Assembly (NCBI GenBank): GCA_938048165.1
Contig: CALIBP010000120.1
Span: 1-36,916, forward strand
Direction of reading: 5' to 3'
DNA: 36,916 nucleotides
Source of the DNA: an uncultured Alphaproteobacteria bacterium
GTDB lineage: Bacteria; Pseudomonadota; Alphaproteobacteria; MPNO01; UBA2964
Below are positions 1-36,916 of this stretch, one piece after another; the stretch's first letter is position 1, and every line of letters begins with the position of its first letter. The notes under the pieces were generated by a model that saw only the letters and a list, made by a program, of their open reading frames with translations, was not told the DNA's origin and did no database searches. A program made the position numbers and the translations under genes.

Positions 1-698
1 CGGCTGTAATAACCCCAGCTATGGTCGAAATGCACCTCTGACCATATCTGACTATTGCGTACGGCTTCGGCGTCATCATCTGGATAGCTCCACTCTATAC
101 CCGATGCTGTGATATCGAGTTGCGCTTTGCAGGCGCGTTCGAGCCAGATGCCAACCAATGTCGCCATCTCAATTGACGTACCGCAAAAAGTGACCCCGTG
201 ATTTTTCATGAAAACCGCATAGGCGGGGCCGAGCGCTTCCGCTAGAGCCTGGCCGAGATCAACCGATTTCACCAAGGCACCAGTGCCGAGAAACATCGGG
301 ATGCGGTCGGGGAAATAGCTGGCTTCCAATGTGACCGGACGCAGATCGCCATCGGTCGCTGAGAAAACACAGGTGTAATAGGGGTGGGTATGGGCGACAA
401 CATTGACGTCCTCACGTTTTTTTAGAATTTCAGAATGGATGGGCCATTCGGAATGGCAGTTACCGGCACCGGCTATTTGCTTGCCGTCGAATGTCACGAG
501 GACAAAATCATCGGCATCACGAATTTCGCCAAGACCCATCGCGTTCCGTTTCATCCAGAAGCCACGGCCTTCGGGATCGCGCAACGACATATGTCCAAGA
601 GTCATGTCGCCGTGGCCCTCCATTTCCAGGATACGGCAGGCCTGTGCCAGCTTGTCGAGGTCGGAACGCAAACTATTGCTCATGGTTTCTGATGCCAT
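1..698 (-). CDS. Class II aldolase/adducin family protein (3' end outside window)
   Basis: The reverse strand reads MASETMSNSLRSDLDKL and stays open to the window edge, so the C-terminus is missing. The start is set by an AAGGAGG site (complement of 704-710) six bases before the ATG. Family marks seen are EMEGHGDMTLGHMS near residue 27, a SEWPIHSEI segment, the metal-binding HTHPYYTCVF, and a later KNHGVTFCG, which together supply the zinc-site histidines. Class II aldolases use a divalent metal to cleave or epimerise hydroxy-acids and sugar phosphates. Members in catabolic clusters are often annotated only as aldolase or decarboxylase. It diverges from the M20 hydrolase gene across about 110 bases that probably hold both promoters. 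Family assignment is firm; the substrate is unknown. Confidence 0.85.
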   Translation of the reverse strand, partial: MASETMSNSLRSDLDKLAQACRILEMEGHGDMTLGHMSLRDPEGRGFWMKRNAMGLGEIRDADDFVLVTFDGKQIAGAGNCHSEWPIHSEILKKREDVNVVAHTHPYYTCVFSATDGDLRPVTLEASYFPDRIPMFLGTGALVKSVDLGQALAEALGPAYAVFMKNHGVTFCGTSIEMATLVGIWLERACKAQLDITASGIEWSYPDDDAEAVRNSQIWSEVHFDHSWGYYS

Positions 699-727
699 TC
701 TAGCCTCCTTGATTCTCGCCCGGTTCC

Positions 728-756
728 TTGTCGTCGGGCAGCGGGTCCCCTACAGT
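728..756 (+). promoter_or_regulatory. Candidate sigma-70-type promoter for the M20 hydrolase operon
   Basis: TTGTCG (728-733) and TACAGT (751-756) each match four of six consensus bases and are separated by 17 bases. They lie in the gap between the divergent aldolase and hydrolase genes, about 54 bases before the GTG start at 810. This is a pattern match by eye only. Confidence 0.3.
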
Positions 757-809
757 TTAGCGAAATGCGTAGTGAAAAATAGGGCCACCAACAACGGGGT
801 AAATCAACA

Positions 810-2138
810 GTGTCTGCAAACGAAGCCAAACAAAGAGTGATAGAATTGATCGATGTGGACCGGCAGGCGCTGATCGATCTATGTCTCTCTTTGGGGAATT
901 TGCGAGACTATCCGGGTCATGAAAGTGACGTTGGTGATGCGGTTGCTGACTGGTTGAGTGAGGCGGGGATAGGCGTTCGGAAGCAGACCTTGTCTTATGA
1001 AAGCATCAATGTCGTTGGTACAATCCGGGGTGTTGGCGACCGCAAGTCGGGGGGGCGGTCCCTTATTCTCAATGCCCATATGGATACCCAGGGCGATGAA
1101 CCTGCGGGCGGCGAAGAAATAGAGAAAAAAATACGGGGTGCATGGACCGAGGATGGTTTGCTGTATGGTCGGGGGTTGGCCAATGACAAGGCACAGCTCG
1201 CAGCCACTTTAATCGCGGCCCGGGCTATTGCGTCGGCAAACATTACACTCAAGGAAGATCTGTTTGTGACGGCGGTTGCTCAGGAAACATCGGCACCGAC
1301 TGATGATCCTGATGATCTGCATGACTGGTCAGGCATCGGCCCTGCGATCAGTCAGGTGCGCGAGGGACACGGCGCGCGATGGCTGGTCGAACATGGAGTG
1401 GTTGCGGATTATGCCCTTGTCGCCGAGGTCTCTGATTTTACCGTCACAGTGGCCCAGGCCGGTTACTTGCGGCTTAGAATTTCTGTGCCAGGTCATATTC
1501 CCTATACGCCCGGTCTTGATAGAGGGGCAGGGGTTGTCGGTAATCCCAACCCGTTTGAACGGGCAGCTCACGTGGTCGTTGCCCTTGAAGAATGGGCGCG
1601 ATCTTATGAGTCCAAAAATCAGTGTGAATTTTGGGGCGGCAGGTTTATTCCAAAAGCGCAGGTTTATGAGGTGGGTGGTTCAGGACCAGCCTGGACCGAG
1701 ACCGTCGATTTTTGTCATATCTATTTTGATATTCGCCTAACCCCGGATGCAGTGCCTGCGGAGATAATCAATAGCGTGAGGCGGCAAATTTCGCCACTTC
1801 AGCTCGCATGTGAGATCAATGCCTATGACTTTCGGCGAGGTTACATCGCCGAAAATTGTGAGCCGCTGCTTGAAGCTCTTAAACGGGCGCACAATGAGAT
1901 CACTGGTGAAAAACTTGAACTCGCCAGTCCGCGCATGATCAGTATGTGGCGCGATGCTAATGCCTTTAACGAAGCAGGGATTACAGCGATTGGATATGGC
2001 CCGCCGACCCAGGAAGGCATGGGAGCGGGCCTTGCAGGGGCGACGCGTCCGATCTCGGTCGAAGACCTGGTGGCGACGACAAAGGTTATCGCCCTAACCG
2101 CTCTTGATATTTGCGGTGTTGCTGATTTGAAGCATTGA
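810..2138 (+). CDS. M20-family metallohydrolase (ArgE/DapE/CPG2-like), divergent active site
   Basis: The 442-residue protein starts at GTG with MSANEAKQRV; a GGGG stretch at 796-799 is only a weak ribosome site. It has the M20 fold marks: LILNAHMDT (H90, D92), the metal-bridging GRGLANDK (D127), AVAQET (E160), a VAEVSDF ligand segment near residue 200, and a C-terminal WRDANAF...GITAIGYGPP block. M20 enzymes hydrolyse peptide or N-acyl bonds with two zinc ions. Two normally conserved positions look changed: the usual Glu-Glu pair is Gln159-Glu160, so the general base appears to be Gln, and the C-terminal ligand histidine (usually A-H-x-P) reads A-T-R-P. It may be inactive or have altered chemistry. 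The downstream amidohydrolase starts within 20 bases of its stop, so the two are probably one operon. Confidence 0.85.
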   Translation: MSANEAKQRVIELIDVDRQALIDLCLSLGNLRDYPGHESDVGDAVADWLSEAGIGVRKQTLSYESINVVGTIRGVGDRKSGGRSLILNAHMDTQGDEPAGGEEIEKKIRGAWTEDGLLYGRGLANDKAQLAATLIAARAIASANITLKEDLFVTAVAQETSAPTDDPDDLHDWSGIGPAISQVREGHGARWLVEHGVVADYALVAEVSDFTVTVAQAGYLRLRISVPGHIPYTPGLDRGAGVVGNPNPFERAAHVVVALEEWARSYESKNQCEFWGGRFIPKAQVYEVGGSGPAWTETVDFCHIYFDIRLTPDAVPAEIINSVRRQISPLQLACEINAYDFRRGYIAENCEPLLEALKRAHNEITGEKLELASPRMISMWRDANAFNEAGITAIGYGPPTQEGMGAGLAGATRPISVEDLVATTKVIALTALDICGVADLKH

Positions 2139-2155
2139 TGGAATTAGGAATGAAC

Positions 2156-3142
2156 ATGGCCAGAAAACCCGTTGTTATAGATTTTCACGCCCATATCGCG
2201 GTTACCCCGGTTCTTGAAAAAACCTTTCGTCACTCGCAATTTGCCCGCGCGATTGCCAAGAGCAAGCCAGGCAGCAAAGGCATCGGGATTCCTAAACCGT
2301 CGCTCGACCGAATGTCCGATATGAACATTCGGTTCAAGGAAATGGACGCGATGGGAATTGATATCCAGGTCATCAGTCCCAGTATCCTTCAGCAATGTAC
2401 CTATTGGGCGAAGCCGGAGGCAGCGCTCAAGATGGAACGGCAGAGCAATGATTTTGTTGCCGAAGCGGTGGCCCAACATCCAGACCGGTTGGTGGGGATT
2501 GGCTCGGTTCCGCTGCAGGACGTCAAACTGGCGGTGAAGGAGCTCGAGCGCGCCATTTCAAAAAACGGCCTGAAAGGTGTCATCATTGGCTCCAACGTCA
2601 ATGGCGATGAGTTGGGCCATAAGAAGTTCAAGCCGTTCTGGCGCAAGGCTGAGAAACTCGGCGCGGCGGTTTTTATTCACCCAACCGGGAGTACGGACCC
2701 TCGTATGCGGCCCCATTATCAGCTCATCACTGTGGGACAGCCGCTGGAAGAAGCTATGGCGCAGGGATCGCTGGTCTATGACGGGGTGATGGATGCGTTT
2801 CCCAAACTAAAGGTGGCGATTGCCCATGGCGGCGGCTACCTGCCGTTCTATACCGGACGGCATGATCATGTGCAGCGTATGGGCCATACCGGTGGTCAGC
2901 TCAAGGGGAGTTTCAGCTCATATTTAAAGCGGTTTAACTACGAAACCGTGCTGTTCAATCCTGACATGCTGGAATATCTCGCGCTCAAAGTGCCAACCAA
3001 GAACATCATGATGGGGACTGACTATCCATTTGGTGAAAAGAACCCCGTGAAATTCTTGCGCAGCGCAAAAAAGATTTCTAAAGCCGCTCAGGATGCGATC
3101 CTCGGAGCGAATGCCGCGAAATTTCTTGGTATTAAGATTTGA
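2156..3142 (+). CDS. Amidohydrolase-2 (ACMSD-like) family metal-dependent hydrolase or decarboxylase
   Basis: A TIM-barrel amidohydrolase of about 328 residues. The start at 2156 (MARKPVVIDFHAHI) is chosen because AGGA at 2146-2149 is six bases upstream; an in-frame TTG at 2135 and ATGs at 2138 and 2150 are alternatives. Metal-site marks are DFHAHI (H11, H13), VFIHPTG, IAHGGGYLPF and the closing MGTDYPFGE aspartate. The family includes aminocarboxymuconate-semialdehyde decarboxylase and related aromatic-acid decarboxylases, which use one zinc. It follows the M20 gene closely and is likely cotranscribed. It converges on the iron alcohol dehydrogenase with only 11 bases between the stops. Whether it decarboxylates or hydrolyses cannot be told from sequence. 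Confidence 0.86.
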   Translation: MARKPVVIDFHAHIAVTPVLEKTFRHSQFARAIAKSKPGSKGIGIPKPSLDRMSDMNIRFKEMDAMGIDIQVISPSILQQCTYWAKPEAALKMERQSNDFVAEAVAQHPDRLVGIGSVPLQDVKLAVKELERAISKNGLKGVIIGSNVNGDELGHKKFKPFWRKAEKLGAAVFIHPTGSTDPRMRPHYQLITVGQPLEEAMAQGSLVYDGVMDAFPKLKVAIAHGGGYLPFYTGRHDHVQRMGHTGGQLKGSFSSYLKRFNYETVLFNPDMLEYLALKVPTKNIMMGTDYPFGEKNPVKFLRSAKKISKAAQDAILGANAAKFLGIKI

Positions 3143-3153
3143 TACAGGCGGGT

Positions 3154-4281
3154 TTACCCTAACGCCTCCCGGAAAATATCGCGGTATTCATTGCGGGTCG
3201 GTCTGATCGGCGCTGTGAAATTGAAGTGAATATTTTCGGCGTGACCAGAGAGTTCGTCCAAATCTTCATTGGGATATCCAAGCTCCCGTACAGAAGAGGT
3301 TAGCCCAATTCGAGTGTTCAGATCCGTGATGCCGGTTGCAAGATCGCTGCCTGCTGGTAGCCGCATTGCTTTGCAGAGCTGCTCCAGCTTCGCGTCGAGC
3401 GCAACGTCACCCTTAGTCATATAAAACCGAATGACGGCAGGCGCGGATGCGGTGATCAAGGCACCATGATGGAGCGGGCTATCGGCAAATACATGGCCGA
3501 GGACATGAATTGGTCCTAGCCCCATATAAATCGACATACCGCCCTGTAAGGCGGCCATCAATAAGTGCCAGCGTGCTTCACGGTCACTGCCATTGGTAAC
3601 AGCACGTTCGATATAATCGACAACCCTGGTGATTCCATCGAGGGCGATGGCTTCGGTTGGTGGATTGCTATTGTTGGACAGAAACCCTTCGACACAATGA
3701 CCGAGTGCATCCATGCCGGTGCCGGCAGTCAAAACCGGCGGCAGGGATAATGTCAGGTCTGGATCGCAAATCGCCAGATCAGGTTGTACATACGGGCTGC
3801 GGATACCTAGCTGATGTTCACCGGGGGCGGGATGAATCCCACCACCAATCGTGATTTCTGCACCCGTCCCGGCGGTCGTTGGGATGGTGATGTAGGGCGC
3901 TACGTTCGGCGTAATCTTTGCTGGGTCTTTCAGATATTCGATCACCGGTTCCGGGTGCGTTGCGGCGACCCGCAAGGCTTTGCCGGAATCGAGGACGGAG
4001 CCACCGCCGAGACCAATAATGCCATCGCAGTCCTGCTCTCTATAGACTGCCAGCGCCCCCTCGATCCCGCCAATAGTCGGATTTGGGGGAATTCCGTCAT
4101 AGATTGCAACGGGGATATTCGTTATGGCGTCGCGGACAGTGGCGACCAGCCCATGTTTGGTGAGTCCATTATCCGTGATGATCAGAGGGCGCTCGATCAT
4201 TCGGTTTTTCAGCTCATTCTCTAGCTGGCCTATCGCGCCAAAATCGAAAATCACCGTCGGGAAGCCCGGTAATACGCTCAT
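3154..4281 (-). CDS. Iron-containing alcohol dehydrogenase (maleylacetate-reductase-like)
   Basis: This 375-residue protein begins MSVLPGFPTVIF. AGGAG (complement of 4289-4293) seven bases upstream supports this ATG over an in-frame codon at 4329. The nucleotide-binding loop GGGSVLDSGK lies at 92-101. The iron or zinc ligands of the family are all present: D191 and H195 in DALGHCVEG, H259 in PIHVLGH, and H272 in LHHGAL. The length fits group III Fe-ADHs, which reduce aldehydes or ketones with NAD(P)H and include maleylacetate reductases of aromatic ring-cleavage pathways. It diverges from the selenoprotein peroxiredoxin gene across 123 bases that contain several inverted repeats. The family is certain; the substrate is inferred only loosely from the aromatic-type neighbours. 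Confidence 0.9.
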   Translation of the reverse strand: MSVLPGFPTVIFDFGAIGQLENELKNRMIERPLIITDNGLTKHGLVATVRDAITNIPVAIYDGIPPNPTIGGIEGALAVYREQDCDGIIGLGGGSVLDSGKALRVAATHPEPVIEYLKDPAKITPNVAPYITIPTTAGTGAEITIGGGIHPAPGEHQLGIRSPYVQPDLAICDPDLTLSLPPVLTAGTGMDALGHCVEGFLSNNSNPPTEAIALDGITRVVDYIERAVTNGSDREARWHLLMAALQGGMSIYMGLGPIHVLGHVFADSPLHHGALITASAPAVIRFYMTKGDVALDAKLEQLCKAMRLPAGSDLATGITDLNTRIGLTSSVRELGYPNEDLDELSGHAENIHFNFTAPIRPTRNEYRDIFREALG

Positions 4282-4350
4282 CTCATAACTCCTGATTGGT
4301 TCGCAAATTAACTGGCCGCTATGTTTCATGTCAGGGTGACACGATTCCGT

Positions 4351-4365
4351 TGAGTGTTAAACTCA
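4351..4365. repeat. Inverted repeat TGAGT-5-ACTCA in divergent promoter region
   Basis: TGAGT (4351-4355) and ACTCA (4361-4365) are perfect inverted arms around a five-base centre. It sits between the divergent alcohol dehydrogenase and peroxiredoxin genes, next to a second palindrome, so a regulator-binding role is possible. Confidence 0.35.
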
Positions 4366-4368
4366 CCT

Positions 4369-4382
4369 TGTCACTTGTGACA
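4369..4382. promoter_or_regulatory. Perfect 6-2-6 palindrome TGTCAC-TT-GTGACA, candidate operator
   Basis: The arms TGTCAC and GTGACA are exact inverted copies around TT, ending 22 bases before the peroxiredoxin ATG. A further GTGACA half-site lies at 4336-4341. The position close to the start codon suits a repressor or activator site, but the binding protein is unknown. Confidence 0.4.
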
Positions 4383-4404
4383 TAACTCTAACTTGAGGGC
4401 TGAT

Positions 4405-4857
4405 ATGTCAGTAATTGATGTAGGTAGTGATGCCCCGGCGTTTGAGCTTACCAACCAGGATGGGGCGTCTGTTGCCTTGTCTTCTTATGCAGGCAAATTC
4501 GTTCTGCTCTGGTGGTATCCCAAAGCTGATACGCCTGGCTGAACCATCGAAGGCAATGGGTTCCGTGATAGAATCCAAGACTTCGAGGCGAAAAATGCGG
4601 TCATTCTTGGCGTCAGTTTTGACCCTGAGGAAGACAATCGTGCGTTCAAGGAGAAGTTCGACTTTCCGTACGATCTTCTGACTGATGCACAAAAATCAAT
4701 GTCCATCGCCTATGGCGCGGCGGATGATGAATCTGCCCGGCCGAGCCGGGTATCCGTTTTGATAGGGCCAGACGGCAAAGTTGCCGCCTCCTACGCGACG
4801 GTAAAACCGGCCGATCATCCAGATGAAGTTCTGGCCGATCTCAACCGGTTGTCATGA
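4405..4857 (+). CDS. Selenocysteine-containing peroxiredoxin (Bcp/AhpC-TSA type), TGA read as Sec46
   Basis: The reading frame runs 151 codons from ATG 4405 (GAGGG at 4395-4399, five-base spacing) to TGA 4855-4857, interrupted only by TGA at 4540-4542. The protein starts MSVIDVGSDAPAFELTNQDG and has the peroxiredoxin signature P39-x-x-x-T43-P-G-U46-T, so the TGA falls exactly on the peroxidatic cysteine. Past the TGA the family pattern continues (EGNGFRDRI, ILGVSFDP, SRVSVLIGPDGK with the conserved Arg). The TGA is followed by a SECIS-like hairpin. Peroxiredoxins reduce peroxides in the cytoplasm, and a selenolate would serve as the attacking group. The predicted protein contains no cysteine at all, so its selenenic acid must be resolved by an external thiol. 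Sec insertion needs SelA/B/C/D, none of which is in the window. Alternative: a recent nonsense mutation, which the hairpin and intact downstream frame argue against. Confidence 0.88.
4540..4542 (+). other. In-frame TGA predicted to encode selenocysteine
   Basis: The context is ACG CCT GGC TGA ACC ATC, that is T-P-G-U-T-I. Peroxiredoxins of the Bcp type have T-P-G-C-T here, and the cysteine is catalytic. It is the only internal stop in the frame. Confidence 0.85.
4547..4586 (+). promoter_or_regulatory. Candidate bacterial SECIS hairpin
   Basis: The lower helix pairs UCGAAG (4547-4552) with CUUCGA (4581-4586). After a small internal loop (4553-4556 and 4578-4580) the upper helix pairs UGGGUUC (4557-4563) with GAAUCCA (4571-4577), with one G-U pair. 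The seven-base apical loop CGUGAUA (4564-4570) carries a G in its first two positions. It begins 21 bases after the TGA, as expected for bacterial SECIS elements, which lie inside the coding region just downstream of the UGA and are bound by SelB. Folded by hand; a competing 5-bp pairing (4541-4545 with 4559-4563) exists. Confidence 0.7.
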
Positions 4858-4901
4858 GGGTCAGGGGCTGGCTGTAATTCGGCTGGCCCCAACCCTTTTT
4901 T
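4858..4901 (+). terminator. Rho-independent terminator after the peroxiredoxin gene
   Basis: A strong stem starts right after the stop codon. GGGT (4858-4861) pairs with ACCC (4892-4895), and GGGGCTGGC (4864-4872) pairs with GCTGGCCCC (4882-4890) with two G-U pairs, around a nine-base loop. A run of six T follows (4896-4901). The T-run overlaps the stop of the convergent monooxygenase gene; no T-run is present in the opposite direction. Confidence 0.8.
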
Positions 4902-6369
4902 AAATAAAGATATAATCCTGTTTTCTGACCCGGTGGGTCCGTCGGCGATAATCCAGCATGAGCCCCGGCCAGTTTGTTGTGATTCGGCCATTCTCCGCCT
5001 GGAAATAGCTGCGGCAGTTTTCGTGAACCAAAACCGTTTTCGACAGCTGGTCTGATATCTCGTCATTAAATCGTTTCTGAACATCCGCTTTGACATGCAT
5101 CGCGCGGGCCTTGCCGCGTTCAAGAGTTTTGAAGCATTTGGTTATGTAACGGGCCTGATTTTCCAGCATATAGATGATACTGCCGGACAGGTTGGTGTTA
5201 GGGCCGTACATCATGAAGAAATTGGGAAAGCCCGAAACCGAAATCCCGAGATAGGCCTCTGCACCGTCGCGCCAGGTGTGATTGAGATCCTGTCCTTTGG
5301 CACCGGTGATCTGCATCGGCGTGAGAAAGGCAGTGGGCGTAAAGCCAGTACCATAGATGATGGCATCAACATCGTGGTGCTCCCCGTCTTGGGTAACGAT
5401 TCCAGTCTCGGTAATGGCCTCAATTGGCGTATCGATTAAATTGACGTTGGGTTTCAGGAGCGTCGGATACCAGTCATCTGAGCGTAGCCCGCGCTTACAA
5501 CCCGGTGGATAATCGGGTAGCACTTTTTTGAGCATGTCGGGATCATTAACCAGACTTCTTATATATTTCTCGAAGGCTTCCGCGCTTTTCTGCGTCTGCG
5601 CCTCCGAACTGCGGCGTCGGCTATTCTTCTCAAATCGGGTGAAGAGTTGCAGTCGTTCCCGGCGATGCAAGAACTTCCGCCATAAAGAGGTGCTGTGATA
5701 ATGTTGCGCATTGGCACGATCGCCTTTGGCAAAAATATGCTGAGGGGTGCGTTGAAAGACATTCAGCTGTTTAGATATTTTTGCGAGTTCAGGAACATAC
5801 TGTATCGCGCTGGCTCCACTGCCAATCGATGCAATCCTTTTATTCGTTAAATCGACGCTATGGTCCCAGCGGGCAGAATGAAATTGTGGGCCGGAAAATG
5901 TGTCTCGGCCGGGGATATCGGGAACAGATGGGTTATTGAACAAACCAACCGCTGAAACGAATATATCCGTCGTTATCTCGTCACCGCTTTTGCTCGTCAC
6001 TGACCATGTCGCAGAAGCATCGTTGTAGGTGCCTTTCGTGACCTCCACTCCTAGCCGGATATGTGAGGTCAGGCTGTACTTATCGATACAGTGTTTTAAA
6101 TACTCAAATATCTCCTTCTGGGGTGCGTAACGCAGCGACCAGGGATAATCCTGTTCGAAGGAGAAGGAATAAAGGCGAGATGGCACATCACAGGCTGCAC
6201 CCGGATAGGTGTTCTCCCGCCACACTCCGCCGATTTCGTTAGAGCGCTCGAGGATCATGAAATTGTTTAAACCGGCCTTTTTAAGCGATATACCCAGCGC
6301 GACGGCGGCAAAGCCGCAGCCGACAATGGTGATGTCGCGTTTTTTATTCTTGTGGGTTGCCAATTTCAC
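4900..6369 (-). CDS. Flavin-dependent monooxygenase, Baeyer-Villiger type
   Basis: About 489 residues from GTG 6369 (MKLATHKNKKRDITIVGCG), chosen because family proteins begin just before the first Rossmann fold; the frame stays open upstream to 6558, but that part reads as non-protein sequence. It has an FAD-binding GCGFAA (17-22), the IGGVWRENTYPGAACDVPS segment, the exact Baeyer-Villiger fingerprint F-x-G-x-x-x-H-x-x-x-W-D (158-169), and an NADPH-binding GSGASA (183-188). Such enzymes insert oxygen next to a ketone to make an ester or lactone, or hydroxylate. The tail after the core is a normal length. It diverges from the copper ATPase with a gap of only 36 bases and converges on the peroxiredoxin. 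The GTG start has no clear ribosome site, so a nearby TTG is possible. Confidence 0.88.
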   Translation of the reverse strand: MKLATHKNKKRDITIVGCGFAAVALGISLKKAGLNNFMILERSNEIGGVWRENTYPGAACDVPSRLYSFSFEQDYPWSLRYAPQKEIFEYLKHCIDKYSLTSHIRLGVEVTKGTYNDASATWSVTSKSGDEITTDIFVSAVGLFNNPSVPDIPGRDTFSGPQFHSARWDHSVDLTNKRIASIGSGASAIQYVPELAKISKQLNVFQRTPQHIFAKGDRANAQHYHSTSLWRKFLHRRERLQLFTRFEKNSRRRSSEAQTQKSAEAFEKYIRSLVNDPDMLKKVLPDYPPGCKRGLRSDDWYPTLLKPNVNLIDTPIEAITETGIVTQDGEHHDVDAIIYGTGFTPTAFLTPMQITGAKGQDLNHTWRDGAEAYLGISVSGFPNFFMMYGPNTNLSGSIIYMLENQARYITKCFKTLERGKARAMHVKADVQKRFNDEISDQLSKTVLVHENCRSYFQAENGRITTNWPGLMLDYRRRTHRVRKQDYIFI

Positions 6370-6405
6370 TGCCGTTTTGATCGGAACAATCGTTATGATA
6401 GCACT

Positions 6406-8652
6406 ATGACAATACAAACTGTCTTCCGTGTCGAGGGGATGAGCTGCGCTGGCTGTGTGTCGCGCGTGGAATCCGCGATCGCTGATGTACCAGGCGTTGA
6501 GGAAGCGACGGTTAATCTGGCGACAGGCCGGGCCGCGATAAAGTTTCTCGAAGACCAATCCTCCGAAGCCGATTTTCGTGAGGCTATTGCGGCGGCGGGC
6601 TATGGCGTGAGCGATCTTGAAGATTCCACGGAAAGTCAGCGTCAGGAAATAGATGAACTACGCCGTGACGTAATCATCGCGGCTTTGTTGACGTTGCTGC
6701 TGCTGACGATTGCGAAGATGCCGCTCATTCCGGCAGCAGCCGAGGCGATGCAAAAAATTCTGTCCGGGCAAGGCTGGGCCTTGATTGAACTCGCCTTGGT
6801 GACACCGGTTCTGTTCTACGCCGGTGGGCGGTTTATCAAGTCCGGTTGGAGCGAGCTACGCCATCTTAACCCCGGGATGAACAGCCTGGTTATGATCGGG
6901 GCTGGGGCGGCGTATGTTTATTCACTGCTGGTTCTGTTCGTACCCACCATGTTTCCGGCGGGAACCGCCCGGTCCTATTTCGTTGCTGCCGGTGTCATCG
7001 TCACCCTGATTCTGGTGGGCCGCTATCTCGAGGCTCTGGCGCGGGGACGGACCTCGCAGGCAATCCAGGCTCTTATGCGGCTGGAACCACCCACCGCGCG
7101 CGTGGTGCGCGATGGTACGGAAATTGAAATCTCTATTGAAGAGTTGCGGGTTGGGGATGTGTTGGCAGTGCGGCCCGGCGAAAAACTCGCAGCGGATGGC
7201 GTCGTTCTCGAGGGCGCAAGTCAGATCGATGAGTCTATGATCACCGGCGAGTCGATGCCGGTTGATAAGATCGTCGGCGCGGAGGTCATTGCCGGGACGA
7301 TCAATATTGCGGGGGCATTTACTTACCGCGCCGCCGGTGTTGGCGAGGCAACGGTTCTCCGCCAAATTATGGATCTGGTGGAACAGGCGCAGAATGACAA
7401 ACCAGACATTCAACGGCTGGCTGATAAAATTGCGTCGATCTTTGTCCCTGTCGTCATGGTGGTCGCCGTAATGACCTTTGCCATCTGGATGATTATTGGC
7501 GAAGCACCTGCCTTGAGTTTTGCCTTTGTTGCGGCGGTATCGGTGCTCTTAATCGCCTGTCCTTGTGCAATGGGGCTGGCGACGCCGACGGCAATCATGG
7601 TTGGTACTGGTCGTGGCGCAGAAAACGGCATCCTGATCCGCAATGGCAGTGCTTTGGAACGTCTCGCGCGGGTTGATACGGTCCTGTTCGATAAGACCGG
7701 AACACTGACCCATGGTAGCCCGAAGCTGACAGATTTTCTTGATCCGGAAACCGGTAATTCCATCGCGGCGCCAAACGAGACACTGGCGTTAATTGCTGCA
7801 GCAGAGAGTCAGAGCGAACACCCGTTATCGCAGGCGATTGTGGGTGCCGCTGCAGATTTCGATATTAATATGCCGCCGGTTTCTGATTTCTCCGTAACGC
7901 CTGGATTTGGGATCGTTGCGACCGTTGAAGGAAAACAGGTTGTCGTTGGGACAGCGCGTCTGATGCACCAGAATGGGATAGAGGCCGCGTCATTCGCATT
8001 AGCACTAGAACGTCTGGCGGCAGAGGGGAAGACACCGGTGTTGGCAGCTATCGACGGCCTTCTTGTTGCCGTCCTTGGCATCGCGGATAAGGTCAAGGAC
8101 GAGAGTAAGGGGACCATTGAGGCGCTGAAGAAACTGGGAATGCAGGTTGGTATCGTTTCTGGCGACAATCGAACGACAGCAGGCGTCATCGCAGCCAAAC
8201 TTGGCGTAGATCAGGTGATCGCAGAAACCCTGCCTGGCGATAAGGCTGAAGAAATTAACCGCCTCCGTCGTGAAGGTCGAACGATTGCCTTTGTTGGTGA
8301 TGGCATTAATGATGCGCCAGCACTGGCGACAGCGGATGTCGGTATTGCCATCGGTACCGGTACCGATATTGCGGTTGAAGCCGGCGATGTCGTCCTGATG
8401 TCTGGTGATGTGCGCGGTATCGTGAGAGCGATAGCGCTGGCGCGGGGCACGTTAAGGACCATTCGCTACAATTTCCTGTGGGCCTATGGCTATAACATTG
8501 CCCTGATCCCGGTGGCTGCCGGGGTGTTTTACCCACTGTTCGGTTGGTTGCTCAACCCAATGCTCGCGGCGGCGGCGATGAGTATTTCCAGTGTTTTTGT
8601 GGTGACTAATTCGCTGCGGCTGCGTCGTCTGCAGCTACCCTTTACAAAATAA
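6406..8652 (+). CDS. copA: Copper-translocating P1B-type ATPase
   Basis: A 748-residue membrane pump starting MTIQTVFRVEG. The N-terminal heavy-metal domain (about 1-70) has GMSCAGC (C14, C17). Eight hydrophobic segments are expected and several are visible, among them 85-105, 120-140 and 185-200. Actuator-domain TGES, ion-channel C385-P-C387, phosphorylation motif D429-KTGT, an SEHPL nucleotide-binding motif, and GDGINDAP (631-638) are all present. The C-terminal AAAAMSISSVFVVTNSLRLRR helix fits copper rather than zinc pumps. It exports Cu(I) from the cytoplasm using ATP. No strong ribosome site precedes ATG 6406, and no typical CueR palindrome was seen in the short gap to the divergent monooxygenase. 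The function is clear; a link to copper resistance or to cuproenzyme supply is open. Confidence 0.93.
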   Translation: MTIQTVFRVEGMSCAGCVSRVESAIADVPGVEEATVNLATGRAAIKFLEDQSSEADFREAIAAAGYGVSDLEDSTESQRQEIDELRRDVIIAALLTLLLLTIAKMPLIPAAAEAMQKILSGQGWALIELALVTPVLFYAGGRFIKSGWSELRHLNPGMNSLVMIGAGAAYVYSLLVLFVPTMFPAGTARSYFVAAGVIVTLILVGRYLEALARGRTSQAIQALMRLEPPTARVVRDGTEIEISIEELRVGDVLAVRPGEKLAADGVVLEGASQIDESMITGESMPVDKIVGAEVIAGTINIAGAFTYRAAGVGEATVLRQIMDLVEQAQNDKPDIQRLADKIASIFVPVVMVVAVMTFAIWMIIGEAPALSFAFVAAVSVLLIACPCAMGLATPTAIMVGTGRGAENGILIRNGSALERLARVDTVLFDKTGTLTHGSPKLTDFLDPETGNSIAAPNETLALIAAAESQSEHPLSQAIVGAAADFDINMPPVSDFSVTPGFGIVATVEGKQVVVGTARLMHQNGIEAASFALALERLAAEGKTPVLAAIDGLLVAVLGIADKVKDESKGTIEALKKLGMQVGIVSGDNRTTAGVIAAKLGVDQVIAETLPGDKAEEINRLRREGRTIAFVGDGINDAPALATADVGIAIGTGTDIAVEAGDVVLMSGDVRGIVRAIALARGTLRTIRYNFLWAYGYNIALIPVAAGVFYPLFGWLLNPMLAAAAMSISSVFVVTNSLRLRRLQLPFTK

Positions 8653-8740
8653 AACCGTTACGACGGCATGTGACAGGCCCCACATGGCGCATTATGATCG
8701 CGACCTCTTATGAGCAGCGTAAATAGAACAGGTTCGTCAA

Positions 8741-10354
8741 ATGCCCTACACGGACGTCCGTGACTACATCGAAGAACTCACCCGCCGTAATCTCCTGCAT
8801 GTGATTGAGGATGAGGTCAGTAAAGATACTGAACTCGTGCCCCTCGTCCGATTACAGTTTCGGGGGCTGCCCGAACCTGAACGAAAAGCCTTCTGGTTCA
8901 AGAATGTAACGGATGCCCGTGGCGTGAATTATGATGCGTCGGTACTGCTTGGTTCTCTCGGTAGTTCGCGTGTGATTTACGGGGCAGCGCTTGGTGTAGG
9001 TCCTGACGAAATTGCTCAGAAATGGGCCAGTACTCACGGCAATCATCTACCCCCTAATCCTGTCAGTGCTGATTCTGCGCCGGTCAAGCAGGTGGTTCTG
9101 AAAGCGCCAGATATGGGCAAGGGTGTCGACACCTTCCCGCATCTGGTCTCGACACCGGGATTTGACCCAGCGCCCTTTATTACTGCGGGTGTCTGGGTAA
9201 CGCGCGACCCAGAAACCGGTGCCTACAATATGGGCATCTATCGCGGTATGATCAAAGCGCCGGATAGGATCGGCTGTGCAACTGACGTGTCTACGCAGCA
9301 CCTTGCCATTCAGTGGGAGAAAGCCCGCCGGATGGGTAAGCATCTCGAAGTGGCACTGTTTATTGGTGGACCTCCCGCATTGTTGATGGCAGCGGCCGCC
9401 AAAGTGCCCTATGGCGTCGATGAGTTTGGCGTGGCGGGCGCGTTGAATGGTGCGCCGATTGATGTCGTTCAGGCAGAGACTTTTGATTGTGTTGTACCGG
9501 CCAATGCCGAAATTGTTATGGAAGGCATTATCCGTACGGACATTCTTGAACCGGAAGCTCCGTTTGGTGAGGCGAGTGGGTATCTCGGTCCTCGCAAGAT
9601 GGAGAAGGTATTTGAGGTCACAGCGATTACCCATCGAGAACAGCCTATCTATCAGGGCATCGTCAGCGAGTTTCCACCCAGCGAAAGCACTGTCATGCGT
9701 AAGGCAGCGTTTGACGGCATTTACACAAATCACCTGCGCAATGCCTGTAATATTCCATCGGTGACGAAAGTTGCCTGTCACGAGATGGCGAGCTGCAACA
9801 TGCTGTTTGTTATCCAGCTCGACCGGCCGGAACTGGGCCAGCCCTGGCAGGCCTTGCGGGCGGCGGCGGCGTTTGATGCGTCACTCGGCAAGATGTTTGT
9901 CGCGGTTGATGCCGATGTCGATCCGGATTCGATGGACGCTGTTTTGTGGGCATTGTCTTACAGTATGCAGCCGCACCGGGATGTGGAAATCGTGCGCGGT
10001 AAGGTACCGAGGCTTGATCCGTCGGTGTCGCCCTCTGAGGACCCGAGACAGTTTGCCTATCCCGATGGTCAGGGCACTTCGACCATGTTGGTCAATGCCT
10101 GTCGCGAACATCCTTACCTGCCAGTATCACTGCCGCGTCAGGACTTTATGGATGCCGCTAAGGAGCGCTGGGCCTCACTTGGCCTGCCGGCGCTTGATCT
10201 GCAGACACCCTGGTTTGGCTATCCATTAACGCAATGGACTGATGAGAATCAGGAAGAGGCGGAGTTTGCGGTAACGGGTCAGTATTTCAAGACAGGTGAA
10301 AAACTGGTGGACCGCCGGACAACGCCCGACGGAAAACCAGTCACTGAAGACTAA
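8741..10354 (+). CDS. UbiD family decarboxylase
   Basis: The 537-residue protein starts MPYTDVRDYIEEL. UbiD enzymes use prenylated FMN to decarboxylate (or reversibly carboxylate) aromatic and alpha,beta-unsaturated acids. The catalytic Glu-Arg-Glu set appears intact: R168 in YNMGIYRGMI, and E272 and E277 in EAPFGEASGYLG, with the same five-residue spacing as fungal Fdc1. Other family marks are YGAALGV, FIGGPPAL and EFPPSEST. The length is at the upper end of the family. The flavin prenyltransferase UbiX needed to make the cofactor is not in the window. A crotonase-family gene starts 19 bases downstream with its own ribosome site, suggesting an operon for a CoA- or carboxylate-linked aromatic route. 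The substrate is unknown. Confidence 0.92.
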   Translation: MPYTDVRDYIEELTRRNLLHVIEDEVSKDTELVPLVRLQFRGLPEPERKAFWFKNVTDARGVNYDASVLLGSLGSSRVIYGAALGVGPDEIAQKWASTHGNHLPPNPVSADSAPVKQVVLKAPDMGKGVDTFPHLVSTPGFDPAPFITAGVWVTRDPETGAYNMGIYRGMIKAPDRIGCATDVSTQHLAIQWEKARRMGKHLEVALFIGGPPALLMAAAAKVPYGVDEFGVAGALNGAPIDVVQAETFDCVVPANAEIVMEGIIRTDILEPEAPFGEASGYLGPRKMEKVFEVTAITHREQPIYQGIVSEFPPSESTVMRKAAFDGIYTNHLRNACNIPSVTKVACHEMASCNMLFVIQLDRPELGQPWQALRAAAAFDASLGKMFVAVDADVDPDSMDAVLWALSYSMQPHRDVEIVRGKVPRLDPSVSPSEDPRQFAYPDGQGTSTMLVNACREHPYLPVSLPRQDFMDAAKERWASLGLPALDLQTPWFGYPLTQWTDENQEEAEFAVTGQYFKTGEKLVDRRTTPDGKPVTED

Positions 10355-10373
10355 AATCATCACGGAGACTCGC

Positions 10374-11210
10374 ATGGCGGATAACTGGATCGTAGAGAAG
10401 GAATGGCCTGAGCTTATTCTTGAGCGGCTTGAAGATGCTGGGGTGGCCCGGATTACCCTAAACCGACCTGAAAAACGAAATGCGCTGAACGAGCCTTTGG
10501 TTGCGGCATTTTTTGAATCGCTGGATATCATCCGTGCGGATCGCGAGATCAAGGCGGTGATAACCCGCGGTGCCGGAAAGGTTTATAGCGCCGGTCTCGA
10601 CCTGCATTTTTTGCGTGGGATCAGTAACGCCGGACTGCTCGACTGGGATCGGCCAACACCCACCATTCAACTTGCCGAGGCTTTGCGCGGCTTCCCGCGG
10701 ATTATGATTGCGCAGGTGCATGGCTATTGTCTTGGTGGTGCGCTGGGAATCATGAATTGCCATGATCTGGTGTTTGCTGCAGATGATGCGCAGTTCGGCA
10801 TGCCAGAGATTCTACGGGGCAGTTTTGGCCAGCTGGTGACGAGCACGTTGATGCATGGCTCGATTCCGATGAAGAAAGTCACCTTGATGCAGTTGGTCGG
10901 GAAGAATATTTCTGGCGAAGAGGCAGATCGTTGGGGTGTTATCTCACAATCGATGCCGCTGGCTGAACTAGAAGACACCGTCACGGAAATTGCCAGGGAT
11001 ATTGGCTCTCGCCACCTCGCGCCGCTGGAACATTCAAAGATCACAGTCCAGATGGGACGCGATCTGTCGATGTCTCAGGCGATTCAGCTTGATCAGCTGG
11101 TCGGGCAGCGGTTGCGCCGCGCGATGGATCCGCTGGGCGACGTCGAATCCTATCTCGAATCGCAAAAGGGCGGACCGAATCTGAAATATAAGCGCCCGGA
11201 CGTGGATTAA
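10374..11210 (+). CDS. Enoyl-CoA hydratase/isomerase (crotonase) family protein
   Basis: 278 residues from ATG 10374 (MADNWIVEKEWPEL), placed by CGGAG at 10363-10367. The crotonase fold is shown by ITLNRPEKRNALN (27-39), the oxyanion-hole segments YSAGLDL (71-77) and HGYCLGGALG (116-125), and AQFGMPEILRG (139-149). Only one of the two glutamates of classical hydratases remains: E145 is present, but the GGG-C-E position reads GGALG, so the other is glycine. The pattern around 116-149 resembles hydroxycinnamoyl-CoA hydratase-lyases, which also use a single glutamate. It acts in the cytoplasm on a CoA thioester. It lies directly behind the UbiD gene and converges on the flavin reductase gene with nine bases between. 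Hydratase, isomerase or retro-aldol activity remain possible. Confidence 0.87.
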   Translation: MADNWIVEKEWPELILERLEDAGVARITLNRPEKRNALNEPLVAAFFESLDIIRADREIKAVITRGAGKVYSAGLDLHFLRGISNAGLLDWDRPTPTIQLAEALRGFPRIMIAQVHGYCLGGALGIMNCHDLVFAADDAQFGMPEILRGSFGQLVTSTLMHGSIPMKKVTLMQLVGKNISGEEADRWGVISQSMPLAELEDTVTEIARDIGSRHLAPLEHSKITVQMGRDLSMSQAIQLDQLVGQRLRRAMDPLGDVESYLESQKGGPNLKYKRPDVD

Positions 11211-11219
11211 GAGTCCGGT

Positions 11220-11900
11220 TTATTTTTTCTTGGCGGTGCCTTCGCCGACCAGACCGATACGACGACGCTTTGCCATCTCGCCTTCATCCAGTGGTGGCAT
11301 GGTGAAGACGGACTCAACCGAGGTGTAATCGTAATAGCCCATCCGCGCGAGGGGGCGGATTTTCACGACATCGACCTTGCCTTCGTCGGTCAGGAATTCG
11401 TCATCAATATGGATACCGACGACCTTGCCAATGACCAGACTGCTGTTATGGCCTGGTGAGTTGGCAGGAAGGGTTAAGGTCGTGAACCATTTGCATTCCA
11501 TGTGGACCGGTGATTCCGCGACCCTAGGTGGTTTGACCATTTCGGAGGGGGCCGCCGTCAGCCCGGCCATTTTTAGTTCGTCCACTTCGGGTCCTACGAA
11601 ATTCGAAGACAGGTTGACTTCTTCACGGAGATCATAGGTCGCCATGTTGAAGACGAATTCTCCGGTTTGTTCGATATTCCAGACGGTATCCTTGAGCCGG
11701 TTCTTATCAGGGTGCGCGCCAGCAGAAATCATCACGTGGGGTGGATCAAAATTCAGCATTGTCCATTGGCTGAATGGCGCAAGGTTTACAACGCCTTCCG
11801 GGCTTAATGTTGATAGCCAGCCAATCGCTCGCGGAACGACGAGAGATTTGAAAGGGTTATATTCCAGCCCGTGATCATTCTTTTCAGTATCATAAAACAT
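11220..11900 (-). CDS. Flavin reductase family protein (FMN-binding split barrel)
   Basis: 226 residues from ATG 11900 (MFYDTEKNDHGLEYNPFKSL), fixed by AGGAG (complement of 11907-11911) six bases upstream. The PRAIGWLSTLSPEGVVNLAPFSQWTML stretch in the first third is the flavin-binding start of the flavin-reductase-like split-barrel fold. PPHVMISAG and a GKVVGIHIDDEF strand follow as in the family. Such proteins bind FMN and either pass reduced flavin to a partner monooxygenase or serve as stand-alone reductases. No two-component monooxygenase partner is adjacent; the nearest flavoenzyme genes are the UbiD decarboxylase and the Baeyer-Villiger enzyme. It diverges from the MFS transporter gene over 87 bases. 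Family assignment is confident; the partner is unknown. Confidence 0.86.
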   Translation of the reverse strand: MFYDTEKNDHGLEYNPFKSLVVPRAIGWLSTLSPEGVVNLAPFSQWTMLNFDPPHVMISAGAHPDKNRLKDTVWNIEQTGEFVFNMATYDLREEVNLSSNFVGPEVDELKMAGLTAAPSEMVKPPRVAESPVHMECKWFTTLTLPANSPGHNSSLVIGKVVGIHIDDEFLTDEGKVDVVKIRPLARMGYYDYTSVESVFTMPPLDEGEMAKRRRIGLVGEGTAKKK

Positions 11901-11987
11901 AGCGCTCTCCTGTCGGTCGCGCCCTCTTTCCCGAACCGGCAATCGCAGGCATCATAACGGAAAACAGGGTGCAGGGTTTCATCCCCG

Positions 11988-13430
11988 ATGAGTAATAAAG
12001 ATACGATAGACTCGGAAGCCGAAATTCCAAAGGCGGCGTGGGGCGATTTATTTCGCGATGGTCGCGGTATTTATTCGACGCTGGTGGTCCTGGGCGTTTG
12101 TCTTCACGCGTTGCAAATTTTGGTGATCGCAATCGTGATGCCGACCGTGGTCGCCGATATTGGCGGTGCGGATTATTACACCTGGCCGGCCATGCTTTAC
12201 ACGATTGGTTCAATCTTGGGCGCCGCCTGTGTCGGACCGCTCTGGGCATGGCTGGGGGTTCGGAAAGGCTATGGCGCCAGTGCCCTTGCTTTCCTGGTGG
12301 GGACGGTCGGGTGCGCGCTATCGCCTGACATGCTGAGTCTCAACATTGCCCGTGGTGTTCAGGGGCTCGCCAGCGGTCTCGTTGTAGGCGGCGGAATGGC
12401 ACTGGTTAGCGGTCTGTTTGCTGAGAACTTACGAAAAAGAGTTCTCGCGGCCTATCAGGGAACCTGGATGGTGGCCCAATTGCTTGGGCCAGTCATGGGT
12501 GGCTTGTTTGCTCAGATTGGTTGGTGGCGCGGGTCATTCTGGAGCATGGTGCCCATCATTCTGGTCTTCGCGGTGATTGCGCTCAAATATTTGCCAGATC
12601 ATCTTCCCAATGAAAATGAAGCAGAAAAGAAAATTCATATTCCGCTGCTGCGTCTTTTGATCTTGAGTAGTGGCGTGTTTTGTGTGGCGCTGGCAGGCCG
12701 TAGCGGTGATATCCAGTTTATCGCACCAATGATTGCGGGGGCGGTGTTTCTAATCTGGCTGGCCTTCAAGCTTGATCGCCAGGCAGAAAACAAAATGTAT
12801 CCTGCGCGGGCGCTGTCGATCTTTTCTCCGGTCGGGTTGGCACTGTGGATCATGCTGTTGGTCGGCATGGTGCATACGACGGTTCCGCTTCTTCTGCCGC
12901 TATTGTTACAGGTCGTTCACGGGGTTGATCCCATTTGGGTCAGTCTGGTTAGTCTGGTCATTTCAGGTGGCTGGACAGTTGGAACCTTTGCGGTCTCTGG
13001 GTGGTCCGGGAGAAAGGAAATCTTTGCGTTATGGGCCGGACCTCTACTGATGATGGTCGGGCTCGCTGGCGTCGCTATCACAGCGACAGAACCTTTGCTG
13101 GTCGTACTGGTTTTTGCCTCATTCGTTATGGGCTTTGGTATGGGTATCCAGAATGTGCATCTGATCGCCCGGACGATGGCGGCGGCAGAAAAGGGTGAAG
13201 AACGTATCACCTCCTCTGCGATGCCCTCGATCCGGTCGCTGGGTACGGCATTTGGGGCGGCGACGGCGGGTCTCGTCACCAACCTCGCAGGGTTAGGCAC
13301 CGCCACCACGCCGGAAGAAGTGGGCCCCGCCGTTACCGCGTCCTATAGCTTCAACATGATCCCGCTGATCATCGCTGCTCTGATGATGTTCTGGCTATTG
13401 AGATTAACCAGAGATAAGCCGGACGGCTAA
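11988..13430 (+). CDS. MFS transporter (DHA-type efflux-like)
   Basis: A 480-residue inner-membrane protein starting MSNKDTIDSEAEIPKAAWGD. It has a cytoplasmic N-tail, then repeated hydrophobic helices through the full length, beginning YSTLVVLGVCLHALQILVIA near 30-49 with the VMPTVVADIGG motif typical of DHA2 drug exporters. The loop after helix 2 (GPLWAWLGVRKGYG) matches the MFS motif-A position but lacks the usual Asp-Arg-x-Gly-Arg-Arg form. Twelve to fourteen helices would fit the length. It converges on an amidohydrolase gene with only three bases between stops. The substrate could be an aromatic metabolite or a toxic intermediate of the neighbouring pathway, but nothing in the sequence names it. 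Confidence 0.85.
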   Translation: MSNKDTIDSEAEIPKAAWGDLFRDGRGIYSTLVVLGVCLHALQILVIAIVMPTVVADIGGADYYTWPAMLYTIGSILGAACVGPLWAWLGVRKGYGASALAFLVGTVGCALSPDMLSLNIARGVQGLASGLVVGGGMALVSGLFAENLRKRVLAAYQGTWMVAQLLGPVMGGLFAQIGWWRGSFWSMVPIILVFAVIALKYLPDHLPNENEAEKKIHIPLLRLLILSSGVFCVALAGRSGDIQFIAPMIAGAVFLIWLAFKLDRQAENKMYPARALSIFSPVGLALWIMLLVGMVHTTVPLLLPLLLQVVHGVDPIWVSLVSLVISGGWTVGTFAVSGWSGRKEIFALWAGPLLMMVGLAGVAITATEPLLVVLVFASFVMGFGMGIQNVHLIARTMAAAEKGEERITSSAMPSIRSLGTAFGAATAGLVTNLAGLGTATTPEEVGPAVTASYSFNMIPLIIAALMMFWLLRLTRDKPDG

Positions 13431-13433
13431 ACC

Positions 13434-14411
13434 CTATACGTCCATCTTCAACAATTTCTTGGCATTGCCGTTGAGGATTTTCTGTTTGTCCTCAGGGCTT
13501 ACGGCCAGCGTTTCCAGCCAGTCAGTTCCAGGCTGGTTTTCGACATAAGGCCAGTCGACTGAATAGATAATTCGGTCTGATCCCATCTCCATCATTGAGC
13601 ATAACAGGGCGGAATCAGAGAAGTTACCACTGGTCGTGATATGAAAATGCTTGGTGAAGATTTCCCGGAAACCCCGGTCCTTTCCCTGGTAGGGGATGAT
13701 ATCGCCAAACGAATGGTTGATCCGCCACATCAGGAACGGCAACCCTTCTCCCATATGGCCAAGGATGACTTTCAGGTCAGGATATTTGTCGAAGACGCCG
13801 CTGAGCACCATGCGCAGCCCGGCGGTGGCTGTCTCCACCGTGAAGCCCCACCCGGCTGATAAAATCGAACGGTATTTTTCAACATAGTCTTTGTAATAGG
13901 CATCTATTACCGCTGCATGGGGGCGGCCCGGATGGATATAAATAGGGATATCCAGCGCCTGTGCACGTTCAAAAATGGGCCAGAAACGGGGCATATCGAT
14001 AAACTCACCCTCGGTAAGCCCATGGACAATGGCACCGTGGAAGCCGAGCTCCTTGTGGCACCGTTCCAGCTCATCGGCGGCGAGCTCTGGCGCGCGCGTT
14101 GGCAGCGTCGCAAAACCGCCAAACCGGTCTGGTTTGGTTTGAATGAACTCATAAAGGCGGTTATTGACGCCAGCTGCGCGCTCTTCCGCCTCGTCTGGGT
14201 CAAAGGCCTGCGCCCCCGGCGGGCAATGTGACAGTACCTGGATATCGATACCCGCAGCATCCATTTCCTTGACCCGGATGTCTCCCAAGTCCAGCAGCCG
14301 TTTTCTGGTTTCCTCGCCACCGCCAGCCATTTTGTTGACCTTGGCATCGACATCTGTGTCCAGGTAATGCTCTTCAATTGCGATGATCTGTGATCCGTCT
14401 TTCGTCGTCAT
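13434..14411 (-). CDS. Amidohydrolase-2 family protein, gamma-resorcylate/dihydroxybenzoate decarboxylase-like
   Basis: 325 residues starting MTTKDGSQIIAIEEHYLDTD. The opening E13-E14-H15 matches the Glu-x-His metal motif of gamma-resorcylate, 2,3-dihydroxybenzoate and 5-carboxyvanillate decarboxylases rather than the HxH of hydrolases. Further ligands fit: IYIHPG in mid-sequence, ILGHMGEGLPF, and the closing SVDWPYV aspartate. These enzymes remove CO2 from phenolic acids with Mn or Zn. The start lies downstream of a TTAGGGAGATTAGACT-like stretch on the reverse strand. It is a second amidohydrolase-2 gene in the window, clearly different in the active-site start from the one at 2156. It diverges from the EmrA-like gene over about 130 bases. 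Decarboxylation of a hydroxylated aromatic acid is likely but unproven. Confidence 0.86.
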   Translation of the reverse strand: MTTKDGSQIIAIEEHYLDTDVDAKVNKMAGGGEETRKRLLDLGDIRVKEMDAAGIDIQVLSHCPPGAQAFDPDEAEERAAGVNNRLYEFIQTKPDRFGGFATLPTRAPELAADELERCHKELGFHGAIVHGLTEGEFIDMPRFWPIFERAQALDIPIYIHPGRPHAAVIDAYYKDYVEKYRSILSAGWGFTVETATAGLRMVLSGVFDKYPDLKVILGHMGEGLPFLMWRINHSFGDIIPYQGKDRGFREIFTKHFHITTSGNFSDSALLCSMMEMGSDRIIYSVDWPYVENQPGTDWLETLAVSPEDKQKILNGNAKKLLKMDV

Positions 14412-14540
14412 AGTCTAATCTCCCTGATTCCTAATTTGGTTGGGGCAGGTGTTTGTTCACCCGTGTTGCGCTATTATAGTTGATGCAATCATACCCTTTG
14501 TTTTGCATTTGGGAACGGTCACCCTGTTAGGAGCATTGCT

Positions 14541-15689
14541 TTGGACGGTAGCCCTGCTGAGAAAGTGGCAACCATAGACTATCAGTCCGGTACGTCACCA
14601 CGTCGCCGCGCCTGGCGCGTATTGCGCATGGTCTTCCTTGGGCTTGCTGTGATTGGCGGGCTGCTGCTGCTCGCCGACTGGGCGTATAAGCGCTACACCA
14701 ATGTTTATATCGATGATGCCAGGATTACCGCCGATGTTATTTCAGTGAGCAGCCGGGTATCTGGTTGGGTCACCAAACTGCATGTGTCAGAAGGGGACAG
14801 GATCAAGGCGGGGGCGACACTGGTCTCCATCGATACCCGTGATGCTAAATTACAGCTCAGCGAACTGGATTCCCGCCTGCAGGCGATTGGTGCCGAGCGG
14901 GCCCGAGCCCTCACCGAAAAGACGATGATTGATCGTCAGACCAAAAGTGCCCAGTCGGTTAGGCGTTCACAAGTGCGAGCTGCCAAAGCGGCGCTCGCCG
15001 GTCGAAAGTCGGATCTTGATCTGGCAAGGACGGATTTTGAACGCACCAAAAAGCTATTGGAGCGTAAGGTTGTTTCCCGACAGCGCTGGGAAGAACGTCG
15101 TAACGCCTTTCGCAAGGCGGAGCAGGCGTTTCAGCAGGCCGAGGCTGAAGTTGCAGCGGCGACTGCGGCGCTGATCCAGTCTGCGGCAGATCGCGAACAG
15201 CTGCTGGTGCTGGATCGCCAGCTTGCGATGCTGACCCACCGCGAGGCAGAGGTCTCGGCCCAACGCGAACGGCAACTTCTGAATTTGAGCGACCGATTGA
15301 TTGCCAGCCCCGTCGACGGCGTAGTTGATAAGACTTTCGTCAATCCGAGTGAGTTTGTCACGGCTGGGCAGCGCCTGCTGATGGTGCATGACCCGAAGAA
15401 GATATGGGTGTCGGCCAATATCAAAGAAACCGACCTTCGCCATATCAAAATTGGTAGTGAGGTGACGGTTGAGGTCGATGCCTATCCCGATAAGGTTTTT
15501 GAGGGAAAGATTTCCAAAATTGGTAATGCAGCGACCAGTGAGTTTGCCCTTCTGCCAACACCAAACCCGAGTGGCAATTTCACAAAAGTCGTTCAACGCA
15601 TTCGTATCCGCGTCAATCTGGATAATAAGGACGAATTGCTGCGGCCCGGGATGATGGTGGAGGTCAACGTTGGCATCGACGACCGCTGA
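14541..15689 (+). CDS. HlyD/EmrA-type membrane fusion protein of an efflux pump
   Basis: 382 residues starting at TTG 14541 (MDGSPAEKVATIDYQSG). AGGAG at 14529-14533, seven bases upstream, supports the unusual start. One membrane helix (about 28-47, MVFLGLAVIGGLLLLADWAY) is followed by a lipoyl-like half (VSGWVTKLHVSEGDRIKAG), a long alpha-helical coiled-coil hairpin rich in Arg, Ala, Gln and Glu (about 105-255), the second lipoyl half (LIASPVDGVVDKTFV) and a beta-barrel domain. Such adaptors link an inner-membrane MFS pump to an outer-membrane TolC channel. The next gene, an EmrB-like MFS protein, overlaps its last 20 bases, so the two are translated together. No outer-membrane channel gene is in the window. 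The exported compound is unknown. Confidence 0.92.
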   Translation: MDGSPAEKVATIDYQSGTSPRRRAWRVLRMVFLGLAVIGGLLLLADWAYKRYTNVYIDDARITADVISVSSRVSGWVTKLHVSEGDRIKAGATLVSIDTRDAKLQLSELDSRLQAIGAERARALTEKTMIDRQTKSAQSVRRSQVRAAKAALAGRKSDLDLARTDFERTKKLLERKVVSRQRWEERRNAFRKAEQAFQQAEAEVAAATAALIQSAADREQLLVLDRQLAMLTHREAEVSAQRERQLLNLSDRLIASPVDGVVDKTFVNPSEFVTAGQRLLMVHDPKKIWVSANIKETDLRHIKIGSEVTVEVDAYPDKVFEGKISKIGNAATSEFALLPTPNPSGNFTKVVQRIRIRVNLDNKDELLRPGMMVEVNVGIDDR

Positions 15690-17220
15690 CGTTCTCGCGG
15701 CTCGTTATGGCTCCAGCTATCGCTGGCTTCTCACCTTAACGGCGATGATTGGCAATATCTCGCTGATCCTCTCTTCCACCATCGTCAACGTCGCTATCCC
15801 CAATATTATGGGCGCGTTTGGGGTTGGGCAGGACAAGGCGCAATGGCTGTCAGCGGGCTTCCTGGCGACCATGACGGTGGCCATGTTGCTCAATGCCTGG
15901 ATGATCGCGGCAATCGGCAAAAAGAATACCTATTACGTCTCGATGGCAGTTTTCGTCACCGGGTCGGTGATGGCGATCTTTGCTACCAGCTTTGAAATGC
16001 TGGTCTTTGCGCGCCTGTTACAGGGTGCCGGGGCGGGATTTATTCACCCGCTAGCGCTTCAGGTTATTTACCAGATTTTTCCGCCAGATCAGCGGGGTCG
16101 GGCGATGGGGTTCTTTGGCTTTGGCATTGTTCTGGCACCGGCGCTGGGCCCCGCCTTTGGTGGCATTCTGGTTGATACGTTTGATTGGCGCGCAGTGTTT
16201 TGGCTGGTTCTGCCGTTTTGTGGTCTCGGGTCCCTCATGGCGGCTGTCTTTATGCCGCCGCGCGAAGAAGAGGTGACGCCACCTACAATGGATTGGACAG
16301 GGCTTGTTCTTGTCTCGATCTTTATGTTCTCCCTGCTTTCCGGTCTATCGAATGGCTCCCGGGAAGGCTGGGGATCAGATGTGATCGTCCTGTATTTTGT
16401 GACAGCTATAGGCGCTTTGATCGGCTTTATCATATGGGAATCCTTCACCGCCCATCCGATGCTCAATCTCAAGCTATTTGCCAATCTCAGATTTGCTTCC
16501 GGTTGCGCACTCTCTTTTGTGTGGGGCGCCGGCAATTTTGGGCTGTGGTATTTGATTCCGCTTTTTGTCCAGATTGTCATGGGCTACACCCCGACCAAGG
16601 CAGGATTTCTGCTCATGCCGGCAGGGCTTTTGCTCGCCTTTGTCTTTCCGCTGACCGGACGCATCAGCGACTGGATCAGCCCCCGAATTCCAATCGTTAT
16701 CGGTCTTATCATGACCTCCTATTCCTGTTTTTTGATGGCGGGGGCAGACACCAATACGGCGTTTTGGGTCTTTGGTTGGTGGCTGATCGTCGGTCGCGTC
16801 GGGCTGGGCTTTGTTTTTCCACCACTAACAACAGGGTCAATGCGGGCTTTGCCGCCGGAACTGGTCAGTCAGGGGGCGGGGATGATGAGTTTCTCGCGCC
16901 AGCTCGGTGGGGCTTTTGGGGTCAGTTTTCTCGCGACCTTTGTCGATCTGCGGACCGTCCATTACGCGCAATCCTACATCGCTACCCAGACATCAGGAAA
17001 CTCTGCGACCATGGAATTTCTGCGGACGCTAAAATCCTATTTTGGTCAGGCGGGGACGCCAGAAGTGCTGCAAATGCCGGCGGCGTTACAGCAGCTCGGT
17101 CAGGCGATATATGGTCAGGCGACGATGCTTGGTTTTCGCGAGGGGTTTCTCGTGGCAGCTTTGGTGTTTTTTATCGCGATAATTCCCGGTAGTTTTCTGG
17201 TTAAAGGTAAAAATGATTAA
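15670..17220 (+). CDS. EmrB/QacA-type (DHA2) MFS efflux protein
   Basis: 516 residues beginning at TTG 15670 (MASTTADVLAARYGSSYRW), inside the end of the adaptor gene. GGAGG at 15659-15663, six bases before, supports this start. The first helix region carries SSTIVNVAIPNIMGAFG, the characteristic DHA2 motif, and LLQGAGAGFIHPLALQVIYQIFPPDQRGRAMG follows the family pattern. About 14 hydrophobic helices span the length, ending in a helix before a short KGKND tail. With the adaptor it would form an EmrAB-type drug or metabolite exporter driven by the proton gradient. The molybdenum hydroxylase genes begin 18 bases downstream, so the pump may belong to one operon with them and export their substrate or product; this is inference from spacing. 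Confidence 0.92.
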   Translation: MASTTADVLAARYGSSYRWLLTLTAMIGNISLILSSTIVNVAIPNIMGAFGVGQDKAQWLSAGFLATMTVAMLLNAWMIAAIGKKNTYYVSMAVFVTGSVMAIFATSFEMLVFARLLQGAGAGFIHPLALQVIYQIFPPDQRGRAMGFFGFGIVLAPALGPAFGGILVDTFDWRAVFWLVLPFCGLGSLMAAVFMPPREEEVTPPTMDWTGLVLVSIFMFSLLSGLSNGSREGWGSDVIVLYFVTAIGALIGFIIWESFTAHPMLNLKLFANLRFASGCALSFVWGAGNFGLWYLIPLFVQIVMGYTPTKAGFLLMPAGLLLAFVFPLTGRISDWISPRIPIVIGLIMTSYSCFLMAGADTNTAFWVFGWWLIVGRVGLGFVFPPLTTGSMRALPPELVSQGAGMMSFSRQLGGAFGVSFLATFVDLRTVHYAQSYIATQTSGNSATMEFLRTLKSYFGQAGTPEVLQMPAALQQLGQAIYGQATMLGFREGFLVAALVFFIAIIPGSFLVKGKND

Positions 17221-17238
17221 GGGGTCAAAAGAGGCGTG

Positions 17239-17703
17239 ATGGCGAAAATTTCTCTCAAGGTGAATGGCAAGACGCAGGAGGTTGAGTGTGACCCCGCGAC
17301 GCCTTTGATTTATGTTCTACGCAATCAGCTCGATCTGGTTGGCGCAAAGCTCGGTTGCGGGCTCGAGCAGTGTGGCGCCTGTGCCGTGATGGTTGATGGC
17401 GAACACACACTGTCCTGTGTACGCGCGGCTTCGGAATTCGAAGGGGCTGAAATCACCACAGTTGAGGGGCTGGCCAGGGATGGAAAACCCAGTGCGCTAC
17501 AGCAGGCTTTCATCGATGAGGGGGCGGCTCAGTGTGGTTACTGTACCGCCGGATTGGTGATCGCGGCGACGGCTTTACTGGAAAAGAACCCCAAGCCTGC
17601 TGTTGCCGAGGTGCGCGAAGCCTTGCACGAGCATCTCTGCCGTTGTGGCTCTCACTTGAGGGTCCTTAAAGCCATCGACCGTGTCGTTCAGGGGGGGGCG
17701 TAA
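17239..17703 (+). CDS. (2Fe-2S)-binding subunit of a molybdenum hydroxylase (IorA/CoxS-like)
   Basis: 154 residues starting MAKISLKVNGKTQEVE at ATG 17239; GAGG at 17231-17234 is close, and a GTG at 17236 would be too close. The plant-ferredoxin-like cluster uses C40, C45, C48 and C60 (GCGLEQCGAC then LSC). The second, helical cluster domain uses C99, C102, C134 and C136 (CGYC, CRC). This is the standard small subunit of xanthine-dehydrogenase-family enzymes, moving electrons from the molybdenum site. Its length matches the isoquinoline 1-oxidoreductase alpha type, which lacks a FAD subunit. The next gene, the molybdopterin subunit, follows immediately. The CDS ends in a run of eight G (17691-17698) just before the stop. 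Confidence 0.94.
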   Translation: MAKISLKVNGKTQEVECDPATPLIYVLRNQLDLVGAKLGCGLEQCGACAVMVDGEHTLSCVRAASEFEGAEITTVEGLARDGKPSALQQAFIDEGAAQCGYCTAGLVIAATALLEKNPKPAVAEVREALHEHLCRCGSHLRVLKAIDRVVQGGA

Positions 17704-17704
17704 T

Positions 17705-19855
17705 ATGCCTGATAGTGCCAGCCTGAAAAAAACCCCTAACCTTGATAAATGGATTTCAATCGCCAGCGATGGCCGGATTCTCATCCATACGGGTAAGGTT
17801 GATATTGGCCAACGTATTTCGACGGCTTTGGCTTTGATTGCGGCGGAAGAACTTGATGTTGATCTTGGTCGCATCGATATAGCGCGCACCGAAACCGGTG
17901 TTGATCCGGATGAAGGAATCACCTCCGGCAGTAATTCGATGGAAGAAGCTGGTAATGCTGTTCGCGCAGCAACTGCCACTGCACGCCGGCATTTGCTTTC
18001 CCGCGCGGCGGATTCGCTGGGTGTAGATGTATCGACGCTGGAAATCTCAGACGGGTTGATCCAGTCACGCGGAACCAACCTTTCGGTCACCTATCAGGAG
18101 CTTGCTGGCGATCAGCCGTTTGGCATTGATGTCGATCCCGAAGCGCCTGTGAAAGACCCAGCCTCCTACAGCGTTGTTGGCAAGCCCACGGTCACGCGGG
18201 GACTAACAGAAATCGTTACAGGCCAGCCGCATTTCGTTCAGGACATGAAAATGCCTGGCATGTTGCATGCCCGTATTGTCCGCCCGCCACATTACAAGGC
18301 GCGGCTAAAGGCACTCGATGATAATGCAGCGAAACGGATCACCGATGGTGGATGTGAGTTGGTACGCGATGGCTCTTTCCTTGCCGTCGCCAGTGCTGAT
18401 GAATTCGCTGCAGTCAAGGCGGCAGAGAGATTGTTCGAGTCGTCTGACTGGGACCTTGGTGATGGGCTGGAACCGCAGGACGTATACGAACGGTTGGTGA
18501 CCAATGACCGCCTGAGTCTGCCGGTGGTTGACGGTATTCCGCAAAAGGAAGTGGTTAATCCCATCTCTCCGCCACCCGCCGAGGCAACCGCGACACTGAA
18601 CGCGCGCTATGAGAAACCCTATCTGATGCACGGTTCCATCGGCCCGTCGGCTGCGGTCGCGTTAGCAGAAGGTAACAAGCTCACAATCTGGAGTCACAGC
18701 CAGGGCGTTTATGTCTTGCGCGCCAGCCTTTCGGAAGCGTTGGGCATGGACATCGATAACCTGACCGTTATCCACGTACCGGGTTCCGGCTGTTATGGTC
18801 ATAACGGTGCAGATGATGCGGCGGTTGATGCGGCTCTGATTGCGCTCGCCCTTCCTGGCAAGCCAATATTGCTGAAATGGACGCGGGAAGATGAACATGC
18901 CTGGGAGCCCTATGCATCCTGCATGGCAATGGATTTGACCGCGAGCATTGGTAATAATGGCAAGGTGATTGCCTGGTCGCAGGACACCTATAGCGACACT
19001 TATGCCATGCGGCCACGCCCCGAACCAGGTGGTGCAGGGCCTGCAAGATTATTGGCGATGCAATATCGTGAAGACGGGGTGACACCATTGGTGCCGAAGC
19101 CAAACATGTCTCGGCATGCAGGTCTGCATCGGAATCTTGATCCGCTTTATTCCTTTGAAAACAAACGGTTAGTAAAAAACCTTGTTCGTGACTTGCCGCT
19201 GCGGACGTCAGCGCTTCGGACGTTGGGCGCTTTCGGCAATGTTTTCGCCATTGAGTCTTTTGTTGATGAATTGGCAGAGGAAGCTGGCGTTGATCCCGTA
19301 ACATTCCGCTTGAATCACCTTGTAGATCAACGCGCAAAGGATGTTCTTCAGGCTGCTGCAGACAAAATAGGCTGGGGCTCTGAGGTCTCAGAGGGACGAG
19401 GTCGCGGAATTGCTTTTGCGCAATATAAAAACATTCAAGCCTATGCGGCGGTAGCGGTAGAGCTGGAGGTCAATGATAAGGCGGAAATCATTATGCATCG
19501 CGTGGCGCTTGCCGGGGATGCTGGTCAGGTTGTCGATAGGGCCGGGTTGATTGCACAGTATGAGGGCGGTTTTTTACAGGCCGCGAGCTGGACACTCTAT
19601 GAAGAGGTCACTTTCGATCAGACCGGGATCACGAGCCGCGACTGGGAGACCTATCCAATCCTGGGGTTCGATAATATTCCTGAAATTGAAACCGTGATGA
19701 TTGATCGCCCCAACGAGCCTTTCCTGGGGGCTGGTGAGGCGGTTTCCGGGCCGACGGCGGGGGCGATAGCCAACGCTGTCCATATGGCAACCGGGCTCCG
19801 TCTGCGACGCCTGCCCTTCACCCCGGATGCGATCCGTGCGGCGGCTATGGAATAA
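17705..19855 (+). CDS. Molybdopterin-binding subunit of a molybdenum hydroxylase (IorB-like)
   Basis: 716 residues from ATG 17705 (MPDSASLKKTPNLDKWISIA), one base after the small-subunit stop. It resembles isoquinoline 1-oxidoreductase beta: the protein opens directly with GRILIHTGKVDIGQ and EGITSGSNSMEEAG, then an aldehyde-oxidase-type hammerhead segment, the cofactor loop GSGCYGHNGADDAAVDAAL, RTLGAFGNVFAIESFVDELA, and the catalytic glutamate E678 in FLGAGEAVSGPTAG. Such enzymes hydroxylate N-heterocycles or oxidise aldehydes with water as oxygen source and often use cytochromes as acceptors. There is no Tat signal at the start, so a cytoplasmic location is likely unless it pairs differently. 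The frame is open 24 bases upstream, making a +1 slip at the G-run able to fuse it to the small subunit. Confidence 0.92.
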   Translation: MPDSASLKKTPNLDKWISIASDGRILIHTGKVDIGQRISTALALIAAEELDVDLGRIDIARTETGVDPDEGITSGSNSMEEAGNAVRAATATARRHLLSRAADSLGVDVSTLEISDGLIQSRGTNLSVTYQELAGDQPFGIDVDPEAPVKDPASYSVVGKPTVTRGLTEIVTGQPHFVQDMKMPGMLHARIVRPPHYKARLKALDDNAAKRITDGGCELVRDGSFLAVASADEFAAVKAAERLFESSDWDLGDGLEPQDVYERLVTNDRLSLPVVDGIPQKEVVNPISPPPAEATATLNARYEKPYLMHGSIGPSAAVALAEGNKLTIWSHSQGVYVLRASLSEALGMDIDNLTVIHVPGSGCYGHNGADDAAVDAALIALALPGKPILLKWTREDEHAWEPYASCMAMDLTASIGNNGKVIAWSQDTYSDTYAMRPRPEPGGAGPARLLAMQYREDGVTPLVPKPNMSRHAGLHRNLDPLYSFENKRLVKNLVRDLPLRTSALRTLGAFGNVFAIESFVDELAEEAGVDPVTFRLNHLVDQRAKDVLQAAADKIGWGSEVSEGRGRGIAFAQYKNIQAYAAVAVELEVNDKAEIIMHRVALAGDAGQVVDRAGLIAQYEGGFLQAASWTLYEEVTFDQTGITSRDWETYPILGFDNIPEIETVMIDRPNEPFLGAGEAVSGPTAGAIANAVHMATGLRLRRLPFTPDAIRAAAME

Positions 19856-19876
19856 GGGAAAGCAGATAAAACAGGG

Positions 19877-21688
19877 CTAGCTGCCCTCGATTTCTTCACG
19901 AAGCATTTCGAGTTCAATCCACCTTTCCTCGGCAGCGGCGAGGGCGGCCTGGGCTTTATCGAGCGCTTGTGCCGTTTCTTCAAATTTTGCTGGATCGGCG
20001 GTAAAGAGGTTGGGCTCCGTCAGCGTTGCCTGATGCCTATCGATATCGACCTGCAGTTTCTCTATCTCGGCGGGCAGTGTTTCGAGCGCATGCTTGTCCT
20101 TATAGGTTAGCTTGCCCTTCGATTGCGGTGGGGCAGCTGGTGCGCCGGGTTTTTTCTGACCGGGGGTTGAGGGAACTTTCTTGGCGGCTCGACCACCGAG
20201 GTCTGCGCCGCGCTGGGAGATCATGTCGCTAAAGCCGCCAGCATACTCAATCCATTCACCCTTGCCTTCGGCACAGATGATTGATGTAACGGTCCGGTCG
20301 AGAAAGTCCCGGTCATGGCTGACCAGCAAAACCGTTCCGGGATAATCAGCAATCATTTCCTGCAACAGATCGAGCGTTTCCAGATCGAGATCATTGGTCG
20401 GCTCATCCAGAACTAGGAGGTTGGAGGGGCGGGCGAGGGCACGAGCGAGCATCAGGCGGCCACGTTCCCCGCCGGACAGCACACCCACCGGTGTTCTCGC
20501 CTGTTCGGGGGCGAACAGAAAATCCTTCATATAGCCAATGACATGTTTGTTCTGTCCGCCAACGGAAATGATCTCGCCACCACCAGTCAGGGCATCTGCC
20601 AGCGTTGAGTCCGGGTCCAAAATTTCGCGTTTTTGATCCAGTGTGACCATTTCAAGATTGGTCCCGAGGCGGGTGGAGCCGGAATCCGGCTCCAGTGCGC
20701 CGGTTAGCATATTGAGGATAGTCGTCTTGCCGGCTCCATTGGGGCCCACGATGCCAATTCGGTCGCCGCGCTGAATCCTGATGGAGAAATCCTGGACGAC
20801 AGGTCCGTTGCCGTAATCCTTGGAGATCGACTTTGCTTCCATCACCAGCTTGCCCGACTTCGCGCCGTCGGATTTGGTGAAGTTGACTTGCCCGGTTGGT
20901 CCACATTGGTCCTGGCGCTGCTTACGCAAGGCAAAAAGCGCCCGCAGCCTACCTTGGTTCCGTTTGCGGCGGGCGGTAACCCCTTTGCGTAACCAGGCGG
21001 TTTCGGCGACCAGCTTACGATCCAGCTTGTGTCGTTCGGTCTCTTCCTGTTCAACAATGCCGTCACGCCAGCTTTCAAATTTTCTGAAGTTCTGGTCGAG
21101 ACGACGGGTGATGCCCTGTGCGAGCCAGATCGTTGTTCTGGACAGTTTTTCCAGAAAACGTCGGTCATGGCTAATAATCACAAGGGCGGAGCGCATCGAA
21201 GCCAGTTCTTTTTCAAGCCATTCGATAACCGGCAGATCGAGATGGTTGGTTGGCTCATCCAGCAGCAGGATATCGGGTTCCGGTGCCAGGGCACGGGCCA
21301 AAGCGCAACGGCGAATTTCACCCCCGGATAGGGTTGCCGGATCTTCTTCCCCGGTGAGGGCCAATTGATCGAGTAAATACTGCGCCCGGTAGGGGCCATC
21401 GCCGGGTTCCAACCCCGCTTCAACATAGGCGAGGGATGTCCTAAACCCCGATAAATCGGGTTCTTGGGGCAGATATCGTACCGTCGTACCCGGTTGTAAA
21501 AAAATCTCCCCATCATCCGGTTCAACCATCCCGGCAGCGATCTTTAACAGGGTTGATTTGCCCGACCCATTGCGACCGACAAGACAGAGCCGTTCGCCTT
21601 CAGAAACCGAAAATTCGGCCCCTTCGAAGAGGGGAGTTCCTCCAAAGGTCAGATTAATATTGCGAAGAATTAAAAGAGGTGGCGCCAT
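19877..21688 (-). CDS. uup: ABC-F family ATPase, Uup-like
   Basis: 603 residues starting MAPPLLILRNINLTFGGTPL, with AGGAG four bases before the ATG on the reverse strand. It has two ATP-binding cassettes and no membrane helix: Walker A GRNGSGKST, signature LSGGE and Walker B LLLDEPTNHLD in the first; GPNGAGKTT, LSGGERGR and LVLDEPTNDLD in the second. They are separated by the charged linker of ABC-F proteins. A C-terminal coiled coil with many Ala, Glu and Leu (about 525-603) is the Uup hallmark. ABC-F proteins act on the ribosome, and Uup is also linked to stability of tandem repeats and replication intermediates. It converges on the molybdenum hydroxylase gene with about 20 bases between and looks like a housekeeping gene within the catabolic region. 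Confidence 0.92.
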   Translation of the reverse strand: MAPPLLILRNINLTFGGTPLFEGAEFSVSEGERLCLVGRNGSGKSTLLKIAAGMVEPDDGEIFLQPGTTVRYLPQEPDLSGFRTSLAYVEAGLEPGDGPYRAQYLLDQLALTGEEDPATLSGGEIRRCALARALAPEPDILLLDEPTNHLDLPVIEWLEKELASMRSALVIISHDRRFLEKLSRTTIWLAQGITRRLDQNFRKFESWRDGIVEQEETERHKLDRKLVAETAWLRKGVTARRKRNQGRLRALFALRKQRQDQCGPTGQVNFTKSDGAKSGKLVMEAKSISKDYGNGPVVQDFSIRIQRGDRIGIVGPNGAGKTTILNMLTGALEPDSGSTRLGTNLEMVTLDQKREILDPDSTLADALTGGGEIISVGGQNKHVIGYMKDFLFAPEQARTPVGVLSGGERGRLMLARALARPSNLLVLDEPTNDLDLETLDLLQEMIADYPGTVLLVSHDRDFLDRTVTSIICAEGKGEWIEYAGGFSDMISQRGADLGGRAAKKVPSTPGQKKPGAPAAPPQSKGKLTYKDKHALETLPAEIEKLQVDIDRHQATLTEPNLFTADPAKFEETAQALDKAQAALAAAEERWIELEMLREEIEGS

Positions 21689-21790
21689 GCTGCTCCTGTA
21701 GCGCGCCGCCGACCAGACGGCAAGTCTTCTAGCGTGCGGTGATTGCTGTATAGTGACGGGTAACCGGTCGGTCAGAAAAGGACGACGCTC

Positions 21791-22666
21791 ATGGAAATCG
21801 TACCCCTATCAGATGCTGTTGGCGCAGAGATTAAAGGCATTGATCTTTGCGAGACGCTAACCGCGGACACACTCAATCAGATTGAAAAAGCGTTTCATGA
21901 CTACGCCATTGTTCTGTTGCGGGATCAGGACATTACGCTGGAGCAACAGAAAACCTTTGCGTTGCATTTTGGCGAGCTAGGCAGTCGCAATCGCCCGGGC
22001 AAAAAGCCAAACGAAATCGATGAATATGGCGAGCATGTCATGCTGGTCACCAATGTTCGCGAGAATGGCAAGCCAATCGGGTCACTTCCTGACGGAGAGA
22101 TGACGTTTCACGCCGATACGGCCTATTTCGAATATCCATCAAAGGCGACCATGCTTTACGCGATGGAACTGCCGAGCTGGGGCGGTAATACGTTGTTTTC
22201 GAACTGTTATGCGGCTGCAGAACAATTGCCGGAGGATCTGAAACGACGGCTCGATGGTAAAAAGGCTATGCAGGTCTATGAGTATGGAACGACGCTTAAA
22301 ACCAAAGAGAAGTATGACCGCGAGAACTTTCCTCATTTTGCCCACCCGGTATTTCGTAAACATCCGGCAACAGGACGGACGGCATTATTTGTAAGCGAAC
22401 TGATGACGGAAGAGATCGTCGGCATCCCTAAAGAAGAGAGTGACGAAATATTGGCGGAGCTGTTTGAGCATCAGAAACGGCCAGAGTTCGTTTATGAACA
22501 TGAATGGAAAGTCGGCGATCTGGTCATGTGGGACAATCGCTGCACTATTCATGCCAGGTCAGATTTTCCCCGAGATGAACGGCGGATGCTCCGGCGGCTT
22601 ACGGTCCAGGATACTAATCCGGTCGTAGAGGGTGCCGTGCCTTATACGCTGGCCGCAGCTGAATAA
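21791..22666 (+). CDS. TauD/TfdA family Fe(II)/2-oxoglutarate dioxygenase
   Basis: 291 residues starting MEIVPLSDAVGAEIKGIDL. The iron-binding triad is seen as H107 and D109 in TFHADTAY and H254 in DNRCTIHARSDF; the 2-oxoglutarate-binding arginine is among R265, R268 and R269 in ERRMLRR. The N-terminal GAEIKGIDL and FHDYAIVLLRDQDI pattern is typical of the TauD/TfdA group, which hydroxylates taurine, 2,4-D or other small acids and so releases sulfite, phenol or similar products. An AAAGGACGACGCTC stretch before the ATG gives a usable ribosome site. A GMC oxidoreductase follows 78 bases later on the same strand with its own strong site. Substrate unknown. Confidence 0.92.
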   Translation: MEIVPLSDAVGAEIKGIDLCETLTADTLNQIEKAFHDYAIVLLRDQDITLEQQKTFALHFGELGSRNRPGKKPNEIDEYGEHVMLVTNVRENGKPIGSLPDGEMTFHADTAYFEYPSKATMLYAMELPSWGGNTLFSNCYAAAEQLPEDLKRRLDGKKAMQVYEYGTTLKTKEKYDRENFPHFAHPVFRKHPATGRTALFVSELMTEEIVGIPKEESDEILAELFEHQKRPEFVYEHEWKVGDLVMWDNRCTIHARSDFPRDERRMLRRLTVQDTNPVVEGAVPYTLAAAE

Positions 22667-22744
22667 GGCGCTTTGCCGTCCCGTTGCATGTGGCTCAATC
22701 GGGTGTATCCTTCCTGAAATATAAAAAAACAGGGAGGATCGGTC

Positions 22745-24457
22745 GTGGCTGACTTTGGCGGCAAGCAACTGGATTACATCATCATCGGCGGCGGTTCGGC
22801 GGGCAGTGTGCTTGCGAGCCGGTTGACCGAGCGATCCACCAACAATGTTCTGTTGCTGGAAGCCGGGCAGGATTTCCCGCCTGGCAGCGAACCGGCAGAT
22901 CTTAATAATAATTTTGTCGCAACAGCCAAGGGCGCTCCGCTCTATACATGGCCTGGTCTGAGCGCCCGTTTTTTGCCTCGTTCCAGCAATGCGCCTGATG
23001 AACGTCCGGAACGACGCTATAATCAGGGCCGCGTGATTGGTGGCGGTTCGTCGGTTAATGGCATGTGCGCCAATCGCGGTCTGCCCAGTGACTTTGACGG
23101 CTGGGAGGAACTGGGAGCTAAAGGTTGGAATTGGGAAGGTGTCCTGCCTTTTTTCAAAAAGCTTGAAAGTGATCGTGATTTTGACGGCCCGCTTCACGGG
23201 GATGAGGGACCGATTGGGCTCCGACGGTTGTTTGAAGATCAATGGCCGGGCTTTACGGCCGCCTCGATAAAGGCTGCCGAAAAAGATGGCTGGAAAAACC
23301 TGAAAGACCAAAACGGTGTTTTCGAGGATGGTTACTTTCCTATCCCGATGAACAATATCGATGGCAAGCGGATATCTGCCTCGACAGCGTATCTGACAAA
23401 TGAAGTCCGGGCGCGTGCCAATTTTGACATGCTGGATCGAGCCCATGTTAAGCGTTTGCTGTTTGACGGTAAGAAAGTCATCGGGGCACGGGTCATTCGT
23501 CGTGGTGAAATTTTCGATGTGAAGGCAAAGGAAGTCATTGTTTGTACCGGAGCTCTGCATACGCCGCCGCTTTTGATGCGCTCCGGGATTGGGCCGGAGG
23601 CGGAACTCTCGGAGCTTGGCATCGATGTCGTTGCTGACCGGCCAGGCGTTGGTAAGCATCTGATGGAGCATCCTGGCGTTAATTTTGGCGCTTATCTCAA
23701 GAAAGAGGCGCGGCTCACACCAGGTCTGCCGACACATATGATTGCGGCGGTGCGCTGGTCGTCTGGTCTTGAAGGCGTGCCTGCGGGCGATATGTATATT
23801 GTTCCCACCAACCGTGCCGCCTGGCATCCCATCGGGGATCGCATGGGGATCATGCAGCTCTGGGTGAATAAGTCCTATTCAACTGGAGAGGTGACATTGA
23901 AGGCTGATGATATTTTTGGCGAACCCAATGTCGATTTCAACATGTGTTCCGACCGTCGGGATATGGATCGCATGATTGCAGGTGTCCGCGTGATGGCGAA
24001 GCTTTGCGCAAGGCCAGAAATTCAGGATGCGGTGCTTGATGTGTTCCCGGTCAGCTATGGAACGCGGGCGCGCAAAGTAGGCGTCTATAGTACTTTCAAC
24101 CGCGTGCAGACCTGGATTGGCGCGCAAATGATGGATGCTTCTTCCTTTGCTCGCCGCTGGATTATAGAGAACATGATTTCCACCGGCCCTTCGATTGCCG
24201 ATTTGCTCGAAGATGAGTCCACGATTGAGCAATGGATCCGCAAGACGGTTCTCGGCCATTGGCATGCCTCCTGCACCTGCCGCATGGGGGCAGAAGATGA
24301 TCCGGGTGCCGTGACAGATCCCGCAGGCCGGGTTTATGGCGTTGAGGGGCTGCGCATATGCGATGCCTCGATCATGCCAATGGTGCCCTGTGCCAATACC
24401 AATATATCCACCATTATGATTGGTGAAAAAATATCGGCAACGATCCTTGCGGAATAA
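22745..24457 (+). CDS. GMC family oxidoreductase (choline-dehydrogenase-like), copy 1
   Basis: 570 residues from GTG 22745 (MADFGGKQLDYIIIGGGSAG), with GGGAGG at 22732-22737 seven bases upstream. FAD-binding marks are GGGSAGSVLASRL at 14-26 and LLLEAG near 37; the GMC signatures GRVIGGGSSVNGM and GALHTPPLLMRSGIGP are both present. The C-terminal active site reads HWHASCTCRMG, followed by PMVPCANTN with the second active-site residue as Asn. GMC enzymes oxidise alcohols to aldehydes using FAD and pass electrons to quinones or oxygen. It has no signal peptide. Its equal-length near-copy lies at 29073-30785. It converges on the molybdopterin oxidase gene with three bases between the stops. Substrate unknown. 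Confidence 0.92.
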   Translation: MADFGGKQLDYIIIGGGSAGSVLASRLTERSTNNVLLLEAGQDFPPGSEPADLNNNFVATAKGAPLYTWPGLSARFLPRSSNAPDERPERRYNQGRVIGGGSSVNGMCANRGLPSDFDGWEELGAKGWNWEGVLPFFKKLESDRDFDGPLHGDEGPIGLRRLFEDQWPGFTAASIKAAEKDGWKNLKDQNGVFEDGYFPIPMNNIDGKRISASTAYLTNEVRARANFDMLDRAHVKRLLFDGKKVIGARVIRRGEIFDVKAKEVIVCTGALHTPPLLMRSGIGPEAELSELGIDVVADRPGVGKHLMEHPGVNFGAYLKKEARLTPGLPTHMIAAVRWSSGLEGVPAGDMYIVPTNRAAWHPIGDRMGIMQLWVNKSYSTGEVTLKADDIFGEPNVDFNMCSDRRDMDRMIAGVRVMAKLCARPEIQDAVLDVFPVSYGTRARKVGVYSTFNRVQTWIGAQMMDASSFARRWIIENMISTGPSIADLLEDESTIEQWIRKTVLGHWHASCTCRMGAEDDPGAVTDPAGRVYGVEGLRICDASIMPMVPCANTNISTIMIGEKISATILAE

Positions 24458-24460
24458 CCG

Positions 24461-26782
24461 TCAGGCTTTGGCATCCTGAATGGCGCGCCAGACTTTCTCT
24501 GGCGTTGCCGGCATATCCAGATTTTCGATCCCCAGCGGTGCTAATGCATCGACAACAGCATTCATAATTGCTGCCAGCGCACCCACATTGCCGGCCTCGC
24601 CAGCACCCTTGGCCCCGACCGGGTTGAGCTTGGTCGGGACCGGGTTATTGTCGAGATCGAAACTGCACATGTCATCAGCCCGCGGCATCCCGTAATCGAG
24701 GAACGATCCGGTCAGAAGCTGGCCATCAGCGTCATACTGTATGCCTTCTGTGAAAGCCTGTCCGACACCCTGTCCGATACCACCGTGGATTTGGCCTTCG
24801 AGGGTCAGGGCGTTGATGACGGTTCCGACATCATCTGTAACCGAATATTTCAGGATTTCGGTGACGCCGGTTTCCGGTTCAATCTCAACCTCAACGACAT
24901 GGCAACCATTGGGAAAAGTCGGTGTGCCCGGTGTGAAAGTATCAGTATCAAACAGGCCGCGTTCCATGCCTTCTGGCAATAGATCGCTTCTGTATGACGC
25001 CCTGGCCACATCCTGGATAGTGACTTCTTTGTCGGTACCAACGACGCGGAAAGAGCCATTTGAAAATTCGATATCGGCATCGGCTGATTCCAGAATATGG
25101 GCGGCAATTTTGGTGCCTTTTTCAAGAATTTTGTCGATCGCCCGGACAGCTGCCGAACTGCCGAGTATGGCGGTACGCGAGGCATAGGTCCCGCCACCAT
25201 AAGGCAGGGAATCAGTGTCACCATAGGATACCCGGATATCTTCTTCATCGATCCCGAGCGCATCAGATACGACGATCTTGTACATCGTGTCATGGCCTTG
25301 ACCGTGATCAACAGAGCCGGGGATGACCGTCACTGTGCCGGATTGATCAAACTGGATACTGACGGTTTCGCCGTCCAGCTGAGCGGTTTGTTCGATAAAG
25401 TTGGCGATACCAAGACCACGGAGTTTCCCGTCCTTGCGCGCTGCTTCGCGGCGGGCTTCGAAACCGTCATAATCACCCATCTTCAGGGTGTTCTCCATGT
25501 TTTCGCCAAATTCACCGCAATCGAGGGTATAGAGCAGGCCGGTTTTAAACGGCATGTCTTCTGGCGGCACAATATTGCGGCGTCGGATTTCCGCCCGGTC
25601 CATATTCAATTCGCGTGCGGCATTATCAATCAGTCGTTCCATGACATAGGAGGCTTCCGGGCGACCTGATCCACGAAACGGACCATTGGCGCTGGTATTG
25701 GTAAAGACGGCGGAGGCCTCTGCATAAATCAACGGCGTTTTGTACGTTGCAGCTAATCCACCAAGGTGACCGGCGGGTGAAATTGTTCCGCCGGGGTCGA
25801 GCCAGGCACCAATATTACAAATATTGCTGACCTTCAGGGCCAGGAATTCGCCAGTTTCGCTGACCGCCAGCTGCGCGTCGGTGAGCTGGTCCCGGTCATG
25901 ATAATCCGTAACATGGCCGTCGCTGCGTTCACAAACCCAGCGAACGGGTCGGCCAATTTTTTTGGCGGCCCACATGCAGGCGTGATTTTCTGGCGCGTGG
26001 CCGCCTTTCATGCCAAAACTGCCGCCGACATCGGGTGTGACCATTTTGACAGCGGTTTCCGGCACTCCGAAAACGTCAATTGCCAAAGTTTTTCGCAAAA
26101 GATGCGGTCGCTGGGTGCCCCCCATCAGGATGTAGCGGTCAAACCGGTGGTCGTAATCGCCAATGCAGGAGCGGGGTTCCATCGTGTTGGCTGTGATCCG
26201 ATTTATTTTTGTGGTCAGCCGCGTGACGTGATGCGCAGAAGCGATCGCTGCTTCTACCGCCTCTTTGTTTCCCGCCGTATAAAAATAACCCTCATTGTCG
26301 TCGCAACCTTCGTGCAGGACGGGTGCGCCTTCTGCCCTTGCCTGAGTGCCCTCCGTGATCACCGGCAGGAGATCGTACTCGACCACAATCTGTTCAGCAG
26401 CGTCTTTGCCGAGATTGACAGACTCTGCGACCACCATGGCAACGATGTCGCCGGTGACCTTTACCTCTTTATGCGCAATCGCGTGGCGGGTTGGCACATA
26501 TAAGGGAGAACCATCGCGACGAACCCGATTATGCCCCGCCGGGTGTTGGCCATGGCCATCTGCTACCCAGTCTTCGCCGGTATAGATTGCAATGACGCCC
26601 GGCATGGATCGCGCCGCTTCGCAGTCAATACTGACAATGCGCGCATGGGCATGCGGGGTGCGCAGCATATAGGCATGGCATTCGTTTGGTAATCTGATGT
26701 CGTCGACATAGCGGCCACCGCCGCGTAGCAAACGGGGGTCTTCGGTACGCGGCACCGATTGACCCATTGCAAATTGTCCCAC
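24461..26782 (-). CDS. Xanthine dehydrogenase family molybdopterin-binding subunit (CoxL-like), orphan
   Basis: 773 residues from GTG 26782 (MGQFAMGQSVPRTEDPRLL), with GGAGG (complement of 26787-26791) four bases upstream. It starts with the family's GQSVPRTEDPRLLRGGGRYVDDI, contains the hammerhead domain (about 20-130), VGGSFGMKGG for the cofactor, GPFRGSGRPEASYVMERLID, a VDHGQGHDT segment, and the catalytic E729 in GAKGAGEAGN. The carbon-monoxide-dehydrogenase active-site cysteine loop is absent (GPFRGSGRPE instead), so it is not CO dehydrogenase. Enzymes of this type hydroxylate aldehydes or heterocycles. No FAD or 2Fe-2S partner gene is adjacent, unlike the complete pair at 17239-19855. 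It lies upstream of no other gene on its strand and is separated from the amidase end by 83 bases. Confidence 0.92.
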   Translation of the reverse strand: MGQFAMGQSVPRTEDPRLLRGGGRYVDDIRLPNECHAYMLRTPHAHARIVSIDCEAARSMPGVIAIYTGEDWVADGHGQHPAGHNRVRRDGSPLYVPTRHAIAHKEVKVTGDIVAMVVAESVNLGKDAAEQIVVEYDLLPVITEGTQARAEGAPVLHEGCDDNEGYFYTAGNKEAVEAAIASAHHVTRLTTKINRITANTMEPRSCIGDYDHRFDRYILMGGTQRPHLLRKTLAIDVFGVPETAVKMVTPDVGGSFGMKGGHAPENHACMWAAKKIGRPVRWVCERSDGHVTDYHDRDQLTDAQLAVSETGEFLALKVSNICNIGAWLDPGGTISPAGHLGGLAATYKTPLIYAEASAVFTNTSANGPFRGSGRPEASYVMERLIDNAARELNMDRAEIRRRNIVPPEDMPFKTGLLYTLDCGEFGENMENTLKMGDYDGFEARREAARKDGKLRGLGIANFIEQTAQLDGETVSIQFDQSGTVTVIPGSVDHGQGHDTMYKIVVSDALGIDEEDIRVSYGDTDSLPYGGGTYASRTAILGSSAAVRAIDKILEKGTKIAAHILESADADIEFSNGSFRVVGTDKEVTIQDVARASYRSDLLPEGMERGLFDTDTFTPGTPTFPNGCHVVEVEIEPETGVTEILKYSVTDDVGTVINALTLEGQIHGGIGQGVGQAFTEGIQYDADGQLLTGSFLDYGMPRADDMCSFDLDNNPVPTKLNPVGAKGAGEAGNVGALAAIMNAVVDALAPLGIENLDMPATPEKVWRAIQDAKA

Positions 26783-26865
26783 GATTCCTCCCTGAACAGC
26801 GTTCTTTATTTATGCGCTATCCTGACCCCCTCACGGGCTTCGATCAAGGCCGACAGGTAAATTCC

Positions 26866-28272
26866 TTAAGCCAAATCAGGGAAACGTTTCAGCAGGCCAG
26901 CCTCTTTTTCAAAACTATGGGCGACTGTAAGTACCGTTGCTTCGTCCCAGTTACGCCCGACGATTTGCGCCCCGATCGGCATGCCGTCGTCAAAGAACCC
27001 GGCGCGCACAGTCTGGACGGGGTGCAGGGACAAATTGAACGGCACCGCGATCATCGGCACGTCAAGGAAAGGGAAGGGCGCTTTGTCATCCAGTGGTGGC
27101 TGCGGTGTCAGCATCGCCGTCGTGATAATGACGTCATATTCGGTGAGCGCTGTTTCAATTTCCTCGAGCAGCTCGGTACGTCGCCGCTGTGCCTGAATGT
27201 AATCGACAGCCCGGACGAGACTGCCCAGCATCATACGGTTGCGCGCCAGGGGACCAAAATCCTCCCAATGGTTCTGGAGGTTTTCTTCGTGAATGGTGAA
27301 CGCTTCGGCTGGCAGGATGACGCGGCCAACAGCATGCCAGTCGATCAGTGGAGAGACATTTATTTCCCCGACAGTCGCGCCAAGATCACGAAGCGTGTTG
27401 CCAACGCCGTCGATAGCTTTGACAATTTCCGGAGGGGCTTCGAAATCATCTGTATAGAAGTGGCGGATCATTCCAATCTTGAGCCCTCTTACGCCTGCAT
27501 TCAGCGGCGTAATATAGTCAGACACGGGTGTTTCAACGCTGCCCGGGTCGCGTTCGTCATGCCCTGCCAGGGCTTGCAGCATGAGGGCGCTGTCCTCAGT
27601 GGTCCAGGTCATTGGTCCGACGCAATCGAAGGAAAAGGACAGGGGTAAATCACCAAAGGCGCTGACGCGGCCAAAGGTTGCCTTCATCCCGGCGACGCCA
27701 CAAAACGCTGATGGTGTGCGGATAGAGCCGCCAGCATCACTACCAAGCGCGCCAAGGCAAAACCCAGCGGCGACTGCCGCGCCTGAGCCGCTGCTCGACC
27801 CACCGGTGGAGCGCGTGATGTCCCAAGGATTGCGCGCAGGCGGATAGAGCGCGTCGAAGGTCGGCCTACCGCCGAAGGTGAATTCATAGGTGTTGAGTTG
27901 GCCCATAAAGATGGCACCGGCATCGCGAAGTTTGGTGACTACGGCGGCGTCTTCGTCGGCCTCAAAATTCTGCATAACTCGGGAATTGGATGTCGTCTTG
28001 TAGCCCTTTAGATAAAAGACGTCTTTCAGCCCGATGGGGATGCCGTGCAGAGGGCCGCGATAGTGTCCCGCCTCAATTTCCTTTTCAGCCTGTTTGGCGG
28101 CAGCTCGCGCTTCATCGGCAAAGATCGTGTGGAAGGCCTGTATGGTCGGCTCAAATTTCTCGATGCGCGCCAGGCAGAGTTCCACCAAACCGACGGGAGA
28201 GAGCATACCGGCTTTTATCTGGCGGGCGGCTTCAGCGATGGTTGGGACGCCACGGTCTACATTCATCGTCAT
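26866..28272 (-). CDS. Amidase signature family hydrolase (AtzE/GatA-like)
   Basis: 468 residues starting MTMNVDRGVPTIAEAARQIKAG at 28272, with AAGGGATC just upstream; an ATG six bases later is an alternative. The Ser-cisSer-Lys triad is K83 in GIPIGLKDV, S159 in the GGSSSGSGAAVAAG motif, and nucleophile S183 in GSDAGGSIRTPSAF. The length fits bacterial amidases that cut carboxamides, aryl amides or carboxybiuret-type compounds in the cytoplasm. Its ATG overlaps by four bases (ATGA) the stop of a 71-residue gene, so the two proteins are made in a coupled way, as in GatC-GatA or AtzG-AtzE pairs. It is not likely to be the tRNA amidotransferase subunit since gatB is absent. Substrate unknown. 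Confidence 0.92.
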   Translation of the reverse strand: MTMNVDRGVPTIAEAARQIKAGMLSPVGLVELCLARIEKFEPTIQAFHTIFADEARAAAKQAEKEIEAGHYRGPLHGIPIGLKDVFYLKGYKTTSNSRVMQNFEADEDAAVVTKLRDAGAIFMGQLNTYEFTFGGRPTFDALYPPARNPWDITRSTGGSSSGSGAAVAAGFCLGALGSDAGGSIRTPSAFCGVAGMKATFGRVSAFGDLPLSFSFDCVGPMTWTTEDSALMLQALAGHDERDPGSVETPVSDYITPLNAGVRGLKIGMIRHFYTDDFEAPPEIVKAIDGVGNTLRDLGATVGEINVSPLIDWHAVGRVILPAEAFTIHEENLQNHWEDFGPLARNRMMLGSLVRAVDYIQAQRRRTELLEEIETALTEYDVIITTAMLTPQPPLDDKAPFPFLDVPMIAVPFNLSLHPVQTVRAGFFDDGMPIGAQIVGRNWDEATVLTVAHSFEKEAGLLKRFPDLA

Positions 28273-28484
28273 GATCCCTTTGGTGGTTTGGGGGAATAGA
28301 CCGGCAGCATGCGGACATCCCAGCTACGGCCCGTTTTGCGGGTTCTCGCCGCTAGCCCCATGAGGGACGAATAGGCTTTGCGAAGATGTTGTTTTTCCTG
28401 CTCTGAAACAGGGACGCCCGAGGCCCGGATCAACCCCTCAAACATAACATCGTCGTCTGCGACTGGTTTGTCATCTGATGCCAT
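28269..28484 (-). CDS. Small 71-residue protein coupled to the amidase (AtzG/GatC-like candidate)
   Basis: Starts MASDDKPVADDDVMFEGLIR with GGAGGG eight bases before the ATG, and its TGA overlaps the amidase ATG in an ATGA junction. After an acidic N-terminal tail (1-13) a predicted amphipathic helical part (about 14-48, LIRASGVPVSEQEKQHLRKAYSSL...) recalls AtzG and GatC proteins, which wrap around and stabilise their amidase partners. A basic, proline-rich tail follows (YSPKPPKGS). No cysteine or catalytic residue stands out. The sequence is too short for a firm family call; the coupling with the amidase is what supports it as a real gene and a likely partner. Confidence 0.7.
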   Translation of the reverse strand: MASDDKPVADDDVMFEGLIRASGVPVSEQEKQHLRKAYSSLMGLAARTRKTGRSWDVRMLPVYSPKPPKGS

Positions 28485-28508
28485 GGTGTCCCTCCGTGCG
28501 ATAAATTC

Positions 28509-28524
28509 CCTGTAATTTCACAGG
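28509..28524. promoter_or_regulatory. Inverted repeat CCTGT-6-ACAGG between divergent genes
   Basis: Perfect five-base arms (28509-28513 and 28520-28524) around AATTTC, located 25 bases upstream of the small-protein start and about 100 bases upstream of the GFA start. It may be an operator for the amidase operon; no regulator is identified. Confidence 0.3.
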
Positions 28525-28626
28525 ACCGTATGAGTCGCGCAAGAGGGTCTGACGGCGGCATGTTGATATAAATCCAGAACCATGGTGCGATAGAGGTCAC
28601 AGAATTACATCAGTGGAGAATAGGAG

Positions 28627-29040
28627 ATGGCTGAATTTACCGGAGGCTGCCTTTGCGGGGCGGTTCGTTATGAAGTGAACGGCGAGCCGGTACGGGTTGC
28701 GCAATGTCACTGCGATGATTGTCGTCGTGCGACTGGCTCGGCCTTTGCCACCAATGTGTTTGTTAAAGAAGAAGATTTAACGGTGCTGCAGGGTGAAACC
28801 AGCCGCTATCAGCATACCGCCGATAGCGGCAGCACGATGACCAAGGAATTTTGTGGCAAGTGTGGATCACAGCTGTTCGGTTCCGGGTCGAGCGCTGAAG
28901 GGATAAAGAATATCAAGATCGGCACAATCGATGATGTCGGCGATATCAGACCGCAGATCGAAGTCTTTACGTCCAAGTCACTGCCCTATACGCCGCCGCT
29001 GGATTTCACTGAAAAATTTGAAAAAGGCCGTCCGCGGTAA
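28627..29040 (+). CDS. GFA family zinc protein (glutathione-dependent formaldehyde-activating-like)
   Basis: 137 residues starting MAEFTGGCLCGAVRYEVNG, with GGAG in AATAGGAGATGG just before the ATG. The conserved cysteines of the GFA/CENP-V fold are all present: C8, C10, C27, C29, C32 and C76, C79 (GGCLCGAVRY, CHCDDCRR, FCGKCGSQLFG). These bind two zinc ions; a few members bind glutathione adducts, but most have no known reaction and the original formaldehyde role is disputed. It is followed 32 bases later on the same strand by the second GMC oxidoreductase, which might produce an aldehyde, so a role in aldehyde handling is imaginable but unproven. Confidence 0.92.
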   Translation: MAEFTGGCLCGAVRYEVNGEPVRVAQCHCDDCRRATGSAFATNVFVKEEDLTVLQGETSRYQHTADSGSTMTKEFCGKCGSQLFGSGSSAEGIKNIKIGTIDDVGDIRPQIEVFTSKSLPYTPPLDFTEKFEKGRPR

Positions 29041-29072
29041 CGCAGCAGATCGAACAAGATAAATGATTTCTC

Positions 29073-30785
29073 ATGTCTGATTCTGCGGTGCTGAAATACG
29101 ACTATGTGATCGTCGGTGGCGGTTCTGCGGGGTGCGTTCTCGCGGCCCGCCTCAGTGAACGCTCGTCGAATAACGTATTGTTGCTGGAAGCGGGGGAAGA
29201 CCACCCGCCGGGTGATGTTCCGCCCGAACTGCTCGATAGTTTCGCGGGCACGGCGCACAGCAATCCACGCTTTACCTGGTCTGGCTTTACCGCGGCCTTT
29301 CAGCCTAAGCCCAGCAATGCGCCTGATGAGCGCAATCGTCCGCGCTATACGGCGGGTCGGGTGATGGGTGGTGGATCATCGATCAACGGCATGTGCGCCA
29401 ATCGAGGTCTGCCATCGGATTACGATGAGTGGGAAGAAAAGGGTGCTAAGGGTTGGGGCTGGGATGGTGTCCTGCCTTATTTCAAGAAGCTTGAGAGTGA
29501 TCGTGACTTTGACGGACCGATGCACAGTGCTGAGGGGCCGATCGGGATCAGGCGGTTATTCCCGGATCGCTGGCCGGGCTATACCAGCGCGGTCATGCAG
29601 GCCGTTAAGGAAAGCGGCTGGGAAAATATCGAGGACCAGAATGGCGTGTTCTCGGATGGGTATTTCCCGCTATCGATCAACAACATTGATGACCAGCGGG
29701 TATCGGCGGCGACGGCCTATTTGACCCGCGAAGTTCGGGCGCGGGCAAATTTCTCGATCATCGATCAGGCGATGGTTCAGCATCTGTTATTTGAGGGCCG
29801 TCAGGTCGTCGGTGCCCGGGTACGTCGCCCTGATGGTGAGATGGATGTTCGAGCCAAGGAAGTCATCGTCTGCGCAGGTGCGTTACAGTCGCCGACGATG
29901 CTACTGCGTTCTGGTATTGGGCCAGCGGATGAACTCACGGCGTTGGGAATCGATGTCGTTGCCGACCGCGCCGGTGTTGGTAAACATCTGATGGAGCATC
30001 CCGGCGTTAATTTTGGTTCCTATATGAAGCCGGGATCACGCCTCACCCCTGGTCTTAGACGACAAATGCTCGCCGGGCTGAGATGGTCTTCAGGGCTTGA
30101 GGGCATCCCAGCGGGGGATATGTATCTGGTGCCCACCAATAAAGCTGCCTGGCATGACATCGGCTCACGGCTCGGCTTGGTAATGATCTGGGTGAACCGA
30201 TCTTATTCGACCGGCGAGGTCAAACTTAAGTCACCCAACCCCGCCATTCGCCCCGATGTTGATTTTGATATGTGTTCCGATCCGCGTGACCTCGAACGGT
30301 TGGTGATGGGGACGCGTATGGCTGTAAAGTTGCATCAGCATGAATTGATCCGGGAAGCGGTACATGAAATCTTTCCCATCAGCTACAGCCCGCTGGCCCG
30401 CAAGATCGCTGTCTATAGCCCGTGGAACAAGTTTCAGACCTGGCTTGGTGCACAGGTAATGGATGCGCTACCACCAGCCCGAAAATGGATCATCAAGAAC
30501 ATGATTGCCGATGGCCCGTCGATTGATGAGCTCCTTGCGGACCAGGTAGTTATGGAGCAGTGGATTAGATCAACGGTGCTCGGTCACTGGCATGCATCCT
30601 GCACTTGCCGAATGGGTGCAGAAAACGACCCTGGGGCGGTGACAGATCCGTCGGGACGAGTCTATGGCGTAGGCGGATTGCGGGTTTGCGACGCGTCAAT
30701 CATGCCAATGGTGCCGTGCGCCAATACCAACCTGCCGACGATAATGGTTGGCGAGAAAATTGCGGCGACAATCCTTTCCGAATAA
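29073..30785 (+). CDS. GMC family oxidoreductase, copy 2 (paralogue of 22745-24457)
   Basis: 570 residues from ATG 29073 (MSDSAVLKYDYVIVGGGSAG). It has the same FAD and GMC signatures as copy 1 (GGGSAGCVLAARL, GRVMGGGSSINGM, GALQSPTMLLRSGIGP) and the same unusual HWHASCTCRMG active-site block followed by PMVPCANTN. By eye about two thirds of positions are identical and the length is exactly equal, so the two arose by duplication and divergence. Long blocks agree with almost no change, for example NGMCANRGLPSD and FKKLESDRDFDGP. Differences cluster near residues 45-75 and 430-480, which could alter substrate choice. It probably forms an operon with the GFA gene upstream. A short palindrome and a promoter-like pair follow its stop. 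Confidence 0.92.
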   Translation: MSDSAVLKYDYVIVGGGSAGCVLAARLSERSSNNVLLLEAGEDHPPGDVPPELLDSFAGTAHSNPRFTWSGFTAAFQPKPSNAPDERNRPRYTAGRVMGGGSSINGMCANRGLPSDYDEWEEKGAKGWGWDGVLPYFKKLESDRDFDGPMHSAEGPIGIRRLFPDRWPGYTSAVMQAVKESGWENIEDQNGVFSDGYFPLSINNIDDQRVSAATAYLTREVRARANFSIIDQAMVQHLLFEGRQVVGARVRRPDGEMDVRAKEVIVCAGALQSPTMLLRSGIGPADELTALGIDVVADRAGVGKHLMEHPGVNFGSYMKPGSRLTPGLRRQMLAGLRWSSGLEGIPAGDMYLVPTNKAAWHDIGSRLGLVMIWVNRSYSTGEVKLKSPNPAIRPDVDFDMCSDPRDLERLVMGTRMAVKLHQHELIREAVHEIFPISYSPLARKIAVYSPWNKFQTWLGAQVMDALPPARKWIIKNMIADGPSIDELLADQVVMEQWIRSTVLGHWHASCTCRMGAENDPGAVTDPSGRVYGVGGLRVCDASIMPMVPCANTNLPTIMVGEKIAATILSE

Positions 30786-30798
30786 GAAACCCTCACTT

Positions 30799-30813
30799 TG
30801 ACGTGTAGCGTCA
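30799..30813. repeat. Inverted repeat TGACG-TGTAG-CGTCA next to the regulator promoter
   Basis: Perfect five-base arms around TGTAG (30799-30803 and 30809-30813), ending immediately before the TTGACA box at 30814. It has no T-run, so it is more likely an operator than a terminator. Confidence 0.35.
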
Positions 30814-30842
30814 TTGACATGTGATATAAATCATAGTCTAAA
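30814..30842 (+). promoter_or_regulatory. Candidate sigma-70 promoter of the XRE regulator gene
   Basis: A consensus TTGACA (30814-30819) is followed after exactly 17 bases by TCTAAA (30837-30842), inside a notably AT-rich stretch 74 bases before the GTG start at 30916. By-eye match. Confidence 0.5.
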
Positions 30843-30915
30843 TTATACTGTTATTTCAGGGATTTATTAATGAGTAGGGAAACCTGTTATATTTAGTAAA
30901 TTTAGGAAGTGCCTG

Positions 30916-31371
30916 GTGGTTTCTAGAAAATTGCCATCATCAGTAGAGTCCAAGGGTATACACGAAGTTGATATACATGTTGGCAGTCGGGTACGTCTCC
31001 GACGCCGCATATTGGGCATAAGCCAGACCAAGCTTGGTGATGCGCTGGGCTTAACTTTTCAACAAATTCAGAAATATGAGAACGGCAGTAATCGGATTTC
31101 GGCGAGTCGGCTCTTTGAAATCAGCCAAATTCTGAGCGTTGAACCTGAGTTTTTCTTCCTCGGATTGCCGACTTACGGGACAAGTTCAACTGGTACTGAT
31201 CAGCCGGTCGATCCCGATGAGCAAGGCATTACACAAAGTGATCCTGAAATTTATCGAAGTGGGGAGACTCTCGCATTCGTTCGTGCTTATTATCTCATCC
31301 GGGATAAATTGGTGCGGACCCGTGTCTTCAAGCTTGTAAAATCACTTGGCAATGAGGACGACGGTGACTGA
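30916..31371 (+). CDS. XRE family helix-turn-helix transcriptional regulator
   Basis: 151 residues from GTG 30916 (MVSRKLPSSVESKGIHEVDI), with AGGA at 30904-30907 eight bases upstream. The XRE/Cro-CI DNA-binding domain spans about 23-80: VGSRVRLRRRILGISQTKLGDALGLTFQQIQKYENGSNRISASRLFEIS. The C-terminal part is a short acidic linker followed by a helical segment (FVRAYYLIRDKLVRTRVFKLVKSL) and ends NEDDGD. This layout, an XRE domain with a tail of about 70 residues, is common in Alphaproteobacteria and is usually annotated only as a regulator. It probably controls itself or nearby genes; the palindrome at 30799-30813 is a candidate site. The Crp/Fnr-type pseudogene follows 43 bases later on the same strand. 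Confidence 0.88.
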   Translation: MVSRKLPSSVESKGIHEVDIHVGSRVRLRRRILGISQTKLGDALGLTFQQIQKYENGSNRISASRLFEISQILSVEPEFFFLGLPTYGTSSTGTDQPVDPDEQGITQSDPEIYRSGETLAFVRAYYLIRDKLVRTRVFKLVKSLGNEDDGD

Positions 31372-31414
31372 CCAATTTTCCTGAAAGCAGACTGGCGAGG
31401 TGAGGGGAGTCCCA

Positions 31415-31688
31415 ATGCCGGACGGCTCGAAGGAGACACGGCCTTTATCGGTACAAGACAAGAAGTCCTTGCTTCTTGCGCATACATTTATTGAATCCCT
31501 GGATGACGAAGATGTCGACCGGCTGGCGCATCATGCGCGTCTGATGACCTTCAGTACCGGCGAGACAATTTTTCAGTACCGGCGAGACAATTTTTCGCAA
31601 AGGCGATCCCGGTGTCAGCATGCTGGTGGTGATCAAAGGCTGTGTCCGGATCAGTACGATCACATCCGCTGACCGAGACGCTATTTAG
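31415..31688 (+). pseudogene. Crp/Fnr-type regulator remnant, frameshifted by a 22-bp tandem duplication
   Basis: ATG 31415 with GGGGAG at 31403-31408 opens a frame reading MPDGSKETRPLSVQDKKSLL and then FIESLDDEDVDRLAHHARLMTFSTGETIF, the start of a cyclic-nucleotide-binding domain. A tandem duplication of 22 bases (31551-31572 and 31573-31594) then shifts the frame and a TGA at 31670-31672 ends it. Removing one copy restores FRKGDPGVSMLVVIKGCVRI, the typical Crp/Fnr continuation, but even then a TAG at 31686-31688 stops after about 84 residues. No helix-turn-helix domain follows. The gene therefore carries at least two defects and is non-functional as a full regulator. Sequence up to about 31800 may hold further decayed remains. 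Confidence 0.8.
31550..31596 (+). repeat. 22-bp direct tandem repeat, two copies
   Basis: The unit TCAGTACCGGCGAGACAATT plus TT occurs at 31551-31572 and again at 31573-31594; period-22 identity extends from 31550 to 31596. The unit is not a multiple of three, so it breaks the host reading frame. Confidence 0.95.
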
Positions 31689-31906
31689 TCCCTTATCAAG
31701 CTGGCTATAGAAATCACGCTTGAACGGGCCCGCGACGTAGCGCGGATGGCAGTCGCTACAAATCTACGTTATAAAATCCTACTATCTTCCTGTTCGTATC
31801 GCGGCATCCGGTAGAGTGTGACGGGATTTCGTGAGACAGTTTTTGTTTTTCAACTGGTCAGGCTGAGCGTTTTGTCTCTCCACCGGTTCTTTGGTAGTGA
31901 GTATCT
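31689..31906. other. Non-coding stretch after the pseudogene
   Basis: No convincing gene is seen on either strand. In the frame of the restored Crp/Fnr remnant, translation past the TAG gives SLIKLAIEITLERARDVARM, which could be a decayed end of the same gene, but it matches nothing clearly. The last part is the leader of the Bcr/CflA transporter. Confidence 0.5.
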
Positions 31907-33118
31907 ATGCCCAGCTCTGCAACCGGCGCTGCCGTTCTAATCGTCCTCGGGATTTTAACGGCCTTTGGCCCCATGTCGATGGACATGTATTTGCCAGCCT
32001 TACCAGAGTTGGTGGATTTCTTTCGGACCACCCCAGGCAAGGCTCAATTGACGCTTAGTGCCTTTACGATCGCTTTTGGTGCCGGACAGCTGGTTTATGG
32101 ACCGGTCTCTGATCGAATAGGCCGTCGCAACGTTTTGCTGGTGGGTATCGCGATCTACTCGGTCGCGAGCATTCTCTGTGTATTAGCCGACACAATTAAC
32201 GAGTTGATCCTGGCGCGTTTCTTTCAGGCCATTGGGGGTGCTGCAGGGATTGTTTTGTCACGGGCCGTTATTCGTGACCTGTACGATAAGCTCGAAGGCG
32301 CTCGGGCCTTGTCGCTTATGCTCCTGATCCCATCACTTGCGGCTTTGATTGCACCTTTCGTCGGCGGCTATCTGTTAAAATTCTTTGCCGATTGGCGCCT
32401 GATTTTCTGGGTGCTGTCGGCGTTCGGTATTATTGCTTTCATCCTCGGTGTTCTCAGGCTGCCTGAAACTCACCCGCCTGAGAAACGGGTGAAATCGAGC
32501 GTCAGCAAAATCATGCGCGATTATTGGATCGTCCTCTGCCATAGGCGCGCCGCGGGTTATATGATCTGTGGCGGACTGTCTTTTGCGACGATGTTCGCAC
32601 AGCTATCCGGCACCCCATTTATCTACATTGATCTCTTTGGTGTCGCGCCGGAAGATTTTGGCATTCTGTTCGCGCTGAACATCTTTGCCATCATGATCGG
32701 CTCCTACCTCAATAGCCGTCTGGTCATCCGGTTTGGCGTACGCCGTATGCTTGCGGTCGGGACGACGCTAGCGTTGCTCGGTGGCATAGGGCTTGCGGCC
32801 AGCGCGGCCTATGGCGGTTTTGGTCTCTTCGGAATCGTCATCCCGGTAGTCATCTTTATGATGCCCCATAATATGGTGAATGCGAACGCCACCGCAGGGG
32901 CGATGGAATATTTCCCACACCTCGCCGGGACGGCATCGGCGATGCTTGGTTTTGTCAGGTTTGGGACCGGTGCCCTGGTGGGAGCCTTGGTCGGGTATTT
33001 TCACGATGGCACCGCTTTGCCAATGTCTTATATCATTGCCGGCTGTGTGATCGGCAGCGCCGCGGCCTTCTGGTTTCTCACCGGTGATCCCTCCGAGGAA
33101 CCCGCTAAACCGGTTTGA
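31907..33118 (+). CDS. Bcr/CflA family MFS multidrug efflux transporter
   Basis: 403 residues starting MPSSATGAAVLIVLGILTAF. The first helix region has the Bcr/CflA mark GPMSMDMYLPALPELVDFF, the loop after helix 2 is GPVSDRIGRRNVLL (MFS motif A, complete), and FFQAIGGAAGIVLSRAVIRDLYD follows the family pattern. Twelve hydrophobic helices fit the length. Members export antibiotics such as bicyclomycin, sulfonamides or cysteine-pathway metabolites from the cytoplasm by proton antiport. The ribosome site is weak (GTGAG before the ATG). The stop lies 14 bases inside the end of the convergent DUF35 gene, so the two 3' ends overlap. It is the third MFS exporter in the window. Confidence 0.92.
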   Translation: MPSSATGAAVLIVLGILTAFGPMSMDMYLPALPELVDFFRTTPGKAQLTLSAFTIAFGAGQLVYGPVSDRIGRRNVLLVGIAIYSVASILCVLADTINELILARFFQAIGGAAGIVLSRAVIRDLYDKLEGARALSLMLLIPSLAALIAPFVGGYLLKFFADWRLIFWVLSAFGIIAFILGVLRLPETHPPEKRVKSSVSKIMRDYWIVLCHRRAAGYMICGGLSFATMFAQLSGTPFIYIDLFGVAPEDFGILFALNIFAIMIGSYLNSRLVIRFGVRRMLAVGTTLALLGGIGLAASAAYGGFGLFGIVIPVVIFMMPHNMVNANATAGAMEYFPHLAGTASAMLGFVRFGTGALVGALVGYFHDGTALPMSYIIAGCVIGSAAAFWFLTGDPSEEPAKPV

Positions 33119-33515
33119 ATTTCGGCAAGGAAAGGTCGCTGGTCGCGTCTTCGAAGATCACCTCCACCGGCATGTCACATTTGACCTCGTCAACAGGGAC
33201 CCCAATGACATTACTGAGCATCCGTGCGCCTTCCTCCAATTCGATAACCGCGACGGCATAGGGTATCGCGCCGTCCCAGCCTTTGTGATAAAGCCTGTGA
33301 AAGACGACAAAACTAAATACGGTGCCTTTGCCGGAAGACGCAACCCATTCAATATTGCGACTGCCACAGCCTGTGCAAACGGTAGACGGCGGAAACCAGT
33401 GATGCTCGCAGTCTGAACATTTTTGGATCATTAGCTGATGGTTCTTTGCGCCCTCCCAAAACGGAAGAGACTCCGGTCCCGGGACGGGTATGGCTTTTGC
33501 GTAATCATCAGACAT
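33105..33515 (-). CDS. DUF35 zinc-ribbon OB-fold protein (acyl-CoA-associated)
   Basis: 136 residues starting MSDDYAKAIPVPGPESLPFW. A rubredoxin-like zinc ribbon uses C33, C36, C47 and C50 (CSDC, CTGC). The OB-fold part follows with GKGTVFSFVVFHRLYHKGWDGAIPYAVAVIELEEGARMLSN, typical of the family. DUF35 proteins bind acyl-CoA and form complexes with thiolase-like partners; in steroid side-chain degradation a DUF35 partner is essential for the Ltp2 retro-aldolase. Its ATG shares one base with the stop of the thiolase-like gene (TGATG), so it is translated by coupling. Its end overlaps the convergent transporter gene by 14 bases. Family call is firm. Confidence 0.93.
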   Translation of the reverse strand: MSDDYAKAIPVPGPESLPFWEGAKNHQLMIQKCSDCEHHWFPPSTVCTGCGSRNIEWVASSGKGTVFSFVVFHRLYHKGWDGAIPYAVAVIELEEGARMLSNVIGVPVDEVKCDMPVEVIFEDATSDLSLPKFKPV

Positions 33516-34696
33516 CAGGCCGCTCCCAGAATAAGAGTAGATTCACAGACCGTGTTGCCCCCGTGACCGGAAACCAATCCGATCTCGGCTTTTGGCACCT
33601 GACGTTCGGGGCCGTAGATGCCTTGCAGTTGCCGAACACCCTCTACGACCTGGAGCATACCTTCAACATGGGCTTCCGATAGCTGGCCGCCAGAGGTGTT
33701 GGTCGGCATTGCGCCATCGAGCGCCAGCGCGCCCGACGCGACAAATTCACCCCCTTCGCCTTTTTTACAGAAACCGTAATCCTCAAGCTGAACCAGGACC
33801 ATGTAGGTAAAGCAGTCATAGATTTGCGCGTAATCGATATCTTCCGGACCAACACCGGCCATTGCATAGGCTGTTTTGCCAGACTGGATCGCGCCGGTAT
33901 GGGTCATGTTGTTGCCGTTGAACCAGCCGCTGATATTATTGCCGGTACCAAAGCCTTTGATCAGCACCGGTTTTTGACGCAAATCTTTTGCCCGTTCAGC
34001 AGAGGTCACAACAACCGCTCCAGCAGCATCGGTTTGTAGTGAACAATCAAACAGGCTGAACGGTTCAACAATCATCCGCCCGCCGAGATAATCCCCCATG
34101 GTCAGCGGCTTCTTCATTACCGCGTCGGGATTGTTCAGCGCGTGGTTCCGAAAGGCGACAGAAATCGCGCCAAACTGTTCGCGCGTCGTGCCATAATCAT
34201 GCATATGGCGCTGTGCGCCGAATCCATGCGCGGCGATCGCGCCGTAATAACCAAACTCAGGCCCGAACTCCATGCCATACATTTGCTGTGGACGGCCGGA
34301 ACCCCGCATATGATTTTCCTTGTTGGCATGGACGCGCGACCAGTTATCCCGGCCATAGCCAACCAGAACACAGCTTGCCATGCCGGCATCGATGGCCATG
34401 GCGGCGAGTGCCACCCCCATCACCTGGCTGGCGCCGCCATTGGTCAGGGTTGTGGAGAAGCTCGCGTCGATGCCGAGCCGTTCCCCCATTACCTGGTGAA
34501 ACGTGTAGATCTCATCCGGTCCGCGGCAGATCAGGCCATCAACGTCCTGTGTCGTGAGCCCGGCATCATCGAGCGCATTGAGCATTGCTTCTTCGAGTAA
34601 CCCCTGCGCCGAAACGCCGGGGACTTTGCCCAACCGACTATGACCCGCACCAACGAGGGCATATTTATCCCGTAAATGGGTAGATGGTTCGATCAT
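33515..34696 (-). CDS. Thiolase-like protein (Ltp2/SCP2-thiolase type, no nucleophile Cys)
   Basis: 393 residues starting MIEPSTHLRDKYALVGAGHS. The thiolase fold is clear (LLEEAMLNALDDAGLTTQDVDG near 34-55, and a C-terminal SGHGGNTVCESTLILG). The position of the thiolase nucleophile cysteine reads TLTNGGASQVMG, so Cys is replaced by Gly and Claisen chemistry is unlikely. YDCFTYMVLVQLEDYGFCKKGEGGEFV matches Ltp2-type aldolases, in which tyrosines serve in retro-aldol cleavage of a beta-hydroxyacyl-CoA. Together with the coupled DUF35 gene this suggests an aldolase complex. Its ATG overlaps the end of the CaiB-type gene by four bases. The function is inferred by family; SCP2-like lipid-transfer naming is an alternative. 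Confidence 0.88.
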   Translation of the reverse strand: MIEPSTHLRDKYALVGAGHSRLGKVPGVSAQGLLEEAMLNALDDAGLTTQDVDGLICRGPDEIYTFHQVMGERLGIDASFSTTLTNGGASQVMGVALAAMAIDAGMASCVLVGYGRDNWSRVHANKENHMRGSGRPQQMYGMEFGPEFGYYGAIAAHGFGAQRHMHDYGTTREQFGAISVAFRNHALNNPDAVMKKPLTMGDYLGGRMIVEPFSLFDCSLQTDAAGAVVVTSAERAKDLRQKPVLIKGFGTGNNISGWFNGNNMTHTGAIQSGKTAYAMAGVGPEDIDYAQIYDCFTYMVLVQLEDYGFCKKGEGGEFVASGALALDGAMPTNTSGGQLSEAHVEGMLQVVEGVRQLQGIYGPERQVPKAEIGLVSGHGGNTVCESTLILGAA

Positions 34697-35844
34697 TCTG
34701 CCGCCCCTGCTTTTTTCGCTATCCTCTGTAAGATTTCCTCGGTGTGCTCACCATGTAATGGGGCAGCCGTTCGAATTTCGGGTGGTGTGTCTGACATGCG
34801 AACACCGCTTTCGACCAGCTTGACTGACCCGACCTTGGGATGCGGGACGTCGCGCACCATTCCGAGGTGCTGTACCTGTGGATCGGCCAGTGTTTCATCG
34901 AGCGTATAGATCGGCGCCGATGGGACATCTTCTTCCAATAGTCTGTTGAGCCAATGTTCGCGTGGTTTGGTTTTAAAGACATCGCCTAACAGAATTTCAA
35001 GCTCGTCGTAATTATGGCGCCGCTCCGCCTTGCCAACGAACCGGTCGTCATCAAACCACTCTTCGTGGCCTACGACCTTGCAGAGTCCCTTCCAGAATTT
35101 TGGTGGAGAAGACAGGTGGATGACGAACGGTTTTCCGTCGCTGGCGACAAAGGAATAGACCTGCGCTGTTTGGGTTCGGGTTTTCCGGCCCGGGACTTTA
35201 CCTTCTTCAAAATAGCGGGCGGCATTCTCTCCCAGGAAGGATAGGGTCGCAGTGAGAAGGGAGGTCTCGACGCGCTGACCTTTGCCGGTTCTTTCGCGAG
35301 CTGCGAGCGCTCCCAAACAACCATAGGCCGCCATCATGCCGGTCAGATGATCGGAAAGAGAAATGCCCATACCCTTGGGGGCTTCCAGATCTGTCAGAAC
35401 CGAGAGCAGACCCCCCATCGCCTGGCCAACCGTGTCATAGCCGGGCCGTTTGGCGTAAGGCCCGGTGCCGCCAAACCCGGTGACCGAGCAATAGACGAGC
35501 CGTGAATTGAGGGCCGATAATTTGTCATAGCCGAGACCCAGCCGATCCATCGTGCCAGGACGGAAGTTTTCGATCAGCACGTCGGCCTCTGCTGCTAACG
35601 CTACCGCGGCAGCCACGCCCTCTTCGGACTTCAAATCAAGAATAATGCTCTTTTTATTACGATTTACTGAGCCAAAGGTCGCAGAATAGTCTGCTGCCCC
35701 CCAGCCGCGAAATGGATCACCGGATTTAGGATCTTCCACCTTGATAATCTCGGCACCGAGATCGCCCAGCATCATGCCGGCATAGGGCCCGGATACATAA
35801 GAGGCGAATTCCAGAACGGTTATGCCTTCCAGAGCTGTTGTCAT
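34693..35844 (-). CDS. CaiB/BaiF family III CoA-transferase
   Basis: 383 residues starting MTTALEGITVLEFASYVSGP, with GGGAG seven bases before the ATG. Family III marks are GPYAGMMLGDLGAEIIKVEDP, NRNKKSIILDLKSEEG, IENFRPGTMDRLGLGYDKL and a catalytic aspartate D165 in SLSDHLTG; the C-terminal part is a normal length. These enzymes move CoA between carboxylic acids through an acyl-aspartyl intermediate in the cytoplasm. It is the first gene of a three-gene operon with overlaps of four and one base, so it probably activates an acid that the thiolase-like/DUF35 pair then cleaves. It diverges from the edge-cut amidohydrolase over 203 bases. Confidence 0.93.
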   Translation of the reverse strand: MTTALEGITVLEFASYVSGPYAGMMLGDLGAEIIKVEDPKSGDPFRGWGAADYSATFGSVNRNKKSIILDLKSEEGVAAAVALAAEADVLIENFRPGTMDRLGLGYDKLSALNSRLVYCSVTGFGGTGPYAKRPGYDTVGQAMGGLLSVLTDLEAPKGMGISLSDHLTGMMAAYGCLGALAARERTGKGQRVETSLLTATLSFLGENAARYFEEGKVPGRKTRTQTAQVYSFVASDGKPFVIHLSSPPKFWKGLCKVVGHEEWFDDDRFVGKAERRHNYDELEILLGDVFKTKPREHWLNRLLEEDVPSAPIYTLDETLADPQVQHLGMVRDVPHPKVGSVKLVESGVRMSDTPPEIRTAAPLHGEHTEEILQRIAKKAGAAE

Positions 35845-36012
35845 TAGTTTGCTCCCTTTTGCCAGCGTTTATGCGGATTTGCCGACTGTTTTTCTGAATC
35901 CTATCCTTCGTCCGTAAACCGCACAAGCCATGCTCGTTCACTAGCTCCTTGTGAGGCTAATCTATTTCAGGAAATCGTATCGCCGCCCGTTTCAACCTGT
36001 TCCTATAAGGTC

Positions 36013-36018
36013 TAAAAT
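36013..36018 (+). promoter_or_regulatory. Possible -10 box in the 203-bp divergent gap
   Basis: TAAAAT at 36013-36018 lies 29 bases before the amidohydrolase ATG; a weak -35-like TTCAAC is at 35991-35996, 16 bases upstream. Nothing else structured was seen in the gap 35845-36047. Confidence 0.25.
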
Positions 36019-36047
36019 ATCTGCGAAATTAAAACCTGGAGGCTAAT

Positions 36048-36916
36048 ATGGGATCGATTGATTCAGACGCGCATGTCATCGAATGCGAAGCGACCTTTAA
36101 CTATATGGATCCGGAATTTGAGCACCTGAAGCCAATGGTGGTAGTGCAAAAATCCGGAACGGCGGAACTTGACCTTGAAGGCCGGGCGCAGACCGAATAC
36201 TGGATCATTGATGGCAAGCTGCAGCCCAAGGAAGGCAATATCGGTTCCAACACATCGAAGGAATCGCGCGAAATGCTTGATGTGCAGGCGCGGCTCGATC
36301 ACATGGATGAGCTGGAAATCGATGTGCAGGTTCTCTACCCGACGGTTTTCCTGCGGGCCTGGACCCAGAACCCGGAGTTGGAACTAGCTCTGTGCCGATC
36401 CTATAACCGCTGGCTTGCTGATATCTGGTCAAAGGCGCCGGATCGCTTGCGCTGGGTGGTTATGCCACCTTTGCTGCAGATGGATAAGGTGCGCGAAGAA
36501 CTCGAATTCGCTAAAGCGAATGGTGCCTGTGGCATTTTTATGCGCGGGCTTGAATGTGAACGCCGCGTCGCGACGCCTTATTTCTACCCGCTGTTTGATA
36601 TGGCGGCGGAACTGGACATGCCGATCTGTTTCCATTCCGGTAATAACAGCTTTGCGGTGCGCGATATCTACGCCAAGGAATGCGGCTTTGGCCGCTCCAA
36701 ACTGCCGGTGGTGTCAGCCTTCCATAATTTGTTGATGGATGGCATCCCCGAAAAATGGCCAACCGTCCGCTGGGGATTTGTTGAGGTGAGTGCGCAGTGG
36801 ATTCCCTATGCCCTCAACGACATGGACATTCGTTTTGGCCGACGTGGACGTGAGCTGTCTGACACCATCATGGCAGACAACAATATCTATGTGGCCTGTC
36901 AGGTAACCGACGACCT
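36048..36916 (+). CDS. Amidohydrolase-2 family protein (3' end outside window)
   Basis: At least 289 residues starting MGSIDSDAHVIECEATFNYM, with GGAGG at 36038-36042 five bases before the ATG. The N-terminal SDAHVIE matches the D-x-H-metal start of the large uncharacterised branch of the ACMSD-like amidohydrolases. LDHMDELEIDVQVLYPTVFL and ICFHSGNNSF (a later metal-ligand histidine) fit the same TIM-barrel family. The closing aspartate motif lies beyond the window. It is the third amidohydrolase-2 gene in the region and is clearly different from the other two. It may hydrolyse or decarboxylate a pathway intermediate made by the divergent CoA-transferase operon, but this is only context. Confidence 0.85.
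   Translation, partial: MGSIDSDAHVIECEATFNYMDPEFEHLKPMVVVQKSGTAELDLEGRAQTEYWIIDGKLQPKEGNIGSNTSKESREMLDVQARLDHMDELEIDVQVLYPTVFLRAWTQNPELELALCRSYNRWLADIWSKAPDRLRWVVMPPLLQMDKVREELEFAKANGACGIFMRGLECERRVATPYFYPLFDMAAELDMPICFHSGNNSFAVRDIYAKECGFGRSKLPVVSAFHNLLMDGIPEKWPTVRWGFVEVSAQWIPYALNDMDIRFGRRGRELSDTIMADNNIYVACQVTDD

Follow-up and report, generated by a model that had tools for sequence, protein, structure and literature searches.

The stretch of DNA analysed here (the window, 36,916 nucleotides) comes from a marine bacterium and carries genes for a CaiB-type CoA-transferase, a thiolase-fold protein and a DUF35 protein, all on the minus strand. The genes and the residues discussed below, with their equivalents in the aldolases Sal and Ltp2, are located as follows.

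34693..35844, minus strand: CaiB/BaiF-type (family III) CoA-transferase, 383 aa (Pfam CoA_transf_3, 397 bits)
35350..35352, minus strand: CaiB Asp165 codon, aligned with the SUGCT Asp and part of the clade signature (P/G)MGxSxSDH
33515..34696, minus strand: thiolase-fold protein without the nucleophile Cys, proposed retro-aldolase, 393 aa (from Pfam, PDB relatives, residues and model)
34433..34435, minus strand: Gly88 codon, where thiolases have their nucleophile Cys, equivalent to Sal Gly89 by residue mapping
34226..34228, minus strand: His157 codon, equivalent to Sal Tyr165; of the 20 listed orthologues that could be scored, 19 have His here
33812..33820, minus strand: Y293-D294-C295 codons of the YDCF motif, equivalent to Sal Tyr302/Cys304; in 21/21 listed orthologues
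33683..33685, minus strand: Gln338 codon, equivalent to Sal Gln347; in 21/21 listed orthologues and 0/59 distant homologues
33668..33670, minus strand: His343 codon, equivalent to Ltp2 Tyr344, Sal Gln352 and the canonical thiolase His; in 21/21 listed orthologues
33105..33515, minus strand: DUF35 partner (zinc ribbon and OB fold) without MaoC domain, 136 aa (zf-ChsH2 and OB_ChsH2_C only)
33366..33419, minus strand: zinc ribbon C-x2-C-x10-C-x2-C (C33, C36, C47, C50), invariant in 10/10 aligned DUF35 proteins
36048..36914, plus strand: divergent Amidohydro_2 protein (Pfam), the gene being cut by the window end

A first-pass annotation of the window had described the three minus-strand genes as a trio linked by overlaps of four bases and one, and the open reading frames and junction sequences agreed with it. 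The CaiB and thiolase genes share four bases (ATGA) and the thiolase and DUF35 genes share one (TGATG). By mechanical ORF calls, the 4-base overlap was kept in all seven loci compared (the window and six relatives), while the thiolase/DUF35 overlap was 1 or 4 bases in six of them and a 1-base gap was found in L010. With one junction overlapping in all of these loci and the other in all but one, the overlaps are not a matter of chance.

The thiolase-like protein matched Thiolase_C_1 (168 bits) and Thiolase_N (30 bits) of Pfam above cut-off, and its NCBIfam matches below cut-off included several models titled 'lipid-transfer protein'. In the tree, from which L062 was omitted because a contig edge cuts the gene, the thiolase-like proteins formed one clade with 100/100 support and 62-97% identity; the hosts were mostly Alphaproteobacteria, the exceptions being a single actinomycete bin and a single SAR202 genome. 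When the AlphaFold2 model (pLDDT 91.4, pTM 0.92) was compared with solved structures, its nearest neighbours were two aldolases that have a DUF35 partner, together with an uncharacterised relative. The best PDB matches were 4u4e (Z 54.1), Ltp2 6ok1 (53.6) and Sal 9myr (52.8), compared to a Z of about 37 for canonical thiolases.

For the DUF35 protein, zf-ChsH2 (48 bits) and OB_ChsH2_C (72 bits) were both above cut-off, and 9myr_B and 6ok1_B were its PDB relatives. The CoA_transf_3 match of the CaiB protein was also above cut-off and covered residues 5-368; the closest solved relative was SUGCT 9br6 (E 9e-67). None of the named CaiB equivalogs (SUGCT, FRC, mesaconate and others) reached its NCBIfam cut-off, the best score being that of succinate-glutarate CoA-transferase with 260.7 bits against a cut-off of 750. 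Asp165, which we take to be catalytic from the role described for characterised family III CoA-transferases, was present in 18/18 CaiB proteins (the window and 17 from orthologue loci).

Residues of the thiolase-like protein were mapped onto Sal and Ltp2 after anchoring at one motif residue each, and every other published residue of the two enzymes then fell on the correct letter. The active-site set comprises G88, Y293-D-C295-F, Q338 and H343, and the motif block quoted in the first-pass annotation is indeed present, reading Y293-D-C-F-T...LEDYGFCKKGEGG. Y293, D294, C295, Q338 and H343 were invariant in 21/21 listed orthologues with identity down to 62%; G88 was invariant in the 20 listed orthologues covering the position, with Cys there in 0/20. 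His157 is an addition specific to the clade, and Ala153 stands at the place of the Sal oxyanion residue Gln161. A classical or SCP2 thiolase identity was rejected, as the nucleophile Cys is replaced by G88 and the His of the HDxF motif by Y293; classical thiolase activity is unlikely because the nucleophile position is Gly. The earlier description of the protein as 'Cys-less' was correct for the nucleophile, but not for the second catalytic position, where C295 was found in all 21 listed orthologues.

The Comamonas testosteroni bile-acid side-chain aldolase Sal-Shy(DUF35) (9MYR; PMC12329534) has in common with the trio the thiolase fold with a DUF35 partner, the Gly at the nucleophile place, the Tyr/Cys pair of the YDC motif and the Gln347 equivalent. 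It differs by Gln352, Gln161 and Tyr165 in place of His343, Ala153 and His157, and its DUF35 is MaoC-fused with a Cys3His1 ribbon, whereas the DUF35 here is stand-alone with a four-Cys ribbon (PMC12329534). A MaoC domain of Shy is also reported elsewhere (PMC11321319). In Sal, activity was abolished when Cys304 was changed to His, Ala or Ser, which points to fine tuning of the Sal site (PMC12329534). Unlike Sal, the protein here has a CaiB CoA-transferase as gene partner; identity to Sal was 34% by structural alignment.

With Ltp2-ChsH2(DUF35) from Thermomonospora curvata (6OK1; 36% identity to Ltp2 by structural alignment), the trio shares the fold, the Gly at the nucleophile place and the four-Cys DUF35 ribbon. 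One of the catalytic tyrosines of Ltp2, the base Tyr294, was retained in the alignment as Tyr293, but the catalytic acid Tyr344 is replaced by His343 and the motif His296 (YDHF) by Cys295. On these last two residues, membership of Ltp2 was rejected. ChsH2 carries a MaoC domain; no MaoC partner is found here, unlike in Ltp2. The earlier label 'Ltp2-like' was given up: the first-pass annotation had named a lack of the Ltp2 catalytic tyrosines as refuting its reading, and one of the two is missing. The active-site pair is the Tyr/Cys dyad of Sal (PMC12329534), with His343 at the place of Sal Gln352. The closest solved structure, the 'putative thiolase' 4U4E of Sphaerobacter thermophilus, also has Gly at the nucleophile place and His at the 343 position, but its motif reads YDSF where the protein here has YDCF, Gly replaces Gln338, and it lies on another tree branch. 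Because of Ala153 (Sal Gln161) and His343 (Sal Gln352), the active site is identical to none with proven retro-aldol activity.

Scanning of genome contigs gave at least 21 thiolase-like orthologues and 59 distant homologues of at most 46% identity. The DUF35 gene was directly downstream of the thiolase gene at 76 of the 80 listed loci, orthologues and distant homologues together. The trio was also confirmed as a unit in other genomes: a homologous CaiB gene was in the same cluster at 17/21 listed orthologue loci, and when 385 genomes were drawn from the class, the further orthologue genomes among them had a contiguous trio in 3/3 cases. Of the four listed orthologue loci without the CaiB gene, two are explained by contig edges; the other two, L057 and L058, lack a nearby CaiB without such an edge. 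As the genome of L057 has only CaiBs of 42-43%, the idea of CaiB as an essential partner at every locus was rejected. A CaiB orthologue (at least 78% identity) was present in 7/7 genomes with the thiolase orthologue and in 0/2 congeners without it; the congener G005 (71% completeness, no thiolase match) is outside this comparison. In SAR202 L061 the DUF35 (56%) sits on another contig. Each of the pairs L042/L026, L043/L028 and L045/L010 is a single locus that appears under two handles, and L048 and L059 belong to one genome.

Among the distant loci, a same-strand CaiB gene lay within 1.5 kb upstream at 4/59 (L091, L095, L100 and L120; 31-34% identity), by which a CaiB partner common to all DUF35-thiolases was rejected; at two more it lay slightly further away (L064, 1570 bases; L075, 1608 bases). 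Neighbourhoods were also counted with profiles within 6 kb at loci flanked on each side by 4 kb or more (15 orthologue and 44 distant). CaiB in any orientation was found at 14/15 orthologue vs 13/44 distant loci, acyl-CoA dehydrogenase at 0/15 vs 18/44, SDR at 0/15 vs 16/44, MaoC at 0/15 vs 3/44 and enoyl-CoA hydratase at 1/15 vs 14/44, so that neither a hydratase nor an acyl-CoA dehydrogenase recurs within 6 kb of the trio at the orthologue loci. The loci counted share descent, and the contrast is favoured because the starting queries came from the compared clusters (TctC from orthologue clusters; acyl-CoA dehydrogenase, SDR, AMP ligase and MaoC from distant ones).

At 10 loci, the gene immediately before the thiolase gene encodes a TctC-type carboxylate-binding protein; in the Beijerinckiaceae loci L048 and L052 such a gene adjoins the trio. 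By profiles the type was found within 6 kb at 11/15 orthologue vs 10/44 distant loci (p 0.001). The counts were 10/15 vs 2/44 with queries from orthologue loci, and with a Variovorax TctC query 5/15 vs 10/44 at E 1e-8 and 8/15 vs 10/44 at E 1e-3. The link of TctC to the trio is weaker than the first counts showed. The label 'TctC-type' was chosen because a ten-sequence profile matched Bug, TctC and terephthalate-binding structures. With Pfam TctC, two of seven orthologue-cluster proteins were above cut-off (27 bits), four scored 15.6-26.3 and one gave no match; the Variovorax protein scored 245 bits. NCBIfam named none of the three binding proteins tried.

The recurring neighbours at the orthologue loci, namely binding-protein, amidohydrolase and muconate-cycloisomerase-like genes, are not steroid genes. 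An Amidohydro_2 homologue was found in the flanks of 9/27 orthologue loci, including SAR202 L061 and L128 (this flank set excludes the window, L042, L043 and L010), and the Amidohydro_2 protein is a possible pathway companion of the trio. GMC oxidoreductases and molybdenum hydroxylases occurred in 6/24 and 5/24 neighbourhoods, respectively, the window included in both. At L128 an SDR and an aldo/keto-reductase-like gene lie 4-5 kb downstream. HyuB-type proteins adjoin the trio in L060 and L061, and among named proteins the one in L061 is best matched by ApcD, a subunit of acetophenone carboxylase (187 bits against a cut-off of 1500). No description of the trio was found in a full-text literature search, outside the reach of which most subscription journals lie, and we came across no assay of a clade member.

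The first-pass annotation had proposed an 'activate-and-cleave module for a non-steroid acid'. This was kept as a working hypothesis, in which we infer both the retro-aldol chemistry and the non-steroid substrate. Judged from sequence and structural model, and with slightly better than even confidence, the CaiB protein would make the CoA thioester of a small, already beta-hydroxylated acid and the thiolase-like/DUF35 pair would cleave it by retro-aldol reaction. The acid probably comes from outside the cell by uptake. From its family and catalytic Asp, the CaiB protein is predicted to move CoA from an acyl-CoA donor to the acid without ATP. The active-site residues and fold suggest that the thiolase-fold protein, complexed with DUF35 as in Sal and Ltp2, would bind the thioester. 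Tyr293 would take the beta-hydroxyl proton, the C-C bond would break and the resulting acyl-CoA enolate would be protonated by Cys295, tuned by Gln338, His343 and possibly His157, leaving a shortened acyl-CoA and an aldehyde or ketone. As in Sal, the DUF35 protein may shape the cleft and stabilise its partner. Since no hydratase or acyl-CoA dehydrogenase recurs by the trio, the acid is probably pre-beta-hydroxylated or becomes so through neighbouring lactone- and amidohydrolase-type enzymes.

The toluene bbs module, with the benzylsuccinate CoA-transferase BbsEF, the benzoylsuccinyl-CoA thiolase BbsAB and beta-oxidation steps between activation and thiolase, likewise combines activation by a CaiB-family enzyme with a thiolase/DUF35 pair within a single pathway, and both were among the PDB matches of the trio. 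By NCBIfam, the proteins here scored below cut-off for BbsB (100.5 of 750 bits) and BbsA (40.2 of 250 bits). In citrate lyase and citramalate lyase, an acyl group is exchanged onto a thiol carrier, and the donor thioester is then restored by an aldol-type cleavage; we know of no proteins that they share with the trio, to which their cycle is a possible functional analogy, any cycle here being hypothetical. Speculatively, and with rather low confidence, the trio could be an ATP-free self-cycling lyase of a non-steroid beta-hydroxy acid, with aldolase-released acyl-CoA as CaiB donor and a third version of the thiolase-fold aldolase site (Gly/Tyr-Cys/Gln/His plus the clade-specific His157). In that case CoA would be needed in catalytic amounts only, a parallel to citrate lyase built from unrelated proteins. 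The substrate might derive from ring-cleaved aromatics (muconolactone type), and TctC-type binding proteins would serve its uptake in bacteria of marine and fresh waters, SAR202 among them.

An unlikely alternative to retro-aldol cleavage is a decarboxylase or retro-Claisen-type enzyme acting on a beta-keto- or malonyl-type acyl-CoA, with the enolate stabilised after CO2 loss. Gly at the nucleophile place is compatible with it, as are the remaining Cys295 and His343, the latter at the canonical thiolase His position, but the HDxF His is replaced by Tyr293, the base on the beta-hydroxyl in Sal and Ltp2. TbSLP, which also bears YDCF, slowly decarboxylates malonyl-CoA (kcat 0.005 per s), whereas Sal itself did not decarboxylate it (PMC12329534). 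The HyuB-type neighbours in L060 and L061, ApcD-like in L061, mean that ketone carboxylation could feed a beta-keto acid; however, HyuB homologues occurred in the flanks of only 3/27 orthologue loci.

It is quite improbable that the trio cleaves the side chain of a steroid- or sterol-derived acid like Ltp2 and Sal, although the thiolase-like protein and the DUF35 protein both have their nearest characterised relatives in steroid aldolase complexes. The DUF35 protein has no MaoC domain, a MaoC gene was absent at 15/15 orthologue loci, and the recurring binding-protein, amidohydrolase and muconate-cycloisomerase-like neighbours also argue against it. KshA_C, a single marker, gave weak partial matches of 20.5-23.7 bits (cut-off 23.3, one just over) in 3/9 group genomes; of the 14 control genomes only one had a match, itself below cut-off, so that the marker had no clear positive control and makes a weak test. 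It is very improbable that the thiolase-like/DUF35 pair is a degenerate thiolase or carries CoA esters without catalysis, with CaiB as the only working enzyme, as the lost nucleophile and the below-cut-off 'lipid-transfer protein' titles might suggest, given catalytic-position residues constant in 21/21 listed orthologues (G88 in 20) with identity down to 62%.

Those DUF35-dependent aldolases of the thiolase fold that we know to have a proven reaction, Ltp2 and Sal, act on steroids. If the activate-and-cleave function is true, a conserved stand-alone unit with its own CoA activator would show that this fold serves more generally as a C-C lyase when carboxylates are broken down in the environment. 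This wider role would take in SAR202, whose CaiB-type transferases have been proposed to give recalcitrant dissolved organic acids an ATP-free route into metabolism (PMC5395668). The residue set of the trio is a candidate for how thiolase-fold enzymes shift from thiolysis to retro-aldol cleavage.

The CaiB-type CoA-transferase, the thiolase-fold (thiolase-like) protein and the DUF35 protein are encoded in the window as follows.

35844..34693, minus strand, CaiB-type CoA-transferase (Pfam CoA_transf_3)
34696..33515, minus strand, thiolase-fold protein (Pfam Thiolase_N and Thiolase_C_1)
33515..33105, minus strand, DUF35 protein (Pfam zf-ChsH2 and OB_ChsH2_C)

In the window sequence, the CaiB/thiolase-like junction reads ATGA and the thiolase-like/DUF35 junction TGATG. 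None of the three proteins reached a listed NCBIfam cut-off. The DUF35 gene shares a 14-base 3'-end overlap (33105-33118) with a convergent Bcr/CflA-type MFS gene, and the same was found at three homologous loci (L025, L026 and L027). The source genome bin of the window is 68% complete.

An orthologue of the thiolase-like protein at 84% identity or more was present in 7 of 97 genomes, including the window's own, and all seven had an identical gene order with the 4-base overlap at the first junction. The CaiB orthologue occurred in all seven carriers of the thiolase-like gene and was absent (best match 38%) from two congeners without that gene, both at least 96% complete. When the species-genome collection was scanned, at least 80 loci were recovered; at least 21 of these had 62-97% identity (orthologues, the close ones under titles such as 'Alphaproteobacteria bacterium UBA2964'), followed by a gap down to 46% (distant homologues). 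In the tree, from which the fragment L062 was excluded, 20 of the 21 listed orthologues and the window protein formed one clade with 100/100 support.

Among the matches listed, the DUF35 gene lay directly downstream at 20/21 orthologue and 56/59 distant loci, and a CaiB homologue (55-95% identity) was found in the same cluster at 17/21 orthologue loci: directly upstream at 7, farther upstream across a gap of about 1.04-1.17 kb at 9, and downstream of DUF35 at 1. Two of the four loci without a nearby CaiB (L047 and L062) are at contig edges and the other two (L057 and L058) are not; a genome-wide search detected CaiB at 55% or more in 6/7 orthologue genomes checked, but not in that of L057. At the SAR202 locus L061, DUF35 (56%) sits on a different contig. 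When 385 genomes were drawn evenly from the class, without selection by a sequence pattern, three additional orthologue genomes came up, each with a contiguous trio. The trio described in the first-pass annotation is a real, conserved unit, and its coordinates and junctions matched. Locus L044 comes from a bin titled Flavobacteriales TMED123; it has the trio (thiolase 92%, CaiB 90%, DUF35 83%) and much of the marine alphaproteobacterial neighbourhood, and is probably a misbinned contig.

The thiolase-like protein was aligned with the steroid aldolase TcLtp2 (6ok1), the bile-acid side-chain aldolase CtSal (9myr), 4u4e, the true thiolase 7yvy, 21 orthologues, 59 distant homologues and three same-genome paralogues. 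Numbering was anchored on Tyr302 of Sal YDCY and Tyr294 of Ltp2 YDHF, and the remaining published residues then had the correct letters. The protein had been called a 'Cys-less', Ltp2-like thiolase. The nucleophile Cys is indeed absent, its position being Gly88 (Sal Gly89), but Cys295 is present, so only 'lacking the nucleophile Cys' holds. The Ltp2 likeness was not borne out: YDHF is replaced by Y293-D-C295-F and the acid Tyr344 by His343 (Gln352 in Sal, His in thiolases), and a Sal-like Tyr/Cys site with His343 fits instead. Gln338 aligned with Sal Gln347, and His157 with Sal Tyr165. In the Sal study, Y302F and C304A/S/H abolished activity or almost did so (PMC12329534).

Among the matches listed, Y293, C295, F296, Q338 and H343 were each kept in 21/21 orthologues, Gly88 in all 20 covering that position and His157 in 19/20. 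The 59 distant homologues listed all had Gly at the nucleophile position and Tyr at position 293; Cys was found at position 295 in 56/59, His at position 343 in 44 (Tyr in 9, Gly in 6), Leu at position 338 in 52 (Gln in none) and Tyr at position 157 in 51 (His in 2). As read from the alignment, the site thus matches neither Ltp2 nor Sal and is a third combination that has Sal's Tyr/Cys pair in common. Other active-site versions of the thiolase fold exist: at position 295, Ser occurs in 4u4e and 2/59 of the distant homologues listed, and Ala in 1/59 as well as in three relatives added to the set (L038, L039 and L041). Two paralogues in the window's genome (L002 and L004, contigs C83 and C242) carry YDDF for YDCF, a motif differing from those of Sal, Ltp2 and the window protein, with Gly at the nucleophile position.

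The AlphaFold2 model of the thiolase-like protein (input 41 window and locus sequences; pLDDT 91.4, pTM 0.92) best matched 4u4e (Z 54.1), Ltp2 (53.6) and Sal (52.8); as these span just 1.3 Z, the Sal and Ltp2 types are not separable by fold. An archaeal thiolase/DUF35 complex, TbSLP and Pyrococcus thiolase followed at Z of about 50, and canonical thiolases at about 37. The best matches of the DUF35 protein were the DUF35 partners of Sal (E 8e-25) and Ltp2 (E 4e-24). Its four invariant Cys are spaced in the alignment as in Ltp2's partner, whereas Sal's partner has a Cys3His1 finger (PMC12329534).

Neighbouring genes were counted by profile searches within 6 kb at loci flanked by 4 kb or more on each side (15 orthologue and 44 distant loci among the matches listed). 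The counts are a guide only, because the initial queries were drawn from one or other group and the loci share kinship: TctC-type (carboxylate-binding protein) genes, 11/15 orthologue versus 10/44 distant loci; acyl-CoA dehydrogenase, 0/15 versus 18/44; SDR, 0/15 versus 16/44; MaoC, 0/15 versus 3/44; enoyl-CoA hydratase, 1/15 versus 14/44; and AMP-ligase, 1/15 versus 11/44. With a Variovorax TctC query no clear contrast was seen among the matches listed (5/15 versus 10/44). At 10 loci (L046-L055) a TctC-type gene lies directly upstream of the thiolase-like gene. A Variovorax plasmid encodes a homologue of the thiolase-like protein (43%) in a row of two CoA transferases, thiolase, Zn-ribbon OB-fold protein, hypothetical protein and MaoC, continued by LysR (opposite strand), a tripartite tricarboxylate binding protein and hydantoinases A and B; its parts list is like that of the trio loci, plus a hydratase.

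Of 27 orthologue loci, 9 also carry the Amidohydro_2 protein (window gene at 36048), 8 have a muconate-cycloisomerase-like enolase-superfamily protein (three tested, 178-209 bits against a cut-off of 335) and 6 an ADP-forming acyl-CoA ligase-like protein; a 4-sulfomuconolactone-hydrolase-like protein (211 bits against 500), HyuB-like proteins, a luciferase-like monooxygenase and Rieske proteins were found at 3/27 each. With the window included, GMC oxidoreductases occurred in 6/24 neighbourhoods and molybdenum hydroxylases in 5/24. The window has two GMC oxidoreductases (22745-24457 and 29073-30785, plus strand; 570 aa, mutual identity 66%) on either side of an amidase and a molybdenum hydroxylase, a block recurring in part in several marine relatives. 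At 31400-31672 (plus strand) lies a 90-aa fragment of an apparent Crp-type regulator (labelled by eye), whose similarity cluster includes proteins of 246 aa (L025) and 130 aa (L026); the short reading may reflect a frameshift or a fault in the assembly.

Gene order, conservation, domain families, residues and model fold of the trio are observed; the role named in the first-pass annotation, an activate-and-cleave module for a non-steroid acid, is a hypothesis, though a likely one. The CaiB protein would convert a carboxylate substrate to its CoA thioester, and the thiolase-fold/DUF35 complex would then perform retro-aldol C-C cleavage with Tyr293 as putative base and Cys295 as putative acid. 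The carboxylate would be one that requires no beta-oxidation step inside the module. As a further guess, the module may cycle, with the acyl-CoA released by cleavage as CoA donor for CaiB. The cycloisomerase-like (8/27) and 4-sulfomuconolactone-hydrolase-like (3/27) companions, as sole basis, suggest an acid of muconolactone-type origin. The trio would thus add a new variant to the DUF35-partnered thiolase-fold aldolases.
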